The notes under the pieces were generated by a model. That model made no database searches. It was not told where the DNA came from and was given only the letters and a program-made list of their open reading frames with translations. A stretch of 64,000 nucleotides of DNA from Anaerolineales bacterium (lineage in GTDB: Bacteria; Chloroflexota; Anaerolineae; Anaerolineales; Villigracilaceae): assembly GCA_025056175.1 (NCBI GenBank), contig JANWWK010000043.1, positions 1 to 64,000 of the forward strand, given 5' to 3'. Each line of letters opens with the position of its first letter. The first letter of the stretch is position 1. Made by a program: the position numbers and the translations under genes. Positions 1 through 64,000 of this stretch are shown here, piece after piece.

Positions 1-123
1 AAAACCGAAACCGTCAATTCTGTCATCAAGCGCAAGTTTGGCGATACCATCCGCTCTCGAAAAACTCATTTGCAGAACCGCGAGCCCATCATTAAAGGCC
101 TGGTCTACAACATTCATCGCTAA
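1..123 (+). CDS. Transposase, C-terminal fragment (cut by window edge)
   Basis: Frame 1 is open from the first base to a TAA at 121-123 and encodes 40 residues. The segment contains a Glu followed by SVIKRKFGD, then SRKTHLQNREP and a final GLVYNIHR. This is the usual ending of DDE transposases of the IS4/IS5 type, where the last catalytic Glu lies just before a K/R-rich helix. The start and the other catalytic residues lie outside the window, so it is not possible to say whether the full gene is intact. The family assignment rests on a short stretch. Confidence 0.6.
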   Translation, partial: KTETVNSVIKRKFGDTIRSRKTHLQNREPIIKGLVYNIHR

Positions 124-133
124 CTCACTCTAT

Positions 134-147
134 CTTTGCAACAGAGC
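134..147. repeat. Possible right inverted-repeat end of the IS element
   Basis: CTTTGCAACAGAGC lies 10 bp after the transposase stop. Read on the other strand it starts GCTCTGTTGCAAAG, which resembles the ends of several IS families. The matching left end is outside the window, so this is inference only. Confidence 0.3.
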
Positions 148-379
148 ACTTTTGAAAAACCAAAAGTCCTTTCCTCCAAATCATACTTCATAAAAAAATT
201 CTAAATTCTCCCTCCTCAATTTTCAAACAAAACCCCTCTTTTCAAATTAAAAATTCCAAAAACCATTCATCAAGAATTTAAAATTTCAAAGGGAGAAGCC
301 CGCGCAAAATGGGGTGAGGCAGGCTGGATAATTACTTTTCGCACGCCAAACGATACAAACCGTTCGGGGCGCATCGAAA
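148..379. other. AT-rich intergenic stretch without a recognisable gene
   Basis: The stretch is strongly A/T-biased with runs of AAA and TTT (for example around 180-290), unlike the GC-rich genes around it. No open frame with a ribosome-binding site and no clear hairpin was seen. It separates the IS remnant from the MOSC gene, whose stop is at 380. Confidence 0.6.
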
Positions 380-1021
380 TCATGACAAATTCTTCAACTG
401 TTCCTCTTTCTTTTTCTTTACCCGAAACGCAAGCGGCGCAGACAAAAACCGGCGAATGGCGGCTTCGCTTAAATCTGGCTCGTAGTAATCGCGCATGACC
501 TCAAGCAGGCTGACCGTTGGTTCGCTGTAGTGTTCCAACCGAACCATCTGGCCGGTTTCGATGACACCCTCGCGCAAAACGCGGCAATAGGCGCCGGGGC
601 GCTCTGCGTCTCGAAACAGTTTGACAAATTCCGGCAAATTCATGCGCCCGGCCAGTGTGCCGCACGGAATGCGCGGCGCAGTGACCTGCAGAACCACCTC
701 GCCAATCTGCAGGGCATCCCCAATGGCCAGATGCGCGCATGCCAGCCCGGCGATGGTCAGGTTTTCACCAAAGAGACCGGGCTGCATATCCCGTCCCAGT
801 TTTTCTTGCCACCACAGATAATCCATCCAACCATACACGTAAATCGCCTGGTCAGCGCCGCCGTGATGCTTGCGGTCACCGATGAAATCGCCGGGCAATC
901 CTTGCCAGGTGACCTGCACCGGGCCGTTGACCGGTTGCTTGAAGATGCCTGTTTGCTCTGTCTTGCCAGGGCGCACGAGCGTCTGCTCTTTGCCGATATT
1001 GATACTCATCAAGTTCATCAT
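380..1021 (-). CDS. MOSC domain protein, YiiM-like
   Basis: The product is about 213 aa. MOSC domains bind a sulfur carrier or molybdenum cofactor and often take part in reduction or detoxification; YiiM-type proteins carry an extra small three-helix domain at the C-terminus. The sequence shows the MOSC signature GDRKHHGG near residue 50, PGLFGENLT near 80, a single Cys in RIPCGTL near 118 (the position of the conserved sulfur-ligating Cys) and a helical tail (SLLEVMRDYY...SEAAIRRFL). The frame stays open upstream, but the ATG at 1021 is chosen because GAGG lies 5 bp before it; a second ATG at 1018 is equally possible. It stands alone, divergent from groES. The exact substrate cannot be told. 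Confidence 0.8.
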   Translation of the reverse strand: MMNLMSINIGKEQTLVRPGKTEQTGIFKQPVNGPVQVTWQGLPGDFIGDRKHHGGADQAIYVYGWMDYLWWQEKLGRDMQPGLFGENLTIAGLACAHLAIGDALQIGEVVLQVTAPRIPCGTLAGRMNLPEFVKLFRDAERPGAYCRVLREGVIETGQMVRLEHYSEPTVSLLEVMRDYYEPDLSEAAIRRFLSAPLAFRVKKKKEEQLKNLS

Positions 1022-1117
1022 TGTTTCCTCGCTGTACCTGGCGTAATTGTACTCCAGATGCCGAACCGGGCGCGCCGCGTCAAACATCAGAGAAATATAA
1101 GAATTCATTAATCCCTC

Positions 1118-1146
1118 TTGACGCCTTTGTATCCCGCGAGTATCAT
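1118..1146 (+). promoter_or_regulatory. groESL promoter
   Basis: TTGACG (1118-1123) and TATCAT (1141-1146) are separated by exactly 17 bp. Predicted transcription starts at about 1153, inside the CIRCE operator, so HrcA bound there would block initiation. Both hexamers match the housekeeping sigma consensus at 5 of 6 positions. Confidence 0.75.
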
Positions 1147-1150
1147 ACCG

Positions 1151-1177
1151 TTAGCACTCGAACAATTTGAGTGCTAA
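1151..1177 (+). promoter_or_regulatory. CIRCE operator (HrcA binding site)
   Basis: TTAGCACTC, nine bases, then GAGTGCTAA: a perfect match to the CIRCE inverted repeat. CIRCE is the binding site of the heat-shock repressor HrcA and normally precedes groESL or dnaK operons. It overlaps the predicted start of transcription and lies 49 bp before the groES start codon. Confidence 0.97.
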
Positions 1178-1226
1178 AATTCTGCCCATTGGCCAACCCA
1201 AAAATCAATTTTCGGAGGTGTGTTAT

Positions 1227-1526
1227 ATGGCTCTTTCCATCAAACCCCTCGGCGACCGCGTGGTGGTCGAACCCATCGAGCAGGAAGAAGTGACTGCCGG
1301 TGGCATCGTCCTGCCCGATACCGCCAAGGAAAAACCCCAGCAAGGCACAGTCATCGCGGCAGGCCCGGGCGCGCGCGATGAAGACGGCGACCGGATTCCA
1401 ATGGATGTGAAAGTGGGTGACCGCGTTCTGTTCGCCAAATACGCTGGCACCGAACTCAAAATGGACGGCAAGAAAGTCCTGATTCTGCGCGAGTCCGATA
1501 TTCTCGGTATCATCGAAAGCAAATAA
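1227..1526 (+). CDS. groES: Co-chaperonin GroES
   Basis: A 99-aa product of the normal GroES size. GroES caps the GroEL barrel and closes the folding chamber in the cytoplasm. Recognisable segments are [12 protein letters not shown] at the N-terminus, the mobile-loop region [20 protein letters not shown] (about 20-40), [14 protein letters not shown] and the C-terminal [11 protein letters not shown]. The frame is open further upstream, but the ATG at 1227 follows a strong GGAGG with good spacing and matches the family start. It lies behind a CIRCE operator and 20 bp ahead of groEL, so the two form the usual heat-shock operon. Confidence 0.98.
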
Positions 1527-1546
1527 TCTGCGAGAGGTAAAAAACT

Positions 1547-3178
1547 ATGGCTGCTAAACAACTGGTCTTTACGGAAGAAGCCCGCGCCAAACTCAAGAAC
1601 GGCATGGATATTGTCGCCAACGCGGTTGCGACCACCCTCGGCCCCAAGGGGCGCAACGTCGCCATTGACCGCAAATTTGGCTCGCCCACCATTACCCATG
1701 ATGGCGTTTCAGTGGCGAAGGAAATTGAACTCTCCGACCCGTTCGAGAACATGGGTGCGCAACTGCTCAAAGAAGCTGCCTCCAAGACCAATGACATTGC
1801 CGGCGATGGTACCACCACCAGCACTGTGCTGGCGCACGCTATCGTCACTGAAGGTCTGAAGGCACTCGCTGCCGGTTACAATGCCATGATGCTCAAGCGC
1901 GGCATCGAACGCGCCACCGATGCGGTTGTGGAAGCGCTCCGCAAAGGCGCCGTCAGCATCAACACCAAAGAAGAAATTGCCTCGGTTGCCACCAACTCTG
2001 CTGCTGACCCCGAAATCGGCAACCTGATTGCAGATGTGATGGACAAGGTCGGTAAAGACGGCGTCATCACCGTCGAAGAGAGCAAATCGCTCCAGTTTGA
2101 GACCGAATATGTGGAAGGGATGCAGTTCGACCGCGGCTACATCTCGCCCTACTTCGTCACCGACCCCGAACACATGGAAGCGGTCATCAACGAGCCGTAT
2201 ATCCTCATCAACGAAAAGAAGATTTCTGCTGCTGCTGACATCGTTCCCATTCTGGAAAAACTCGTCCAAATCGGCAAACGTGACCTGGTCATCATCGCCG
2301 AAGATGTGGATGGCGAAGCCCTGGCGACTCTGGTGCTGAACAAACTGCGCGGCATGTTGAACGTGCTGGCCGTCAAAGCCCCCGGTTTCGGTGACCGCCG
2401 CAAAGCCATGCTCCAGGATATTGCCATCCTGACGGGTGGTACCGTCATCAGCGAAGAAACCGGCCGCAAACTTGAAACTGCCACCATCGCTGACCTGGGC
2501 CGCGCCGACAAAGTCACCGCCGACAAAGACAACACCACCATCGTGGGCGGCAAAGGCGATGAAAAACTCATCAAAGCCCGCGTCGAGCAGATTCGCGTCG
2601 AAATCGAAAAAAGCACCAGCGATTATGACCGCGAGAAACTGCAAGAGCGCGTTGCCAAACTGGCCGGCGGCGTGGCGATTATCCGCGTGGGTGCTGCCAC
2701 CGAAACCGAACTCAAAGAAAAGAAGCACCGCGTCGAAGACGCGCTCTCTGCCGCGCGCGCCGCTGTGGAAGAGGGCATCGTGGCCGGTGGTGAAATCTCC
2801 CTCATCAATGCTGCCAGCGCGCTGGATAGCCTGAAGCCCGAAAACGATGATGAGCGCGTTGCCATCAACATCGTCCGCAAAGCCCTCGAAGCCCCCATCC
2901 GCAAACTGGCCGCCAACGCCGGGCAGGATGGTTCGGTCATCATTGATGGCGTTCGCCGCGAAGCCGCTGCCAAAAATAACAAGAATATCGGCTACAACGT
3001 CCTGACCGGGGAATATACCGACATGATTCAGGCCGGTATCATTGACCCGCTCAAGGTCGTGCGTGGTGCGCTTGAGAACGCCGCTTCGATTGCCGCCATG
3101 ATTCTGACCACCGAAGTCCTGATTACCGACATGCCGGAGAAGGAAAAACCCGCCACTCCGCCCATGCCGGAATACTAA
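1547..3178 (+). CDS. groEL: Chaperonin GroEL (60 kDa)
   Basis: 543 aa, full length for the family. GroEL forms double heptameric rings that fold proteins with ATP and GroES. Hallmarks are TLGPKGRNV (about 29-37), the ATP-site [11 protein letters not shown] (about 85), the apical-domain segment [13 protein letters not shown] (about 275) and [15 protein letters not shown] (about 374). The C-terminus ends in a Pro/Lys/Glu-rich tail ([11 protein letters not shown]) in place of the Gly-Gly-Met repeats of enterobacterial GroEL, which is common outside Proteobacteria. It is the second gene of the CIRCE-controlled operon and is followed by a strong terminator. Confidence 0.99.
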
Positions 3179-3190
3179 ACCGCGCCTGAG

Positions 3191-3224
3191 ACACTCCCCC
3201 GTTCACGGGGGAGTGTTCTTTTTA
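3191..3224 (+). terminator. Rho-independent terminator of groESL
   Basis: A perfect 11-bp stem (ACACTCCCCCG / CGGGGGAGTGT, 3191-3201 and 3206-3216) with a TTCA loop is followed by TCTTTTTAT. It sits 12 bp after the groEL stop. Confidence 0.95.
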
Positions 3225-3253
3225 TGACGGGAAATCCGGTAAAATCTTGTCGT

Positions 3254-4186
3254 ATGGCAAGACCATTTCTGCTGATGCTTCTTTTTTTGTCTTTGCTGGT
3301 GGGGTGCATTTCTGCGCCCCTCTCGCCGCCTGTGGAAGCATCGTTTACCCCCTCCCAACCCGTTCATCCCTCCGCCAGCCCTGCTCTTGTGCGCCCCGTC
3401 AGGACGCCCACCGCCCTCCCCACGCCTTCTCAGAGCGTTCAGGAGCCCACGGCTCCGCCTGTCTTGCCTGCTTCTCCATCTCCACAGAGGTCGTTTCAAG
3501 GTCCGGACGAGGTGATTTGTCCGATTTTGTTGTATCATCGCATTACCATCCCTGCGGATGGCTCGGAATACTACGTGACGCCCGACGAATTTCGAGCGCA
3601 GATGTACGCTCTGAAAGAATGGGGCTACACCCCCATTCGGCCATCCGACCCGGTTCGTGCCATCACGCAAGGCGCAGAACTGCCCCTTCGCCCGGTCATC
3701 ATCAGTTTTGATGATGGGGATGAAACCGTTTATACGACAGCGTATCCTGTGATGCGCGAATTGGGGTTCATCGGCGTTAACTACCTGGTGGCGAACTATG
3801 TCAACACGCCCGGCTATATGACCACTGCCCAACTGCAGGAGCTGGCATCTGCCGGTTGGGAGGTGGGCAGCCACAGCGTCAGCCATGCCGATTTGACTCA
3901 GGCTCCTGATGTCCAGTTTCAGGTCATTCAATCCAGAAAAACTCTTGAAACGATGCTGGGCGTACCGGTACAAACCTTTGCCTATCCTTACGGGCAGGCG
4001 AACGAACGCATCTTGCGAACAGTGAGTAAACATTACCACGCGGCAATGGGGCTTGGCTCGTCTACCACCCAGCGCCGCCAAAACCTGTACTACCTGTGGC
4101 GGCGTCCCGTCAAACTGGGCTGGGATGTGAACACTTTTGGCTCATTTTTGCCGTGGAATACCCCGCCTGTCCCTTCTCAACCTTGA
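3254..4186 (+). CDS. Polysaccharide deacetylase lipoprotein (NodB domain)
   Basis: About 310 aa. The N-terminus is a lipoprotein signal (hydrophobic run ending LLVGC, Cys at about residue 17), followed by a Pro/Thr/Ser-rich linker to about residue 90 and then a NodB homology domain. The domain shows ILLYHRI, the metal/catalytic motif ISFDDGDE near 155, and the second motif SHSVSHADL near 215. Such enzymes remove acetyl groups from peptidoglycan or other surface polysaccharides outside the membrane; the substrate here is unknown. The frame is open upstream to 3224, but that would overlap the groEL terminator, so the ATG at 3254 is preferred. It has no ribosome-binding site. A TAAAAT box ends 8 bp before it, so the mRNA may be leaderless. 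Confidence 0.85.
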   Translation: MARPFLLMLLFLSLLVGCISAPLSPPVEASFTPSQPVHPSASPALVRPVRTPTALPTPSQSVQEPTAPPVLPASPSPQRSFQGPDEVICPILLYHRITIPADGSEYYVTPDEFRAQMYALKEWGYTPIRPSDPVRAITQGAELPLRPVIISFDDGDETVYTTAYPVMRELGFIGVNYLVANYVNTPGYMTTAQLQELASAGWEVGSHSVSHADLTQAPDVQFQVIQSRKTLETMLGVPVQTFAYPYGQANERILRTVSKHYHAAMGLGSSTTQRRQNLYYLWRRPVKLGWDVNTFGSFLPWNTPPVPSQP

Positions 4187-4245
4187 CATTGCCCCCGTTT
4201 TGGCGATAATTACCCCCAACAGGCGAGCCTTTCCAACGGCGTTGA

Positions 4246-4512
4246 CCGGGGAAAGTAGACTGGCGGCGGGTTGCCAGAGAAGCGCGGACATCCGGCTGAA
4301 ATCCGCGCTCAACCCCACCCGGTTGAAGTTCCCCCGTGAGCCGCTCTGGGGAACGCGGCGCAATTGCTGCCAGTAGTCAGAGCCGTTCTCCCTGCGTTAC
4401 CGGGGAAGCCGATGATGGTCGGCGTAAGTGGACGCCCTTGCGGGTCGTCAACTTGGGTGGTACCGCGAGACTCTCCCTCTCGTCCCAGGCCGGGCGGGAG
4501 GCTTTTTATTGG
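4246..4512 (+). ncRNA. T-box riboswitch, phenylalanine type, upstream of pheST
   Basis: The diagnostic T-box sequence GGGTGGTACCGCG is at 4455-4467. Its TGGT (4458-4461) can pair with the ACCA end of uncharged tRNA-Phe. At the 5' side, CGGGG (4247-4251) pairs with CCCCG (4332-4336) to close stem I; AGTA (4254-4257) and GAA (4325-4327) face each other in the specifier loop, and the next free triplet is TTC (4329-4331), a Phe codon. A G/C hairpin with several G-T pairs from about 4476 to 4502, followed by CTTTTTATT, is the terminator. Uncharged tRNA-Phe binding should favour the antiterminator and switch on the synthetase genes. T-boxes are best known in Firmicutes but also occur in Chloroflexota. 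Confidence 0.93.
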
Positions 4513-4577
4513 TGCCTGGCACGTTTTGGTATTTCCTGCCCCATCACCGCTTGCAAAATTTTAACTTCGGAGGTCCT

Positions 4578-5639
4578 ATGCTCGAAAAGCTGGCGCAAAT
4601 CGAAAAAGAAGCTTTGGAAGCGCTTTCTAAAATCGAAGAAGAGGCCGCGCTGGAGGCCTGGCGCGTGGCAAACATTGGCCGTTCTTCACCGGTCATGAAC
4701 GTGTTCAGTCAACTGGGCAGCCTGCCCAAAGAAGAGCGTCCGGCGGCAGGTCAGCGCGCCAACCAGGTGAAGACGGCCCTGGAAACAGCGTTTGCCGAAA
4801 AAAAAGAAGCGCTCAGGCAAGCCGCGCTGGCGCGTTCCCTGGCTTCCGAACGGCTGGATGTTACTCTGCCGGGACGTCCATTCCGGCGCGGCAGGCTGCA
4901 TCCGGCCACCCAAAATCTGCGGCGCATTCTCTCCATTCTGGGAGAAATGGGCTTCCAGGTCTATACGGCGCGCGATGTCGAAACCGACGAATATAATTTT
5001 CAGCTGCTCAATATCCCACCGCATCATCCGGCACGGGAAATGCAGGATACGTTCTACATTGAAACCGGTGAAACCGATGAGGCGCGGCGGCTGGTGCTGC
5101 GAACCCATACCTCGCCGGGGCAAATTCGTGCCATGCGCGAGTTTTCGGCTCAAAATCCACAGAATCCCCCTCCCATCCGCATTGCCCTGCCCGGCATGTG
5201 CTACCGTTTTGAGCAGATTACCGCCCGTTCCGAAGTGCAATTTCATCAAATTGAGGGGCTGGTGGTGGGGCAAAACATCACCTTTGCGGATTTGAAAGGC
5301 ACGCTTTCCGAGTTTGCGCGCCGCATGTTTGGGCGCAACGCCAGGACGCGCTTTCGTGCCGACCATTTCCCGTTCACCGAGCCAAGCGCCGAAATGGATG
5401 TGGAATGTTTTGTGTGCGGCGGCAAAGGATGTTCGGTGTGCAAAAAATCGGGCTGGCTCGAAATTCTGGGGTGCGGCATGGTGCATCCGGTCGTCTTGCA
5501 AAATGGCGGCTACGACCCGGCACGCTACACTGGCTTTGCCTTTGGCATGGGGCCAGAACGCCAGTTGATGCTCCGCCACAAAATTACCGACATTCGCTAC
5601 TTTTGGGGCAACGATGTTCGCTTTCTGGAGCAATTCTAG
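4578..5639 (+). CDS. pheS: Phenylalanyl-tRNA synthetase alpha subunit
   Basis: 353 aa. With PheT it forms the alpha2-beta2 enzyme that charges tRNA-Phe. It shows the N-terminal coiled coil (about 1-90), class II motif 1 and LPGRPFRRGRLHPATQ, motif 2 (MCYRFEQITARSEVQFHQIE at about 215) and motif 3 (GFAFGMGPERQLML near the end). CFVCGGKGCSVCKKSGW (about 275-290) is the Cys-rich loop found in many bacterial PheS proteins. The frame is open upstream into the T-box; the ATG at 4578 is chosen because GGAGG lies 5 bp ahead and the N-terminus then matches the family. It is controlled by the Phe T-box and followed 98 bp later by pheT. Confidence 0.97.
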   Translation: MLEKLAQIEKEALEALSKIEEEAALEAWRVANIGRSSPVMNVFSQLGSLPKEERPAAGQRANQVKTALETAFAEKKEALRQAALARSLASERLDVTLPGRPFRRGRLHPATQNLRRILSILGEMGFQVYTARDVETDEYNFQLLNIPPHHPAREMQDTFYIETGETDEARRLVLRTHTSPGQIRAMREFSAQNPQNPPPIRIALPGMCYRFEQITARSEVQFHQIEGLVVGQNITFADLKGTLSEFARRMFGRNARTRFRADHFPFTEPSAEMDVECFVCGGKGCSVCKKSGWLEILGCGMVHPVVLQNGGYDPARYTGFAFGMGPERQLMLRHKITDIRYFWGNDVRFLEQF

Positions 5640-5737
5640 CCAGACGAAACATGTGATTGCCGTTGGCAGCCATGCTATTCCTTTCTGTCATTTGTGGATA
5701 AAAACTCATTCTGGTCTCTTCATTTGAGGAAGAATTT

Positions 5738-8272
5738 ATGAAACTCCCCGTTTCGTGGCTTAAGGACTTCGTAGATGTTTCTGCGCTGGAAGTGGTCGAA
5801 ATTGCCCGCCTGCTGACGATGGCAGGGATGGAGGTAGAAGGCATCACGTTTGCCGGGTTGCCCCTTCCGGCGCGTGATGACCACGGTTTCAAAGTTTCGG
5901 GCCTGGCCTGGGACCGCGACAAAATTGTCGTCGCCGAAATTCGCGCCGTGAACCCCCATCCCAACGCTGACCGGCTGACCCTGTGCGATTTATTTGACGG
6001 CGAGCGCGAACACATTGTCCTGACCGGTGCGCCCAACCTGTATCCGTACAAAGGACGGGGCAAACTCGAAACACCGATTAAGGTGGCTTATGCCAGAGAA
6101 GGCGCGCAGATTTACGATGGTCATGCCGAAGGACAGGTGTTGACCACCCTCAAGCGTGCCAGAATTCGCGGCGTGGAATCCTACTCGATGGTCTGTTCCG
6201 AAAAGGAATTGGGCATCAGCGAGGAACACGAAGGCGTTATTTTTCTGGATGCCGATGCGCCTGTGGGCATGCCTTTGGCCGACTACATGGGTGACGCCAT
6301 TCTGGAAGTCAAAATCAACCCGAATATGGCGCGCAACGCCAACGTGTTGGGCATTGCGCGTGAAGTGGCGGCACTCACCGGGCGCGAGCTCAAAAAACCG
6401 AAGCACGCATTGCACTTCGTCGGTGAATCTATTGAAGGCAAAGTGCAAATCGAAATAGCAAATCCCGAACTCAATCCGCGTTTCATGCTGGCGCTTATTC
6501 GGGATGTGGAAATTAAGCCCAGCCCGTATTGGGTACAGCGTCGTTTGCGCGCTGCCGGCATGCGCCCCATCAACAACATCGTAGACGCCACCAATTACGC
6601 CATGCTCGAAATCGGCGAGCCGCTGCACGCGTTTGATTACGATGTGCTCGTGCGCCGCGCCAATGGCGGGCCGGTCGTCATCTCTACCCGCACCGCCCGT
6701 GCAGGAGAAACACTCACCACCCTGGATGGCGTGACGCGCACGTTGACCGAGATGAACGTCCTGGTGTGCGATTCGTCTGGGCCGCTCTCGCTGGCCGGGG
6801 TGATGGGCGGTGCTGAAAGTGAAGTGACTCCTCAGACGCGCAACGTCTTGCTCGAAGCCGCGGCTTGGAACTTCATCAACATTCGCCGCACGGCCAATCA
6901 GCATAACCTGCCTTCTGAAGCCTCGTTCCGCTTTTCGCGCGGGGTTCACCCTGCGCTGGCCGAAGAAGGTCTGAAGCGTTGCCTTCATTGGATGAGCGCC
7001 TGGAGTGGTGGACAAATTGCCCCCGGAATCGTGGATGCTTATCCTTTGCCGCCCCAACCGGCGATGGTGGAACTACGTGAGAGCGATATTCGCCGCGTGT
7101 TAGGAATCGAGATGCCCTTGCAAACGGCCAAAACGCTCCTGGAGCGGCTGGAATTTACCTGTGAACTGCAAGCGGACGACCGCTTGTCGGTCACGGCGCC
7201 TCCCTTCCGGTTAGACATTGGCGAAGGGCTGGTTGGTGTGGCTGATTTGATGGAAGAACTGGCACGGTTGTATGGCTATGATAACATCCCCGAAACGCGC
7301 ATCGCCGACCCGCTTCCGCCGCAGCGCGGTAACCCCTCGCTGGAAGCCGAAGAGCGTGTGCGTGACCTGCTGTCCACACTCGGATTACAGGAAGTCATCA
7401 CCCATCGGATGACCGCGCCCGAAATTGAAGCGAAGTTGCTCCCGCGTGGTGACAACCCGTCTCTGGCACGCCTGGAATATGTGCAGCTGGCCAATCCGAT
7501 TGCGCCAGAAAAGCGCGTTTTGCGCCGTTCGCTGCTCAGTTCTGTGTTGAACGTGCTGGAGCGCAACGCCCGCCTGCGTGAAACGCTGGCGTTCTTTGAG
7601 ATTGGCGCGGTGTATATCCCGCAACCAGGCGGGCTGCCGCTGGAACCACGCCGCCTGGCCATTGCTCTTTCGGGGCGTCGCTACGAACCGGCCTGGGATG
7701 TCAAAGTGGGCGTAAAACTCGATTTCTATGACCTTAAGGGGATTATCGAAGCCTTGATGGAGGCGCTGCATCTGGAGGTCACCTACGTCCTGGCTGAACA
7801 CCCTTCCTTCCACCCCGGAAAGTGCGCTTCGGTGTTGTGGAACGGTTCTCCCCTGGGCGTCTTTGGTGAATTGCATCCACAGGTGGCTGAAAACTATGAT
7901 TTTGTCGCCCCGGTCCAGGCGGCTGAGTTTGACCTGGAAGCGCTTCTTGCCGCTCTACCATCCGCTTATCCGGTCCGTGCGGTCAGTGAATATCCGCCAG
8001 TGCTGGAAGATATTGCTGTGATTGTGGATGAAGCCCTGCCTGCCGACCGCGTAGAAGCGTTGATTCGGCAAACCGGCGGCAAATTGCTGGCTTCGGTGCG
8101 TCTGTTCGATGTCTTTCGCGGCGAACAAATTGGCGCCGGCAAGAAAAGCCTGGCGTATGCGCTCACCTATCAGTCACTCGAAGGCACGCTGACCGATAAA
8201 GAAGCCGCCTCGATTCGCAACCGAATTATCCGGCGGCTGGAAAACGAACTTGGCGCAAAACTGCGCGGTTGA
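5738..8272 (+). CDS. pheT: Phenylalanyl-tRNA synthetase beta subunit
   Basis: 844 aa, slightly above the usual 800. Domains in order: N-terminal segment MKLPVSWLKDFVD, EMAP-type tRNA-binding domain (about 45-200), B3/B4 editing region (about 215-400, with MLEIGEPLHAFDYD and the site that removes mis-charged Tyr), B5 domain, a catalytic-like core (ADLMEELARLYGYDNIPET near 510), and the C-terminal ferredoxin-like anticodon-binding domain (SEYPPVLEDIAVIVDE near 750 to the end). GAGGAAG lies before the ATG. It partners PheS and is transcribed with it under the T-box. The stop lies only 6 bp ahead of the tsaD start, so the two are likely translationally coupled. Confidence 0.97.
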   Translation: MKLPVSWLKDFVDVSALEVVEIARLLTMAGMEVEGITFAGLPLPARDDHGFKVSGLAWDRDKIVVAEIRAVNPHPNADRLTLCDLFDGEREHIVLTGAPNLYPYKGRGKLETPIKVAYAREGAQIYDGHAEGQVLTTLKRARIRGVESYSMVCSEKELGISEEHEGVIFLDADAPVGMPLADYMGDAILEVKINPNMARNANVLGIAREVAALTGRELKKPKHALHFVGESIEGKVQIEIANPELNPRFMLALIRDVEIKPSPYWVQRRLRAAGMRPINNIVDATNYAMLEIGEPLHAFDYDVLVRRANGGPVVISTRTARAGETLTTLDGVTRTLTEMNVLVCDSSGPLSLAGVMGGAESEVTPQTRNVLLEAAAWNFINIRRTANQHNLPSEASFRFSRGVHPALAEEGLKRCLHWMSAWSGGQIAPGIVDAYPLPPQPAMVELRESDIRRVLGIEMPLQTAKTLLERLEFTCELQADDRLSVTAPPFRLDIGEGLVGVADLMEELARLYGYDNIPETRIADPLPPQRGNPSLEAEERVRDLLSTLGLQEVITHRMTAPEIEAKLLPRGDNPSLARLEYVQLANPIAPEKRVLRRSLLSSVLNVLERNARLRETLAFFEIGAVYIPQPGGLPLEPRRLAIALSGRRYEPAWDVKVGVKLDFYDLKGIIEALMEALHLEVTYVLAEHPSFHPGKCASVLWNGSPLGVFGELHPQVAENYDFVAPVQAAEFDLEALLAALPSAYPVRAVSEYPPVLEDIAVIVDEALPADRVEALIRQTGGKLLASVRLFDVFRGEQIGAGKKSLAYALTYQSLEGTLTDKEAASIRNRIIRRLENELGAKLRG

Positions 8273-8278
8273 TGGCCT

Positions 8279-9292
8279 GTGTATCTGCTTGCTCTTGAAA
8301 CCTCCTGCGATGAAACCGCCTGCGCCATTCTGAAGGATGGTCGTGCGCTGGTGACTTCGGTGGTGGCCTCGCAAATGGACATCCACGCCCGTTATGGCGG
8401 CGTGTTTCCCGAAGTGGCCTCACGCCAGCATGTTTTGAGCATCACGCCGGTCATTGCGCAGGCACTCTCGAACGCTGGAATCACCCTGAACGATGTCGAA
8501 GCCATCGCTGTTACGCGCGGACCAGGATTACCGGGTTCGCTGGTGGTGGGCTTGAATGCGGCCAAGGGGCTGGCGCTTGGGTTGGGCAAACCACTCATCG
8601 GTGTCAACCATCTGGAAGGACACATTTACTCGGCCTGGTTGTATGAGGCGGTAGAGCAAAATCCCCCGCCGGAGCCGCAATTTCCGCTCGTGGCGTTGCT
8701 CGTCTCCGGTGGGCATACCGAACTCAACCTGATGCGCGGGCATCTCGATTATCAGCGGTTGGGTGCGACCCTCGATGATGCCGCCGGCGAGGCCTTTGAC
8801 AAAGTTGCCCGCTTGTTGAAATTGCCCTATCCCGGCGGCCCAATGATTGAAAAAGAAGCCCGCAACGGCAACCCCGCTGCGTTCGATTTCCCCCGTGCCT
8901 GGCTGGAGGGAACGTACAACTTCTCGTTTAGCGGGTTGAAGACCGCCGTCCTGCGCGAAGTACGTCGTCTGGAGGCCGAAGGCCGCGTGCTTCCGGTGGC
9001 CGATTTGGCCGCCAGCTTTCAGGCCGCTGTCATCGAAGTTTTGTATGTTAAGACGATGCAGGCAGCCCGCCAGTATGGGGTTCGGGAAATTGTGGTGGGG
9101 GGAGGGGTCTCGGCCAATGCGGCGTTGCGCCAGGCCTTTTTGCGCCAGAATGAATTCAAGGTTCACATTCCGCCGCTCAAATACTGCACCGACAATGCCG
9201 CGATGGTGGCTGCCGCAGGGTATGCCCGCTTTCGGATGGGACAGGTTTCGGGGATGGAGATTGATGTGTTGCCGACCTGGCCACTTTCGTAA
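8279..9292 (+). CDS. tsaD: tRNA N6-threonylcarbamoyladenosine transferase TsaD
   Basis: 337 aa, normal length. TsaD transfers the threonylcarbamoyl group to A37 of tRNAs that read ANN codons, working with TsaB and TsaE. Hallmarks: LALETSCDET at the N-terminus, the metal-binding HLEGHIYSAW (about 111-120), VSGGHTEL (about 145), PGGPMIEKEA (about 185) and GGGVSANAALR (about 280), followed by the Asp-containing CTDNAAMVA. The start is GTG at 8279; no ATG is available in the conserved N-terminal region. It follows pheT by 6 bp and probably shares its transcript. The next gene converges on it. Confidence 0.97.
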   Translation: MYLLALETSCDETACAILKDGRALVTSVVASQMDIHARYGGVFPEVASRQHVLSITPVIAQALSNAGITLNDVEAIAVTRGPGLPGSLVVGLNAAKGLALGLGKPLIGVNHLEGHIYSAWLYEAVEQNPPPEPQFPLVALLVSGGHTELNLMRGHLDYQRLGATLDDAAGEAFDKVARLLKLPYPGGPMIEKEARNGNPAAFDFPRAWLEGTYNFSFSGLKTAVLREVRRLEAEGRVLPVADLAASFQAAVIEVLYVKTMQAARQYGVREIVVGGGVSANAALRQAFLRQNEFKVHIPPLKYCTDNAAMVAAAGYARFRMGQVSGMEIDVLPTWPLS

Positions 9293-9297
9293 GCGCT

Positions 9298-10269
9298 TTA
9301 TTCCAGAATTGCATCCTGATATTGCGCGGCAAACAACGCCGGCTGACCGCCCGTGTGCCAGAACAAGACCGTTTCGTCTTTGCGAAAAAATCCCTGCCGA
9401 ATCAGGTCAATCAATCCGGCGGCGGCGCGGCCAGTATACACCGGGTCGAGCAGAATGCCTTCGTAGTGGGCAAAAAGCGTAATCGCTTCGCGCTCGGCCT
9501 CGCCAAACACGCCGTAACCGGCCTGGCAGTAGCGGTCTTCGGCCAGCACATCGTGCGGAGAAATTTCAAGCCGCGCTCCCAGTTTTTCGCTGGCCGCCGA
9601 AGCCAGCGCAGCAACGTGCGCTTTGAGACGCTCTGCCGGTTCGTCAATGCTGATGCCCAGAATTTTGCCCTCGTAACCAAAGACTCGCTGTCCCAGTACC
9701 AGCCCGGCGTGCGTGCCGCCGCTCGACGAGCCGAACACCACCCAGTCGGGGCGCACTCCCTGAGTCAGCATCTCTTCGATGGCAAAGGCATACCCCAGCG
9801 CCCCGGTGGGACTGCTGCCCCCATACGGCACGAGATACGGTTTACAGCCCGATTCCTGCGCTGTGTGGTAAATTTCCTGCAATTTTGCATCGCGCTCTTC
9901 TCGTTTGGATACCCAGACTACATCGGCATCGAACAAAAAATCGAGCAACAGATTGCCGGTGGGTTGTTCCTGGTGTTCGCCGGTCAGCACCAGAATACAC
10001 TCCATGCCAAAGCGTGCGGCCGCTGCTGCGGTTTGCCGGCAGTGATTCGATTGCATTGCCCCGCCGGTGATGAGCAGGCAAGCGCCTTGCTGTTGCGCTT
10101 CGGCCACCAGAAACTCCAGTTTGCGGGTTTTGTTGCCGCCAAACGCCAGACCGGTTTGGTCATCCCGTTTGATGAGCAGGTTAGGACCGCCCAGTGCTGC
10201 CGAAAGGCGCGGCATTTCCTCAATCGCGGTGGGCAAATGGGCAAAACGAATACGGGGGATAGCGTTCAT
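9298..10269 (-). CDS. PLP-dependent D-cysteine desulfhydrase / ACC deaminase family enzyme
   Basis: 323 aa. This family uses pyridoxal phosphate to release ammonia from D-cysteine (with sulfide) or from 1-aminocyclopropane-1-carboxylate. The sequence shows LLIKRDDQTGLAFGGNKTRKLEF (about 30-50) with the PLP lysine in GGNKTRK, the substrate loop GGAMQSNHCRQTAAAAA (about 70), FGSSSGGTHAGL (about 185) and the C-terminal VLFWHTGGQPALF. The first motifs are typical of DcyD-like proteins; D-cysteine desulfhydrase and ACC deaminase cannot be separated by eye. The ATG at 10269 follows GGAGG; a longer upstream frame lacks family similarity. It converges with tsaD, with the stops 5 bp apart. Confidence 0.85.
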   Translation of the reverse strand: MNAIPRIRFAHLPTAIEEMPRLSAALGGPNLLIKRDDQTGLAFGGNKTRKLEFLVAEAQQQGACLLITGGAMQSNHCRQTAAAAARFGMECILVLTGEHQEQPTGNLLLDFLFDADVVWVSKREERDAKLQEIYHTAQESGCKPYLVPYGGSSPTGALGYAFAIEEMLTQGVRPDWVVFGSSSGGTHAGLVLGQRVFGYEGKILGISIDEPAERLKAHVAALASAASEKLGARLEISPHDVLAEDRYCQAGYGVFGEAEREAITLFAHYEGILLDPVYTGRAAAGLIDLIRQGFFRKDETVLFWHTGGQPALFAAQYQDAILE

Positions 10270-10286
10270 CCAGACCTCCGTGCAAA

Positions 10287-10904
10287 TCAGTGACTGCTTC
10301 CCATAAATTCTTCGGCGGTGGCATGACCCGGCTGGCTGATTCCTTCGCGCTTGAGAACTTTCCAGAGCGTCAGCAGGAGAATTTTCACATCCAGCCACAG
10401 GCTCCAGTGGTCCACATACCACACATCCAGGCGGAATTTCTCCTCCCACGTCAGTGCATTGCGCCCATTTACCTGCGCCCAGCCGGTGATGCCCGGCAAC
10501 ACCTGGTGACGGCGTGCCTGTTCGGGAGTGTAGCGCTCCAGGTATTGCATCAGCAAGGGACGCGGCCCAACCAGCGACATTTCACCGCGCAGAACGTTGA
10601 ACAGTTCGGGTAGTTCATCCAGGCTCGAAGCGCGCAAAAACCGCCCCAGTCGTGTCAGGCGGTGGGCATCGGGCAGCAATTGGCCGTTTTCGTCACGGGC
10701 GTTCGTCATCGTGCGGAATTTGTAAATCCGAAACGGCCTGCCCTGAAACCCTGGGCGCGTCTGCGTGAACAAGACCGGACTGCCATGAACGATTCTGACT
10801 AACAACGCAAGCAGAAGCAAAACCGGTGAGAGAATCACCAGTCCCAGCCCGGCCAGGACCAGGTCGAACAAACGCTTACGCACAGGAACACCCGCAGGAA
10901 ACAT
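10287..10904 (-). CDS. Bacterial sugar transferase (polyprenyl-phosphate phosphoglycosyl transferase)
   Basis: About 205 aa, the short single-domain (PglC/WcaJ-C-terminal) form. These enzymes start surface glycan synthesis by moving a sugar phosphate from a UDP-sugar to undecaprenyl phosphate. Visible are KRLFDLVLAGLGLVILSP (membrane re-entrant helix), KFRTM (about 68), LRASSLDELPELFNVLRGEMSLVGPRPLL (about 98-126, with the catalytic Asp-Glu) and PGITGWAQVNGR. The start is either ATG 10913 or ATG 10904. A TAGAAT box (10912-10917 on this strand) overlaps the first, and it lies 7 bp before the second, which favours 10904 as a leaderless start. It is divergent from a two-component system. Confidence 0.85.
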   Translation of the reverse strand: MFPAGVPVRKRLFDLVLAGLGLVILSPVLLLLALLVRIVHGSPVLFTQTRPGFQGRPFRIYKFRTMTNARDENGQLLPDAHRLTRLGRFLRASSLDELPELFNVLRGEMSLVGPRPLLMQYLERYTPEQARRHQVLPGITGWAQVNGRNALTWEEKFRLDVWYVDHWSLWLDVKILLLTLWKVLKREGISQPGHATAEEFMGSSH

Positions 10905-10911
10905 CGAGAAC

Positions 10912-10940
10912 ATTCTACCATTGGCCTGTGAATTTGTTGA
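10912..10940 (-). promoter_or_regulatory. Putative promoter of the sugar transferase gene
   Basis: TAGAAT at 10917-10912 is preceded at 17 bp by TCAACA (10940-10935), which matches TTGACA at 4 of 6 positions. The -10 box ends 7 bp before the ATG at 10904. A single CTGTGA (plus strand 10926-10931) lies in the spacer and resembles the boxes found near 23385 and 37031, but at 8 rather than 10 bp from the -10. Confidence 0.5.
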
Positions 10941-10978
10941 GAAACGTGTAATTTTATAAAAGTCATATACAGGTTGGG

Positions 10979-10984
10979 TATAAT
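10979..10984 (+). promoter_or_regulatory. TATAAT -10 box of two-component system 1
   Basis: A perfect TATAAT ends 5 bp before an ATG at 10990 and 23 bp before the ATG at 11008. No good -35 box is visible. The position sets the predicted transcript start at about 10991. Confidence 0.6.
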
Positions 10985-11007
10985 CTTTTATGAAAGGGTC
11001 ATTGATT

Positions 11008-11688
11008 ATGAACGAGCGAATTCTCATCATTGAAGATGACCAGGCCATTCTGAAACTGTTGCAGCGAGGCCTGGCCTATGAGGGCTATGCGGTGGATGTG
11101 GCGACCGATGGCCGCACTGGCTTGAACCTGGCGCGTGACCGTAACCCCGACCTGGTGGTGCTGGATTGGATGCTGCCCGGCATGGACGGGCTGGAAGTCT
11201 GTCATCGCCTGCGGCTGGCCGGTGGAATGCCAATTTTGATGCTCACTGCCAAAGATTCGATCCAGGACCGGGTGCAAGGGTTGGACGCCGGCGCCGATGA
11301 TTACATGGTCAAGCCTTTCAACCTGGATGAATTGCTGGCGCGTATCCGTGCCTTGCTGCGGCGTACCCAGCCCGAACGCAACCAAGTGTTAAAATTTGCC
11401 GACCTGACGCTGGATACCGGTTCACGCGAGGCCACGCGCGGTGGCAAACTGATTCAATTGACCGCCAAAGAATATGAACTGCTGGAACTCTTCATGCGGC
11501 ACCCCAAACAGGTGTTGACCCGCGAGGTGATCTTCGACCGCGTGTGGGGGTACGATTTCGGCGGTGAGAGCAACGTGCTGGAAGTGTACATCCGCTATCT
11601 GCGCCAGAAGCTGGAAGACAACGATACCCTGCCGCGTCTGATTCATACCGTGCGGGGGGTAGGGTATGTCTTGCGGGAAACACCGTAA
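11008..11688 (+). CDS. OmpR/PhoB-family response regulator (system 1)
   Basis: About 226 aa. The receiver domain (1-118) has the acidic pair EDD near 9, the phospho-acceptor Asp in [12 protein letters not shown] (about 52), the conserved Thr in LMLTAKD and the Lys in YMVKPF. The winged-helix output domain (about 130-224) shows [23 protein letters not shown] and [12 protein letters not shown]. It should bind DNA when phosphorylated by the histidine kinase encoded 123 bp downstream. Two starts are possible: ATG 10990 (leaderless, 5 bp after TATAAT) or ATG 11008, which is preceded by AAAGGG and starts the family's usual [10 protein letters not shown]. Its genes of action are unknown. Confidence 0.93.
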
Positions 11689-11714
11689 CCGACAACCGCC
11701 AAACCCAGGCAAAC

Positions 11715-11752
11715 GATAAAAACGCCAGGCAAACGCCAGTGGCGTTTTTATC
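11715..11752. terminator. Hairpin between response regulator and kinase genes
   Basis: A 13-bp perfect inverted repeat, GATAAAAACGCCA (11715-11727) and TGGCGTTTTTATC (11740-11752), lies 26 bp after the response-regulator stop. The T-run in the right arm makes it a plausible terminator or attenuator that would lower kinase expression relative to the regulator. TACAAT at 11772-11777 could restart transcription for the kinase. Confidence 0.65.
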
Positions 11753-11811
11753 TTAAATTCATGTGCTGAGAGTACAATCGTGATTAAAGCACTGGCTCAA
11801 TTGTTTGTTTC

Positions 11812-13179
11812 ATGTCTCTGCGTCTGCGTCTGACCCTCCTGTACACTTCGATGCTGGGCGGTATCCTGTTGGTGTTTGGAACGCTCATCTACTTTCTGGT
11901 TGGTGACTTCCTGGTCAACCAGATAGACCGCACGCTGGCAAATACCGTCAAAAACATTCTTGCGAATGCGCGGGTGACCACCACGGGCGATTTGAACATG
12001 CTCAACCTCGCCGCGCTCGAAATGTCCACCAGTGTTCATGTGCAGTATTGGGATTGGCGAGGCAATTTGAAAATGGTTTCTCCAGGCATAAGCGAGTTTG
12101 AGCAACCCCTCGACGAACAAAGCCTGCTTTCGCCGCGCCCGGTTTATCGTCATGTCTATTCTCGACAGGTTCATTGGCGCGTTTTGACTGCACCACTGGT
12201 GGCCGACAACCGTCCAGCGGGCGTCGTGCAAGTGGCAACCAATCTGAACATCCTGGATTCAATTCAGCGCACTTTGCTGGTGCTGTTGATTTTCCTGACG
12301 GTGTTCTCGATGGTGGTGGCCGCGGTGGCCTCCTGGCTTTCGATTGGTCAAGCGCTGGCCCCACTCCAAACCGTTACCCGCACGGCGGAACAAATCACCC
12401 GCGCCGACGACCTTTCACGCCGCATTCCCTACAGCGGGCCCGAACACGATGAAATTGGCACGCTTATCCGCGCCTTTAACCGCACATTTGAGCGACTCGA
12501 AACCCTGTTCACTGCCCAACAGCGCTTTCTGGCTGATGTCTCGCATGAACTGCGCACGCCGCTGACGGTCATCAAGGGCAATGCTGACCTGATTCGAAAA
12601 ATTGGGCCGGATGAAGAATCGCTCAACTCGATTAAAGACGAAGCGGACCGGCTGACCCGCATGGTTGAAGATTTGTTGCTACTGGCGCAGGCCGAATCGG
12701 GGAAATTGCCGCTTAACTTGCGTACCGTGATGCTGGATGAACTCTTAACCGACGTCTTTCAGGAGATGCGCGTGCTGGCCGGCGATAAAGTTCACCTGAA
12801 ATTGACCGAAATTGACCAGGTGACGCTGAGCGGTGACCGTGACCGGCTAAAACAAGTATTCATCAACCTGATAGCCAATGCCATTCATTACAGCCCGATT
12901 GGCGGTGATGTGTACATCGGCCTCTCTCGTTCGCAGGAGATGGCGCGCGTCATCATTCGAGATATGGGGCCGGGCATTCCGGCCAAAGACCTGCCGCATA
13001 TTTTTGACCGCTTCTATCGGGGAGAAAAATCGCGCACGCGTTCCAAAACGAGCGGTTTTGGGTTAGGGCTTTCGATTGCCTATTTTCTGGTGGATGCCCA
13101 TGGCGGGCGCATTGAAGTCAACTCACAGGAAGGGCGGGGAACAACCTTTGCCGTGTACCTGCCGCTCAGCGCAGAATGA
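11812..13179 (+). CDS. Sensor histidine kinase (system 1)
   Basis: 455 aa. Order: first membrane helix (about 8-33), extracytoplasmic sensor region (about 34-155), second helix (LLVLLIFLTVFSMVVAAVASWL, about 158-180), HAMP domain (about 180-235), HisKA with the phospho-accepting His in DVSHELRTPLTVIKGN (about 243) and an HATPase domain with N (INLIANAIHYS), G1 (IIRDMGPGIP), F and G2 (SGFGLGLSI) boxes. It should phosphorylate the regulator encoded upstream. No clear ribosome-binding site precedes the ATG. The signal sensed cannot be told from the sequence. Confidence 0.93.
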   Translation: MSLRLRLTLLYTSMLGGILLVFGTLIYFLVGDFLVNQIDRTLANTVKNILANARVTTTGDLNMLNLAALEMSTSVHVQYWDWRGNLKMVSPGISEFEQPLDEQSLLSPRPVYRHVYSRQVHWRVLTAPLVADNRPAGVVQVATNLNILDSIQRTLLVLLIFLTVFSMVVAAVASWLSIGQALAPLQTVTRTAEQITRADDLSRRIPYSGPEHDEIGTLIRAFNRTFERLETLFTAQQRFLADVSHELRTPLTVIKGNADLIRKIGPDEESLNSIKDEADRLTRMVEDLLLLAQAESGKLPLNLRTVMLDELLTDVFQEMRVLAGDKVHLKLTEIDQVTLSGDRDRLKQVFINLIANAIHYSPIGGDVYIGLSRSQEMARVIIRDMGPGIPAKDLPHIFDRFYRGEKSRTRSKTSGFGLGLSIAYFLVDAHGGRIEVNSQEGRGTTFAVYLPLSAE

Positions 13180-13191
13180 CTGGCGCGGGTT

Positions 13192-13878
13192 TCACGGTAA
13201 TCCCAGCCGCAGATGTGCTTTCTGGCATAGACTCTTACCGCCGGCAGCCAGCCATTCGTTCAAACGAGGCGATTCGGTCGCCCCGCGTTGGGCATCTGCG
13301 TAGATTCCGCTTCCCCAATAAGCATAGCGACGGGTTTCGGCAGGCCAGCGGGCTTCGGAGCGTGCAATCACGCCGATACCACCGTTGTAACCCGCCAGCG
13401 CCAGGCGTGCGTCCCCGTTGGCATGTTCCAGCGCCCGGCGCAGATAATCTAACCCTCGTCGGGCGTTGGTGGCAGGGTCATAAGCATCCTCGAACGGTTG
13501 AAAATGATAGGGCATCACCTGGAACAGCCCCATGGCACCGGCAGAAGAACGGGCTGAGGGGTGGCCGCACGATTCGATTTGCATCACCGTCGCAGCCAGG
13601 TTTGGGTCCAGGTCATGCTCTGCCGACCACGTGGCAATTTGCGTTGCCCAGAATTGCACTTCTGGTGTGAACAAGGGTGCAATCAGGCTGCCGGTGGAGA
13701 CGGACGCAGCAGAAAGCCGCATTTCGCTTTCTTCGCCGCCTGATGTAAGCGATGCCAGCAGCAGGCCGAACAAAAGCGGAATGATTGGGGGTAGTAAAAA
13801 ACCAGACAGACAGCCGCTCGAGGGGACTGTCTGTCTGCGCTTTCGACGGGAGGTCGGTACGGAGCGCGCAGAGTTCAT
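13192..13878 (-). CDS. Lytic transglycosylase (SLT domain), membrane-anchored
   Basis: 228 aa. An Arg/Lys-rich N-terminus precedes a single membrane or signal segment (FLLPPIIPLLFGLLLASL, about 26-45). The SLT domain follows from about 80: the catalytic Glu lies in TVMQIESCGHPSA (about 103), then SAGAMGLFQVMPYH (about 116) and ALAGYNGG (about 168). Such enzymes cut peptidoglycan between MurNAc and GlcNAc, leaving a 1,6-anhydro end. A perfect 11-bp inverted repeat (CAGACAGACAG at 13803-13813 and CTGTCTGTCTG at 13827-13837) falls within codons 14-26 and could fold in the mRNA. The gene converges with the kinase of system 1. The start has no strong ribosome-binding site. Confidence 0.85.
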   Translation of the reverse strand: MNSARSVPTSRRKRRQTVPSSGCLSGFLLPPIIPLLFGLLLASLTSGGEESEMRLSAASVSTGSLIAPLFTPEVQFWATQIATWSAEHDLDPNLAATVMQIESCGHPSARSSAGAMGLFQVMPYHFQPFEDAYDPATNARRGLDYLRRALEHANGDARLALAGYNGGIGVIARSEARWPAETRRYAYWGSGIYADAQRGATESPRLNEWLAAGGKSLCQKAHLRLGLP

Positions 13879-13972
13879 GGGGTCACATTCGTTTGGGGTT
13901 CGCTCGTCATCAGAGTTTGGGTAAGGAATAGCACAACGGGTCGTTTGTTTCGGCGCGTATTTCTGAGATGGA

Positions 13973-14794
13973 TTATCGGCGCAGTTGGTTGCGCTCCATC
14001 AATTCGCGCGCGCTCATCAGATTGTGGTACACCGGTTCTTCGGCTGGCTCATAGGTGGGCTCCGGGCGGGTCACCGGGGTAACGACAGGACGAACTGGCG
14101 TTTGGGGCGCACTGTAGGTGGGCCGATGTTGGGGCTGATATTTGGCAGTCCCTTGCGGCGAGAACGAACGCGCCTGCGTGTTGGAAGCCGAAACCGGGCG
14201 GAACGGACGAACTGGCTGCGGCTCCACAACCGACGAGGGACGCGCCGGCGCCGAGGAGACGCGGCGCGGGTCGGCCTGGCTGAAGATGCGTTCCCCAGCC
14301 AGAGCAAACGTGCCGATAATCAGAATGCGGATGACCCACACCATTACGGCCACGAAGATTGGTACCACCGTTCTCACAGTTTCTCCACCAATGACGGCGG
14401 CACCCTGGCTGTTATGGTTGGCAATCGCTACCGAAACACCCCACCAGGTGAGGGTGGCGTTCATCGCGGCGGCGAGAATCCACGCGCCGAAAAGATACCA
14501 TACCTCGGCGGGTTCATCGGCGCCTTGTTCCGGGGTGAACAGACGGGCAATACCGGCAAAATCAATCCCACAGAAGGCAATCGCCAGGATGGTGGACCAT
14601 TTGATGCCCAGAAACTTCAGGTTGCCAAGCACATCGTGCAGGGCAAATTCGGTGGTGCTGAAGTTGAAGAGTTCAAACGCCAGCAACGCGCCGATAATCA
14701 TGAACCCGAAGACCCGGCCGCGCTGGGCATCGAGGGCATGAATAAACTTATTGATGTTTGGGTTAAAAGGCCGTGAACGGATGGTGTTGTTCAT
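13973..14794 (-). CDS. Hypothetical membrane protein with proline-rich tail
   Basis: 273 aa, not recognised. After a polar start, about four hydrophobic segments are visible between residues 30 and 160 (VFGFMIIGALLAFELF, TILAIAFCGIDFAGIA, WYLFGAWILAAAMNATL, TVVPIFVAVMVWVIRILII). From about 175 to 255 the chain is rich in Pro, Arg, Ser and Thr (for example RPSSVVEPQPVRPFRPV) and likely lies in the cytoplasm, ending in the charged helix MSARELMERNQLRR. AAGGAG precedes the ATG at 14794. The gene is alone, with a strong promoter that contains two operator-like palindromes (see 14819-14872). The function is unknown; tight control suggests an inducible role. Confidence 0.7.
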   Translation of the reverse strand: MNNTIRSRPFNPNINKFIHALDAQRGRVFGFMIIGALLAFELFNFSTTEFALHDVLGNLKFLGIKWSTILAIAFCGIDFAGIARLFTPEQGADEPAEVWYLFGAWILAAAMNATLTWWGVSVAIANHNSQGAAVIGGETVRTVVPIFVAVMVWVIRILIIGTFALAGERIFSQADPRRVSSAPARPSSVVEPQPVRPFRPVSASNTQARSFSPQGTAKYQPQHRPTYSAPQTPVRPVVTPVTRPEPTYEPAEEPVYHNLMSARELMERNQLRR

Positions 14795-14818
14795 GCAATA
14801 CTCCTTATCAGACTGCAA

Positions 14819-14881
14819 ATAGAAAAAATGTTCTATACAGCATGTACGCACATTATAGAACATATTTTCTATGAGTGTCAA
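14819..14881 (-). promoter_or_regulatory. Promoter with two palindromic operators for the membrane protein gene
   Basis: On the minus strand TTGACA (14881-14876) and TATAAT (14857-14852) are 18 bp apart. Two 18-bp near-identical inverted arms, ATAGAAAAAATGTTCTAT (14819-14836) and ATAGAACATATTTTCTAT (14855-14872), are 36 bp apart centre to centre. Each is itself a dyad, ATAGAA-N6-TTCTAT. One fills the -35/-10 spacer and the other covers the early transcribed region, as expected for a repressor that binds twice. The repressor is not identified. Confidence 0.75.
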
Positions 14882-14907
14882 GAGGCAATTTTTCACGATA
14901 ACGTTAT

Positions 14908-14916
14908 TGTTATAAT
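14908..14916 (+). promoter_or_regulatory. Extended -10 promoter of thrB
   Basis: TGTTATAAT is a perfect extended -10 element, 40 bp before the thrB ATG at 14957. No good -35 box is seen, which is usual for extended -10 promoters. Confidence 0.6.
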
Positions 14917-14956
14917 TGCACGAACCACCATCCCTGCAATATGAGAGAACCCCCAC

Positions 14957-15871
14957 ATGAAAATTCTCGTCAAAGTCCCTGCCACCACCGCCAACCTGGG
15001 CCCTGGCTTCGATGCCTTGGGGTTAGCGCTGGATTTGTGGAACGAAACTGAATTTATCGCTACGCAAGATTATCAGATTAGCGTGAGCGTGAGCGGCGAA
15101 GGAGAAGGAAAACTGCCGCTTAACGCTGAAAACGCAATTGTAGAAGCCGCGCTGAAAATTTACGACCTGGTGAAGAAACCCTGCACCGGTCTTCGTATTC
15201 ACTGCGTCAATCGCGTGCCGATTGGCTCCGGGCTGGGGTCATCTTCTGCCGCGTTGCTGACTGGCCTGCTGGGGGGGAATGCCCTGCTGGGCAGCCCCTT
15301 CAACGAGGAAGAGATTTTGAAACTCGCTATTGAAATTGAGGGACATCCCGATAACGTTGCTCCGGCGATGCTGGGGGGGTTGGTGGCTTCAATTGTCTAC
15401 GAAGAGCGCGTCATCTCGCTCAAATTGCCTGCGCGGGCCAACCGCTCGCCCATGCACGTCACGGTGGTCCTGCCGGATTTTGATTTTCCCACCAAACAGG
15501 CGCGCGCCATCCTGCCCAAGCAGGTAGACCGCGCCGATGCCATTTACAACATCAGCCGCGCCGTGCTGGTGACCGAAGCGCTGCGTACCGGCGACCTGGA
15601 CTTGCTGGGCAAAGCCATGAGCGACCGGCTGCACCAACCCTACCGTCTTCCGCTGATTCCGGGAGCGCAAGCCGCTATGCAGGCGGCGCGTCAGGCCGGG
15701 GCGGCTGCGGTGGCGCTTTCGGGCGCGGGGCCGAGCCTTATCGCCTTTTCTGCCAGAGATGGGGCCGAAATTGGGGCGGCCATGCAGCGCGCCTTTGAGC
15801 AGGCTGGCTTGAGCGCGCGTATCTTTCGGCTGGGGACGAGTTACGAAGGCGCGGAAGTTTCGATTCTGTAG
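14957..15871 (+). CDS. thrB: Homoserine kinase
   Basis: 304 aa, a GHMP-family kinase. It phosphorylates homoserine with ATP on the path to threonine. The N-terminal VPATTANLGPGFDALGLALDLWN (about 5-27) and the ATP loop RVPIGSGLGSSSAALLTGLLG (about 86-106) are the ThrB/GHMP hallmarks, and LSGAGPSLIAF (about 255) is the third conserved motif. A weak GAGAG lies 9 bp before the ATG. No other threonine genes are nearby, so it appears to be a stand-alone gene with its own promoter. Confidence 0.95.
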   Translation: MKILVKVPATTANLGPGFDALGLALDLWNETEFIATQDYQISVSVSGEGEGKLPLNAENAIVEAALKIYDLVKKPCTGLRIHCVNRVPIGSGLGSSSAALLTGLLGGNALLGSPFNEEEILKLAIEIEGHPDNVAPAMLGGLVASIVYEERVISLKLPARANRSPMHVTVVLPDFDFPTKQARAILPKQVDRADAIYNISRAVLVTEALRTGDLDLLGKAMSDRLHQPYRLPLIPGAQAAMQAARQAGAAAVALSGAGPSLIAFSARDGAEIGAAMQRAFEQAGLSARIFRLGTSYEGAEVSIL

Positions 15872-15901
15872 CAAATTTCCATCTGTCCCTGGCTATGCTG
15901 C

Positions 15902-16138
15902 TCATAACCGGTCATATTCTGGTGGCTCTACCTGCGGCACTTTGGCCATCGCGTGCAAAAATTTTTCTTTGCTGGCGCGCCGGGCGCGAACTTCCAGGTA
16001 CTCTTCGGTACTTAATGCAGCAATTTTCTCGGCCAGCGCCAGAGTAATCAACTGATTGAGCGAAATGTTCTCACGTTCTGCAATCTCACGCGCTGATTTG
16101 TGAAGCGATTCGGGCAATCGCAAACTCAATGTACTCAT
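15902..16138 (-). CDS. Antitoxin with ribbon-helix-helix fold
   Basis: 78 aa. MSTLSLRLPESLHKSAREIA followed by ENISLNQLITLALAEKIA is the classic CopG/HicB-type ribbon-helix-helix: one beta strand then two helices. The C-terminal third is charged and would wrap the toxin. The start ATG at 16138 overlaps the toxin stop (ATGA), so the two are translationally coupled; the longer upstream frame is simply the toxin region. Such proteins neutralise the toxin and repress their own promoter. Confidence 0.82.
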   Translation of the reverse strand: MSTLSLRLPESLHKSAREIAERENISLNQLITLALAEKIAALSTEEYLEVRARRASKEKFLHAMAKVPQVEPPEYDRL

Positions 16139-16560
16139 CTTGCACCTGCCAGTTTCAAAAAATCTTTGGGAGTAAGCACCTGAATTCCAAACGATTCGAT
16201 ACCTGCAAAATCTCTGGTATTGTAGGTAATAATGTGAGAACACCCTGCCGTCACAGCCAATTCCAGCACCATATCGTCGCCGGGGTCGCGCAGTTGTGGG
16301 CGCCACAAGTAGTGTACTTGCCAGCGATTGGATTGACTGATAACGTAATCGAGGATGTCATCAATTTCCTGTTCGCTTAATGGAATTTGACCAATTAAGC
16401 GCTTGGCTGCATCTTCATATTCGAGCGCCAGCGGAACGGAAAAATTCAGCTGATAATAACCTGCATCAATCCGTGCAAAAAACTGATAGGCTGCTCCCCA
16501 CTGGGAGCGCAATGCGGTGACGAAAACGTTTGTATCTGCAACGATTTGTAATTTGCTCAC
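16135..16560 (-). CDS. PIN-domain toxin (putative toxin-antitoxin RNase)
   Basis: About 141 aa. PIN domains are Mg-dependent RNases. Acidic active-site residues are visible in IVADTNVFVTA (Asp near 8), LEYEDAAKR (Glu near 40), RDPGDDMVLELAV (Asp near 95) and YNTRDFAGI (Asp near 115). The family matches the COG1569 type, often paired with RHH antitoxins. No suitable ATG exists; the GTG at 16560 is chosen because it gives the family start KLQIVADTN and lies 6 bp after a strong -10 box, so translation would be leaderless. The toxin comes first and the antitoxin second, the reverse of the classic order. Confidence 0.83.
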   Translation of the reverse strand: MSKLQIVADTNVFVTALRSQWGAAYQFFARIDAGYYQLNFSVPLALEYEDAAKRLIGQIPLSEQEIDDILDYVISQSNRWQVHYLWRPQLRDPGDDMVLELAVTAGCSHIITYNTRDFAGIESFGIQVLTPKDFLKLAGAR

Positions 16561-16566
16561 AATGGT

Positions 16567-16595
16567 ATTGTATATGATACCTGCGAGCGAGTCAA
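16567..16595 (-). promoter_or_regulatory. Promoter of the toxin-antitoxin pair
   Basis: TTGACT (16595-16590) and TACAAT (16572-16567) are exactly 17 bp apart on the minus strand, each matching consensus at 5 of 6. The predicted transcription start falls on or next to the GTG start codon at 16560. Confidence 0.75.
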
Positions 16596-16675
16596 CGCTG
16601 GTTTTTGGTGTGCTTTTATGGCCGTTGCCAAACGTCAACCTTGGGCGTGTCTGGATTGTATGATGGAGTTTCTCG

Positions 16676-18292
16676 ATGGAACCTCTCCCCACCCACATTG
16701 AACCGCACTCTCCCACCTTTCGCGCCAATGCCGAGCATCACCGCGCGCTGGCGGTTGAATTACGCGAGCGGTTGGCACTCGTCCGCCAGGGCGGGGGCGA
16801 AAAATATCGCCGCCGCCAGGAGGAGCAGGGCAAACTGTTCGTGCGGGAACGAATCGAACGCCTGCTCGACCCGGGTTCGCCGTTCCTGGAACTCTCTCCG
16901 CTGGCGGCATGGGAGATGTACGATGGCGAAGCCCCCGGCGCAGGCATTGTGACCGGCATTGGGCGCGTTTCGGGCCGCGAAGTGATGATTGTCGCCAACG
17001 ATGCCACCGTCAAGGGCGGCACGTATTTCCCGATGACGGTCAAGAAGCACCTGCGCGCGCAGCAAATTGCCGAAGAAAACGGCCTGCCCTGCCTGTATCT
17101 GGTGGATTCGGGCGGGGCGTTTTTGCCCTTGCAGGATGAAGTCTTCCCGGATGTCAACCACTTTGGGCGCATTTTCTACAACCAGGCGCGCATGAGCGCC
17201 AAAGGCATTCCACAAATTGCGGCGGTGATGGGCAGCTGCACGGCGGGCGGAGCCTATGTACCGGCCATGAGCGATGAAGCGGTAATTGTGCGCGGCACGG
17301 GGACGATTTTTCTGGGCGGGCCGCCGCTCGTCAAGGCCGCCACCGGGGAGGATGTGACCGCCGAAGAGCTGGGCGGCGCCGAAATCCACACCCGCAAGAG
17401 CGGCGTGGCCGACCATTTCGCCGAAGACGATGAACATGCCATCGAAATTTTGCGCGGCATTGTGGAAACTATGCCAAAAACGGAAAGCCCAAAGGGTCGT
17501 TTTTTCTTTGCCCCTCCCGAAGAGCCGCTCTACCCCGCCGAAGAAATTTATGGCATTCTGCCGCGCACTTTCCGCGAGACCTACGATGTGCGCGAAATTA
17601 TCGCCCGCCTGGTGGATGGCAGCCGCTTCCGTGAGTTCAAAGAGCGTTATGGCACGACCCTTGTCACGGGCTTTGCCCGTATTTATGGCTATCCGGTCGG
17701 GATTCTTGCCAACAACGGTGTCCTGTTCAGCGAATCGGCGCTGAAAGGCGCCCATTTCATCGAATTGTGCCAGCAGCGCGGCATTCCGCTCCTGTTCCTG
17801 CAAAACATCACCGGCTTTATGGTGGGCAAAGAGTACGAAGCGGGCGGAATCGCCAAAGATGGGGCAAAACTCGTCCATGCGGTTGCGACCGCCCGCGTGC
17901 CGAAATTGACGGTTGTGATTGGCGGTTCGTTTGGAGCCGGGAACTATGGCATGTGTGGACGTGCCTATCAGCCGCGTTTTCTGTGGATGTGGCCGAACGC
18001 CCGAATCAGCGTGATGGGCGGGGAGCAGGCCGCCAACGTGCTGCTGACGGTCAAACAAGACCAGTTAGCCCGTGAGGGGAAACCACCCCTCGCGCCAGAA
18101 GAGGCTGAAGCCTTCAAACGCCCCATTCTGGAGAAATATGAACGCGAGGGCAATCCCTACTACTCCACAGCGCGCCTGTGGGACGATGGCGTGCTGGACC
18201 CGGTAGATACCCGTCAGGTGTTGGGGCTGGCGCTGGCGGTGGTCTTGAACGCGCCCGAAGAAACCGGTGGATTCGGGGTCTTCCGCATGTAG
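16676..18292 (+). CDS. Acyl-CoA carboxylase carboxyltransferase (beta) subunit, methylcrotonyl-CoA type
   Basis: 538 aa. This subunit moves the carboxyl group from biotin to an acyl-CoA. It has the two crotonase-like halves of the family. The N-half shows GVVTGIG-like [33 protein letters not shown] and [16 protein letters not shown]; the C-half shows [33 protein letters not shown] and [19 protein letters not shown]. These strings are close to methylcrotonyl-CoA carboxylase beta; geranyl- or propionyl-CoA remain possible. GGAG lies 7 bp before the ATG, after a TATGAT box at 16659-16664. No biotin carboxylase or leucine-degradation gene is adjacent, so its partner must be encoded elsewhere. Confidence 0.9.
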
Positions 18293-18294
18293 GC

Positions 18295-18846
18295 TTATGC
18301 CACTTCTTCCCGCACTGAGGGCAAAATGGTCATTGCCAGGATGACCAGCGCCGCCGCGCCGCTCAATAGGTTGATGGCGTAGCGCAGGATAGATGCCGCG
18401 CTCATCCATCGCAAGCCAGAAAAGACGCCCGGCAGCGCGCCCAGCAGGAAGAAGATTGCCAGCACGAGGGCCAGGTTTAACCCGGCCTTCTTTTTCTTCC
18501 ATATCCACCAGGCCGCCAGGCCGCTTAGCCCGGCGCCGATGACCGCGACGCCATCATTGACGTATATCATTGCCTGTCCGCCCAGACCAAGCGAGCGGGC
18601 GATGCCAAACAGGTTGAACATGCCGCCGGGCCGCTGGGGAAAATTGCCAGGTTGGAAATTGCCATCTCCCTGCGGCGGCGTGCCGTTTTGGGGGCGCACA
18701 TTGCCGTTTTGTGGCAACGCTCCTGCCGGGCGCTGGGCGGGGTTGATGCCAAAGGCGCTCAAGAACGGCGTTGCCAGGCTGATGACGGTGAGCAAAAGCA
18801 GCAAAATGATAAGCGTGAGGAGAGATTTGGGGTAAGAAGTTTGCAT
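18295..18846 (-). CDS. Hypothetical small membrane protein, last gene of the efflux operon
   Basis: 183 aa, not recognised. An N-terminal helix (LLTLIILLLLLTVISLATPFL, about 9-30) is followed by a Pro/Gly/Asn/Gln-rich stretch (about 35-75, repeated NG/GN and PQ pairs), then three more hydrophobic segments (MIYVNDGVAVIGAGLSGLAAWWIW, LNLALVLAIFFLLGALPGVF, INLLSGAAALVILAMTIL). It begins 8 bp after the MacB-like permease and is likely in the same operon. The composition of the linker resembles the Gly/Pro/Phe ending of the adaptor protein encoded in the same operon. Confidence 0.7.
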   Translation of the reverse strand: MQTSYPKSLLTLIILLLLLTVISLATPFLSAFGINPAQRPAGALPQNGNVRPQNGTPPQGDGNFQPGNFPQRPGGMFNLFGIARSLGLGGQAMIYVNDGVAVIGAGLSGLAAWWIWKKKKAGLNLALVLAIFFLLGALPGVFSGLRWMSAASILRYAINLLSGAAALVILAMTILPSVREEVA

Positions 18847-18854
18847 ATTCGATA

Positions 18855-20090
18855 TTACTCCGAACGCAGGGCTTCCATTGGGTGCAGGTTGGCGGCGCGC
18901 CAGGCCGGGTAAATGCCGAAGAACAGGCCAATGGCCAGCGAGAAGGTGAACGCCAGCAGGATGGACGAGGCCGTGACGAGTGAGTTAATCAGCCCCAGCG
19001 CGCTGACGGTTTGGGCAATGCCCACGCCCAGCAGAATGCCGAGGACGCCGCCCAGCAGGCTGAGCGTCATCGTCTCGATGAGGAATTGAATCAGGATGTG
19101 GTCTTTGCGCGCGCCGACGGCCTTTCGCAGGCCAATTTCGCGGGTGCGCTCGCTGACCGAAACCAGCGTGATGTTCATGATGCCAATTCCGCCCACCAGC
19201 AGAGAGATGGCCGCAATCGCGCCCAGAAACGTGGTCAGCGTGGTGGTGACGGTGCTGAGCGTTTCGAGCATATCGCTCTGGCTCTGCACGCGGAAATCGT
19301 TTTCGGCCTCGGCGGCCAATTTGTGTTGACGGCGCAGAATGAAGTTGATTTGCGTCTTGACCGAATCAACCGCATCGGCGGAGGCGGCAGAGATGGCGAT
19401 GGTGTTGAGGGTCTTCTGGCCGTTGCGGATGGCGTTTGCCCCGAACAGTTTGAGATAGCCCGTTTCGAGCGGAATCAAGACGATGTCATCGGGGTCGCTG
19501 AAGCCGGAGCTGCCCTTGGCTTTGAGAACGCCAATCACCGTAAAGCGCACATCGTTGATTTTGATGGATTGCCCTATCGCTTCGGTATTGGGGAAGAGTT
19601 CTCCGGCGGTGGTCGCGCCCAAGACGGCCACCTGTTTCACGCTCTGGCGGTCGCTGGCGGTGAAGAAACGGCCTTTTTCCATCTCGTAAGAATAGACTTT
19701 GAGATAGTCTTCGCTCGTGCCGGTGACCGAAACGCTGTAACTATCGTTCTGAAAGACAACGGTGGCGCTGGAAGAATACACGGGGGCGATTCCGGCCACA
19801 TTGGAAAGACCGGCCTGAAGCGCTTCGTAATCTTTGAGCGTGAGCGGCGAAAAGGAGGGCGGCGCGCCCCCGGCCTGTGGCCTTTGCATACGGCCCGATT
19901 GCACCGAGAGCAGGTTTGTTCCGGCGCTTTGAATCTGGCTGGTGATGTCGCTGGTGGCCCCGTTGCCAATTGCCATGAGCGCAACCACTGCCGCCACGCC
20001 AATCACAATGCCGAGAATGGTGAGCGCCGAACGCAATTTGTTCGCCATGAGACTGCGTAAGGCTGTGAGAATGTTTTGGGTGAGGAGCAT
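18855..20090 (-). CDS. MacB-like ABC transporter permease
   Basis: 411 aa. The topology is that of the MacB/FtsX family: one N-terminal helix (LRSALTILGIVIGVAAVVALMAIG, about 18-42), a large extracytoplasmic domain (about 45-285) and three C-terminal helices (about 290-400). ASDRQSVKQVAVLGATTAGELF and SVSERTREIGLRKAVGARKDHIL are typical segments. MacB-type proteins do not move substrates through the membrane core but couple ATP use in the cytoplasm to movement of the outer domain. It starts 2 bp after the ATPase gene and follows the adaptor gene, giving a MacA-MacB system split into three polypeptides. Confidence 0.92.
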   Translation of the reverse strand: MLLTQNILTALRSLMANKLRSALTILGIVIGVAAVVALMAIGNGATSDITSQIQSAGTNLLSVQSGRMQRPQAGGAPPSFSPLTLKDYEALQAGLSNVAGIAPVYSSSATVVFQNDSYSVSVTGTSEDYLKVYSYEMEKGRFFTASDRQSVKQVAVLGATTAGELFPNTEAIGQSIKINDVRFTVIGVLKAKGSSGFSDPDDIVLIPLETGYLKLFGANAIRNGQKTLNTIAISAASADAVDSVKTQINFILRRQHKLAAEAENDFRVQSQSDMLETLSTVTTTLTTFLGAIAAISLLVGGIGIMNITLVSVSERTREIGLRKAVGARKDHILIQFLIETMTLSLLGGVLGILLGVGIAQTVSALGLINSLVTASSILLAFTFSLAIGLFFGIYPAWRAANLHPMEALRSE

Positions 20091-20092
20091 GG

Positions 20093-20821
20093 CTACATCT
20101 CCAGTTCGGGGCGTGGCGTGCCAGCCGGAATAGGGTTGGGGTTGGGCGTATCGGCCACGATGCGGCCATCGGCCAGGCGCACGATGCGATGCGTGTGGCG
20201 CGCCACGAACGGGTCGTGAGTGACGATGATGACCGTCTGACCGAAATCGCGGTGCAGGCGTTGGAACAAGCCCATCACTTCCTCGCCGGTTTTGCTATCC
20301 AGCGCGCCGGTCGGTTCATCGGCAATCAGAATGGCCGGTTCGTTGACCAGCGCCCGGGCAATTGCCACGCGCTGCTGCTGTCCGCCGGAGAGTTCGGCGG
20401 GGTGGTGTTTGACGCGCTCACTCAGGCCGACCATCTCCAGCGCCTTGAGGGCCTTTTCGCGGCTGGCGCGCGCGCCCAAACCAGCGTACCCCAGCGGCAG
20501 CAGCACGTTTTCAAGCGCGCTGGTGCGCGAGAGCAGGTTGAATTGCTGGAACACGAAGCCGATTTTGCGATTCCGTACCTGCGCCAGCTGCGAATCTTTG
20601 AGTTTTTCTACCGCCTGCCCATCCAGCAGGTAGGAGCCGGCGGTTGGCACATCGAGACAGCCGATGATGGACATGAGCGTGCTTTTGCCCGAACCCGAAG
20701 GCCCCATGATGGCGAGCATTTCGCCCTTTTCAATGTCGAGTGAGACGCCCGCCAGCGCATGGACCTGGTTTTCGCCCATTTGGAAGATTTTGGTCAGGCC
20801 GCGCAGTTCAATGAGCGCCAT
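20093..20821 (-). CDS. ABC transporter ATPase, MacB/LolD type
   Basis: 242 aa. It has Walker A GPSGSGKST (about 36), Q-loop FQQFNLL, signature LSGGQQQRVAIARAL (about 144), Walker B ILIADEPTGALD and the switch His in VIIVTHDP. The extra segment after the Q-loop and the TGALDSKTGEEVM string are typical of the LolD/MacB subfamily that pairs with FtsX-like permeases. It lies 2 bp from both neighbours in the operon, between the adaptor and the permease. Confidence 0.95.
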   Translation of the reverse strand: MALIELRGLTKIFQMGENQVHALAGVSLDIEKGEMLAIMGPSGSGKSTLMSIIGCLDVPTAGSYLLDGQAVEKLKDSQLAQVRNRKIGFVFQQFNLLSRTSALENVLLPLGYAGLGARASREKALKALEMVGLSERVKHHPAELSGGQQQRVAIARALVNEPAILIADEPTGALDSKTGEEVMGLFQRLHRDFGQTVIIVTHDPFVARHTHRIVRLADGRIVADTPNPNPIPAGTPRPELEM

Positions 20822-20823
20822 AA

Positions 20824-22239
20824 TCAGCCTCCGAAGGGGCCAAACCCGCCTGGAGCACGCGGCTGGTCTTGTTGCTGCTGAGTGTCCGAAGAGCCGCCAA
20901 CCTGCACCAGGTCGCCTTCTTTCAGTCCACCGGTCTTGACGAGCGTCACCAACCCGCCCGAAAGGTCGCCGGTTTGCACGTCCACGCGCTCGGTGACGCC
21001 ATCCGCGCTCACGCGCAACACGTATTCGCCCTGGCTATCGGTCAGCACGGCGCCAATCGGAACGGCCAGCAGGGTGGTCGGCTCACCGGTGGTGATGACG
21101 ACGTTGGCCGTCGCGCCGAACAGGATGGCGCTTTCTGGACGTTCGACCGAGACGATGACAGTGTATTTGACCAGGCCGCTGATGGTCTGTCCGATGGGGT
21201 CAATCAGGCTCACCTGGCCTTTGAGCGTCAGACCGGGCAGCGAATCGAGGCTGATTTCTGCCGGGTCGCCGACTTTGACCTGCGTGATTTCGGATTCATC
21301 AATGGCGAGTTCCACTTTGAGCGTGCTGTAATCCACCAGGCCGAGCGCCACGGCGCCTTTTTCGACCGCCTGACCGGGCTGGGCGTAGAGGACAATCACC
21401 TCGCCATCGAACGGCGCGAGGATGTACATCGTTTCTGCCTGTTCCCGGGCAGCGGCGAGGTTGGCTTCGGCTTGCGCCAGCTCGGCGGAGGGTTGCCCGC
21501 TTTTCAGGCGCTCCAGGGTGCGTTTGGCGTTTTCCAGCTCAATTCTGGCTTTTTCCACGTTCAGGCGGGCTTCTTCGTACTCTTTGGGGTCGGGTTTTCC
21601 GGTGTACCAGTTGAGTTTGGCCTTGAGCGAGTTCAGATTCAATTGAGCGTTGGTCAGGGCCAGCGCGGCTTCGGTCTTGCGCGAATCACCATCAGGAAGG
21701 CTTTGTACGGCGCGGTAACGCTCGGCGGCGCGCGCAACGGCCTGTTCGGCCTGACGGATTTGGGCCTCTGTGTTCTGAATGAGCGCATCGGAGGCGCGGG
21801 GATAATCGAGCGAGGCGTAGGTTTTTTCGGCTTCGGACAGGGCCTGTTCGGCAGTAACCACGTCCAACTCGGCCTGAGTCAATGTCAGGGTGTTGTCTTT
21901 CAGGTTGGCGAGGGTTTCCTCGGCGGAGGCGAGGTTGGCGCGCGCCTGCAAAATGCTGGCGGGAACCGAATCCAGCCGGAGCGAGGCGAGCAGGTCACCT
22001 TTTTTGACCTGGCTGCCCGCCTGGACGTTGACCGATTCGATGACGCCGCTGGTTCCCCACGCGAGCGTGGTCAATTGCCCGGCGCTGAGCGTACCGCTGG
22101 CTTCGATGGTGCTGCCGAGCGTGACGGTGGCAACCGGCTGGGTGGTGACGCTGGCCTGCGCGCTGGCCTGTCCGGCGCAGGCGGTGAGCAACAGGCTGAA
22201 GGCAAGCAGAGAGACGATGAGTTTGGGTTGGAGACGCAT
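20824..22239 (-). CDS. HlyD/MacA-type membrane fusion (adaptor) lipoprotein
   Basis: 471 aa. A lipoprotein signal ends LLLTAC (Cys about 20). A biotinyl-lipoyl half (IEASGTLSAGQL, SVNVQAGSQVKKGDLLASL, about 35-75) is followed by a long coiled-coil hairpin rich in Ala, Glu and Leu (about 80-270), the second lipoyl half (APFDGEVIVLYAQPGQAVEKG) and a beta-barrel domain (about 300-430). The tail is Gly/Pro/Phe-rich (GGFGPFGG). In Gram-negative bacteria this protein bridges to TolC; in a bacterium of this kind it probably works with the permease alone. The ATG at 22239 starts the signal peptide; the frame upstream has no similarity. It is the third gene of the efflux operon. Confidence 0.92.
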   Translation of the reverse strand: MRLQPKLIVSLLAFSLLLTACAGQASAQASVTTQPVATVTLGSTIEASGTLSAGQLTTLAWGTSGVIESVNVQAGSQVKKGDLLASLRLDSVPASILQARANLASAEETLANLKDNTLTLTQAELDVVTAEQALSEAEKTYASLDYPRASDALIQNTEAQIRQAEQAVARAAERYRAVQSLPDGDSRKTEAALALTNAQLNLNSLKAKLNWYTGKPDPKEYEEARLNVEKARIELENAKRTLERLKSGQPSAELAQAEANLAAAREQAETMYILAPFDGEVIVLYAQPGQAVEKGAVALGLVDYSTLKVELAIDESEITQVKVGDPAEISLDSLPGLTLKGQVSLIDPIGQTISGLVKYTVIVSVERPESAILFGATANVVITTGEPTTLLAVPIGAVLTDSQGEYVLRVSADGVTERVDVQTGDLSGGLVTLVKTGGLKEGDLVQVGGSSDTQQQQDQPRAPGGFGPFGG

Positions 22240-22295
22240 ACAGGTATCCTTATTTTTCTTTTCGAGGGGAGAAGGGGCTGATGGGAATGTGTGAG

Positions 22296-22312
22296 GCAAA
22301 TCAGAGATTTGC
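22296..22312. repeat. Interspersed palindrome GCAAATC-AGA-GATTTGC
   Basis: A perfect 7-bp stem with AGA loop overlaps the stop of the next gene (minus strand). The same 17 bases occur at 56848-56864. Confidence 0.6.
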
Positions 22313-22690
22313 ACTACGTTCTTCCGGCGGGGCTGATGCAGGCGTCTTGCGGCTGGCGCGCCAGGCATCGAACCAGACCAGTCCGCGCTGAACGAGCAGG
22401 ACGAGGACGACAATCACCGCCAGTTTGAGCAGCGAGCCAGCGATGCCGCCCAAACCGCGCAACAGCGAAGGACCGCGTTCGCGTCCGCCGAAGGGACGGC
22501 CCTCCAACCCTTGCGGTGGCAGGCGGTTGCCGTCGAAATCGGGGCGGCGGAACGATTCTGCCTCGCGGCGGGAGAGACCGGAGAGCGCTTGCGTATGCGT
22601 TGCGCCCCACCACCACCCCGCGCCGAACAAAGCCACCACTGCGCTCAACACGAGCAGAGGGAGAAGGATAAATTGAACGAACTTTTTCAT
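22301..22690 (-). CDS. Hypothetical small membrane protein in the efflux operon
   Basis: 129 aa, not recognised. There is an N-terminal helix (FVQFILLPLLVLSAVVALFGAGWWWG, about 4-29), an Arg/Glu/Gly-rich middle (about 40-80), a second helix (LLKLAVIVVLVLLVQRGLVWF, about 83-104) and a charged end. AAAGG precedes the ATG at 22690; the frame is open upstream through a repeat tract and this part is not counted. It sits between the DUF4405-like gene and the adaptor gene and is probably translated from the same transcript. Its stop codon lies in an interspersed palindrome. Confidence 0.7.
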   Translation of the reverse strand: MKKFVQFILLPLLVLSAVVALFGAGWWWGATHTQALSGLSRREAESFRRPDFDGNRLPPQGLEGRPFGGRERGPSLLRGLGGIAGSLLKLAVIVVLVLLVQRGLVWFDAWRASRKTPASAPPEERSANL

Positions 22691-22715
22691 AGCATGACCT
22701 TTCCTTTTTGGGTAA

Positions 22716-22816
22716 TTGGTGATTGGTGATTGAAGATTGGTGATTCGTCGCGGTGCTCCAAAACTGTTCACTGATTACTGATTATTGATGACTGATGACT
22801 GATGACTGATTACTTT
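22716..22816. repeat. Short tandem heptamer tracts
   Basis: Two tracts with 7-bp period: GATTGGT/GATTGAA units at about 22722-22745 and TGATGAC/TGATTAC units at about 22770-22815. The second encodes the last residues (SNQSSVISHQ) of the DUF4405-like protein. Similar tracts occur at 37127-37220 and 45052-45072. Confidence 0.6.
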
Positions 22817-23300
22817 TCATCGGATACGTTTCGCGCCGAAACAACCTGGACACCGGCTGAACCACATAACGGTTGAGATTGTTCACAATCCATTTCCAAT
22901 GCAGGGCCAGGTGCAAACCCAAGACCAGCACAGAGGCGTCCGAAAGCGTATGATGCAGCCCCTCCCACACCGGATTGCGCTCGATGCTGATGCCCAAAAA
23001 GGCCAGCACACTCTCAGAAATCATCAGGCCGCTGAACAAAGCCCCGGTCATCAAAACCAGGAACAAGAGATTGACCACATAGTTCAGACGCGAGGTGTGC
23101 CAGAGTTTCTTGAAAAACGAGGCAGTTACGCTCACAATCCACTCCCAGTGCAGGACGAGATGCGTGAGCAGAGCCGCCAGAAACGCCACCCCCAGCCATT
23201 CATGAATGCTCATGCCGGTCATATCGGGGTTGGCAAGCACCAGAAAGGCCAGGAAAACGATGCTATCGAAGATGAGATTGGTTCTGCTGGAAACAGACAT
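22782..23300 (-). CDS. DUF4405-like membrane protein (putative heme-binding four-helix protein)
   Basis: 172 aa. Four hydrophobic helices are visible. Helices 2 and 4 carry paired histidines in near-repeated strings, THLVLHWEWIVS (about 65) and LHLALHWKWIVN (about 135), the pattern of DUF4405/cytochrome-b-like proteins in which His pairs can hold heme. Middle helices are LNYVVNLLFLVLMTGALFSGLM and the following segment with GLHHTLSD. AAAGGAG precedes the ATG at 23300. It is the first gene of the efflux operon and lies directly behind the CTGTGA-box promoter at 23369-23428. The last ten residues come from a heptamer repeat. Heme binding is inferred only from the His pattern. Confidence 0.75.
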   Translation of the reverse strand: MSVSSRTNLIFDSIVFLAFLVLANPDMTGMSIHEWLGVAFLAALLTHLVLHWEWIVSVTASFFKKLWHTSRLNYVVNLLFLVLMTGALFSGLMISESVLAFLGISIERNPVWEGLHHTLSDASVLVLGLHLALHWKWIVNNLNRYVVQPVSRLFRRETYPMKSNQSSVISHQ

Positions 23301-23368
23301 AGGAAAACTCCTTTTGCTTGATGGTATAGAAAATAACGACGTCTTGCTCACTGTTCACTGATACCTGC

Positions 23369-23428
23369 ATTCTAAAATCCGCGCCTGTGAAGCCCCCAAG
23401 AAGAGCCTGTGAAAACGCTGTGAAAGAC
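23369..23428 (-). promoter_or_regulatory. Response-regulator-type promoter of the efflux operon
   Basis: On the plus strand CTGTGA boxes start at 23385, 23407 and 23418, a spacing of 22 and 11 bp, with a degenerate box (CCAAGAA) at 23396 filling the gap, so four 11-bp units lie in tandem. Exactly 10 bp separate the last box from TAGAAT (23374-23369, minus strand), and no -35 hexamer is present. This is the arrangement of PhoB/OmpR-activated promoters. The same layout occurs at 37015-37074. Confidence 0.75.
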
Positions 23429-23457
23429 GAGAAAACGGCGAGCGGTCAGGATGGTGA

Positions 23458-23463
23458 TAGAAT
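23458..23463 (+). promoter_or_regulatory. -10 box directly before the hybrid kinase start
   Basis: TAGAAT ends 6 bp before the ATG at 23470. No ribosome-binding site is present, so the mRNA is predicted to be leaderless. Confidence 0.5.
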
Positions 23464-23469
23464 TTGGGC

Positions 23470-26400
23470 ATGCGTTCTCCCTTAACCATCGGCTTTATCT
23501 CAGCCTGGCCGATTTATCAGGGAACCACCATTGACCGGTATGCCCATTCGCTCATTCAGGGCATCAGCGCGGCGGCGCGTGATGCCGGTTGCCGGCTTTT
23601 GTTGGGATGCGGCTTTAGCGTGACGGGCAACAACGCCCAACGGCGCAGCTTTTGGCCGGTTCCCGGCCCGGAGGTAGATTTCGTACCAGTTGGCCCATGG
23701 AATACCGATGGGTTGATTATCGTCCCCGATGAATTGACCGAAACGCAATTGGAATATGTCCGCGATTTGCAACGCGGCGGCTTTCCAGTGATTTTCACCA
23801 CGCCAGAGGGCCCGGGTCCGCTCGTGAAAGTAGATAATACGCTGGGGATTTGGCAGGCATTTGCCCATCTCATGGAGCATGGGCATCGTCAGATAGCCTT
23901 TATTGCAGGCAACCCGAACGGACGCGGCGACAGCCGCGAACGTCTGGCAGCGTATCGAGAAGCCCTGGCCGATGCCGGCTTGCCTTTGGACGAACGTTTG
24001 ATTGCCTTTGGGGAACACCGGCGCGAAGGCGGAGCGGCGGCCATGCGTCAGATTCTTTCGACCGGCGCGCCCTTCAGCGCGGTGATTGCCAGCAACGACC
24101 TTTCTTGTTTGGGGGCCATTGAAACCTTGCTGGCCGCAGGCCGACGCATTCCCGACGATGTGGCGGTGATTGGCTTCGATGACATTCTGGATGCGCGCGC
24201 GCTCGCGCCTTCTCTCACCACCATTCGGCATCCAACGTTTACGCTCGGACGTCAGGCCGTGCTGACCCTGCTGGAATATATTCGGGGCGAACGAAAAGAG
24301 ACAACCCCGGTGGTCGTGCCGCCTCGCTTGATTATCCGTCAATCCTGTGGTTGCAGTCCGGCCCAGCACGAAGCGCTCTTCACAGAAGAATTCTCGCTCG
24401 ATGAACTGGCGCAAGAAATGGCCGAAGCCGCGCTCATCGAAGCGCGCAACAGCCTTCCTGAAGAACTGCAAACCCAAACGGCCTCGTTTCTGAACGCGTT
24501 TACGCACAGCCTGTCTCGCCAAGAGACCGCTCCTTTTCTGAGTGAATTGAACCGCGCCCTGACCTGGACCGAAGAACGAGGCGAGGATGCCCATCTATGG
24601 CAGGCGGCTGTTGGTGTTTTGCTTCAAAAATTGAATACGCTGCCGAACGCCTCGGGCTCCGAATTCGCCATTCGCCTGCTCGACCGCGCCCGGCTGGAAA
24701 TCAGTGACCGGATTCAACGCCAGACCACCCGCGCTATGCTTGGACATCTGGATATGACCGCCCAACTTGGTCAACTGACCGCCGAACTGCTCTCGGCGAT
24801 GAATATCCAAGAAAGCGCGGAAATCCTGGCGCGCCATTTGCCCCGCATCGGCATCAAAAACGCGCTGGTGGCGTTGTATGAACCGGACGAGGAAGAGCGC
24901 GCCGACCATGCCGTCGTCTTGTTTACTGCCGGGATGTCGGCGGCGCATATCGGCCTGCGCTTTGAGACGCGCAGTTTTCCTCCCCGCGAAATTTACCCCC
25001 TTCAGGGAGCGATTCAACTTACCCTTTTGCCTTTGCACGTGGACGAACGCACAACCGGCGTGGTTGCCTTCGAGGCCCCCAACCCGGAACTTTGCGCGGC
25101 CATTGTTCACAACCTTTCTGCTGCCTTACGCACCAGCCGCCTGTACCAGGAGGCGCTGGAAGGCCGCCGCCTGGCCGAAGAAGCGAATCGCCTCAAGAGC
25201 CGCTTCCTTTCAATGGTCAGCCACGAACTCCGCACGCCGTTGAGCCTGATTGTTGGCTTGAGCGAGATGGCCTTGCGGTCGAAGGAAGTCGAAAAGCGCG
25301 ACCTGGAGCAAATCAACACCAGCGCGCAGCATCTGGCGCGTCTCATTGGCGATGTGCTAGACCTGGCCTCCAGCGAAGCAGGGCAATTGCGGATTTTGCG
25401 CGAACCGCTGGACCTGTCAGAAGTCTTGCGCGTGACCGCTGAAATCGGCGCGCAACTGGCTGCCGAAAAAGGCCTGGACTGGCAGGCCGACCTGCCCACG
25501 CAAGGCCCCTGGGTCATGGGCGACCGCACCCGCCTGCGTCAGGTAACGCTCAATCTCATCAGCAATGCGGTCAAGTTCACGCCCACGGGTCGTATACGAC
25601 TCTCGCTTCAGACCGGGCAGGGGCAGGCCCTCATCTCGGTCAGCGATACCGGCATAGGCATCCCCGCCGCCGAGCAGGAGAGCATTTTCCATGAGTTCTA
25701 TCGCGCCGAACGGTCTGTCGAAACAGCCGGCGGCATGGGGTTAGGGCTGGCAATCACCAAAGAGTTGATAGAACAGCACAACGGCAAAATCTGGGTTCGT
25801 TCCCCTGGCGAGTTCGGCTGCGGTTCAACCTTTACCTTTGCTTTGCCTGTGCTTTCTGCTGCCGCCGAGCGTCTTTCTGTTTCCGAATGGCCTGCAAGCG
25901 GTTCCCGAGTCCTGGTGCTGACCGAAAACAGCGCAGCCACTGAACGTTTGTCGTCTGCGCTGCAACAGCAGGGCTTCGAGGTCGAAATCTGGCGCGTAGA
26001 TGAACATCCCGACTGGCTGGCGCAGGTGCCTGCGTTTTCTCCGCTTGCGCTGATTTTGGACGAATCCCTGGCGGCGCGCGAGGGTTGGGTTATTGCCGGC
26101 ATTCTGAAACGCCAGCCTGCTACGGAACACATTCCGGTTCTGGCATATTCTCTCGATACCGAACAGAACCTGGGCGGTTTGCTGGAACTGAACTACCTTC
26201 ATAAACCCTTGCAAGCCGCGCAACTGGCAAAAGAACTCTCGCAGTTGCTCCAACCTTCCTCTGGATTGCAAACCGTCCTCATCGTAGATGACGACCCCGG
26301 CGTTCTTGAATTGCATACCCGCCTGGTAGAACAACTGGGCCGAAAAACGCTCACCGCCCGGCATGGCGGCGAAGCCTTGAAGATTCTGGAACAAACCCAT

Positions 26401-26976
26401 CCCGATTTGATTTTGCTGGATTTGAACATGCCGGAAATGGATGGCTTTGCCCTGCTGGAAATTCTCCGCAGCCGCGAAAGCACCCGCGACATTCCGGTCG
26501 TCATTCTCACCGGACGCCTGCTTTCGGAAACCGACCTGGAACGCTGTCATCGCGGCGTGGCTGCCATTTTAGGCAAAGGGTTGTTCACCGCAGAAGAGAC
26601 TCTGGCGCGGCTTCAAGCCATTCTGGAGCGGCGCGGCGCTTTGAGCGCCACCACCCGTCCACTGGTGCGCCGGGCGATGGCGTTCATTCACGCCCATTTT
26701 GCGGAACCCATCACCCGTGAAGAGATTGCCGCGCATATCGGCATTAACGCCGATTATCTGACGGATTGTTTTCGTCAGGAACTGGGCATTACCCCCATCA
26801 CCTACCTTCGCCGCTATCGCGTTCGCCAGGCCTGTGAGCTCTTGCGTTCGTCCAGCCAATCTATCACTCAGATAGCCATGCACGTCGGCTTTGCCGATAC
26901 CGCCCACTTTACGCGCACCTTTTTGCGCGAGATGGGCATGACGCCCAAAGCCTATCGCCGAAGCATCTCACGCTGA
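23470..26976 (+). CDS. Hybrid histidine kinase: LacI-type sensor, GAF-like region, HisKA-HATPase, two receivers, AraC output
   Basis: About 1168 aa, no signal peptide or membrane helix, so likely cytoplasmic. Residues 1-295 form a LacI/GalR ligand-binding domain without its DNA-binding head (TIGFISAWPIYQ, MEHGHRQIAFIAG, SAVIASNDLSCLGAI, DDVAVIGFDDI, then RQSCGC). A GAF-like region lies at about 440-560. HisKA has the phospho-His in MVSHELRTPLSLI (about 583) and HATPase ends GMGLGLAI (about 760). A first receiver-like domain (about 815-930) lacks a clear acceptor Asp; the second (about 935-1050) has LIVDDDPG and LLDLNMPEMDG. The AraC helix-turn-helix pair ends it (FADTAHFTRTFLREMGMTPKAYRR). 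It sits before the galactan operon and probably senses an imported sugar and activates that operon. A TTG at 23464 is an alternative start. Confidence 0.9.
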   Translation: MRSPLTIGFISAWPIYQGTTIDRYAHSLIQGISAAARDAGCRLLLGCGFSVTGNNAQRRSFWPVPGPEVDFVPVGPWNTDGLIIVPDELTETQLEYVRDLQRGGFPVIFTTPEGPGPLVKVDNTLGIWQAFAHLMEHGHRQIAFIAGNPNGRGDSRERLAAYREALADAGLPLDERLIAFGEHRREGGAAAMRQILSTGAPFSAVIASNDLSCLGAIETLLAAGRRIPDDVAVIGFDDILDARALAPSLTTIRHPTFTLGRQAVLTLLEYIRGERKETTPVVVPPRLIIRQSCGCSPAQHEALFTEEFSLDELAQEMAEAALIEARNSLPEELQTQTASFLNAFTHSLSRQETAPFLSELNRALTWTEERGEDAHLWQAAVGVLLQKLNTLPNASGSEFAIRLLDRARLEISDRIQRQTTRAMLGHLDMTAQLGQLTAELLSAMNIQESAEILARHLPRIGIKNALVALYEPDEEERADHAVVLFTAGMSAAHIGLRFETRSFPPREIYPLQGAIQLTLLPLHVDERTTGVVAFEAPNPELCAAIVHNLSAALRTSRLYQEALEGRRLAEEANRLKSRFLSMVSHELRTPLSLIVGLSEMALRSKEVEKRDLEQINTSAQHLARLIGDVLDLASSEAGQLRILREPLDLSEVLRVTAEIGAQLAAEKGLDWQADLPTQGPWVMGDRTRLRQVTLNLISNAVKFTPTGRIRLSLQTGQGQALISVSDTGIGIPAAEQESIFHEFYRAERSVETAGGMGLGLAITKELIEQHNGKIWVRSPGEFGCGSTFTFALPVLSAAAERLSVSEWPASGSRVLVLTENSAATERLSSALQQQGFEVEIWRVDEHPDWLAQVPAFSPLALILDESLAAREGWVIAGILKRQPATEHIPVLAYSLDTEQNLGGLLELNYLHKPLQAAQLAKELSQLLQPSSGLQTVLIVDDDPGVLELHTRLVEQLGRKTLTARHGGEALKILEQTHPDLILLDLNMPEMDGFALLEILRSRESTRDIPVVILTGRLLSETDLERCHRGVAAILGKGLFTAEETLARLQAILERRGALSATTRPLVRRAMAFIHAHFAEPITREEIAAHIGINADYLTDCFRQELGITPITYLRRYRVRQACELLRSSSQSITQIAMHVGFADTAHFTRTFLREMGMTPKAYRRSISR

Positions 26977-27041
26977 GAGAATCTCGGAAATCATCAAAAA
27001 TACACCGTTTTCCTGCAAGACCAGGCAGACGGTTTTCCCTA

Positions 27042-27078
27042 AAATGACGATGCACCTCTTTGTCGTGCATCGTCATTT
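27042..27078. terminator. Strong hairpin between kinase and galactan operon
   Basis: A perfect 14-bp inverted repeat, AAATGACGATGCAC (27042-27055) and GTGCATCGTCATTT (27065-27078), with a 9-nt loop, lies 65 bp after the kinase stop and is followed by GTTCTG. It may be a terminator for the kinase gene; without a full T-run it could equally be an operator or attenuator for the next operon. TAAAAT at 27040-27045 overlaps its left end. Confidence 0.55.
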
Positions 27079-27094
27079 GTTCTGTGAGAACCGC

Positions 27095-27496
27095 ATGAAT
27101 GAGATGGTCAAACAACCCACCCTTCTAATGATAGGCAACGATGACCGCCTGGGGTATTTGTTGACCCGTTTTGCCGAACAAAGCGGTTTTCGGCTTGTTC
27201 GACAGCCCTATGCTCCCTGGATAGGCGAAGTACGGCAAACCCGGCCCTCCGCGCTCATTTTTGCTTCGCTCGAACAACTCCAATCGGCGCAATCGTTGGT
27301 GGAGGACCTCTCTGGCCTGGATGTGCCGATATTTGCCTGCGTTGCCCTGGCCGACGAGGCACGCGCGCGCGAATGCGGCGCCGACGCCTGTCTGGTGCAT
27401 CCACTCACCTTTGAAAGTTTCCTCGCTGTGCTGGCGGGCAATGGTCTCGCCACGCGTTATCCCTATCCATCCCAAAAAGGAGAAGAAACACCATGA
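27095..27496 (+). CDS. Pseudo-receiver protein at the head of the galactan operon
   Basis: About 133 aa. The chain follows the beta-alpha pattern of a response-regulator receiver (TLLMIGNDDRLGYLL, RPSALIFASLEQ, VPIFACVALAD, ECGADACLVHPLTFESFL). The phospho-acceptor Asp expected after PSALIF is missing (Ala-Ser instead), and the conserved Lys is replaced by the His of VHPLTF. It is therefore probably a non-phosphorylated partner domain. Its stop overlaps the start of the binding-protein gene (ATGA at 27493-27496), so it is co-translated with the transporter. The start is uncertain; ATG 27095 and 27104 are the best candidates, and an upstream ATG at 27044 lies within the hairpin. A link with the hybrid kinase upstream is inferred from position. 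Confidence 0.65.
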   Translation: MNEMVKQPTLLMIGNDDRLGYLLTRFAEQSGFRLVRQPYAPWIGEVRQTRPSALIFASLEQLQSAQSLVEDLSGLDVPIFACVALADEARARECGADACLVHPLTFESFLAVLAGNGLATRYPYPSQKGEETP

Positions 27497-29082
27497 AGAA
27501 ACTCTCTTCCCTGTTCGCGCTCATTGTGATGATGAGCCTTGTGCTTTCTGCCTGTGGCGGCGGAACGCCGGCCCCTGCGCCGACCGAGCCGTCCGCCCAG
27601 CAGCCCACAGCCGCCGAGCCAACCTCTGCGCCATCGCCCACCCAGGCGCCCACGGCAGAGCCGCTGGAGACGCTGGTCATTTGGGCCGATGATACCCGCA
27701 CGCCCATTTTGCAAGGTCTGGCTGAATCGTTTCAGGCCGAGTACAACGTAAAACTCGTGGTCGAAGACCTGGGCGTCGTGCAGGATATTCGTTCGCAAGC
27801 CATTATCGCCATTCCGGCAGGCAAAGGGCCAGATATTTATCTAGGCGTGCATGACTGGCTGGGCGCTCTGGTTTCCAGTGGCCTGGTGGCCCCGCTCGAT
27901 TTGGGCGAAAAGAAAGACGCTTTCGTCCCCTCCGCGCTCGAAGCCTTCACATATACCGACGGCAAACTGTACGGTATGCCCTACGCAACCGAAAATCTCG
28001 GCCTGTTCTACAATACCGAACTGGTGAAAACGCCGCCGGCTACGTGGGATGAACTGCTCGAAATTGGCCGCCAGCTCAAGGCTGCCGGCAAAGTGGAATA
28101 TGCAACGGCCATTTCTTCAGGCCCGTTGTACAACGCCCTGCCCCTCTGGACGGCCAAAGGCGGCTACATCTTTGGCAAGACCGAAAGCGGCGCATGGAAT
28201 CCGCAGGATGTTGGCGTGGATAGCGAAGGATTCATCGCTGGCGTTGCCTGGCTGCGCGCTGCGGTGGAAGAAGGACTGGTGCCTGAAACCTTCGATTACG
28301 AAACCGCTCATTCATTGTTCGAGACCGGCAAAGCACCCTTCCTGATGGCCGGCCCCTGGGCGCTCGACCGCATCCGCAAATCGGGCGTGCCGTATGCCAT
28401 TGCCACCAGTTTTCCCGATGGCGGCGCTCCGTTTAGCGGCGTACAAGGCTTCTTCGTCAATCCATACAGCAAGAATGTCTTGCTGGCACAGGCTTTCCTG
28501 ACCGAATACATTGCAACCGAAGATTTGATGATGCAGTTGTACAAATCGGGCAACCGCCCCTCCGCCTTCAAAGCAGTCCTCGAAAAGACCGATGACCCCG
28601 ACCTGAAGGCGATGGGACAGGCAGGCATCAACGCTATCCCCATGCCAAATATCCCTGAAATGGGCTCGGTCTGGACGGCCACCGACAACGGCATCACCCT
28701 GGCCGTGACCGGCAAGATGACGCCAGAAGAAGCCATGAAAGACGCCGCCAAGCAAATCCGTGACCTGATTGCTGGCGCGCTGGCGGGCATGGTCAACCTG
28801 CCCGGCACCTGGCAAGACCAGGTGGGCTGCGGCGGCACCTGGGACCCGGCCTGTCAGGCCAGTGCGATGAAGAAAGGCGAAGATGGTCTCTACCGCCTGA
28901 CGGTGACCCTGAAAGCCGGCACCTACGAATACAAAGTCGCCCTGGATGGCGCCTGGACGGTGAACTACGGTTCTGATGGCAAGCAGGATGGCCCGAACTA
29001 CAAATTGGAACTGACCGCCGATGCGAAAGTGACGTTCGTGTACGACCCCAACACTCACCTGGTGACGACTACCATCGAGTAA
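27493..29082 (+). CDS. Sugar ABC transporter binding lipoprotein with C-terminal X25-like starch-binding module
   Basis: 529 aa. The lipobox is LVLSACGGG (Cys about 16), followed by a Pro/Ala/Thr linker to about 52. A MalE-like solute-binding domain spans about 55-430 (LVIWADDTRTPILQGLAESF, GKGPDIYLGVHDWLG, YGMPYATENLGLFYN, PFLMAGPWALDRI). The last 95 residues (from GTWQDQVGCGGTWDPAC to the end) look like the X25/pullulanase-associated beta-sandwich: two Cys, GLYRLTVTLKAGTYEYKVALDGAW and FVYDPNTHLV. Such a module on a transporter binding protein is unusual and may help capture polymers. GH53 genes downstream suggest galacto-oligosaccharides as cargo, while the sequence itself looks like a maltodextrin binder. 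Confidence 0.88.
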   Translation: MKKLSSLFALIVMMSLVLSACGGGTPAPAPTEPSAQQPTAAEPTSAPSPTQAPTAEPLETLVIWADDTRTPILQGLAESFQAEYNVKLVVEDLGVVQDIRSQAIIAIPAGKGPDIYLGVHDWLGALVSSGLVAPLDLGEKKDAFVPSALEAFTYTDGKLYGMPYATENLGLFYNTELVKTPPATWDELLEIGRQLKAAGKVEYATAISSGPLYNALPLWTAKGGYIFGKTESGAWNPQDVGVDSEGFIAGVAWLRAAVEEGLVPETFDYETAHSLFETGKAPFLMAGPWALDRIRKSGVPYAIATSFPDGGAPFSGVQGFFVNPYSKNVLLAQAFLTEYIATEDLMMQLYKSGNRPSAFKAVLEKTDDPDLKAMGQAGINAIPMPNIPEMGSVWTATDNGITLAVTGKMTPEEAMKDAAKQIRDLIAGALAGMVNLPGTWQDQVGCGGTWDPACQASAMKKGEDGLYRLTVTLKAGTYEYKVALDGAWTVNYGSDGKQDGPNYKLELTADAKVTFVYDPNTHLVTTTIE

Positions 29083-29091
29083 TTGTAAGAG

Positions 29092-29125
29092 GGGAGGCCG
29101 GGGATGCTTTCCTCGGCCTCCCTTT
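29092..29125 (+). terminator. Attenuator hairpin between binding protein and permeases
   Basis: GGGAGGCCG (29092-29100) pairs with CGGCCTCCC (29114-29122), and TTTCTC follows. A hairpin after a binding-protein gene commonly allows more binding protein than permease to be made. Confidence 0.65.
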
Positions 29126-29158
29126 CTCATCTGGCAAACAGGGCAAGGAGGCCTGGGT

Positions 29159-30748
29159 ATGACCGTTTTTACACCCTCCGTTTCCGATAAAACGAAAACA
29201 TCTTCCCCCATCCTGGGATTGGTTGGACGCCTGGCGTTTCTCGTCGTCCTCGATGCAGCTGCGCTCTGGTTCGTCGCCCGTCTGATGTCGCTGGGATACT
29301 TCCCGTTCGGCGCGGCGGTCTCGATGATAACAGTAGCGGTCAATCTCATCTTGCTCATCAAGAAGGCCTACCCTCTGCGCTGGATGGTGATTGGACTGGT
29401 CCTGATGGTGATGTTCACCATTTACCCTATCGTTTTTACCGTGTGGGTTGCCTTCACCAACTATGGAGAAGGTCATCTCGTCACCAAACAACAGGCCATT
29501 GCTCAGATTTTGAAGGCCAAATACCTGCCTGCTTCGGGGCAATCCTACAAATGGACAGCGTTTCGCTCGCCGACGGGTGAATATGCTCTCTGGCTTCAGG
29601 ACTCTGCCGGAAACGGCTATCTGGCAAAACCGGGGGAGCCCCTTTTGCAACCCCAACCCGGCGAAGCAGGGATAGGGCAATTGGACGAAAAAGGGATTCC
29701 ACAAAGCATCGAAGGATACCAGCGCTTGAACGTTCTGCAGGCCGCCGCTGATAAAACCCTGACGGAAATTCAATTTGGAGAGGCCGGAAAGACGATTCAA
29801 ATCCGCTCTCCGGGCGAAGCCGCCGAATTATTGCCTCTGTATGTTTACGATGAAGCCCAAGACGCGATGATTAATCAAGAAACCGGCGTGGTATATCGCA
29901 ATTTGCGAGGTTCTTTTACCGCGCCTGGCGGTCAATCGCTGCAACCAGGGTTCATTGCCCCGGTTCAGTTCGATAATTTCAGAGATTTCTTCCTCAGCCC
30001 GGCTTTGCGCGGCCCGCTGCTGCGCGTCGTGGCGTGGAATTTCGGCTTTGCCTTCTTCAGTTTGTTGCTCAATTTTTCGCTCGGTCTGGCAATTGCCGTT
30101 TTATTCAACGACCCGCGCTTTCCGTTCAAAAAAATCATCCGTTCTCTGCTCATTATTCCCTACACCGTCCCCGCGCTGATTACGATTCTCATCTGGCGCG
30201 GCATGATGAATCCCCAACTGGGGGTCATCAATCGCACCATGAACACTTTGTTTGGCTGGTCGCCGCCGTGGTTTACCGACGAGTGGTGGGCCAAAATTGC
30301 CATTTTGCTGGTCAACTTGTGGCTCAGTTACCCCTATTTCATGCTGGTTTGCAGCGGAGCGCTTCAATCTATTTCTGAAGATTATTACGCCGCCGCGCAG
30401 GTAGATGGCGCCAGCCCCTGGCAACAGTTCCGTTACATCACTTTGCCGTTACTGCTCGTCGCCGTCGGGCCGCTGTTGGTGGCTTCGTTTACATTCAATT
30501 TCAACAACTTCAATCTGATTTACCTGTTCAACGCCGGCGGACCGCCAATTGCGGGCGCGCCGACCCCGGCAGGGCATACCGACATCCTGATTAGTTACGT
30601 GTACAACCTGGCGTTCTCCGGCAGCCGAGGCATCAACTATGGTTTTGCTTCGGCCATCACCATCATCATCTTCTTTATTGTTGGCGCAATTACGCTCTTC
30701 CAGTTCCGCTATACCCGCATGTGGGAGGAGGTAAGTGAAAATGTCTAA
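29159..30748 (+). CDS. Sugar ABC transporter permease, MalF-like
   Basis: 529 aa, long for the family because of an extracytoplasmic insertion. Three N-terminal helices (about 20-105) are followed by an extracytoplasmic region (about 106-285, as in MalF of enteric bacteria), then the transport domain (about 290-525). The EAA loop that contacts the ATPase is EDYYAAAQVDGASPWQQFRYITLPLL (about 405-430). It couples with the MalG-like protein encoded by the overlapping next gene. No ATPase gene is present in the operon, so a shared MsiK-like ATPase encoded elsewhere is expected. Confidence 0.92.
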   Translation: MTVFTPSVSDKTKTSSPILGLVGRLAFLVVLDAAALWFVARLMSLGYFPFGAAVSMITVAVNLILLIKKAYPLRWMVIGLVLMVMFTIYPIVFTVWVAFTNYGEGHLVTKQQAIAQILKAKYLPASGQSYKWTAFRSPTGEYALWLQDSAGNGYLAKPGEPLLQPQPGEAGIGQLDEKGIPQSIEGYQRLNVLQAAADKTLTEIQFGEAGKTIQIRSPGEAAELLPLYVYDEAQDAMINQETGVVYRNLRGSFTAPGGQSLQPGFIAPVQFDNFRDFFLSPALRGPLLRVVAWNFGFAFFSLLLNFSLGLAIAVLFNDPRFPFKKIIRSLLIIPYTVPALITILIWRGMMNPQLGVINRTMNTLFGWSPPWFTDEWWAKIAILLVNLWLSYPYFMLVCSGALQSISEDYYAAAQVDGASPWQQFRYITLPLLLVAVGPLLVASFTFNFNNFNLIYLFNAGGPPIAGAPTPAGHTDILISYVYNLAFSGSRGINYGFASAITIIIFFIVGAITLFQFRYTRMWEEVSENV

Positions 30749-31634
30749 CGTATCTCTGGTGCAACGCGCGTCGAACTCTGCCAGATTGCGGCGGAATTTG
30801 AGTATCGGGATTCGGCTGGTGATTGCCATTCTGCTGATTATTTTCTCGGTATTTCCCGTGCTGTGGATGATTTCTGCTTCGTTCAACCCGACCGGTTCGC
30901 TGGCAACGCAAACGCTCATTCCACCCAATGCCGGCCTGGATAACTATCGGAAATTGCTGACCTCGCAAGAATTTCCCTTCTGGCGCTGGATGTGGAACTC
31001 CATCAAAATTTCTTCGATTACTTCGGTGCTTTCGCTCTCAATTACCACCGTGGCTGCCTACGCTTTTTCGCGTTTTCGCTTCCGAGGCCGACTCACCATG
31101 CTGAAGGGCATCCTTCTGCTCAACGTGTTCCCTGGTCTGCTGGCGTTGGTGGCGACTTTTCTGATGATTTCGCAACTGGGGGATGTTTTTCCCGCGTTTG
31201 GCCTGAACACCCACGCCAGCCTCATCCTGGTTTATCTGGGTGGGGCGATGGGCATCAATATCTGGCTCATCAAGGGCTATATAGACACCATCCCGCGTGA
31301 TATTGACGAATCGGCCATGATGGAAGGGGCCTCCGATTGGCAAATTTTTACCATGCTTATCCTGCCTCTCTTGCGTCCCATTCTCATCGTCATTGCCATC
31401 ATCAGTTACATCGGCACCTATGGCGAGTTTGTTCTGGCGCGGGTTCTGCTCAAAAGCAGTGAGCAATACACTCTCATGGTTGGTTTGCAAATTTTTGCGG
31501 GCGCGCAGTTCCAGCAGCGTTGGGGCGTGTTTGCCGCCGGGGCCTTGTTAGGCGCGCTGCCCATCATGCTCATCTACCTTCTCTTGCAAGACCATATCAT
31601 CGGCGGCCTGACTCAAGGCGCTGTGAAAGGATGA
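30741..31634 (+). CDS. Sugar ABC transporter permease, MalG-like
   Basis: 297 aa with six predicted helices. The EAA loop is IDTIPRDIDESAMMEGASDWQIFTMLILPLL (about 180-210). The N-terminal VFPVLWMISASFNPTGSLATQTLIP and the C-terminal LQDHIIGGLTQGAVKG are typical of MalG. The start overlaps the end of the MalF-like gene by 8 bp. ATG 30741 is preferred over GTG 30735 because a perfect AGGAGGT (30726-30732) lies 8 bp before the ATG and only 2 bp before the GTG. Its stop overlaps the GH53 start (ATGA). Confidence 0.93.
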   Translation: MSNVSLVQRASNSARLRRNLSIGIRLVIAILLIIFSVFPVLWMISASFNPTGSLATQTLIPPNAGLDNYRKLLTSQEFPFWRWMWNSIKISSITSVLSLSITTVAAYAFSRFRFRGRLTMLKGILLLNVFPGLLALVATFLMISQLGDVFPAFGLNTHASLILVYLGGAMGINIWLIKGYIDTIPRDIDESAMMEGASDWQIFTMLILPLLRPILIVIAIISYIGTYGEFVLARVLLKSSEQYTLMVGLQIFAGAQFQQRWGVFAAGALLGALPIMLIYLLLQDHIIGGLTQGAVKG

Positions 31635-33244
31635 GCAAAATGGACCGAAAAGCGCGCTTCTTGGGCTTGGGCATTCTCCTTCTCTGGGCGTTTTCAGCGT
31701 GCAGCGCCGAGGGTTCTCCTGCCCTTCCCACGCCTTCCGTAGAACCCATCCCTGCGATCGCAACGGTCGCTCCGACGCCTGGGCCGGCTGCCCTGCAAAA
31801 TCCAGGCTTCGAGCAGCAAGATGAAAAAGGCTTGCCGACCGGATGGCTTGTTCAGGGCGATGTTCAGGCGGTTCGCTTCGAGAACAATGGACATTCAGGG
31901 CAATTGCGCCTTTCTCACACGTCCAATCAGGCCTATCGCGTTGAGACTTCGCAAACTGTGGAGGACCTGGCCGATGGCTGGTACACCCTGCGCGCCTGGA
32001 CTCGTTCCAGCGGCAATAACGAAACTTACCTGGCGTTGGCGTGCGGCAAGGGAGAAAACCGCGTGTATGTTCCATCGAGCATGCCCGGTTACCGCTGGAT
32101 ACAACTGGTCGTCTCTGCTGAAGTGCGCGGCGGGACGTGCGTTGTTCGCCTGGTCTCGTTTGGACTTTCGGGCAGTTGGGTCAGTTTCGACGACATCGAA
32201 CTCGTGCCGGGCCGCGCGGCGCTCTCTGTGCTGGGGGCCGATATTTCCAGCCTGAAGAAATCCGAAGACCTGGGGGGTGTCTATCGTTACAGCGACGGCA
32301 CCCCGGCGGATGCGCTCCAAATCATGAAAGACAGCGGCTTGAATTACGCCCGCTTGCGGATATGGCTGGACCCGGCAGATGGATACCACAACAAGACAGA
32401 AATCCTGGCAATGGCCCAACGCCTGAAACAGCACGGAATCAAACTGTTAGTAGATTTTCACTACTCCGATGACTGGGCCGACCCTGGAAAACAAAACAAA
32501 CCAGCGGCCTGGCAAACATATGACTTTGAGCAACTCAAACAAGCAGTGTATGACCACACCCACGATGTGTGTACCAGCCTGGTCGCCCAGGGAACACCGC
32601 CCGATATGGTGCAGGTTGGAAACGAAATCAACGCCGGAATTTTGTGGCCGGATGGCAGTTACAACCAGATGGATAACCTGGCCGCTCTGCTGACCAGCGG
32701 GTATCAGGCCGTTAAGGACTGTTCTCCTTCTACGCGGGTGATGCTCCACATTGCCGAAGGCGGCAAGAATGACATGGCGCGCTGGTTTTTCGATAATCTC
32801 ACCCGTCGAAATGTGCCGTTCGATGTTATCGGCGTATCTTTTTACCCCTATTGGCACGGCAGTCTGGCGCAGTTACAGGTCAATCTGAACGATATTTCAG
32901 CGCGCTATGACAAAGACGTGCTGGTGGCCGAATTTGCCTATCCCTTTACCCCCCTTGACCAGGACGGTTATCCCAATCTCTTTTCTCAGAAAATGATGAT
33001 AGATGGCTATCTCTACACGCCAGAAGGACAGCGTCAGATGATGCGGGACATCTTATCTATCATTCGGGCGGTCCAAAACGGGCGTGGACTGGGTCTTTTC
33101 TATTGGGATGCCACCTGGACGGCTGTGCCGGGCAACGGATGGGATACCAAAAACCCCAAATCGGGCAACCCCTGGGAAAATCAAGCCCTGTTCGATTTCG
33201 AGGGCCGCATTTTGCCGGCGTTTGCCGAATATCTCAACCCCTGA
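31631..33244 (+). CDS. Secreted endo-beta-1,4-galactanase (GH53) lipoprotein with N-terminal carbohydrate-binding module
   Basis: 537 aa. The lipobox is WAFSAC (Cys about 20), followed by a Pro/Thr linker. A beta-sandwich carbohydrate-binding module of the CBM61/CBM35-like kind spans about 50-200 (LQNPGFEQQDEKGLPTGW ... WVSFDDIELVPG). The GH53 barrel spans about 205-535: GADISSLKKSE, the acid/base Glu in VQVGNEINAGILWP (about 335), the nucleophile Glu in VLVAEFAYPFTP (about 437) and FYWDATWTAVPGNGWD. It cuts beta-1,4-galactan (arabinogalactan I) outside the cell. The start overlaps the MalG-like stop. A second GH53 without signal peptide is encoded 2 kb downstream. Confidence 0.93.
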   Translation: MSKMDRKARFLGLGILLLWAFSACSAEGSPALPTPSVEPIPAIATVAPTPGPAALQNPGFEQQDEKGLPTGWLVQGDVQAVRFENNGHSGQLRLSHTSNQAYRVETSQTVEDLADGWYTLRAWTRSSGNNETYLALACGKGENRVYVPSSMPGYRWIQLVVSAEVRGGTCVVRLVSFGLSGSWVSFDDIELVPGRAALSVLGADISSLKKSEDLGGVYRYSDGTPADALQIMKDSGLNYARLRIWLDPADGYHNKTEILAMAQRLKQHGIKLLVDFHYSDDWADPGKQNKPAAWQTYDFEQLKQAVYDHTHDVCTSLVAQGTPPDMVQVGNEINAGILWPDGSYNQMDNLAALLTSGYQAVKDCSPSTRVMLHIAEGGKNDMARWFFDNLTRRNVPFDVIGVSFYPYWHGSLAQLQVNLNDISARYDKDVLVAEFAYPFTPLDQDGYPNLFSQKMMIDGYLYTPEGQRQMMRDILSIIRAVQNGRGLGLFYWDATWTAVPGNGWDTKNPKSGNPWENQALFDFEGRILPAFAEYLNP

Positions 33245-33272
33245 CCCATCTTTCTGATTTTGCGTGAGCCTT

Positions 33273-35102
33273 ATGAGCCCTTTTTACGTCAACATCGTCC
33301 ATCGGCCTGAAATGGTGCCGGAATACATTCAGAAAGAAGCCGAACACGGCAAAGTCGAAGACCTGACGCGCGCGTCCGTTTTACAAGAATCGCTCGATAT
33401 TTTCCGCACCCAGCAACAAATCGCGCATGAGAACGGCCTGCGTACCACCATTCAAATGACGTATGCCAGTTTGTTCAATGCCGAAGCAGTGGCAATTGCC
33501 AAACAACACCACGAACAATTCGGTGATGAAATCGGCAGCACCTTTCTGGGCCTGCAATGCGCTGAATTTCGAGCCAGGTTCAAATCGCGGGAACTTGCTA
33601 TCTGGCTGTTCTCGATGGAGGACAAACGCAGAATTGTAGATGAAGTCTTTGGTAAATTCTACGAGGTCTTTGGCTTTTACCCCACATCCACCGGCTCGTA
33701 TTACATGGATGCCGAACTGGTCAACTACATCAAAGAAAAATACCCGATGGTGAAAGTTGCCGTAGCAACGTGTTGGGAAGAAGGCCCCAAAGCCTACTGG
33801 AACGCAAACAATTCCTGGTATACGCTCATGGATGGCGGCCCCTGGAATCCCTGGGTCCCCTCGAAGCGCAACATCCACTGTCCGGCCTCCGATGAAGCGG
33901 ACGACATCGGGATTGTCGCCATTCCCCACCTCTCGCGGGACTTAATGGCCGTCTTCGATGGCCCAGGGTCGTATTATGGCACGCATCCGCAAAACATCTT
34001 GCGCGGCATGGTGTATGAGGACCGCGAAATCCCTTATTTCAAGAATCTGGTAGACCACTACCGCGCCCTGGCAAAATATAACCGCGGCTACGCTTACAAC
34101 ATGATGTATGTCGGCCCCGGCTGGATGAGCAAAAACGGACGCTGGGAATGCGATTATGACTTTTTGCTCAAAAGTTACCGGGAGGGGATGTCCTACTACG
34201 GAGAACTGAAAAAACACGGGCTGCTGCAAGACCTGACGATGAGCGAATTTGCCGATGTGTACCGCCAAAACCGGCCTTACACCCGGCCCGAATGCGCGCT
34301 CTGGAAAGACATTTTGTACGGCTCTCATCGTCAAATGTTCTGGTATGCCGACCCCTCCATGCGCTTGTGTCTGGATATGAACCAGGGCGGCGCGATGGTG
34401 GATTTACGTCCGTATGCCGCCAAATTGGTACGTCCCTGCGGCGTTGGCACCAAAGCCAACCAGGATGCTTCTTATCCCTTTCTGATTCAATCGCTGTACC
34501 GGGCAGGCTTTTTCACCCATTATGCCGGCGAGGGCGCCGTCAAAAGTTGCAAAATTGGCTATGGTCATGAGCAGGTAGATTTATGCGCCTGCCGCACGCA
34601 GGCTTCTTTTTCCGAAGAAGGCGATACGCGCGTTGTGACGCTCGACCCGGTCACCATCGAATTTGCCGATTGCTCCGTTCGGGTTCAGAGCATTTTTCGT
34701 TTTCACGAAGGCAGCGGCGAGGTCGAAATCATTCGCCGTGTTCTCGATTCGACCAACCCCAGCGCCACAATCTCAATCGACGAGTACGTCACGGCCTGCT
34801 ATGGCACGACCGAATATCCCGAAGACCTGACCGGCGTTCGGTTGAGCGCGCGGGGGTTGGAGCAGGTAGAAAGCATTGAATATGCCTATCAGTGCCGCGA
34901 GGCCGGGGTTGAAAATGTTCAGGTGGTGGAAGCAGTCATCCCACAGGTAGATACCCGTCTCTCGATGCGCCCCGACGGCCCTGCCGCCGGTTATTTCCGG
35001 GAGGGCTTTTCTTTCTCGCCCATGTACACGCTCGGAATCAAAAAAACGCTCCAGGCGAAAGGAGAACTGCGCACATGGCTCAAGGTCGAAAAGGCAAGTT
35101 GA
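33273..35102 (+). CDS. Unrecognised 609-aa protein in the galactan operon, possible glycoside-active enzyme
   Basis: About 609 aa with no signal peptide. I do not recognise the family. The first 330 residues look like a TIM-type or NodB/GH57-like barrel (TTIQMTYASL, FGFYPTSTGSYYMDAELVNYIKEKYPMVKVAVATCWEEGPKAY, GIVAIPHLSRDLMAVFDGPGSYYGTHPQNIL) with many acidic and aromatic residues. The last 200 residues look like a beta-sandwich. Its place between the two GH53 genes suggests a role in galactan breakdown or in handling its products. The start is GTG 33264 or ATG 33273; neither has a good ribosome-binding site. It overlaps the zinc-ribbon gene by 28 bp. Confidence 0.75.
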   Translation: MSPFYVNIVHRPEMVPEYIQKEAEHGKVEDLTRASVLQESLDIFRTQQQIAHENGLRTTIQMTYASLFNAEAVAIAKQHHEQFGDEIGSTFLGLQCAEFRARFKSRELAIWLFSMEDKRRIVDEVFGKFYEVFGFYPTSTGSYYMDAELVNYIKEKYPMVKVAVATCWEEGPKAYWNANNSWYTLMDGGPWNPWVPSKRNIHCPASDEADDIGIVAIPHLSRDLMAVFDGPGSYYGTHPQNILRGMVYEDREIPYFKNLVDHYRALAKYNRGYAYNMMYVGPGWMSKNGRWECDYDFLLKSYREGMSYYGELKKHGLLQDLTMSEFADVYRQNRPYTRPECALWKDILYGSHRQMFWYADPSMRLCLDMNQGGAMVDLRPYAAKLVRPCGVGTKANQDASYPFLIQSLYRAGFFTHYAGEGAVKSCKIGYGHEQVDLCACRTQASFSEEGDTRVVTLDPVTIEFADCSVRVQSIFRFHEGSGEVEIIRRVLDSTNPSATISIDEYVTACYGTTEYPEDLTGVRLSARGLEQVESIEYAYQCREAGVENVQVVEAVIPQVDTRLSMRPDGPAAGYFREGFSFSPMYTLGIKKTLQAKGELRTWLKVEKAS

Positions 35103-35284
35103 ACTACCGTTGTCCGCGCTGTCTGATGCGCGAAATTGATATGGACATGCTCTATGATGCGGAAAAGGACGAATACTACTGTTTGCGTTGCTCTTTCGTG
35201 GGCAATGAACAAGAAGTCCTGCGTCTCAACGCTCAATTCCGCGAGAAATATCGCAACCGCACCATGCGGATAACGGAGTTTTGA
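35075..35284 (+). CDS. Small zinc-ribbon protein
   Basis: 69 aa. Two Cys pairs, YRCPRC (about 11-15) and YYCLRC (about 34-38), form a treble-clef or zinc-ribbon-like site, with a basic C-terminal helix (LNAQFREKYRNRTMRI). A strong AAAGGAG ends about 10 bp before the ATG although the gene starts inside the end of the previous one in another frame, and the next gene follows 13 bp later. This supports a real gene. Its function is unknown; small zinc ribbons often bind nucleic acid or other proteins, which makes it unexpected in a sugar operon. Confidence 0.72.
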   Translation: MAQGRKGKLNYRCPRCLMREIDMDMLYDAEKDEYYCLRCSFVGNEQEVLRLNAQFREKYRNRTMRITEF

Positions 35285-35297
35285 CGAGGAGCGCGCA

Positions 35298-36350
35298 ATG
35301 AATCCAGCACAGTCCTGGGCAACCCGTTTGCCCATTCGAGGCGCCGATATTTCCAGCCTGAAAAAATCCGAAGAGAAGGGCGGAATTTACCTTGACGAAC
35401 ACGGCCATCCTGCCGATGCGCTCGATATTCTCCGTGCGCACGGCCTGAATTATGCCCGGCTGCGGGTGTGGGTTCGTTCGCCGGATGGGTATCACGGCAA
35501 AACGCAGCTGCTGGAGATGGCAAAACGTCTTCAGCAGCGAGAGATGTCTCTCCTGGTGGATTTTCACTATGCCGACACGTGGGCCGACCCTGGCAAACAG
35601 CCCAAACCCAAAGATTGGGAAGGATTAGACTTTACGGGCCTGAAGCAGGCCGTTTACAACCACACCCGCGAAATTTGCGCGGCGCTCTGTCTGCAAGGCA
35701 CGCCGCCTGCAATGGTTCAGGTCGGCAATGAAATCACCAACGGCATGTTGTGGCCGGATGGCAAGAATGAGCAGGGGTTCGAGCATTTGGCCGCTCTGCT
35801 TCAGGCCGGCATTGCCGCCGTGCGTGAAGTGACGCCGGAAACGCGCGTGATGCTGCATCTGGACAACGGCGGCAACAACCGGCTGTATCGCTGGTGGTTT
35901 GATAACATCCTGGCACAGGGAGTGACGTTCGACCTGATTGGGGTTTCCTACTACCCTTACTGGCATGGCACGCTGACCGATTTACAAAATAATCTCAATG
36001 ACCTGGCTCTGCGCTACGAAAAAGAGATTGTTGTCGTCGAAACCGCCTATCCGTTTACTTCAGAAGATAGGGATGGCTGCGAAAACGTCATCACCCATCA
36101 GCAACAGCCTGGTTATCCCTTTAGCCCCGCAGGGCAGGCTGCCATGCTGAGTGACATCATCCACATCGTTCGAGCAGTTCCAAACAGGCGTGGATTGGGC
36201 GTCTTGTGGTGGGACGCAACCTGGATAGCCGTTCCCGGGAACGGCTGGGACCCCTCCGACCCGCATTCCGGCAACAATTGGGAGAATCAGGCGCTGTTTG
36301 ATTACGAGGGCAAACCTTTACCGGCGATGAGCGTGTTGGGAAAAGCGTAA
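35298..36350 (+). CDS. Cytoplasmic GH53 endo-beta-1,4-galactanase paralogue
   Basis: 350 aa, the bare GH53 catalytic domain with no signal peptide. It repeats the motifs of the exported enzyme: GADISSLKKSEEKGG (about 16), LLVDFHYADTWADPGKQ (about 94), VQVGNEITNGMLWP with the acid Glu (about 150), IVVVETAYPFTSED with the nucleophile Glu (about 247) and LWWDATWIAVPGNGWD. GAGGAG precedes the ATG. It is the last gene of the operon. It likely shortens imported galacto-oligosaccharides in the cytoplasm; no beta-galactosidase of GH2 or GH42 type is seen in the window. Confidence 0.9.
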   Translation: MNPAQSWATRLPIRGADISSLKKSEEKGGIYLDEHGHPADALDILRAHGLNYARLRVWVRSPDGYHGKTQLLEMAKRLQQREMSLLVDFHYADTWADPGKQPKPKDWEGLDFTGLKQAVYNHTREICAALCLQGTPPAMVQVGNEITNGMLWPDGKNEQGFEHLAALLQAGIAAVREVTPETRVMLHLDNGGNNRLYRWWFDNILAQGVTFDLIGVSYYPYWHGTLTDLQNNLNDLALRYEKEIVVVETAYPFTSEDRDGCENVITHQQQPGYPFSPAGQAAMLSDIIHIVRAVPNRRGLGVLWWDATWIAVPGNGWDPSDPHSGNNWENQALFDYEGKPLPAMSVLGKA

Positions 36351-36372
36351 AGCCTGGCCCGGCATGTGGGCT

Positions 36373-36981
36373 TTATGTTGCCCATGCCGGTTTCCACCCA
36401 TATTCCATCCACAACCCCAGGCGATAACTTCCCCAGCCGAGCGCCAGCCCGCCAATGGGGTCTAGCAGGTGATGCTGACCGGTGAACAGGGTGGACGCAA
36501 TGACCAGCGCCACGCTGCCATGCAGCCACAGGCTCCAGCGCGGCTTCCAGAGCGACCCAAACAGCGCAATCAACGTGGTATAAAGCACATGCCCGCTGGG
36601 AAAGGCATTGAACACCTCATCATGGCTGTATAACGTTTGCAAGAAGCGCGCAGCCCAATCCGTCGCTTCGATGAGCGGACGCTCGGTATAGGTAGGAAAA
36701 ACGAAATAAATGAGCGTGGCGATGGATGTCGCAAAAATCGAGGCCGTCATCAAGGCGCGAAAGAGCGTTTCTTCCATCTTCATGGCTGCCCATAGAAACG
36801 CGCCTGCCCAAAAGGGCAGAAAAAGCAGATACGGGATAACAAATTCGGGGATAATTGGGATGTAGGCATCCAGCGCAGTTTTCAGGTTGTACCCGTCCGT
36901 CAAAAGACGGTTGAGCGGAAAATAAAGCACGGAAACAGCCGCCAGCGCGGTCAGCCAGAGAAAACGTTGGGTTCGGGTCAT
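36373..36981 (-). CDS. PAP2-like lipid phosphatase, membrane protein
   Basis: 202 aa with five to six helices. The phosphatase motifs are FNAFPSGHVLYTT (about 125, the PSGH core) and STLFTGQHHLLDPIGG (about 163-178, second His plus Asp); the first motif (KxxxxxxRP) is not obvious, as in the PAP2_3 / inositol-phosphotransferase-like branch. Such enzymes remove phosphate from prenyl or diacylglycerol phosphates at the membrane. AAGGAG precedes the ATG at 36981. It is divergent from system 2 and has a promoter of the same design as that of the MacAB-like efflux operon, which suggests a role in envelope stress. Confidence 0.83.
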   Translation of the reverse strand: MTRTQRFLWLTALAAVSVLYFPLNRLLTDGYNLKTALDAYIPIIPEFVIPYLLFLPFWAGAFLWAAMKMEETLFRALMTASIFATSIATLIYFVFPTYTERPLIEATDWAARFLQTLYSHDEVFNAFPSGHVLYTTLIALFGSLWKPRWSLWLHGSVALVIASTLFTGQHHLLDPIGGLALGWGSYRLGLWMEYGWKPAWAT

Positions 36982-37014
36982 CGTTGACTCCTTGGTGGTG
37001 AATTTCGTATTGAA

Positions 37015-37074
37015 ATTCTAGAACGCCCGCCTGTGACCCACCCAAGAACCCTCTGTGAAATTCCTGTGAAACAC
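37015..37074 (-). promoter_or_regulatory. Response-regulator-type promoter of the PAP2 gene
   Basis: CTGTGA boxes on the plus strand start at 37031, 37053 and 37064 (22 and 11 bp apart), with CCAAGAA at 37042 filling the gap. The last box is exactly 10 bp from TAGAAT (37020-37015, minus strand). There is no -35 hexamer. Layout and much of the sequence match 23369-23428. Confidence 0.78.
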
Positions 37075-37082
37075 ACCCCGAT

Positions 37083-37115
37083 TAACAGTTTTTTCACAGC
37101 AAAAAAGAGTATGAT
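37083..37115 (+). promoter_or_regulatory. Putative autoregulated promoter of two-component system 2
   Basis: Facing the response regulator gene, TAACAG (37083-37088) and TCACAG (37094-37099) are 11 bp apart, then exactly 10 bp, then TATGAT (37110-37115). This is the same design as the PAP2 promoter but in the opposite direction. The leader to the ATG at 37226 would be about 100 nt. Confidence 0.65.
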
Positions 37116-37126
37116 GGGGAAGGATG

Positions 37127-37220
37127 AAGGATGAATGGTGAATGATGAATGATGAATGATGAATCAATCTCCAATCCTGAATCCTCAATCATCAATCCTC
37201 AATTCTCAGTCTTCAATCTC
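37127..37220. repeat. Heptamer repeat tract in the leader of system 2
   Basis: GATGAAT-type units with 7-bp period run from about 37127 to 37165, followed by AATCCTC/AATCATC-type units to about 37215. They fill the predicted 5' leader of the response-regulator mRNA. Confidence 0.65.
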
Positions 37221-37225
37221 TTCCC

Positions 37226-37903
37226 ATGCCCACCATTCTGATTGTTGACGACGACCCCAAACTGCTCAAAATGCTCCAGCGCACGCTAACCTACGAAGGA
37301 CTCAACGTGCTGACGGCCTCCAATGGTCTGGAAGCCCTGGAACAGGTGGACGCGCGCGCCCCCGACCTGCTCATCCTGGACTGGATGATGCCCAAAATGG
37401 ACGGAATGAGCCTGCTGCAACAATTGCGCGCCGAAAAGAACCGCGTACCGGTGCTGATGCTCACGGCCCGCGATGCCATCGAAAACCGCGTGGAAGGGCT
37501 GGAAAGCGGCGCCGATGATTACCTGATAAAACCCTTTGCCCCTGCCGAACTGGTCGCGCGCGTCCACGCCCTGTTGCGGCGCGCTCAGCCTGAATCATCC
37601 GAACAGCCGCTCGCTTATGCCGACCTGCGGCTCGACCCGCGCGCGCGCGAAGCCTGGCGCGGCCAAACCCGCCTGCAACTGACCGTCACCGAATTCAACC
37701 TGTTGCATCTCTTTCTGCGCCATCCCCGTCAGGTATTGGAGCGCAGCCGCATTCTCAACGAAGTGTGGGGCTACGACTTTGGCGGCGATGATAATGTGCT
37801 GGAAATTTACGTCGGCTATCTGCGTAAGAAACTCGAAGCCGGTGGGCTGCCCCGCCTCATCCAGACCGTGCGCGGGGTGGGATATGTGCTGAGAGAAGAG
37901 TAA
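37226..37903 (+). CDS. OmpR/PhoB-family response regulator (system 2)
   Basis: 225 aa. The receiver has VDDD near 7, the phospho-Asp in LILDWMMPKMDG (about 52), Thr in LMLTARDA and Lys in YLIKPFAPAEL; the winged-helix domain (about 128-225) has LTVTEFNLLHLFLRHPRQVLERS and [13 protein letters not shown]. It is a paralogue of the regulator at 11008. It is the obvious candidate to bind the 11-bp-spaced CTGTGA boxes around 37031-37099 and 23385-23428, since OmpR/PhoB proteins bind tandem 11-bp repeats. No ribosome-binding site is visible at the ATG, which follows a heptamer tract. The kinase gene follows 38 bp later. Confidence 0.93.
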   Translation: MPTILIVDDDPKLLKMLQRTLTYEGLNVLTASNGLEALEQVDARAPDLLILDWMMPKMDGMSLLQQLRAEKNRVPVLMLTARDAIENRVEGLESGADDYLIKPFAPAELVARVHALLRRAQPESSEQPLAYADLRLDPRAREAWRGQTRLQLTVTEFNLLHLFLRHPRQVLERSRILNEVWGYDFGGDDNVLEIYVGYLRKKLEAGGLPRLIQTVRGVGYVLREE

Positions 37904-37941
37904 CGCCGGTCTCCACGCCCGGTGCCCTGCGAGAACCCCCC

Positions 37942-39372
37942 ATGTCCATCCGTCTCCGCTTTGCCCTGTTATACAGCGCCATCCTGGCTGTCATCCTGGC
38001 TTTCATCGGCCTGGCAATTTACGGCATTCTCTCGCGCGTCACCTATGCGGCCTTGCAGGATGACCTGCGCCGCGCCAGTTTTGGGCTGGGCGAGGCCATT
38101 TTGAGCGCCAACAGTCTCGACGTCCAGATTCCCCCCGTCACAGGCCGCCCGCCGCGCGCCTTTAGCGAATTTCCCGAAGACCGCCCCTTCCGCGATTTGC
38201 GCGAACGTGAAATTGTCCGCATTCTCGACCCGCTTGGCAGCCTGCTTGCCAGCCCGATGGGACGCCTGGAAGATGCCCTGCCGCTGGAAGAACGCGGCCT
38301 GACCGAACTGCAAGCCGGGCGCGATTGGTGGCAAATCGCAACGGTCAACGGTCAGACAATGCTCATTTACAACCGCCCGCTGGCGCAAAACGGGCAGGTT
38401 CTCTACATTTTGCAAGTGGCGCGTTCATTGGAAGAGCGCAACCGCTCTTTGGGATTCTTTGGGCTATCGTTTGGCGGGTTGAGCCTGTTCATCATCGTCA
38501 CCGCGCTGGGGGTGGGGTGGCTGTTTTCGGGCGCGCTCTTGCGCCCGATTGTGCAAATCACCCAAACCGCGCAGACCATCGGCCAGGAACGCGATTTCAG
38601 TCATCGCGTGCAATATCGCGGCCCGCAAGATGAAGTCGGCAAATTAGCAGCCACGTTCAACAATATGCTGGCGCAACTTCAGGAAGCCTACGATAAGGTG
38701 GCGCATTCGCTCCAGATGCAGCGCGATTTTGTGGCCGATGTCTCGCACGAACTTCGCACCCCGCTCACCACCCTGCGCGGCAACCTGGGTCTGCTTCAGC
38801 GCCAGCCGCCGCTTCCGGCGCAGGAGCAGGCCGAGATTTTGAGCGATATGGCCGAAGAATCGGACCGTCTGATCCGCCTGGTGAACGACCTGCTGACCCT
38901 GGCGCGGGCCGATGCCGGGCGCAATCTGGCCCGCGAAGCGCTCGAACTCGCCCCCATTCTGGAAGAAACCTGCCGACAGGCGCGCGCCCTCGACCCGGCG
39001 CGGGAAATCTCCCTCGAAACCGCGCCGCTCACCATTCTGGGTGACCGCGATGCGCTCAAACAGGTTCTGCTCATCGGGCTGGATAACGCCCTCAAGCATT
39101 CCACCGGTCGGGTGTGGGTCACTGCCCATCGAAACGGCAGCCAGGCCGAAATCCAGATTCGAGACGAAGGCCCGGGCATCCCCCCGGAGACGCTTCCCCA
39201 CATCTTCGACCGTTTCTATCGCGGCGAAGAGAGTCTCACGGTGCCGGGCTTTGGGCTGGGGCTGCCGATTGCCAAAGCCCTGACCGAGAACATGGGCGGG
39301 ACGATTGCGATGGAAAGCGAAGTGGGACGCGGAAGCACGCTGAAGATGTTGTTTCCTCTTTCTCCTGGTTGA
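37942..39372 (+). CDS. Sensor histidine kinase (system 2)
   Basis: 476 aa. The first membrane helix (LLYSAILAVILAFIGLAIYGIL, about 8-30) is followed by an extracytoplasmic region (about 31-168), the second helix (GLSLFIIVTALGVGWLFSGAL), HAMP (about 195-245), HisKA with DVSHELRTPLTTLRGN (about 262) and HATPase with N box IGLDNALKHS, G1 IRDEGPGIPP and G2 GFGLGLPIAK. Kinase and regulator form a matched pair. The HAMP/HisKA layout is like that of the kinase at 11812, so the two systems are probably duplicates with different sensor regions. Confidence 0.93.
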   Translation: MSIRLRFALLYSAILAVILAFIGLAIYGILSRVTYAALQDDLRRASFGLGEAILSANSLDVQIPPVTGRPPRAFSEFPEDRPFRDLREREIVRILDPLGSLLASPMGRLEDALPLEERGLTELQAGRDWWQIATVNGQTMLIYNRPLAQNGQVLYILQVARSLEERNRSLGFFGLSFGGLSLFIIVTALGVGWLFSGALLRPIVQITQTAQTIGQERDFSHRVQYRGPQDEVGKLAATFNNMLAQLQEAYDKVAHSLQMQRDFVADVSHELRTPLTTLRGNLGLLQRQPPLPAQEQAEILSDMAEESDRLIRLVNDLLTLARADAGRNLAREALELAPILEETCRQARALDPAREISLETAPLTILGDRDALKQVLLIGLDNALKHSTGRVWVTAHRNGSQAEIQIRDEGPGIPPETLPHIFDRFYRGEESLTVPGFGLGLPIAKALTENMGGTIAMESEVGRGSTLKMLFPLSPG

Positions 39373-39395
39373 AACCGGCAAGGGATGACCTTTGC

Positions 39396-40046
39396 CTATC
39401 CGTTCTTTTCTTGTTCCATCTTCCCAAAGGTCTCCAGCCGCTCTTTAACGGCTTGCGCGCCAAGAATGCTCACCATCGAAACCCAGCCCAGAATGATGGG
39501 GAAAACCAGCAACAGGCTGATAACGCCATAGATGAGCAGGAACAGGAAAAGCGTCAGGAGATAAAACGGCGAAGCCATGACCAGGAAAAAACTGTTCCTC
39601 CATGCCAGGCGCAGGGAGGGGTGTTCCTGAATCATTACGAAGGGGAGCGTGTAGAACTGCATGGTCAGCCAGAACAAGGCCAGGAACAGCGTGAAGGTGC
39701 GCCCCAGGTCAGCGGCCAGGCCTCCCAGCAGGCCATACGCCTGGAAACTGGCATAAAACAGCGCCATCAGGAGCAAATTTACCAGCGCCCACTGCCAGCT
39801 TTTGAAGAAATACCGGCGCGTGCCTTCCACCATGCCGCGCAGGCCGGGGTTTTCGCCGCGCACGTATTGGCTCTGCACAAAGTAAATGCCGAATGTGACC
39901 GGTGGGGCCAGGACGACCGTCAGCAGGGCAATGCTCCAGGCCAGGCTCATCACCGATTGCGCTACCAGGTCGTCCCACCAGTGGAAAAAAGCCGTCAAGA
40001 GCGTACGGAGCGGCGCAGGCAGGCGTTCCAGAAATTCTTGCTTCAT
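39396..40046 (-). CDS. DUF624/YesL-like membrane protein
   Basis: 216 aa with five or six helices. The N-terminal half (SVMSLAWSIALLTVVLAPPVTFGIYFV) and the centre (WQWALVNLLLMALFYASFQAYGLLG, FLALFWLTMQFYTLPFVMIQEHPSLRLAWRNSFFLVMASP) resemble the DUF624 family, often found beside carbohydrate transporters. A perfect TATAAT (minus strand, 40060-40055) ends 8 bp before the ATG with no ribosome-binding site, so the transcript may be leaderless. It lies 9 bp after the ABC exporter gene but seems to have its own promoter. Function unknown. Confidence 0.7.
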   Translation of the reverse strand: MKQEFLERLPAPLRTLLTAFFHWWDDLVAQSVMSLAWSIALLTVVLAPPVTFGIYFVQSQYVRGENPGLRGMVEGTRRYFFKSWQWALVNLLLMALFYASFQAYGLLGGLAADLGRTFTLFLALFWLTMQFYTLPFVMIQEHPSLRLAWRNSFFLVMASPFYLLTLFLFLLIYGVISLLLVFPIILGWVSMVSILGAQAVKERLETFGKMEQEKNG

Positions 40047-40054
40047 GCCGGGAG

Positions 40055-40060
40055 ATTATA
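40055..40060 (-). promoter_or_regulatory. TATAAT -10 box directly before the DUF624-like gene
   Basis: A perfect TATAAT on the minus strand, 8 bp from the ATG at 40046 and overlapping the end of the ABC exporter gene. It predicts a leaderless mRNA. Confidence 0.5.
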
Positions 40061-41822
40061 ACCCCCTCTGCGGCGCTTGCAGGTCGGCATAAGCGCCGCC
40101 GCGCTGCATCAATTCTTCGTGCGTTCCGGTTTCGACAATTTTCCCCTGTTTCAACACCACAATTTTATCCGCATTGCGGATGGTGGACAGGCGGTGGGCG
40201 ACGATGAAGGTTGTGCGTCCGCGCATCAGGCGCGCCAGGGCCTGCTGGATGAGCGCTTCGGATTCGGTGTCGAGGGCCGAGGTGGCTTCGTCGAGGATGA
40301 GAACGCGCGGATTGCGGATGAGCGCGCGAGCAATTGCCAGGCGCTGTTTTTGCCCGCCGGAGAGTTTTGCGCCGCGCTCGCCGATATGCGTTGCCAGGCC
40401 ATAGGGCATTTCACACACGAAATCCCAGGCGTTGGCATCGCGCAGGGCAGCCTCGACGTTTGAGTCGGGGACGTTTTCCAGCCCGTAGGTGATGTTGTCG
40501 CGCACCGTCCCCTCGAACAGAATCGACTCTTGCGGCACGACCGAGACAAAGCGACGGTACGTCCGCAGGTCGAGGGTGTTCATGTCGCGCCCATCGAGCA
40601 GGATTCGTCCGGCAGTCGGACGGATGAAGCCGATGACCAGGTTCAGGACGGTGGATTTGCCCGCGCCCGAAGGCCCCACGAAGGCTACATTCTGCCCGGC
40701 AGGGACTTCCAGCGAGAAATCGGTAATGGCTGAAACATCGGTATCAGGGTAGTGAAACGAAACGTTCTCAAAGCGGAACTCGCCTCGCACCGATTCGACC
40801 GGCAGTTTGCCCTCGTTCTGCTCCAGGTCGGGGGCTTTCAGCACTTCGCCCACCGAGTGAATCGACTCCATCCCTTTGCTGATGGGCGGCAGCAGGTTGA
40901 CCAGCACCATGACCGAACCGGTCAGGCTGGCAAAGTAGCCGCTCAACATGACCACGTCACCCGCGGTGATGGGCAAAATTTGGTAATAGGCCACCCAGGC
41001 GGCAGCGACCAGGCACAGGATGTTGAACATGCTATACGTCACCCACGAAAGCGAGCCGAAGATGGCGTTGAGCATATCCAGTTCCAGCCCGGCCTGGCGC
41101 ACGCGGGAGAGGGTTTCATCTACCCGCTCCAGCTCCTCCTGCTCCAGGCCGTGCGCGCGGGTGATGGGAATCAGGTGCGTCATTTCGGTCAGACGGGCAG
41201 CCATGCGTTCCACCTGACTGCGGAATTGCTGGTTGCGTTCGGCCAGGCCGCCCCGCATGGTCTGTACCAGCCAGGCCGAAACCGGCACAATCACCAGAAA
41301 GAACGGCAGGAAGGCCGGGGCGCGAATGGCAGTGATGACCAGCGCGCCCACCAGACCGCTCGATGCGCTCAGCCCGGCATCGAAGAGCGTGCGTACCATC
41401 TGTTCGATGTTCTCGACATCGCGCACCACCTTGCTTTGCAGCACCCCGGCGCTGGCGCGGGTGAAATAGCCAATCGAGAGCCGCTGTAACTGCCTCGAAA
41501 GTCCCGACCGCAGGCGCGTTTCCACGCAGCGCAGGGCGGTGCTCAACTGCCGCATGTACAGGACGTGCATCGGCATATTCTGGAAAATCAGGAGCGCCAG
41601 CAAGAGGGCGTTCCACCACAGTTCGGCAATCGGTTTTTGTTGGACAACCACGTCAACGATGTTGGCGGTCAGGAGTGGCAAGAGCCAGACCGGGCTGTGT
41701 TTGATGACGAAGGCAATCGCCGCCACCACTAGGCGCGGACGGTCGTTATCGAACAACAGCCAGAGCGTCTGAAGGGGGTGGCGGTTGAGAAAGTAGGATT
41801 CGAGGAAGGGTTGGGGTTTCAT
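40056..41822 (-). CDS. ABC exporter, fused membrane and ATPase domains
   Basis: 588 aa. The membrane domain (about 30-320) has six helices; the ATPase domain (about 350-585) has Walker A GPSGAGKST, Q-loop VPQESILFEG, signature LSGGQKQRLAIARAL, Walker B VLILDEATSALD and the His in IVAHRLST. It is a half-transporter of the lipid A/drug exporter class and should act as a homodimer or with a partner. The substrate is not predictable. Its ATG at 41822 has no clear ribosome-binding site; upstream lies a tandem repeat block. Confidence 0.92.
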   Translation of the reverse strand: MKPQPFLESYFLNRHPLQTLWLLFDNDRPRLVVAAIAFVIKHSPVWLLPLLTANIVDVVVQQKPIAELWWNALLLALLIFQNMPMHVLYMRQLSTALRCVETRLRSGLSRQLQRLSIGYFTRASAGVLQSKVVRDVENIEQMVRTLFDAGLSASSGLVGALVITAIRAPAFLPFFLVIVPVSAWLVQTMRGGLAERNQQFRSQVERMAARLTEMTHLIPITRAHGLEQEELERVDETLSRVRQAGLELDMLNAIFGSLSWVTYSMFNILCLVAAAWVAYYQILPITAGDVVMLSGYFASLTGSVMVLVNLLPPISKGMESIHSVGEVLKAPDLEQNEGKLPVESVRGEFRFENVSFHYPDTDVSAITDFSLEVPAGQNVAFVGPSGAGKSTVLNLVIGFIRPTAGRILLDGRDMNTLDLRTYRRFVSVVPQESILFEGTVRDNITYGLENVPDSNVEAALRDANAWDFVCEMPYGLATHIGERGAKLSGGQKQRLAIARALIRNPRVLILDEATSALDTESEALIQQALARLMRGRTTFIVAHRLSTIRNADKIVVLKQGKIVETGTHEELMQRGGAYADLQAPQRGL

Positions 41823-42064
41823 GCCAGTATCAATCTGTCCTTATGCGTTTTAAGGGGCGTGGCGCGGGCTTTAGCCTGTCGTGACCCGCCCGAAGATGGC
41901 GTTACACGGCAGGGTGGCGCGGGCTTTAGCCTGTCGTGACCCGCCCGAAGGCGGCGTTACCTGTCGTGACCCGCCTGAAGATGGCCGTTACATGGCAGGG
42001 TGGCGCGGGCTTTGGCCTGTCCCGAAGGCGGCGTTACTTGCGGTGGTATGCAGCATACACAGGT
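41823..42064. other. Gene-free stretch with an imperfect tandem repeat block
   Basis: Between the ABC exporter start and the epimerase-like stop. Four copies or part-copies of a GC-rich unit starting GTGGCGCGGGCTTTAGCCTG lie at 41859-41913, 41914-41960, 41961-41999 (5' part missing) and 42000-42037. Each holds GCGGGC and GACCCGCC arms that could pair, like REP-type elements. Open frames through it are artefacts of the repeat. Confidence 0.65.
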
Positions 42065-43609
42065 TCAGCGGATGTTCCGAAATTCGGCGCGATAAACGGT
42101 CAGGCCGTCTCTGGATTCGGTCTTCAGTGTGGACAGGTCGCCGCGCAAAAAGTAAGGCTGGATGGTGTTTTCGGCGGGTTTGTCCTGGAAGGCGTAATAG
42201 AGCGTCACAGGCTGTCCGTTCATTTGCTGGGCGGTCAGGTAGCCTATCAGCGCATGTTCAAAGGTGTGATAGGCGTTCTTCCAGGGCCAGGCTTTGGGCA
42301 GCGCGCCCGCTTTGGGCTGGTTGGTATCGTTGTCAATCGCCGTCCAGACCTCGCCGTGCTGGTGGTCTACGAAATAGCGGAAGTAGTAGTCGGTCGTGTG
42401 GGGCAGGTAGCGCGCCAGCGAGGGGTCAGAGAGCGCCATTTCCATCGTGAACTGATTGAGTTCATTGTAAACCCACCACTCCTTATCTTTCACCAGTTTT
42501 CCACCCGCTTCGTAGCCGTTGGCCCACGAGCCGTTTTCGGCGAGATAGGCTTTCTCCAGAATGCGCGGACCGTTGGTCTGGGCAAAGGAGACCAAATCCG
42601 GCACATCGGCAATCCGCCCGACGTGATAAATCATCCACATGGCCTTAATCGAGTGGCCGAAGTCTGTGCCTGCATTTTTGAGACTTTTTTGCGCGGGGTC
42701 GTTGACGGTCAGGAAGAACAGGCCGTCTTCTTCGGAATAAAACTCGTCCATCATCAGGTTGGCGAGTTTGACCATATCGGCTTTCCATTCGGTTTGTTCC
42801 GGTTCGGGCAGGAGCGGCGTGACCAGCACCATGTAGGCGTTGAGATTGTCCAATTGCGCCACCAGGCGTTTGTCGAGCGGGTTCGTGCCGCTGCCATCAG
42901 CGGCCTGCATCCATTGCAGAGCGTTCAGGTCGGGGTTGTAATAGTTCTCGAAGATGAAATCTTTGACGGCCAGAATGTCGGGCAGGACTTCGGGGTCGCG
43001 GGTCAGGTAGTAGTAGAAAGAAATGCCGAGCAGGGAGTAGGCCAGTTCCTGCGGGTTGCGGAATTTCGGGCCGGGTTCCCAGGCCTTGCTCTCGCCGTTC
43101 CACAGGGCATAGGTGCCGCCATTTTTGCGGTCAAAGGCGTTCTGGCGCAGATAGTCCACCCCGGCTTTGGCATATTGCAGGTAGCGCGGGTCGCCAGTCA
43201 GATGGAAGGCGACGCCATAGGCATAGGTCTGGCGTGAGCGCGAGACGGTGTACTCCAGGTCGAGCGCGAGCCAGCCGTTTTTGGCAATTTCGGGGCAGGG
43301 GTTCGATTTTTTATCATAAACCGTGCCGTCGTTACAGCGTTTGGTCGGAAATTTGCCGACCGGGTTGCCAAGGGCTTCCGGGCGGTCCCAAAACGGAAGC
43401 AGGTCTTCTTTGAAGTGCGTCATCCAGCGCTGACCATCGGGCAGGCTGGGAATGACCGTTGGCTCAACCGTGACCGGCGGCGCTGTCGTGACCGTTGGCG
43501 GAGACGTGACGGGTGGCAGCGCCGTGACCGGCGCGGCAACAGGCGCCGGCGCGCAGGCGGCCAGCAGGCTGAAGAGAAGAAGCAGGGTAAGCAGTTTGCG
43601 GAGGTTCAT
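42065..43609 (-). CDS. Exported lipoprotein of the AGE / cellobiose 2-epimerase-like fold
   Basis: 514 aa. The lipobox is LLAACAPAP (Cys about 19), followed by a long Pro/Val/Thr linker to about 55. The rest is an alpha/alpha-barrel like N-acylglucosamine/cellobiose 2-epimerases: GWLALDLEYTVSRSRQTYAYGVAF (about 112), GTYALWNGESKAWEPGPKF, LDNLNAYMVLVTPLLPE, TDFGHSIKAMWMIYHVGRI (His about 318) and WPWKNAYHTFEHALIGYL (His about 463). Known cellobiose/mannobiose epimerases are cytoplasmic, so an exported form is odd; it may instead be a lyase or hydrolase of the same fold. It is the last gene of the minus arm of the glucomannan locus. Confidence 0.75.
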   Translation of the reverse strand: MNLRKLLTLLLLFSLLAACAPAPVAAPVTALPPVTSPPTVTTAPPVTVEPTVIPSLPDGQRWMTHFKEDLLPFWDRPEALGNPVGKFPTKRCNDGTVYDKKSNPCPEIAKNGWLALDLEYTVSRSRQTYAYGVAFHLTGDPRYLQYAKAGVDYLRQNAFDRKNGGTYALWNGESKAWEPGPKFRNPQELAYSLLGISFYYYLTRDPEVLPDILAVKDFIFENYYNPDLNALQWMQAADGSGTNPLDKRLVAQLDNLNAYMVLVTPLLPEPEQTEWKADMVKLANLMMDEFYSEEDGLFFLTVNDPAQKSLKNAGTDFGHSIKAMWMIYHVGRIADVPDLVSFAQTNGPRILEKAYLAENGSWANGYEAGGKLVKDKEWWVYNELNQFTMEMALSDPSLARYLPHTTDYYFRYFVDHQHGEVWTAIDNDTNQPKAGALPKAWPWKNAYHTFEHALIGYLTAQQMNGQPVTLYYAFQDKPAENTIQPYFLRGDLSTLKTESRDGLTVYRAEFRNIR

Positions 43610-43689
43610 TGGGAGATTGCCTTATTGCCTGACGGGAGAAGGTCGTTTTGCCATCCGGGCCGGATACGAACGCCCGGACAAAAGAATCT

Positions 43690-43713
43690 CCCCTCTCCCG
43701 TTGGGGAGAGGGG
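43690..43713. repeat. CCCCTCTCCC hairpin element
   Basis: CCCCTCTCCC (43690-43699) and GGGAGAGGGG (43704-43713) form a 10-bp stem. The same core recurs at 45097-45134, around 45208-45230 and at 54268-54288. Confidence 0.65.
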
Positions 43714-43726
43714 CTGGCAGGAAGGT

Positions 43727-45037
43727 TTACTTGAACTGCGGTAGATACGGCGCGTTCTGGGCGAACATTTTGTCTACCATCTCGCGGATTTCGGACAGCG
43801 AGAGGACGGCTGCGGTCAGCGGGTCGTGCGCGATGGCCTGATAAACCAGCCGCCTGTCGCCGGTGAGCGCGGCCTCGACCGCCATTTCTTCAATTTGCGC
43901 GCTGAAATTCGTCAGCAGGGCGCACTGCGGCGGGAGCGCGCCGACATGCACGGGTTCGAGTCCCTTTTTGCTGGCCCACACCGGCACTTCCACGCACGCG
44001 CCTTGCGGCAGGTTGGTCACCAAACCGGTGTTCGGCACGTTGCCATTGAAGCAGAACGGCTCGCCGCCCTGTAAAGCGTTGATGATGTAAGCGGCGTACT
44101 CGTGTCCGCGCTCCAGTTCCACCGGCTGGTTGAACCAATCCTTAACTTCGTCCTGCCAGGTGCCTTCGCGCCGCTCGTATTCGCGCAAGATGTAGGCATA
44201 CTCGCCCGGATTCCAGCCCGTGCCATGCGTGCAGTATTTTTCAATCAGGTCGGGGCGTTTACGGAACCACCAGTTGTATTCGGAATTGTGTCCGCTCGAT
44301 TCGGTGACGTAGTAATCCAGCGCCAGGAACATTTCGTTGCGAACAATTTCTTCGTTGTACACTTCAGGCCGCTCGGTGATGGCTTTGCGGATGAGCGGAT
44401 AGGCGTCCTGGCCGTTCCACTCGAATTTGAGATACCAGGCCATGTGATTGATACCCGCGCAAGTGTAGGTGATTTCGCTCATCGGCGCGCCAATCCAGCC
44501 CGCCAGCATGGCTGCCGTCCCTTGCACGCTGTGACACAGGCCGGTCAGTTGAATTTTGCTCTCGCGCTGCATGGCGCGGCACAACATCGCCATCGGGTTG
44601 GTGTAGTTGAGCATGGTGGCGTCGGGGCAAAGGCGTTCCATGTCATGCGCAATGCTCAACATGACCGGGATGGTACGCAGGGCGCGGAAAATGCCAGAGA
44701 CGCCGCGCGTATCGCCGACGTTGATGTCCACCCCGTAGGCTTTTGGGATTTCGATATCGTGCCGCCAGACGCTCACGTCTCCGGCCAGGATGGTGACGAG
44801 GACGGCGTCCGCGCCTTCGAGGGCTTCTTCGCGGCTGAGGGTGGCCTGCACTTTGGCGGGGTAATTCCCGGCTTCAATGATGCGTTTCACCGAACGCTCG
44901 GCAAAGTCGAGCCGTTCCTGGTTGATGTCCATCAGGGCGATGGTGGAATCTTGCAAGAGCGGGAAGGTCAGGATGTCGCGCACCAGTCCGCGCGTGAAGC
45001 CGAGACTGCCTGCGCCGATAAAAGCAATTTTGGTCAT
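43727..45037 (-). CDS. GH4 family glycosidase, alpha-galactosidase-like
   Basis: 436 aa. GH4 enzymes use NAD and a divalent metal to cleave by oxidation-elimination. The Rossmann motif is [16 protein letters not shown] at the N-terminus; [10 protein letters not shown] (about 150) and [15 protein letters not shown] (about 172, with the metal-binding Cys-His) are GH4 hallmarks, followed by [10 protein letters not shown] (about 200, metal His). The CHSV motif is the one seen in MelA-type alpha-galactosidases. An alpha-galactosidase fits galactoglucomannan side chains. ATG 45037 follows AAAGGA; the longer frame upstream is a repeat element. No signal peptide, so it acts in the cytoplasm. Confidence 0.9.
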
Positions 45038-45058
45038 GGGGAAAAATCCTTTCTGATT

Positions 45059-45258
45059 GTAGATTGTAGATTGGTAACTATCTACCCTCACCCTAACCCT
45101 CTCCCAACCCCCTGCGGGGGCAAGCGGGAGAGGGAAACGGAAGTGAAACACGGATTTTGTTTCCGAAAACGACAAATTTCAGTGAAATTTCCCCCCCTGT
45201 CCCGGCGGGAGAGGGGCCGGGGGTGAGGGCGGGTAGATAGTTACGTAGATTGTAGATT
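45059..45258. mobile_element. Putative MITE-like element with terminal inverted and flanking direct repeats
   Basis: TAACTATCTACCC (45075-45087) is the exact inverse of GGGTAGATAGTTA (45231-45243). Outside these, GTAGATTGTAGATT occurs on both sides (45059-45072 and 45245-45258) like a target duplication. Inside are inverted copies of the CCCTCACCC...CCCTCTCCC repeat, including a stem at 45097-45105/45126-45134. The element is about 170 bp, has no gene and sits between GH116 and GH4. Confidence 0.6.
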
Positions 45259-47817
45259 TCAGATTGCGGGCGGCGGGAGATGCGCCGTTATGGTCAGGTG
45301 GTCGCCGGGGGCGAGATGAATCGGCTGGCGGAAGCAGATTCGGCCTTCGGACGGATACGCTTCGAGCGGCTGACCGTTCAGGGAGACGGCGGGCGCGGCG
45401 GCGAGGGGCAGTTCTACGCTTTCGAGCGTTAAATTGCCTTCGGTCAGGACGATTTCCAGGCTGAAATCGTGATGTCCGCGCCGAATCGTCATTCGTCCCC
45501 AGCCGGCGCCGCACAGGAAGGGCGAGCGCAGGGCGCTGTGGCGCGTGTTCGGCTTCAGGCGCAGATGCCGCGCCGGAACATCCACCAGCAACCCCAGCCA
45601 GGCCTGCCAGGCGGCGTAGATGGATAGCGCGCGGGTGTAGAAATCGCCGCATTCGTTGTGCCGGAAGCGCATCCCGGCCTCGTCCAGGCGGTCGAAGACA
45701 TTCCGCAGGATGCCGAGCGCTTCTTCTTCCATGCCTTCGGCAAATAACTGCGCGGCAAAGAAGTATTCCGTGCCGGTCCAGGGGTTTTGCCACTGCGAAA
45801 ACGGCCACTCATCGGGGAATTCACCGTTCGGGCAGCTGCCATTCGCCAGAAAGCGCCCATCTGCGTTGATGTTGTAGGTCAGGATGGTGCGCAGCATGGT
45901 GCGGACGCGCTCATGGTCGAGGGCGCGCGGCAGGCCGGTGAGCAGGGCGACTGCTTCGCCGTTGAGGGCGTCGGTGTGCAGGCCGAGGTCAATCGGCTTG
46001 GCGGCCAGCAGGTTCAGGCGGGCATCCGCGTTACCAGATGATTCGGCTTCGCGCAGGACGGCTTTGTAATAATCGCCCTGCCAGAACAGCCGCTCAAAGG
46101 AGGCGCGTCCCGTTTCCCAGCGCGCCTGGCAATCCGCGGCGAAATCGTTCTCGCCGAGTACTTCGGCCATGGCTTTGGCGGCCTGCAACGCTGCCAGGTA
46201 CAGCCCGGACATATACGCCACCACGCCGACCATGTGCCAGTGGTCATAGGTGATGCCGCCTTCGGTGAAGGGCAGGCCAATGCCGAGCCGGTCGAGCGAT
46301 TGGACGAAGCGCAGGGCGCGGCAGGCGCTTTGCCAGTGGCGGCGCAACAGGGCCTGGTCGCCGCTCCAGCGCCAATCGCGGAAGAGCGCCAGGACGTATT
46401 GCAGGTTGACATCCCAGCGGTGATATTCGCCTTCGGGGATGTCTTCGGGGCGGATGTTGCGCTGGTAGGCGTGCGCCACCTGTCCGTTGGGGCGCTGGGC
46501 GGCCTGAATCAGGTCGAGGGCCGAGGCGCGCAGGGCCGGGAACAAGAGCGAAACACCGAACGAACCGTAATGCTCCACGTCCACCGTGTTCATGCCGCCC
46601 TGGCCGAGGCCCTCCCACAGCAGAAATTTGCCGTCTTTGCTGTACCAGGATGATTTGACGAGGGTGTTTGCCTGGTCGAGCAGCGCCAGCGCCAGCGCCG
46701 GGTCGAGGTCAGAATCGAGGATGGAATCGCTCCAGGCGCGGGAGCGGGCTTTCAGCGCGTCGGCTTCGTTCAGCAGGTAAGCCGCTACCTGCCCGGAATC
46801 GGCGAAGTGGTTCTCGTAGAATTTTCCGACGTAGACGCCCGCCCGGTCGTAATGGTTGGGGAAGTACCAGGTCAGGCCGGTGCGGATGTGGGCGGTTTCA
46901 CCGGGCTGGAGGCTGGTCTGCACGCTGACGAAGGACTGGTCGCGGAACATTGGCGCGTTCTGGGCTGCAAAGTGATATTCCTCGCGCGGGATGCGTGGCG
47001 GGATGCGCGGCCCATCCAGGTGGCCGGTGGTATAGAACGAGTAATATAAATTTTGCAGATAAGGGTTGTGCGAAACGGCGGAGATGGATTGTCCGGCGCG
47101 CGCGGCGGCAAAGACGCTCATCTCGCCGGTGGTTGGGCTTTGGGGGTCGCGCCCGCCTTTCATGCGGACGATGACGCCCGTCGAAGTGGTTTCCAGGCCG
47201 TGTTCGGGCGCGTAATCGGGGGTCTGGTCGAATCCGGCCAGGTTGCTGGTAATTTGCAACAGGCTGATTTCGAGCGGTTCGCCGGTCTGGCTGGTGAGGG
47301 TGAAGTCGAACACCGCGCCGGGGGTGGCGGAGGCAGCCTGGTCATGTGGGATGAACGGCGACCAGGCCAGCAGTTCGACCTGTACCGGCAGGGTGGGGTC
47401 GAGGTACTTCAGGCGCGTGAATGGAAATTCGGCAGTATGCTCGATAGCGCGCACGGTGGGGATGGTGGCGTATTTGTACGTGCGCGACATGTGTTCGCCC
47501 ACCAGCCAGCTGCCGCCTTGACCGACGAACAGGAAGCGGATTTGCGGCGCGCGCCCCGGCCGTCGCACCCGAAGCAGGAAACACAGGTCTTCGACACCGG
47601 TGTTTGGTTCGGAGAGCGGTTGTGGTTCGCCTTGAGACGCAATCTGATGCCGCCAGCCGTTCCAGGGCGCGGTATTCATGAAGGCATAATGGCGAAAGAC
47701 GCCATCGGCCCACAATTCCACGCCGCCGCAGCCCAGCCCGCCCAGGCACAGGCCTGAATCCAGGCCTTTTTCGATGAGAGTACGATTTTTGCGTTGAATG
47801 GAGGTATCCCAACCCAT
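45259..47817 (-). CDS. GH116 family beta-glycosidase
   Basis: 852 aa, no signal peptide. The N-terminal beta-sandwich domain (about 1-330) shows GLCLGGLGCGGVELWADGVFRHYAF and FPFTRLKYLDPTLPVQVELLAWSPFIPHD, strings typical of GH116 (beta-glucosidase / GBA2-like). The alpha/alpha-barrel (about 350-760) shows TVDVEHYGSFGVSLLFPAL, DVNLQYVLALFRDWRWSGD, GLPFTEGGITYDHWHMVGVVAYMSG and QWQNPWTGTEYFFAAQLFAEGMEEEA. GH116 enzymes release glucose or xylose from beta-linked ends. A terminator-like hairpin separates it from the binding-protein gene upstream. It probably acts on imported oligosaccharides in the cytoplasm. Confidence 0.85.
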   Translation of the reverse strand: MGWDTSIQRKNRTLIEKGLDSGLCLGGLGCGGVELWADGVFRHYAFMNTAPWNGWRHQIASQGEPQPLSEPNTGVEDLCFLLRVRRPGRAPQIRFLFVGQGGSWLVGEHMSRTYKYATIPTVRAIEHTAEFPFTRLKYLDPTLPVQVELLAWSPFIPHDQAASATPGAVFDFTLTSQTGEPLEISLLQITSNLAGFDQTPDYAPEHGLETTSTGVIVRMKGGRDPQSPTTGEMSVFAAARAGQSISAVSHNPYLQNLYYSFYTTGHLDGPRIPPRIPREEYHFAAQNAPMFRDQSFVSVQTSLQPGETAHIRTGLTWYFPNHYDRAGVYVGKFYENHFADSGQVAAYLLNEADALKARSRAWSDSILDSDLDPALALALLDQANTLVKSSWYSKDGKFLLWEGLGQGGMNTVDVEHYGSFGVSLLFPALRASALDLIQAAQRPNGQVAHAYQRNIRPEDIPEGEYHRWDVNLQYVLALFRDWRWSGDQALLRRHWQSACRALRFVQSLDRLGIGLPFTEGGITYDHWHMVGVVAYMSGLYLAALQAAKAMAEVLGENDFAADCQARWETGRASFERLFWQGDYYKAVLREAESSGNADARLNLLAAKPIDLGLHTDALNGEAVALLTGLPRALDHERVRTMLRTILTYNINADGRFLANGSCPNGEFPDEWPFSQWQNPWTGTEYFFAAQLFAEGMEEEALGILRNVFDRLDEAGMRFRHNECGDFYTRALSIYAAWQAWLGLLVDVPARHLRLKPNTRHSALRSPFLCGAGWGRMTIRRGHHDFSLEIVLTEGNLTLESVELPLAAAPAVSLNGQPLEAYPSEGRICFRQPIHLAPGDHLTITAHLPPPAI

Positions 47818-47837
47818 AAAAACTCTGCCTTTGCTCG

Positions 47838-47875
47838 AAAAGAGGGGCTGCCCTCGGGTAAGGAGGCAGCCCCTC
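47838..47875 (-). terminator. Hairpin between binding protein and GH116 genes
   Basis: On the minus strand GAGGGGCTGCC (47875-47865) pairs with GGCAGCCCCTC (47852-47842), followed by TTTT. It would reduce transcription from the binding-protein gene into GH116. Confidence 0.75.
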
Positions 47876-47907
47876 GCTGTGTCGCAGTTCTCGCTGTAAC
47901 TGAAGAA

Positions 47908-49506
47908 CTACTTCTTGGTTGCCTTCCAGGCGTCGTACTGGCGCTGCACTTCAGCTTTGACTTTGTCCACGCCGGCGGCCTTCAGTTCTTCGATGAACTT
48001 GGGCAGTTCGGTGGCCGGGTCAATGTAACCGTAGATAAGCGGCGTCCAGTATTTATCCGTAACGGCATTGAGGGCGGTGATTTCGGCCTCCACGGGGGTC
48101 TTGTTGAAACGGAAGCCCAGGGAAGGATGCGGGTAAGCGTCGTTGGCGTATTCGATGAGCAGGCGGTTCTTGTTGGGGTCTTCTTTGTTGGTTACGTACT
48201 GAATTTGCGTGTTGCCCCAGACCCATGGTCCTGGATGAGCCGTGTACCAGGAGCCATCAATCAGGTTGACACGGCCATCGGCCTCAAGCTGCCAGTGCTT
48301 GCCCTCCACGCCATACAGACAGATGTTCACGACTTTCTTGTCGGTATGCAGCAGGTTGATGAACTTCATGGCCTCGACCGGGTGTTCGGAGAGCGCCGGA
48401 ATAGCCATCATCGAACCGCCGGTGTGCATCGTGGCAATCACCTTCGGTGCCCATTCGATTTCGGCCACGCGCAGGTCAGGATTCCCAGAGGAGTTCATAA
48501 TTTCCTGCGCTTTGATGCCGTTGCCTTTGAGCGGCTGCGCAACGACGAAGAACTGACCGGCGTTCATCAACTTGTCAGGCTCGTAGCCAGTGAGGGCAGC
48601 TTCGGGGTGTACCCAGCCTTTCTCGCGCCATTCGCGAATGATGGTGACGTATTCGCGGAACCAATCGCTTTCGACGATGTTGACGATGGTTTCATCAAAT
48701 TTGCCGTTGGCATCCGGGATGCCGTACATGGTAATGATGTTTTGTGGCACGCCGCTGGCAAAGCCATCGAGCCAGGGTTCGAAGCCAGGCATGAAGTTGA
48801 CCAGATAAGGATATTCATTCGGGCGGGCGGCTTTGGCTTTTTCGAGCCAGGGTTCAAAGTCGCGCATGCTCTTGATTTTGGCAGCATCTTCTTTGGTGAA
48901 GCCAATCTGTTCGGCCAGAGTGACGTTGTAGATGAAACCATCTGGCACAGCCAGCTCTTTGTTGACCGGCACGGCATAGTTCACGCCGTTGACCTGCGTA
49001 CCGGTGATGAAGGCCGGGTTGAGGGTTTCGAGAATGCCTTTGCCATATTGCTCAAGCAGGTTGCCATTCGGGCCATTGTCGTCGTTGAGCGGCAGGAGCA
49101 GGCCCTGAGCCACGAGTTCGTTGTACTGCCACCAGTCGGCGGTGAAGAAGATGTCCATCTTCTCGCCAGCCTGGATGCCGGTGATGGCCTTGGAGAACCA
49201 ATCGCCCCAGCCGACGATGTTGAAGCGGACTTTGGCGCAGATTTTCGGCGCGATATATTCATTGAGCGCCGCTTCCACGTCCGGGCGGGCCGGGGTATCG
49301 CCGCTGCCGACCATGTACAGGTCAAGCGTCACGGGTTCGGTGCAGGCTGGTTCGGGCGCAGTAGTGGGAGCCGCCGGCTGTTCGCCGCCCGAAGGGGCCT
49401 GGGTCGGCTGCGCTGGAGCGGCGGGTTCCGGGGTCGCGGCAGGGCCGCCGCAGGCCGCCAGCAAGAAGGCCGCCAGCAAAAACAGGGAAACCAGTTTTCG
49501 TACCAT
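47908..49506 (-). CDS. Sugar ABC transporter binding lipoprotein, LplA type
   Basis: 532 aa. The lipobox is FLLAACGGP (Cys about 19), with a Pro/Ala/Thr linker to about 53. The binding domain resembles LplA/DUF3502 proteins: VTLDLYMVGSGDTPARPDVEAALNEYI (about 58), GEKMDIFFTADWWQYNELVAQG, FINLLHTDKKVVNICLYGVEGKHW (about 390) and the ending LPKFIEELKAAGVDKVKAEVQRQYDAW. Such proteins deliver oligosaccharides to LplB/LplC-type permeases, which are encoded just upstream. AAGGAG precedes the ATG. Downstream GH116 and GH4 point to beta-gluco/manno-oligosaccharides. Confidence 0.92.
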   Translation of the reverse strand: MVRKLVSLFLLAAFLLAACGGPAATPEPAAPAQPTQAPSGGEQPAAPTTAPEPACTEPVTLDLYMVGSGDTPARPDVEAALNEYIAPKICAKVRFNIVGWGDWFSKAITGIQAGEKMDIFFTADWWQYNELVAQGLLLPLNDDNGPNGNLLEQYGKGILETLNPAFITGTQVNGVNYAVPVNKELAVPDGFIYNVTLAEQIGFTKEDAAKIKSMRDFEPWLEKAKAARPNEYPYLVNFMPGFEPWLDGFASGVPQNIITMYGIPDANGKFDETIVNIVESDWFREYVTIIREWREKGWVHPEAALTGYEPDKLMNAGQFFVVAQPLKGNGIKAQEIMNSSGNPDLRVAEIEWAPKVIATMHTGGSMMAIPALSEHPVEAMKFINLLHTDKKVVNICLYGVEGKHWQLEADGRVNLIDGSWYTAHPGPWVWGNTQIQYVTNKEDPNKNRLLIEYANDAYPHPSLGFRFNKTPVEAEITALNAVTDKYWTPLIYGYIDPATELPKFIEELKAAGVDKVKAEVQRQYDAWKATKK

Positions 49507-49537
49507 TTTTCTTCTCCTTTTCTAGTGTTTTATTTGG

Positions 49538-49558
49538 TTATATGGAATGCCCATATAA
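49538..49558. promoter_or_regulatory. Palindrome between LplC-like and binding-protein genes
   Basis: TTATATGG (49538-49545) and CCATATAA (49551-49558) form an 8-bp dyad with a 5-bp gap, 32 bp before the binding-protein ATG on the minus strand. It could be an operator or an mRNA processing site. Confidence 0.4.
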
Positions 49559-49569
49559 TGACTGAAGAA

Positions 49570-50493
49570 TTAGCCTTTGATGGCGCCGATGGTCAGACCA
49601 CGCACGAAATAGCGTTGGAAGAATGGATACGCCAGCACAATCGGGCCAATCGTCACGACCGCCATGGCCATGCGGAAGGTCTGCGAGGGCAGTTCGGAGA
49701 GATTGACCACACCCTGCATGCGTGAGGCGTTTTCCAGCAGGAAGCGAATGTTGTTGAGGGTGGAATAAATCATGTATTGCAGGTTATAGAGTTCCACTTT
49801 GTCCACAAGCAGCAGGACGTTGAAGAAGTTGTTCCAGATGCCGATGGCGCTGAAGAGCGAAATCGTCGCCAGCCCAGGAACGGAGAGCGGCATGACAATC
49901 TGGAACAGGATGCGCCATTCGCTGGCGCCGTCAATGCGGGCGGCCTCGATGAGTTCATCGGGAATATTCGTCTTGATATAGGTTCGCAAGACGAATACCC
50001 AGAACGGACTGAACGCTGAAGGCAGGAACAGCGCCCAGATGGTGTTCTGGATTTGCAAAATCTGGCGCATTACCATGTAATAGGCCACCAGCCCGCCACC
50101 GAACAGCATTGTGAAGAATGCGAAGAACGTGAAGAACGTGGAGAAGCGGAAATTAGGGCGGGAGAGCGGATAAGCGTAGAAAGTGACGAGGATGAGGGTC
50201 AGGACAGTGCCGGCCAGGGTCGAAATAATCGTGTTGCGGTAGGCCGTTATGACGATAGAGCCTTCTCGAAACAGGTAGGTATAGGCGTTAAGGGAAAATT
50301 CTTCCGGCCACAGGCGGTAACCATTTTGTATCAACGACTGTTCGGAAGTGACCGAAGTAATAATGATGATGTAGAACGGCGCCAGGGTCAGGATGACGCA
50401 AATCACCATCAAGACATTGAGGATGAAGTTCGTAGAGGGCGAAATCGAAAGCATGTCGCGCGCAGAGCGGGGTTTGGCGGCTAATCGCAGCAT
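49570..50493 (-). CDS. Sugar ABC transporter permease, LplC-like
   Basis: 307 aa with six helices. The EAA loop is NIPDELIEAARIDGASEWRILFQIVMPLSVPGLA (about 172-205); the C-terminal PIVLAYPFFQRYFVRGLTIGAIKG is characteristic of the LplC branch. AGGAGA precedes the ATG at 50493. It pairs with the LplB-like permease encoded 30 bp upstream. No ATPase gene lies nearby, as is usual when one shared ATPase serves many sugar transporters. Confidence 0.93.
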   Translation of the reverse strand: MLRLAAKPRSARDMLSISPSTNFILNVLMVICVILTLAPFYIIIITSVTSEQSLIQNGYRLWPEEFSLNAYTYLFREGSIVITAYRNTIISTLAGTVLTLILVTFYAYPLSRPNFRFSTFFTFFAFFTMLFGGGLVAYYMVMRQILQIQNTIWALFLPSAFSPFWVFVLRTYIKTNIPDELIEAARIDGASEWRILFQIVMPLSVPGLATISLFSAIGIWNNFFNVLLLVDKVELYNLQYMIYSTLNNIRFLLENASRMQGVVNLSELPSQTFRMAMAVVTIGPIVLAYPFFQRYFVRGLTIGAIKG

Positions 50494-50523
50494 CGCAATT
50501 TCTCCTGTTGGAATACGAGACGG

Positions 50524-51531
50524 TTAGAACAGCGCCATCTCTGGGCGGGTCTTGCGAACGATGTAGTTGGTGACCAGGATGAGGATGAAGCCCAGTACCG
50601 ACTGTAACAGCGCTGCTGCTGCCGGATACCCCAGTGGGGAGGTCGAGCGCAGCATGTTGAAGACGTAGATGTCAATGGTGGTGGTCACATCCCGTACCAT
50701 CGCCGAACCGGCCGGCAGGGTGTAGAACATATCGAAATCCGAGCCAAAAATGCGTCCCACTGCCAGGATTTGCAGGAGAACGATGGTCGGAATTAACTGC
50801 GGCAGAGTGATGTTCCAAAACTGCTGCCATTTGCTGGCGCCATCTATAGCGGCGGCTTCGTAAAGCTGACGGTCAATGCCGGTGATGATTGCCAGGTACA
50901 AAATCGAGCCATTGCCGGTGTATTTCCACAGGTTGGCGAACAAAAAGATGAACGGCCAGTAAATCTTTTCTTTGTAGATTTCCAACGGCGGCATGTTCCA
51001 CGAGGCCAGCAGGGTGTTGATGATGCCGGTGTTATTCGCCAGCGCATACACCACATAAGCCACGACGACCCAGGAGATGAAGAAGGGCAGGAAAAAAATT
51101 GAGTGGTAGAGTTTCGCCCAGAAGCGGTTGGTCAGTTCGTAAATAATCACTGCCAGCGCCACCGAAGCCACCAGGCCAACCACCATGAACAGGAGGTTGT
51201 ACAGGACGGTGTTGCGGACGAACATGATGGTGTTATCCAGGTTGACGGGATTGATGAGATAGCGGAAGTTATCCAACCCGACCCAGGGGCTTTCGATGAG
51301 GCTGTAAATGAATCGGTTTTGAATCCAATGGTCGGCGGGAGGTTTTTGCAGGCGATAATTCTTGAAGGCCATGATGATGCCTGGCATGGGCAGATAGGCG
51401 AACAAAATCAGCCAGATTGTGCCGGGCAGAACCATCGTCAGGTAGGAGAGGTTGGTGTAAATCGCATCCTCTGTCCAGCGGAACTTTGGCTTTTGCGGCT
51501 TGCCCGTTGTTTGGGCCTGGTCATTTGACAT
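50524..51531 (-). CDS. Sugar ABC transporter permease, LplB-like
   Basis: 335 aa with six helices. Its first helix, MVLPGTIWLILFAYLPMPGIIMAFKNY, and the EAA loop IDRQLYEAAAIDGASKWQQFWNITLPQL (about 215-240) are typical of LplB. AGGAGG precedes the ATG at 51531. It starts 19 bp after the LacI gene and so belongs to the LacI-led minus operon. Confidence 0.93.
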   Translation of the reverse strand: MSNDQAQTTGKPQKPKFRWTEDAIYTNLSYLTMVLPGTIWLILFAYLPMPGIIMAFKNYRLQKPPADHWIQNRFIYSLIESPWVGLDNFRYLINPVNLDNTIMFVRNTVLYNLLFMVVGLVASVALAVIIYELTNRFWAKLYHSIFFLPFFISWVVVAYVVYALANNTGIINTLLASWNMPPLEIYKEKIYWPFIFLFANLWKYTGNGSILYLAIITGIDRQLYEAAAIDGASKWQQFWNITLPQLIPTIVLLQILAVGRIFGSDFDMFYTLPAGSAMVRDVTTTIDIYVFNMLRSTSPLGYPAAAALLQSVLGFILILVTNYIVRKTRPEMALF

Positions 51532-51550
51532 GCGAGAACCTCCTGGTGAG

Positions 51551-52594
51551 TTATCCGCCGCGTGCAGGTCGGACGGAAGGCGTGGATGTGCTTTGGCGCA
51601 CGATTAACTCTGGATAGAGCAGACGTTGATGTGGAGCGGTATTCGGCATTTTGAGCAGAGAGAGCAAATGCTGCAAGGCATGTGCTCCCAACGCGTGAAA
51701 ATCCTGTCGAACGGTCGTGAGCGGCGGGTCGCAATAGGCCGTAAAGCTCAAATCATCGAAGCCGACTACGGAAATATCCTGCGGAATGTGCAATCCGCGG
51801 TCTTTGAGCGCGCGCATGGCACCCAGAGCCATTTCATCGTTGGCGCAGAACAAGGCGGTGAACGTTGTACCGCTCTCCAGAAGTTGTTGCATGGCCTCGT
51901 ATCCGCTGGGCATGCTGAAGTTGCCCTGCGCGGCAGCAACCAGTTCAGCCTGGCGTTCAGCCAAAATCTTGCGTGCCGTCTCGCTGCGGATTTGGGCATC
52001 GTAGTACTGTGACGGGCCATCAATGAGCGCGAATTTGCGATGACCGAGCGAGAGCAGATGCTCGATTGCCATGCGCGTCCCTTCGCGCTGGTCAATCAAG
52101 ACGGCGTTTGTGCCGTATCCCAGTCGGTTGCCGACCACCACAAAAGGGATATTTCGCACCAGACCAATCAAATCCTGTTCGGTCGTCAGCGCCCAGGGCA
52201 GGACAATCAACAACCCATCCGGGCCGCTGGCAGCAATGTCACGCAGGCAGGCATCCAGGTCGTGCAAGACGTTTTCCGAACTGCGGAAGCCAGTCAGCCG
52301 GAGTTGGAAACCATGTTCATGCGCTCCTTCGTGCATGGCGGGCAACATCCGCAGGTGATACACATCCAGCGCCAGCACGTGAATGGCATTCGATTTGCCC
52401 GTCACCAGACTGCGTGCTACGCGGTTAGGTCGGTAGTTGAGAGCAGCAATGGCCTGATTGACTTTTTCCAGGGTTTCGGCAGAGACGTTGGGGGAGTGAT
52501 TGATAACCCGTGAAACCGTCTGATACGACACACCCGCCAGGCGGGCAACGTCGTGAAGGGTAGCAGGAGCAGACGGAAAGTGTTTTTCGGGCAT
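51551..52594 (-). CDS. LacI-family transcriptional repressor of the glucomannan locus
   Basis: About 347 aa. The N-terminal helix-turn-helix is TLHDVARLAGVSYQTVSRVINHSPNVSAETLEKVNQAIAAL (about 11-51), followed by the hinge (YRPNRVARSLVTGKSN) and a periplasmic-binding-protein fold (about 60-335). ALFCANDEMALGAMRALKDRGLHIPQDISVVGFDDLSF is the usual effector-domain signature. The start is ATG 52594, or GTG 52624 upstream; neither has a strong ribosome-binding site. It leads the minus operon and is divergent from GH1. GAGAACGYTCA palindromes over both promoters are its likely targets, giving self-control and control of the plus operon. Confidence 0.92.
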   Translation of the reverse strand: MPEKHFPSAPATLHDVARLAGVSYQTVSRVINHSPNVSAETLEKVNQAIAALNYRPNRVARSLVTGKSNAIHVLALDVYHLRMLPAMHEGAHEHGFQLRLTGFRSSENVLHDLDACLRDIAASGPDGLLIVLPWALTTEQDLIGLVRNIPFVVVGNRLGYGTNAVLIDQREGTRMAIEHLLSLGHRKFALIDGPSQYYDAQIRSETARKILAERQAELVAAAQGNFSMPSGYEAMQQLLESGTTFTALFCANDEMALGAMRALKDRGLHIPQDISVVGFDDLSFTAYCDPPLTTVRQDFHALGAHALQHLLSLLKMPNTAPHQRLLYPELIVRQSTSTPSVRPARGG

Positions 52595-52612
52595 AAGATA
52601 CGCTCGATTTTG

Positions 52613-52656
52613 GAGAACGTTCACAAAAATTATATCAAACGTTAACCGAAATTCAA
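52613..52656 (-). promoter_or_regulatory. LacI-gene promoter with operator
   Basis: On the minus strand TTGAAT (52656-52651), 16 bp, TATAAT (52634-52629). GAGAACGTTCA (plus strand 52613-52623), which contains the palindrome GAACGTTC, covers the predicted start of transcription. A further AACGTT core (52638-52643) lies in the spacer. Confidence 0.7.
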
Positions 52657-52744
52657 CACTTTTGGCGGGTGATTTCTGAATTTTTTAAGGCAAAAAGGAC
52701 AAAAGTCATCCTTCAAAAGTGATAAAAGGCTATAAAATTGCGGA

Positions 52745-52785
52745 TTGACAGCCCCTGTTTGCCTGTGTTACAGTGAGAACGCTCA
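52745..52785 (+). promoter_or_regulatory. GH1-operon promoter with operator
   Basis: TTGACA (52745-52750), 18 bp, TACAGT (52769-52774), immediately followed by GAGAACGCTCA (52775-52785). The operator differs from that at 52613-52623 by one base (T/C) and lies at the transcription start, an ideal place for repression. About 95 nt of leader follow to the GH1 ATG. Confidence 0.72.
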
Positions 52786-52880
52786 TCGTTGATGGTGTGG
52801 CTTATCTCTCTTTTTGCGTGTTTATCATGCGAAAAATTGTGAGCGAAATACAAAAACTGTAAAGGAGCCAGCAAAGTGGA

Positions 52881-54251
52881 ATGACCCCATCCTTTCCTTC
52901 TGATTTTCTCTGGGGCGCCGCCACCTCTGCCTATCAAATCGAGGGCGCGTGGAATGTGGATGGCAAAGGCGACTCCATTTGGGATACGTTTTCTCACACC
53001 CCCGGCAAAATCCGCAATGGCGATAATGGCGATACCGCCTGCGGCCACTATTACCGCTGGCGCGAAGATATTGCTCTGATGCAATCGCTCGGCTTGCAGG
53101 CTTACCGCTTTTCGATTTCCTGGCCGCGCATTTTGCCTGCCGGACGCGGTGCGGTCAATGCCGCCGGGTTGGATTTCTACGACCGCCTGGTGGACGGCCT
53201 GCTGGAAGCCAACATCCTGCCCTTCGTCACGCTCTACCACTGGGATTTGCCCCAGGCCCTGCAAGACGAAGGCGGCTGGACGGTTCGTGCCACTGCTGAA
53301 GCCTTTGTAGAATATGCCGCGCAGGTCAGCCGGCGGCTGGGCGACCGCGTAAAACACTGGATGACCTTCAACGAACCGGCAGTTTCGGCCTTTCTGGGAC
53401 ATGAGCGCGGAATGCACGCCCCTGGCTGGCAAGACACCCGCGCCGCGCTGCGCGCCGTGCATCATCACCTGCTGGCGCACGGCTGGAGCGTGCCGGTCTT
53501 GCGCGAGAATTGCCCCGACGCCCAGATTGGCCTGGCCTTTGATTGTTTCCCCTTCCAGCCCGCCTCGCCCAGCGCCGCCGATTACCACGCCGCCCGGCTG
53601 GAAGATGGCCGCCACAACCGCCTGTTTCTGGACCCGCTCTATGGGCGCGGCTATCCTGCCGATGTGGTGGAAGACTACCAGATGCGCGCTCTGTGGCCCG
53701 AAGAGGTCATCCAGCCCGGTGACCTGGCTTCCATCGCCGCGCAGACCGATTTTCTGGGAATCAACTACTACACCCGCGTCATCGTTCGCGCCGATATTCC
53801 CGAAGAAGAAAACTTACCCCGAACCAACTTCTATGCGCCCCAATCCGAGTGGATGGAGGGCGGTTGGGGCGACAATTACCCGGATGGCCTGTACCAAACC
53901 CTGTGTCGCCTGCACTTCGAGTACCAGATTCCGCGCCTGTATATCACCGAAAACGGCGCGAGTTATAGCGATGGACCAGATGAACATGGCGAAATTCACG
54001 ATTCGCGCCGCATTGCCTACCTCCAGACGCACATTCAGGCCGCCGCGCGCGCCATTCAGAGCGGCGTGCCGCTGGCCGGGTATTTCGTCTGGTCGCTGAT
54101 GGACAACTTCGAGTGGGCGCTTGGCTATACCATGCGGTTGGGTCTGGTTTGGGTCAATTTCGACACGCTCGAACGCATTCCCAAAGCCAGTGCGCTGTGG
54201 TACCGCGATTGGATTGCTCAGCACGCCCGCATCCCCCAGGCTTCAGCCTGA
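52881..54251 (+). CDS. GH1 beta-glucosidase
   Basis: 456 aa, full length. GH1 enzymes release glucose (or galactose, mannose) from the non-reducing end of beta-linked oligosaccharides. Visible: FLWGAATSAYQIEGAW (about 9), YRFSISWPRILP (about 75), the acid/base motif TFNEP (about 165, Glu), FLGINYYTR (about 293) and the nucleophile motif LYITENGASY (about 353, Glu), then GYFVWSLMDNFEW. No signal peptide. AAAGGAG lies 13 bp before the ATG. It is the first gene of the plus arm and carries the LacI operator in its promoter. Confidence 0.96.
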   Translation: MTPSFPSDFLWGAATSAYQIEGAWNVDGKGDSIWDTFSHTPGKIRNGDNGDTACGHYYRWREDIALMQSLGLQAYRFSISWPRILPAGRGAVNAAGLDFYDRLVDGLLEANILPFVTLYHWDLPQALQDEGGWTVRATAEAFVEYAAQVSRRLGDRVKHWMTFNEPAVSAFLGHERGMHAPGWQDTRAALRAVHHHLLAHGWSVPVLRENCPDAQIGLAFDCFPFQPASPSAADYHAARLEDGRHNRLFLDPLYGRGYPADVVEDYQMRALWPEEVIQPGDLASIAAQTDFLGINYYTRVIVRADIPEEENLPRTNFYAPQSEWMEGGWGDNYPDGLYQTLCRLHFEYQIPRLYITENGASYSDGPDEHGEIHDSRRIAYLQTHIQAAARAIQSGVPLAGYFVWSLMDNFEWALGYTMRLGLVWVNFDTLERIPKASALWYRDWIAQHARIPQASA

Positions 54252-54253
54252 TT

Positions 54254-54332
54254 CCCCTCACCCCCACCCCTCTCCCGGTGGGAGAGGGAGGAATTCCCCT
54301 CACCCCCAACCCCTTTCCTGACAGGCGAGGGC
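54254..54332. repeat. Two copies of the CCCTCACCCCC...CCCTCTCCC element
   Basis: The first copy (54254-54289) contains a 9-bp stem, CCCTCTCCC (54268-54276) and GGGAGAGGG (54280-54288). A second, more degenerate copy (54296-54332) follows directly. They sit between GH1 and the next gene and may act as a weak terminator. Confidence 0.6.
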
Positions 54333-54350
54333 AACCCAAAGGATGCTCAC

Positions 54351-56801
54351 ATGTTCCTCGAAAATCACCTCCCCGGCCAACCCGTCTCCCCCCTCCAAAC
54401 GCTCACCCTGCGCCATGTCCCCGCCGGACTGCTCACCATCCGCGATGGACGAGGGCGTCCATATTTCAGCCAGGCCGCTGTGGACGAAGTCTCGTTCACG
54501 GCGGGCGGCGCGGCAGGCTGGCACACTGCCTGCGTGTGTGATGAAACCGGCGCGGAACTGGCATCTCTGCAATTCCGCCTGGAACCCCGCACCGAACTGC
54601 GCGAATCGAGCGGCCAATTCCGCGAACTGTTCGACATCTGCTACTACACGATGGCCGACGAGGCCCTCAAGCACTACACCCGCTATCAGGGCAAAACCTA
54701 CTACTACCTGGTAGATTGGCTGCGTGACCACGTCCACACCCTGAAAGGGATGAAATACTTCGAGCCGAAACTGCGCTCCGGCATCGAACTCTACCGCGAC
54801 AGCCAGCGCGAAGACGGCATGATTTGGGACAACGTCCACCGGCGCGAGCCGCCCGGCACCCTCCCCAACCACTGGGGCGTGCGCTTCCAATACGGCGAGT
54901 TCGAGCGCACCTTCGAGGATGGCACGGCCCAATTCACGCGCATTCCGGTCGAAAACGATGTGGAATATCTGTTCGTGGAGGGCATCTACTTCACCTGGAA
55001 GGCCACCGGCGATACCGCGTGGATGGTCTCCTGCCTCGCAGCGGCCATCCGCGCGCTGGAGTACACTGTCAGCAGCCCCTACCGCTGGTCAACCAAATAC
55101 GGCCTGCTCAAACGCGGACACACGATTGACACGTGGGACTTCCAAAACGAGGAAGACTGCCTCTCTGACTTCGCCAACTGGCCCGACCCGATGGCCATTC
55201 ACCCCGAAAAAACGCGCTTCGGCATCATGTTCGGCGACAACACTGGCTATGCGGCCTCGTGCGAGTACCTGGCCGAAATGCTCGAAACCGTTGGCCGCGC
55301 CGCCGAAGCCCAAACCTACCGGCAGCGCGCCGCCGAAATCCGCCAGCGGCTGAACGAACTCGCCTGGAACGGGCGCTTCTTCACCCACCACGTCCCCGAA
55401 GACCCGAATGTGAAGCGCGACCTGGGCGTGGACGAATCCACCCAGATTTCGCTCTCTAACACCTACGCACTCAACCGCCGCATCACCCACGAGCAGGCTG
55501 TCGCCATCCTGCGGACGTACCGCGAACTCAAGGACAACCTGCCGCCCGGTTCGCCCGGCGAGTGGTATCTCATCTACCCGCCCTTCCCCAAAGGCTACAA
55601 CGGTCATTGCCGTCCCTGGCAATACATGAACGGCGGCGTCTCGCCCATCGCCGCCGGAGAGCTGGCGCACGGCGCCTTCGAGCATGGCTTCGAGGACTAT
55701 GGCGTGGACATTTTGCTGCGCTCGCTCGAACTGGGGCGCAGATTCGGCAATCAGTTCTGGGAATGCTACACTGGCGCCTTTCCTCCACCCCCGCCGCGCA
55801 CGTTCCGCGCTGTGAACCTGCTCCCGTTTAGCAGCTGCTCCATCTCCCTGAACGATTCCCCCACCACCCCCAACTGGATTCCAGGTGAACACCCCGAACT
55901 GACCGGCTTCCCCACCGGCGAGCAGACCTTTCACGAGATTCCCTTCCAGGTCAGCCGCGCTGTGGCGCTCTCGACCCACGCCGGGTACGCGCCGACGGTC
56001 GAGATTCCGGTCAACGCCCGCGCTGGAGCGGTTTATCTCCTGCACACGCTGGCGCGCGGCGAAATTGCCGGTTCGCTCACCATCCACTATGCCGATGGCA
56101 CCTCCCAAACCACCTATCTGCGCGAAGGCAGGGATGTTCTCAGTATCAATCACTGGGCCGAAAGAAGCCTGCAGCGCGATGTACATGACAACATCCACGC
56201 TGTGACCGCCTGGCAGGATTACCAGCCCCGCCACCTGCACGTGTACGTCAGCCTGACCGGTTTCGACACTGACCCACAGAAAGAAATCCGCTCCATCGTC
56301 CTGCAATCTGCTGCTGATGGCGCGCTATGGTTCGTTTTGGGGCTGACGTTGAGCGATTCTGCTGTGTATTTCCCGCCTTCGCCGCTCTCCTACGGCATCC
56401 CGCACGGCTGGGGCGCCGCCGCGCTGACCTATGCCCTGGTGGAAGGGCTGGCCGGGGTGGTCGATACCGCCGCCGCGTTTGAGCGCGTCCGCCTGTCCCC
56501 GCGCTGGCCTGCCGCCGGAGTGCATTCCGCCGAAGTGACCATCCACTACCCGGCCTGCGGTGGTTACGCTGCCTACCACTACCATCTGGACGAAGCCGCA
56601 AAACGCCTGACGCTGACGGTCACCGGTTCGGGGCAGCAGGCCGCCCTCAGCCTGCTGTTACCTGCTCCGCTGGCCTCGGTCGAGTCGGTGCTGGTGGATG
56701 GCGCGCCTGTCAATTACCACCTCCGCCAGGTGGAAGAATCGCGTTACCTGGACCTCGACCTGCCACTGACCGGTGTTCACCGGATTGTCGTATCCGCATA
56801 A
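54351..56801 (+). CDS. Six-hairpin-type glycosidase-like protein of unknown specificity
   Basis: 816 aa with no signal peptide. The N-terminal 90 residues and the C-terminal 280 look like beta-sandwich domains; the centre (about 95-490) is helical and fits an alpha/alpha-barrel (FDICYYTMADEALKHYTRYQGKTYYYLVDWLRDHV, IDTWDFQNEEDCLSDFANWPD, FGIMFGDNTGYAASCEYLAEML, SLSNTYALNRRITHEQAVAIL, RPWQYMNGGVSPIAAGELAHGAF). The Asp/Glu-rich strings are plausible catalytic sites, as in GH63/GH37/GH78-like enzymes, but I cannot place it in a family. AAAGGA precedes the ATG. It lies between GH1 and a Gfo/Idh/MocA oxidoreductase, so it likely acts on the same oligosaccharides. Confidence 0.78.
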   Translation: MFLENHLPGQPVSPLQTLTLRHVPAGLLTIRDGRGRPYFSQAAVDEVSFTAGGAAGWHTACVCDETGAELASLQFRLEPRTELRESSGQFRELFDICYYTMADEALKHYTRYQGKTYYYLVDWLRDHVHTLKGMKYFEPKLRSGIELYRDSQREDGMIWDNVHRREPPGTLPNHWGVRFQYGEFERTFEDGTAQFTRIPVENDVEYLFVEGIYFTWKATGDTAWMVSCLAAAIRALEYTVSSPYRWSTKYGLLKRGHTIDTWDFQNEEDCLSDFANWPDPMAIHPEKTRFGIMFGDNTGYAASCEYLAEMLETVGRAAEAQTYRQRAAEIRQRLNELAWNGRFFTHHVPEDPNVKRDLGVDESTQISLSNTYALNRRITHEQAVAILRTYRELKDNLPPGSPGEWYLIYPPFPKGYNGHCRPWQYMNGGVSPIAAGELAHGAFEHGFEDYGVDILLRSLELGRRFGNQFWECYTGAFPPPPPRTFRAVNLLPFSSCSISLNDSPTTPNWIPGEHPELTGFPTGEQTFHEIPFQVSRAVALSTHAGYAPTVEIPVNARAGAVYLLHTLARGEIAGSLTIHYADGTSQTTYLREGRDVLSINHWAERSLQRDVHDNIHAVTAWQDYQPRHLHVYVSLTGFDTDPQKEIRSIVLQSAADGALWFVLGLTLSDSAVYFPPSPLSYGIPHGWGAAALTYALVEGLAGVVDTAAAFERVRLSPRWPAAGVHSAEVTIHYPACGGYAAYHYHLDEAAKRLTLTVTGSGQQAALSLLLPAPLASVESVLVDGAPVNYHLRQVEESRYLDLDLPLTGVHRIVVSA

Positions 56802-56805
56802 ACGG

Positions 56806-56870
56806 GAGATTTGCGCCACCCGTAGGGCAAGTCTTCGACTTGCCCGCGCAAATCAGAGATTTGCGCCACC
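56806..56870. repeat. Interspersed hairpin element
   Basis: Two perfect stems lie side by side: GGGCAAGTC-TTC-GACTTGCCC (56825-56845) and GCGCAAATC-AGA-GATTTGCGC (56846-56866). GAGATTTGCGCCACC occurs twice, 50 bp apart (56806, 56856). The core GCAAATCAGAGATTTGC is also at 22296-22312. Confidence 0.7.
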
Positions 56871-56885
56871 TTCAGGAGAACCCTT

Positions 56886-57899
56886 ATGGAACTTTCAATT
56901 GGCATCCTTGGCGCGGGCTTCGCTGCTGTGCATGTCCGCTGCCTGCTGGCGCAGGAAGGCGTGAAAATTCGTGCTGTGTGCGCCACTTCCGCAGAAAAAG
57001 CCGCCCGCTTCATCGAACAGACCGGCGCGCGCGAAGCCCATCCCTTCGGCGATTTCGATGAGATGCTGGCCCAAACCCGGCTGGACGCGCTCTACGTCTG
57101 TATTCCGCCCCATGCCCATCGTGGCCAGGTTGAAAAGGCCGCTGAGCGCGGCATTCACCTGTTTCTGGAAAAACCGATTGCCTTCGATGTGGCCGGAGCC
57201 GAACGTCAGGTGGAAGCCATCCGGCGGGCGGGCGTGGTCAGCCAGGTGGGGTATCACAACCGCTTCCGCGAGAGCGTGCAAACGCTGAAAAGCCTCTCCG
57301 AAGCGGGCCAAATCGGCGCCCCGACCCTCTTCCAGGGGCGTTACTGGTGCAACATGCTCGGCGCGGACTGGTGGCGCAGCCGCGACGGTTCGCGCGGGCA
57401 GGTGTTCGAGCAGGTCATTCACCTGTACGACCTGGCCCTGCACCTGTTTGGCGAACCCGAAAGCGTATGCGCCTTTGCCGGCAACCTGGTGCATCGTCAC
57501 CTGCCCGATTACACCATCGAAGACACCTCCGCCGCCATCATCCGCTTCCAGAATGGCGCGCTTGCCAGCATCATCGGCTCGAATACGGCCATGCCAGGGC
57601 ATTACCTGGGCGACTTCCGCGCCGTGTACGAAAAAGCCGTTCTGGATTACCGCTCTACCGGACAGGAATGGGTCACGCCGCCCCAGTCAACGCTCTACGA
57701 CTACCGCGCCGAGCCGCTGACGACCCGCGAAATTATCGAAACCCGTGACCCCTACCTGGCCGAAACCGAAGCCTTTCTCGCCGCGATACGAGGCCAGGCG
57801 GCCCCGCTTGTGCCGGTGGAAGAAGGCGCGCGCGGCGTGCGGCTGGTCAGCGCCGTGCTGGAATCGGCCCAAAAGGACGGTCAGCCCGTCCGCCTGTAG
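56886..57899 (+). CDS. Gfo/Idh/MocA-family NAD(P)-dependent oxidoreductase
   Basis: 337 aa. The N-terminal Rossmann fold has GILGAGFAAVHVRCLLA (about 5-21) and the family motif FLEKPIAFDVAGAERQVEAI (about 95, EKP), then the alpha/beta substrate domain (about 125-330) with VGYHNRFRESVQTL and DGSRGQVFEQVIHLYDLALHLFGEPE (catalytic Lys/Asp/His region, about 168-195). Such enzymes oxidise or reduce a sugar hydroxyl or keto group, or act as NAD-dependent glycosidases; the substrate is unknown. AGGAGA precedes the ATG. Its place in the operon suggests it processes an uncommon sugar released from the polysaccharide. Confidence 0.88.
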   Translation: MELSIGILGAGFAAVHVRCLLAQEGVKIRAVCATSAEKAARFIEQTGAREAHPFGDFDEMLAQTRLDALYVCIPPHAHRGQVEKAAERGIHLFLEKPIAFDVAGAERQVEAIRRAGVVSQVGYHNRFRESVQTLKSLSEAGQIGAPTLFQGRYWCNMLGADWWRSRDGSRGQVFEQVIHLYDLALHLFGEPESVCAFAGNLVHRHLPDYTIEDTSAAIIRFQNGALASIIGSNTAMPGHYLGDFRAVYEKAVLDYRSTGQEWVTPPQSTLYDYRAEPLTTREIIETRDPYLAETEAFLAAIRGQAAPLVPVEEGARGVRLVSAVLESAQKDGQPVRL

Positions 57900-57917
57900 C
57901 CGTTTTGGAGAAAACCT

Positions 57918-58913
57918 ATGCGTCTGCTCATCAATCTGCCCCCCACCTTTTTCACCCATCCGCACCTGACGCCATACTTCGACCGCCTCCGCGCGCTGGC
58001 AAGCGAAACGCGGACCTCCTCGCACAACACCACCGAAGAACTCATGCGCGACCTGCCCTGGGCCGAGGCCGTTTTGATGTGGGCCTGGCCGGCCTTTGGG
58101 GAGGCGGAAATCGCGCAATGCCCCCATTTGAAATTCGTCGGCCAAATCAACACCACCCAGCAGCACGTCCGAACCTGCCTGTCGAAAGGCATCGCGCTCA
58201 GCGAAGTGCGTCACGCCTGGTCACCGGCGGTGGCCGAACTGGCGCTCACCCTCATTTTGAGCGGACTGCGGCAGACCAGCGCGTACCATATCGCCATGCG
58301 TCAGGGGACGGAAAAATGGATTATCGAATTTCCCGCCGACATCAACCCGCTCGAACGACAGTTGACCGGGCGCGCGGTGGGCATCGTCGGCTTTGGCGGA
58401 ATCGGCCAGCGGTTGGCGGAATTGCTCGCTCCTTTCCGGGTGACGCTGCGCGCTTACGACCCTTACCTGCCCCCCGCTGTAGCCGAAAAATTCGGCGCGC
58501 AACTGACTGACCTGCCGACTCTGCTGACGGAGAGCGAAGTGGTGGTCTTGTGCGCCGCCAACCAGCAGGGCGCGCGTCACCTGCTGGGCGCGCGGGAAAT
58601 CGAATCGCTGCGCCCGCATGCCGTCCTGGTGAACGTAGGCCGGTCTATGCTGATAGACATGAACGCGCTGGCCGACCGCCTTAAGCGCGGCGACCTGATA
58701 GCCATGCTGGATGTCTTTGACCAGGAGCCTCTCCCAACCGATTCGCCCCTGCGTTCCCTGCCAAATACCTACCTGACTCCGCATGTGGCAGGCGGCATTC
58801 TGGAATCGCTCGAACGCGCCCTGACCATGCTGGCGGATGACCTGCAAGCCTTCCAGACCGGTCAGCCGCGCCGCTATGCTGTGACGGAGGCCATGCTCAA
58901 CAGTTTTCCATGA
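57918..58913 (+). CDS. D-isomer-specific 2-hydroxyacid dehydrogenase
   Basis: 331 aa. The NAD motif is [20 protein letters not shown] (about 152-171) and the catalytic triad positions can be seen: Arg near [18 protein letters not shown] (about 245; the usual ARG is VGR here), Glu in [11 protein letters not shown] (about 265) and His in [13 protein letters not shown] (about 289). Members reduce or oxidise 2-keto/2-hydroxy acids. GGAG precedes the ATG, and the end overlaps the ATGA of the next gene. In this operon it may act on a sugar acid, together with the Gfo/Idh/MocA enzyme. Confidence 0.87.
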
Positions 58914-58927
58914 AAAAGGAACCAACC

Positions 58928-60106
58928 ATGACACCGATTGATTTTTCCCACCGCCTCGCCTCCCTGCGTGAACGACACGCTGCCCTGCTCACCCGCCCCA
59001 ACGCCACCGACCCGCGCTGGGACAATGGCATCTACACCCGCTGGCAGAATCCGGTCGTCACCGCCGCGCACGTCCCGCTCGAATGGCGCTACGACCTCAA
59101 CCCGCAGACCAATCCCTTCTTGATGGAACGCCTGGGAGTCAACGCCGCCTTCAACCCCGGCGCCATCGAACACCAGGGCAAAATCCTGCTCGTCTGCCGG
59201 GTGGAGGGCTGGGACCGCAAATCCTTCTTCGCCATCGCCGAAAGCGATAGCGGGGTAGATAACTTCCGCTTCTGGGACGAACCCATCCTGCTGCCGGAAA
59301 CGGACGACCCCGATACCAACGTCTATGACATGCGCCTGACCCGCCATGAAGATGGCTGGATTTACGGCGTCTTTTGCACCGAGCGTAAAGACCCAAACGC
59401 CCCGCCCGGAGACCTTTCCAGCGCCATTGCCCAGGCCGGAATTGCCCGCACCCGCGACTTGAAAACGTGGGAGCGCCTGCCCGACTTGAAGACCCGCTCG
59501 CCCCAACAGCGCAATGTGGTGCTTCATCCCGAATTTGTGGACGGCAAATACGCCTTCTACACCCGCCCGCAAGACGATTTCATCACCGCAGGCAGCGGGG
59601 GCGGCATCGGCTGGGGCTTGAGCGATGCGATGAACCCGGCGGTTATCGAGCGCGAAATCATCATTGAACCGCGCGTTTATCACACCATCAAGGAACTCAA
59701 GAACGGCGAAGGCCCAGCCCCGCTCAAGACCGAACGCGGCTGGCTGCATCTGGCGCACGGCGTCCGCAACACTGCCGCCGGATTGCGCTATGTGCTGTAC
59801 CTGTATCTGACCGAGTTGGAACGCCCCTGGGTGGTCACCCATCAGCCGGGCGGCTACTTCCTCGCGCCGGAGTTCGAGGAGCGCGTGGGCGATGTCAGTA
59901 ACGTGGTGTTCTGCAACGGTTGGGTGGCGCGCGCCGATGGCAGCGTGTTTATCTACTATGCCTCGTCCGACACCCGCATTCATGTCGCCACCAGCACACT
60001 CGACCAATTGCTCGATTATGTCGTCAACACTCCGCCAGATGGCTTCCGCTCCTATGCCAGTGTGCAGACACGGCTGGATTTGATTCGGCGAAATCGGGGA
60101 GGGTAG
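58928..60106 (+). CDS. GH130 phosphorylase, 4-O-beta-mannosyl-glucose phosphorylase type
   Basis: 392 aa. GH130 enzymes cleave beta-mannosides with phosphate to give mannose 1-phosphate. [45 protein letters not shown] (about 75-120) matches the subfamily 1 pattern (RVEG.DRKSFFA, G.DNFRFW), whose known activity is on mannosyl-beta-1,4-glucose. Other conserved parts are [17 protein letters not shown] (about 132, catalytic Asp) and [19 protein letters not shown]. An ATG at 58910 overlaps the previous stop, but ATG 58928 has AAGGA 7 bp ahead and is preferred. It points to mannan or glucomannan breakdown. Confidence 0.92.
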
Positions 60107-60212
60107 CAGGATTTCGTTTCTCTTACACCCGGTCCTCGCCAGGTAACCAGAGAAGCGATGTCTGCTCTTCCTGGGGACGAGCGGCCAGGGTCAGGGCAGT
60201 CAAGGAGTTCCC

Positions 60213-62609
60213 ATGCAATACGGCTATTTTGACGACCAGAACAAAGAATACGTCATCACCCGCCCCGATACGCCTCAATCGTGGAGCAACTATCTCGGCA
60301 GCACCGAATACGGCGCCATCATCACCAACAACGCCGGGGGCTACGGCTTCTACCAATCCGGCGCGCGCGGACGCTTCCTGCGCCTGCGCTTCAACAGCAT
60401 CCCCGCCGACCAGCCGGGACGCTATTTCTACATCCGAGACCAGCAGAGCGGCGACTACTGGTCGGCCTCCTGGCAACCGGTGGGCAAGCCGCTCTCCGCG
60501 TATCAATCTACCTGCCGCCATGGGACGGGCTACACGGTCATCGAAGCCCGCTATGCCGGAATCCGCTCCGAAGCCACTTACTTCGTCCCGCTCGGTCAGC
60601 ACTTTGAGTATTGGCGGCTGACCGTGACCAACGAGAGCGACCGCCCGCGTGAATTGGGGATTTTCACCTATTGCGAGTTCACCAACAACTGGGAAACGAC
60701 CCAGGACGGCGTCAACCTGCAATACTCGCTCTTCATCATTCGCGGCAAGCGCCTGCCGAACGGCCTGCTGCGGGTTGTCAGCCAGGATAATCTGCCCATC
60801 TCCACCGACCTGACTCAGGGTGATGTCGGGCGCGGCGTGTGGATGGGGCTGGCTGGCGCGCCCCTCTCCGGGTACGACACCGGGCGGGCGGACTTTCTCG
60901 GCCCCTATCGCGGCTACCACAATCCGCTGGCGGTGGAACGCGGTGCGTGCAGCAACAGCAACGCCTATGGCGATAACGCCTGCGGCACGCTCCAGTGCAA
61001 CATCACCCTCCAGCCGGGAGAGAGCCGCGCGGTGCTGGTCTTGCTCGGCATCGGCGAAGCGCGCACGGTCGGGGCGGAGACTTTTGAGAAATTCGGCAAC
61101 CTGACGCAGGCCGAACACGAATTGGAGAAACTGAAAGCCCACTGGCACGCCCAACTCGGTCGGCTGACCGTGCAAACGCCGGACGAAGAACTCAATCACA
61201 CCGTCAACGTCTGGGGCCTGTACAACTGCCTGATTACCTTCAACTGGTCACGCGCCGCCAGCCTGGTCTATAACGGCGAACGCGACGGGCTGGGATTCCG
61301 CGATTCAGTGCAGGACATTTTGGGTGTGCTGACGGCCATCCCCGACCAGGCGCGGGAACGGCTGGAACTGCTGCTCACCGGCCAGGTGCAAAACGGCGGC
61401 GCGATTCCAGTTATCAAGCCTTTCGAGCATCATCCCGGCCACGAGAAAGCCCCCGCTCCCGAAGAATTCCGCTCGGATGACTGCCTGTGGTTCTTCGACG
61501 CCGTCCCGGCCTACGTTAACGAAACCGGCGACCTGGCTTTCTATCACAAAATCCTGCCGTATGCCGATGTGGGCGAGGATACCGTCTTCGGCCACCTGCG
61601 CCGCGCCCTGGAGTTCAACCTGGAGCGCACCGGGCGCAACGGCCTGACCTGCGGCCTGCTGGCTGACTGGAACGACTGCCTGAAACTCGGCTTTCACGGC
61701 GAGAGTTTGTTCGTGGCTTTCCAGGTTTATCGCGGACTGAAGATTTTGTCCGAGATTGCGGAACGGATAGGCCGCCCGGCAGACAAGGCCTGGGCCGAAA
61801 CGCAACGCGCCCGGCTGGAAGAGCGCATCCGCGCCTGCGCCTGGGATGGCGAATGGTTCATCTGGGCGGTGGGCGAAGATGGCACGGTGTATGGCACGAA
61901 GGACTTCGAGGAAGGACAGGTGTATCTCAACACGCAGGTTTGGGCGGTGATTAGCGGCGCGGCCACGCCAGAACAGGCGCAAACCTGCATGAAAACCGTC
62001 CGCGAACGGCTGGCAACCCCCTACGGACTGATGTTGTGCGCCCCGCCCTTCCGAAAGACCTCCATCGAGGTCATGCGGGCGGTGGTGTTCAATCAGGGCG
62101 TCAAGGAAAACGCTGGAATCTTCAACCACACGCAGGGTTGGGGCATCATGGCTGAGTGCCTGCTGGGCGAAGGCAACCGTGCATACGAGGTGTTGCGCGC
62201 CACCATGCCTGCCGCTTATAACGACCGCGCCGAAATCCGCCAGAGTGAGCCTTACGTTCAGGCGCAGACCACCTACTCACGCTATTCGCCGCGCGAGGGC
62301 AATGCCCGCACCGCCTGGCTGACCGGCGCGGCAGCCTGGTTCTATTTCAGCATCACGCACTATGTGTTGGGCATCCGCCCGGAAATTGACGGCTTGCGCC
62401 TCGACCCGTGCATCCCCGCCGCGTGGGATGGCTTCCGCCTGCGGCGTGAATTGCGCGGCAAGACGCTCGACATCACGGTTCATAACCCGGGCCATGTCCA
62501 GCGCGGGGTGGGCAAACTCCTGCTCGATGGCGAGCCGCTGGCGGGGAATTTCATCCCGTTCGAGAAGATGAGGGCGAACAGCCAGGTCGAGGTCTGGCTG
62601 GGCGATTAG
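60213..62609 (+). CDS. GH94 cellobiose/cellodextrin phosphorylase
   Basis: 798 aa. GH94 enzymes cleave beta-glucosides with phosphate to give glucose 1-phosphate, saving ATP. The N-terminal beta-sandwich starts MQYGYFDDQNKEYVITRPDTP, typical of cellobiose phosphorylase. The alpha/alpha-barrel shows NGERDGLGFRDSVQDILGV (about 350), GLLADWNDCLKLG (about 485, catalytic Asp) and NQGVKENAGIFNHTQGWGIMAECLLGEGNRAYEV (about 630). Cellobiose and cellodextrins are both possible. A 106-bp gap precedes it, with AAGGAG 6 bp before the ATG. It complements GH130 for phosphorolysis of glucomannan fragments. Confidence 0.94.
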   Translation: MQYGYFDDQNKEYVITRPDTPQSWSNYLGSTEYGAIITNNAGGYGFYQSGARGRFLRLRFNSIPADQPGRYFYIRDQQSGDYWSASWQPVGKPLSAYQSTCRHGTGYTVIEARYAGIRSEATYFVPLGQHFEYWRLTVTNESDRPRELGIFTYCEFTNNWETTQDGVNLQYSLFIIRGKRLPNGLLRVVSQDNLPISTDLTQGDVGRGVWMGLAGAPLSGYDTGRADFLGPYRGYHNPLAVERGACSNSNAYGDNACGTLQCNITLQPGESRAVLVLLGIGEARTVGAETFEKFGNLTQAEHELEKLKAHWHAQLGRLTVQTPDEELNHTVNVWGLYNCLITFNWSRAASLVYNGERDGLGFRDSVQDILGVLTAIPDQARERLELLLTGQVQNGGAIPVIKPFEHHPGHEKAPAPEEFRSDDCLWFFDAVPAYVNETGDLAFYHKILPYADVGEDTVFGHLRRALEFNLERTGRNGLTCGLLADWNDCLKLGFHGESLFVAFQVYRGLKILSEIAERIGRPADKAWAETQRARLEERIRACAWDGEWFIWAVGEDGTVYGTKDFEEGQVYLNTQVWAVISGAATPEQAQTCMKTVRERLATPYGLMLCAPPFRKTSIEVMRAVVFNQGVKENAGIFNHTQGWGIMAECLLGEGNRAYEVLRATMPAAYNDRAEIRQSEPYVQAQTTYSRYSPREGNARTAWLTGAAAWFYFSITHYVLGIRPEIDGLRLDPCIPAAWDGFRLRRELRGKTLDITVHNPGHVQRGVGKLLLDGEPLAGNFIPFEKMRANSQVEVWLGD

Positions 62610-62622
62610 AAAGGAGCGTTGT

Positions 62623-64000
62623 ATGAAACAAAATCTTACTTTTGGAATGATAGCCTGCTTCTTACTGATTGCCTTTGGGCTGCTGGCAGGCTGCCAGCCC
62701 GCCCCGGCAGGCTCCCCTCTCCCAGAGGAGCAGGGGGAAACGGCCACCGCCACTCTCACCCCTATCCCGCCGACGGCCACCAAACCCGCCAAACCAACCC
62801 GCAAGCCAAGCGCCACTCCCACCGAAGTCCCGCCCACACCCGCCGAGCCGAAAAGCGTGCATGAAAAGCACATCCAGGCCGTCAGCCCGGTGACGGATTC
62901 GATTCTGATGCTTCACTTCCGCGATGGTGAATACCGCTACAACAAGCGCAACCCGGCTTCGCTCATCTGGCGCGACATGCTGGATACCAGCCTGGCGCGC
63001 CTGACCGACACCTACACCATCACCTCGCCCGATAACCCCGATTACGCGGGCGGCCTGGCCCCGCTGCGTACCGGGCTGAAGAGCAAACCGACCGGCTTCG
63101 AGGGCATGTACCTGTCCAAATACATCAGCGACCACTGGGTTTTTCTGGAACTGCCCTTCCCGATGAAGCGCGGCAAGACTTACACGGTCATCATGAACCG
63201 CCTCGGCCCGCCGCAGACCATCGTTTTTGATGAATTCCAGCAATTCTCCGAAGCCATCAAGGTCAATCAGATTGGCTACAGCCCGCGCGCCCGCGTCAAA
63301 TACGCCTACCTGACGCTTTTCATGGGCGAAAACGGCCCGCTGGAACTGGAATCCCTGGCCGGAACGCCCTGCCACGTCGTCAAAGACGACGGCTCGAACG
63401 AGATTGTCTTCACCAACACCATCGCCAAGCGCAAAGACCTGGAAACCGGCGGCACTGACTTTTATCCCGGTAACGAAGCCGCCCAACAGATGTGGTTTCC
63501 CAAATTTAAATACATCTCCTACACGGGCGCGGACGTGTGGGAATGCGACTTTGGCGCTTTTCGCGGCGTGGCTGGCTACACCGGCAAGTACAAAATCGTG
63601 GTCGAGCGCATGGGCAGTTCGTTCCCCTTCCGCATAGACACCGACACTTACTACGAAGCCTGGCGGGATGTCATGCACGGCCTGTATATCCAGCGCGCTG
63701 ACATTCCGCGCGTCATGCCCTATACCGAGTGGGAGGTTCCTCTTCCCTACTGGCCGGTTGGCACGGTGTACTACGAAACCAGCGAACAGGCTTACGAAAC
63801 AGGCATCGTCAAACCCGAAACCGGCGTGACCAACGACAAAATCTTCGGCGGCTACTACGACGCGGCGGATTATGACCGCTGGTGGCAGCACATGTGGGTC
63901 AACCTGCGCCTGACCCTGGCTTACGAACTGCGCCCTGAGATTTATGTGGACGGTGAACTGTCCATTCCTGAAAATAACAACGGCGTGCCGGATATTCTCG
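62623..64000 (+). CDS. GH9 cellulase-like lipoprotein (5' part; runs off the window)
   Basis: The frame is open from ATG 62623 (AAAGGAG 6 bp ahead) to the window end, at least 459 residues. The lipobox is GLLAGCQP (Cys about 24), with a Pro/Thr/Lys linker to about 75. An Ig-like domain typical of CelD-type GH9 enzymes follows (IKVNQIGYSPRARVKYAYL, about 220; YKIVVERMGSSFPFRID). The GH9 barrel begins GLYIQRADIPRV, then GGYYDAADYDRWWQHMW (about 408, containing the catalytic-base Asp pair) and VDGELSIPENNNGVPDIL at the edge. Endo- or processive beta-1,4-glucanase activity outside the cell is expected. The proton-donor Glu lies beyond the window. Confidence 0.92.
   Translation, partial: MKQNLTFGMIACFLLIAFGLLAGCQPAPAGSPLPEEQGETATATLTPIPPTATKPAKPTRKPSATPTEVPPTPAEPKSVHEKHIQAVSPVTDSILMLHFRDGEYRYNKRNPASLIWRDMLDTSLARLTDTYTITSPDNPDYAGGLAPLRTGLKSKPTGFEGMYLSKYISDHWVFLELPFPMKRGKTYTVIMNRLGPPQTIVFDEFQQFSEAIKVNQIGYSPRARVKYAYLTLFMGENGPLELESLAGTPCHVVKDDGSNEIVFTNTIAKRKDLETGGTDFYPGNEAAQQMWFPKFKYISYTGADVWECDFGAFRGVAGYTGKYKIVVERMGSSFPFRIDTDTYYEAWRDVMHGLYIQRADIPRVMPYTEWEVPLPYWPVGTVYYETSEQAYETGIVKPETGVTNDKIFGGYYDAADYDRWWQHMWVNLRLTLAYELRPEIYVDGELSIPENNNGVPDIL

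What the first reader, a model, noticed from the sequence alone, without database searches (positions are those of the whole stretch)
23369..23428. Matching 11-bp-phased CTGTGA promoters predict an envelope-stress regulon (efflux operon copy)
CTGTGA at 23385, 23407 and 23418 lie 22 and 11 bp apart, with a degenerate unit between. The array ends exactly 10 bp from TAGAAT on the minus strand, and no -35 hexamer is present. The same spacing and much of the same sequence recur at 37015-37074 before PAP2. OmpR/PhoB regulators are known to bind tandem 11-bp repeats that replace the -35. The downstream operon encodes a DUF4405-like protein, a MacAB-like efflux pump and two extra membrane proteins, so an envelope or antimicrobial-stress response is inferred.
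Basis: partly seen in the sequence, partly recalled or inferred. Interest (0 to 1): 0.72.

Follow-up and report, generated by a model that had tools for sequence, protein, structure and literature searches.

The report
Self-regulating envelope-gene switch in Anaerolineales
Three promoters in this stretch carry the same evenly spaced repeat, very probably the landing sites of one two-component regulator that switches on a small set of cell-envelope genes and its own gene; the design recurs in dozens of related bacteria, but its triggering signal is unknown.

Summary
Read on the minus strand, 23369-23424 is TTCACAG-N4-TTCACAG-N4-TTCTTGG-N4-TTCACAG-N10-TAGAAT before the DUF4405/MacAB operon; 37015-37070 is nearly the same before PAP2. 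These are the only pair matches with 0-1 mismatch in the 3.57-Mb genome. Of 46 regulator orthologs, 40 carry the two-unit promoter and 39 a divergent four-unit promoter, against 0 of 368 shuffles and 0 of 18 paralog upstreams. The four-unit motif tracks the regulator across 400 genomes (36 of 44 versus 6 of 356). The box equals the published M. tuberculosis PhoP box (PMC4832192, passages). So: an OmpR/PhoB-type regulon of envelope genes, conserved in one Chloroflexota order. 'Stress' is plausible, not shown; binding and activation are inferred, not measured. The supposed degenerate third unit is itself conserved as TTCTTGG, the most novel point.

The parts
23369..23374 (-). -10 element TAGAAT of the DUF4405/MacAB operon promoter
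   Evidence: TANNNT at spacer 10 in 38 of 39 four-unit operators of relatives chosen without scoring the -10
23385..23391 (-). operator unit 4 (TTCACAG), nearest the -10
23407..23413 (-). operator unit 2 (TTCACAG)
23418..23424 (-). operator unit 1 (TTCACAG)
22782..23300 (-). first gene of the operon: DUF4405 protein (PF14358); start taken at the ATG at 23300 by eye. One DUF4405 protein from another bacterium was purified and bound heme b (PMC11334425, passages)
   Evidence: (E 8.7e-13, run on 22782-23306)
22301..22696 (-). small membrane protein (by eye), no Pfam or NCBIfam match
20824..22242 (-). MacA/HlyD-type membrane-fusion protein
   Evidence: PF16576, PF13437
20093..20821 (-). ABC-transporter ATPase
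   Evidence: PF00005
18855..20090 (-). MacB-type permease
   Evidence: PF12704, PF02687
18295..18846 (-). last gene of the run, membrane protein (by eye) with no family match
37015..37020 (-). -10 element TAGAAT of the PAP2 promoter
37031..37070 (-). four-unit operator of PAP2: TTCACAG-N4-TTCACAG-N4-TTCTTGG-N4-GTCACAG
36373..36981 (-). PAP2-superfamily membrane phosphatase gene
   Evidence: PF14378, PF01569
37082..37099 (+). two-unit operator TTAACAG-N4-TTCACAG of the regulator gene (autoregulatory copy, not in the finding)
37110..37115 (+). -10 element TATGAT of the regulator promoter, 10 bp after the operator
37226..37903 (+). OmpR/PhoB-type response regulator (receiver + Trans_reg_C), the proposed binder
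   Evidence: orthologs
37942..39372 (+). membrane histidine kinase (HAMP, HisKA, HATPase), the proposed cognate sensor

Best explanation
The array is the operator and -10 of a class-II promoter activated by the OmpR/PhoB-type response regulator encoded at 37226, paired with the histidine kinase at 37942. When an envelope signal makes the kinase phosphorylate the regulator, regulator protomers bind head to tail to the 7-bp boxes, one every 11 bp on one face of the DNA, over the place where a -35 would be, and bring RNA polymerase to the weak TANAAT -10 exactly 10 bp further. Target operons have four units (three TTCACAG-like plus TTCTTGG in place three); the regulator gene has two units and a better -10 (TATNNT), giving basal expression and positive feedback. 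In this genome the clear regulon is three promoters: the DUF4405/MacAB operon, PAP2 and the regulator-kinase pair; weaker sites are not excluded. Shown here by sequence: architecture, conservation, co-occurrence with the regulator, gene content. Inferred: binding, activation, phosphorylation, the signal.
For: Only two exact and one single-mismatch TTCACAGN4TTCACAG in 3.57 Mb, all three here, one before the regulator gene. 46 distinct orthologs fetched by protein similarity, not by the motif: two-unit promoter (score at least 15 of 17) in 40 of 46, divergent four-unit promoter (at least 21 of 24) in 39 of 46; best of 368 shuffles 14 and 17; best of 18 paralogous-regulator upstreams (54-61% identity) 13 and 17. 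Unit pairs at N4 in 41 of 46 regions, at any other spacing from N0 to N12 in at most 4; TANNNT at spacer 10 in 37 of 37 and 38 of 39 operators selected without the -10. Across 400 genomes of the order the four-unit motif occurs in 36 of 44 genomes with an ortholog and 6 of 356 without, reversed-pattern control 0 of 400; one of the six, G265, has two partial ortholog matches on two contigs. Nearest solved relatives are M. tuberculosis PrrA and PhoP; PhoP binds TCACAGC-N4-TCACAGC as a tandem dimer, more tightly with 3 and 4 units (PMC4832192, passages). Five of its six base-contacting helix residues (N212, V213, E215, Y217, Y220; S216 differs) are present in 46 of 46 orthologs.
Against: No binding, transcription-start or expression data. 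Eight of 44 genomes with the regulator lack the four-unit motif at 2 mismatches or fewer (G041, G062, G065, G127, G157, G185, G287, G320); five of these have a weaker version beside the regulator (score 21-22), three do not (G041, G065, G320). Five genomes have the motif without a detected ortholog (G022, G136, G179, G398, G400). Six of 46 orthologs lack the two-unit promoter at threshold (G057, G044, G117, G125, G041, G253) and seven the divergent four-unit one. The two-unit pair alone is a poor marker: at up to 1 mismatch it hits 30 of 61 genomes, 11 of 12 with and 19 of 49 without the ortholog, and the reversed control hits 12 of 61. The other OmpR-type regulator in the window (10990-11688) has the same five helix residues, so the helix alone does not name the binder. 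Orthologs are related, so counts are not independent events.
Confidence: 0.9

Rival explanations
1. The operator belongs to another OmpR-type regulator, in particular the one at 10990-11688 in the same window.
For: Its recognition helix [13 protein letters not shown] carries the same five contact residues, and a weaker pair TTCTCAACAAATTCACAG lies just upstream at 10926-10943 on the minus strand.
Against: A regulator matching the query at 49-61% identity, the range in which this one (58%) lies, is found in 57 of 61 genomes, but the four-unit motif is in 12 of 61. None of the 18 such upstream regions scanned (54-61% identity, one of them only 149 bases long) reached either threshold. TAGAAT near the 10926 site is 8 bp away, not 10.
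Confidence: 0.05
2. CTGTGA/TCACAG are half-sites of a CRP/FNR-type regulator (consensus recalled as TGTGA-N6-TCACA).
For: The half-site letters agree (recalled consensus).
Against: The units are direct, not inverted, repeats; the only TGTGA-N6-TCACA match at up to 1 mismatch in the window is at 22290, outside both intergenic regions, and 1.4 were expected by chance. Direct N4 spacing is found in 41 of 46 regions.
Confidence: 0.01
3. The arrays are mainly repressor sites: the regulator blocks promoters at TAGAAT and TATGAT.
For: OmpR-family proteins can repress (recalled); sequence alone does not show the sign of regulation.
Against: The boxes end at a fixed 10 bp upstream of the -10 and no -35 is recognisable, the arrangement that in E. 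coli pho promoters usually substitutes for the -35 (PMC4971064, passage). Target -10s are weak (third base T in 5 of 39 against 34 of 40 for the regulator promoter; counted, test), which suits activator dependence.
Confidence: 0.04

Closest known systems
Mycobacterium tuberculosis PhoP operator (TCACAGC-N4-TCACAGC)
   Same: Same 7-mer, same 4-bp spacing, tandem reading; arrays of three and four units also bound (PMC4832192, passages). Regulator similar over its full length (E about 5e-60), five of six base contacts identical.
   Different: Different phylum and gene set; here a fixed N10-TANAAT, a conserved non-cognate third unit and a two-unit autoregulatory copy. Not shown to be an ortholog.
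E. coli PhoB pho box / class-II promoter
   Same: Two 7-bp repeats separated by 4 bp, usually placed near the -10 in place of the -35 (PMC4415409, PMC4971064, passages).
   Different: Box letters differ (CTGTCAT in E. coli, PMC4415409); the regulator fails the NCBIfam PhoB cut-off (232.4 versus 296.2 bits). Whether phosphate genes lie behind the motif was not tested: the 17-protein reference set held none.
DUF4405 cytochromes of flavinylation systems
   Same: The operon's first protein matches PF14358; two relatives have ApbE behind the same kind of promoter.
   Different: No ApbE among the six genes of the window operon; here DUF4405 is combined with MacAB. By PMC11334425 (passages) only a minority of DUF4405 proteins sit beside apbE.

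Membership tests
OmpR/PhoB-family response regulator | Receiver domain followed by winged-helix Trans_reg_C domain | tested here: met
   PF00072 E 6.1e-35 and PF00486 E 3.1e-27
OmpR/PhoB-type tandem operator | 7-bp direct repeats separated by 4 bp | tested here: met
   N4 in 41 of 46 regions, at most 4 for any other spacing N0-N12
Class-II activated promoter | Operator at a fixed short distance from the -10, no usual -35 | tested here: met
   Spacer 10 in 37 of 37 and 38 of 39 operators; no sigma70-type pair found by the scan
Class-II activated promoter | Regulator binds and activates transcription | not testable with these tools
   needs footprinting and reporter assays
PhoB equivalog | NCBIfam TIGR02154 score above the curated cut-off | tested here: not met
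   232.4 bits against 296.2
MtrA equivalog | NCBIfam NF040689 score above the curated cut-off | tested here: not met
   213.1 bits against 300
M. tuberculosis PhoP-type DNA recognition | Helix residues N212, V213, E215, S216, Y217, Y220 | tested here: inconclusive
   five of six identical in 46 of 46 orthologs, S216 replaced by I or V; a paralog shares the five too
CRP/FNR binding site | Palindrome TGTGA-N6-TCACA (recalled consensus) | tested here: not met
   no match at up to 1 mismatch in either intergenic region
DUF4405 family | PF14358 above gathering score | tested here: met
   49.0 bits against 26.7

The most novel reading that the evidence does not exclude
The conserved third unit TTCTTGG is not a decayed box but a separate functional element built into the regulator's array. 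It holds TTG near -37, so it may be read by sigma region 4 (a displaced -35) or by a regulator protomer in another state, making a four-box operator with one deliberately non-cognate box. Together with weak TANAAT -10s on targets and TATNNT plus two cognate boxes on the regulator gene, this would be a two-tier promoter code that sets strict activator dependence for targets and feedback for the regulator.
Probability: 0.35. Interest if true: 0.6.

Novelty: new member of a known kind. Interest (0 to 1): 0.5.

Why it matters
It turns a pattern seen by eye into a defined regulon, with operator, -10, regulator and targets, in a bacterial order whose six named relatives found here are all metagenome-assembled genomes. 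It puts poorly understood genes (DUF4405 proteins, VTC/DUF4956/CotH and Cthe_2159 clusters, MacAB, PAP2) under one proposed envelope signal, so any one can report on the others. It also offers a testable promoter design in which one of four boxes is conserved as a different sequence.

Tried and rejected
A CRP-type site was tested and rejected. CTGTGA counts alone are not significant, so no argument rests on them; nor on the two-unit pair alone, which also occurs in 19 of 49 genomes without the ortholog. Control by the second OmpR-type regulator in the window was weighed and judged unlikely. Of the 12 pair hits with 2 mismatches in the genome I looked only at 10926-10943, which I read as incidental. 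A regular expression for the covalent-flavin motif (recalled) found nothing in four proteins of the window operon or in the ORFs of at least 70 aa listed for L108, L119, L261 and L254; L253 gave no such ORF. Paper searches for DUF4405, for VTC/CotH/DUF4956, for Anaerolineae regulons and for polyphosphate/CotH regulators gave no report of this regulon (listings; only the best 12 of 317 and of 1,025 papers were listed); this covers only the held open-access library. PMC2879425 (passages) shows VTC and CotH genes side by side in Clostridium perfringens and no link to a two-component system in those passages. The PhoB-sigma70 structure paper PMC3173795 is not held. The phylum-wide scan used a stricter 1-mismatch pattern and only genomes at least 90% complete, so its 4 of 300 is not directly comparable.

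Bias to note: the patterns contain TTCTTGG, so loci they brought in cannot test unit 3. The test set is the 39 sites beside orthologs fetched by protein search, where unit 3 was not scored. The 74- and 77-site sets are mixed. In one search, sites needed 18 of 21 in units 1, 2 and 4 plus TANNNT at N10; downstream ORFs within at most 2000 bases (fewer where the locus ends) were compared with 17 reference proteins of my choosing at E 1e-4; 20 of 77 matched none. Some genes are counted twice because two sites lie 230-290 bp apart before the same gene (L241, L257, L262). Of the 46 orthologs none was dropped. Five named loci (L126-L130) were left out of the 46 as apparent duplicates of genomes already counted, judged by equal contig lengths. 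One search does not list all its 400 genomes, so that saw the same 400 is taken from the identical request and matching handles.

Full report
What is there. Read on the minus strand, 23424 to 23369 is TTCACAG-cgtt-TTCACAG-gctc-TTCTTGG-gggc-TTCACAG-N10-TAGAAT, and 37070 to 37015 is TTCACAG-gaat-TTCACAG-aggg-TTCTTGG-gtgg-GTCACAG-N10-TAGAAT. The first precedes a DUF4405 gene (ATG at 23300) followed by a small membrane protein, MacA-, ABC- and MacB-type genes and a last membrane protein; the second precedes a PAP2 gene. On the plus strand, after an 11-bp gap from the second array, lies TTAACAG-N4-TTCACAG-N10-TATGAT (37082-37115), before the response-regulator gene at 37226. CTGTGA itself is no commoner than chance in the window, but the 18-bp pair has just two exact and one single-mismatch matches in the 3.57-Mb genome, exactly these three, and 12 more with two mismatches.

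Is it conserved? I fetched regulator orthologs by protein similarity, without using the motif: 44 of 400 genomes of the same order (E at most 1e-95, 65-100% identity), plus G010 and L131, 46 in all. Of their upstream regions, 40 of 46 have a two-unit promoter reading into the regulator (score at least 15 of 17) and 39 of 46 a divergent four-unit promoter (at least 21 of 24, unit 3 not scored). In 368 dinucleotide-preserving shuffles the best scores were 14 and 17; in 18 upstream regions of paralogous regulators (54-61% identity) they were 13 and 17. With the -10 left out of the selection, TANNNT stood at a spacer of exactly 10 in 37 of 37 two-unit and 38 of 39 four-unit operators. Unit pairs occurred at N4 in 41 of 46 regions, and at other spacings from N0 to N12 in at most 4. 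The misses: six orthologs lack the two-unit promoter (four of one genus, G057, G044, G117, G125, and G041, G253), seven the four-unit one.

Who binds it? Among 400 genomes of the order, the four-unit motif (at most 2 mismatches) was in 42, of which 36 have the ortholog: 36 of 44 with it against 6 of 356 without (Fisher p about 3e-37, ignoring relatedness). The reversed pattern gave 0 of 400. One of the six exceptions, G265, has two partial ortholog matches on two contigs, the first beside the motif; the other five have no match better than 56% identity. In a smaller set it was 11 of 12 against 1 of 49. The two-unit pair alone is far less telling: 11 of 12 against 19 of 49, with reversed-pattern hits in 12 of 61. 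In the phylum, with a stricter pattern, 4 of 300 genomes had the four-unit motif, all in the window's own family, and 0 of the 269 outside the order. The six named relatives of the regulator at 69-76% identity are Anaerolineales, Anaerolineae or Chloroflexi MAGs, so I take the window to be from Anaerolineales (Chloroflexota); its own name was not shown.

How it likely works. The regulator's nearest solved relatives are M. tuberculosis PrrA (1ys6) and PhoP (3r0j, 5ed4 and others). In PMC4832192 (passages read) PhoP binds direct repeats of TCACAGC with a strict 4-bp spacer as a tandem dimer, and three or four units bind more tightly than two. The boxes here are the same, including a following C in most first units (52 of 74 sites of the mixed set). 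The base-contacting residues given there, N212, V213, E215, S216, Y217 and Y220, correspond to N, V, E, I/V, Y, Y, so five of six agree in 46 of 46 orthologs. The paralogous regulator at 10990 shares these five, so the helix explains the box but does not by itself name the binder; co-occurrence and adjacency do. In E. coli, pho boxes usually lie near the -10 in place of the -35 (PMC4971064, passage), as here. I therefore infer phosphorylation-driven tandem binding and class-II activation. None of binding, activation or the signal has been measured.

A conserved odd unit and two kinds of -10. In the 39 unbiased four-unit sites, unit 3 has T at place 4 in 34, T at place 5 in 34, G at place 6 in 29 and G at place 7 in 37, where a cognate box would read A or T, C, A, G; it is exactly TTCTTGG in 14, a cognate TTCTCAG in 2, and other words in 23, most of them one or two letters from TTCTTGG. 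I read this as selection for a different word rather than drift, with the caution that the sites are related. A hexamer starting at its TTG would lie 19 bp from the -10 and could be touched by sigma region 4; that is a hypothesis. The -10 third base is T in 34 of 40 regulator promoters but in 5 of 39 target promoters (counted; Fisher p 5e-11), which would make targets activator-dependent and the regulator basally expressed.

What it controls. Around 77 four-unit sites from this order, the first recognised downstream gene was VTC in 24, DUF4405 in 12, Cthe_2159 in 5, one lipoprotein family in 4, MacA/HlyD in 3 (plus 1 of another HlyD type), a PMT-type glycosyltransferase in 3, PAP2 in 2, and CotH, MacB and DUF4956 in 1 each; 20 were unclassified. 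Recognition was against 17 reference proteins, so other families could not be seen. Among the unclassified, two loci have ApbE further down (L108, L119) and one an HtrA-like trypsin-PDZ protease (L261). One DUF4405 protein was shown to bind heme b, and some sit beside apbE (PMC11334425, passages). The common theme is envelope: surface proteins and polymers, export, membrane redox and a PAP2 phosphatase.

Judgement. The finding is real, well placed and under-read: three promoters, not two, and a regulon conserved across one order. Mechanistically it belongs to a known kind. New here are the regulon and its gene set, of which I found no report in the searches, and the conserved third unit.

Noticed in passing
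37114-37218 and 22711-22814: 7-bp tandem repeats (GAATGAT, TCAATCC; ACTGATG, GGTGATT) lie in the regulator's leader and around the end of the DUF4405 gene and the gap after it.
   Followed up: no
23464-26976 (+): Divergent 1170-aa ORF that looks like a LacI-type sensor fused to kinase, receiver and AraC domains (by eye, no family search); the ATG at 23470 lies only 6 bp after a TAGAAT (23458-23463), so its mRNA may be leaderless.
   Followed up: no
10926-10943 (-) and 10990-13179 (+): Second two-component pair whose regulator has the same helix contacts; a weak box pair lies just upstream with TAGAAT at 8 bp instead of 10.
   Followed up: partly
L020, L027, L208, L209: In one genus (G057, G044, G117, G125) the regulator lacks its own two-unit promoter, although the divergent four-unit promoter before VTC is kept.
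   Followed up: no
L126, L129, L130, L023: A conserved leader element, roughly GGCTGTGATAAGATGAA, follows the -10 of the regulator promoter and holds one more CTGTGA (by eye).
   Followed up: no
L108, L119, L261: Four-unit promoters followed by ApbE (two loci) and by an HtrA-like protease (one locus), suggesting membrane redox and protein quality control in the same regulon.
   Followed up: partly
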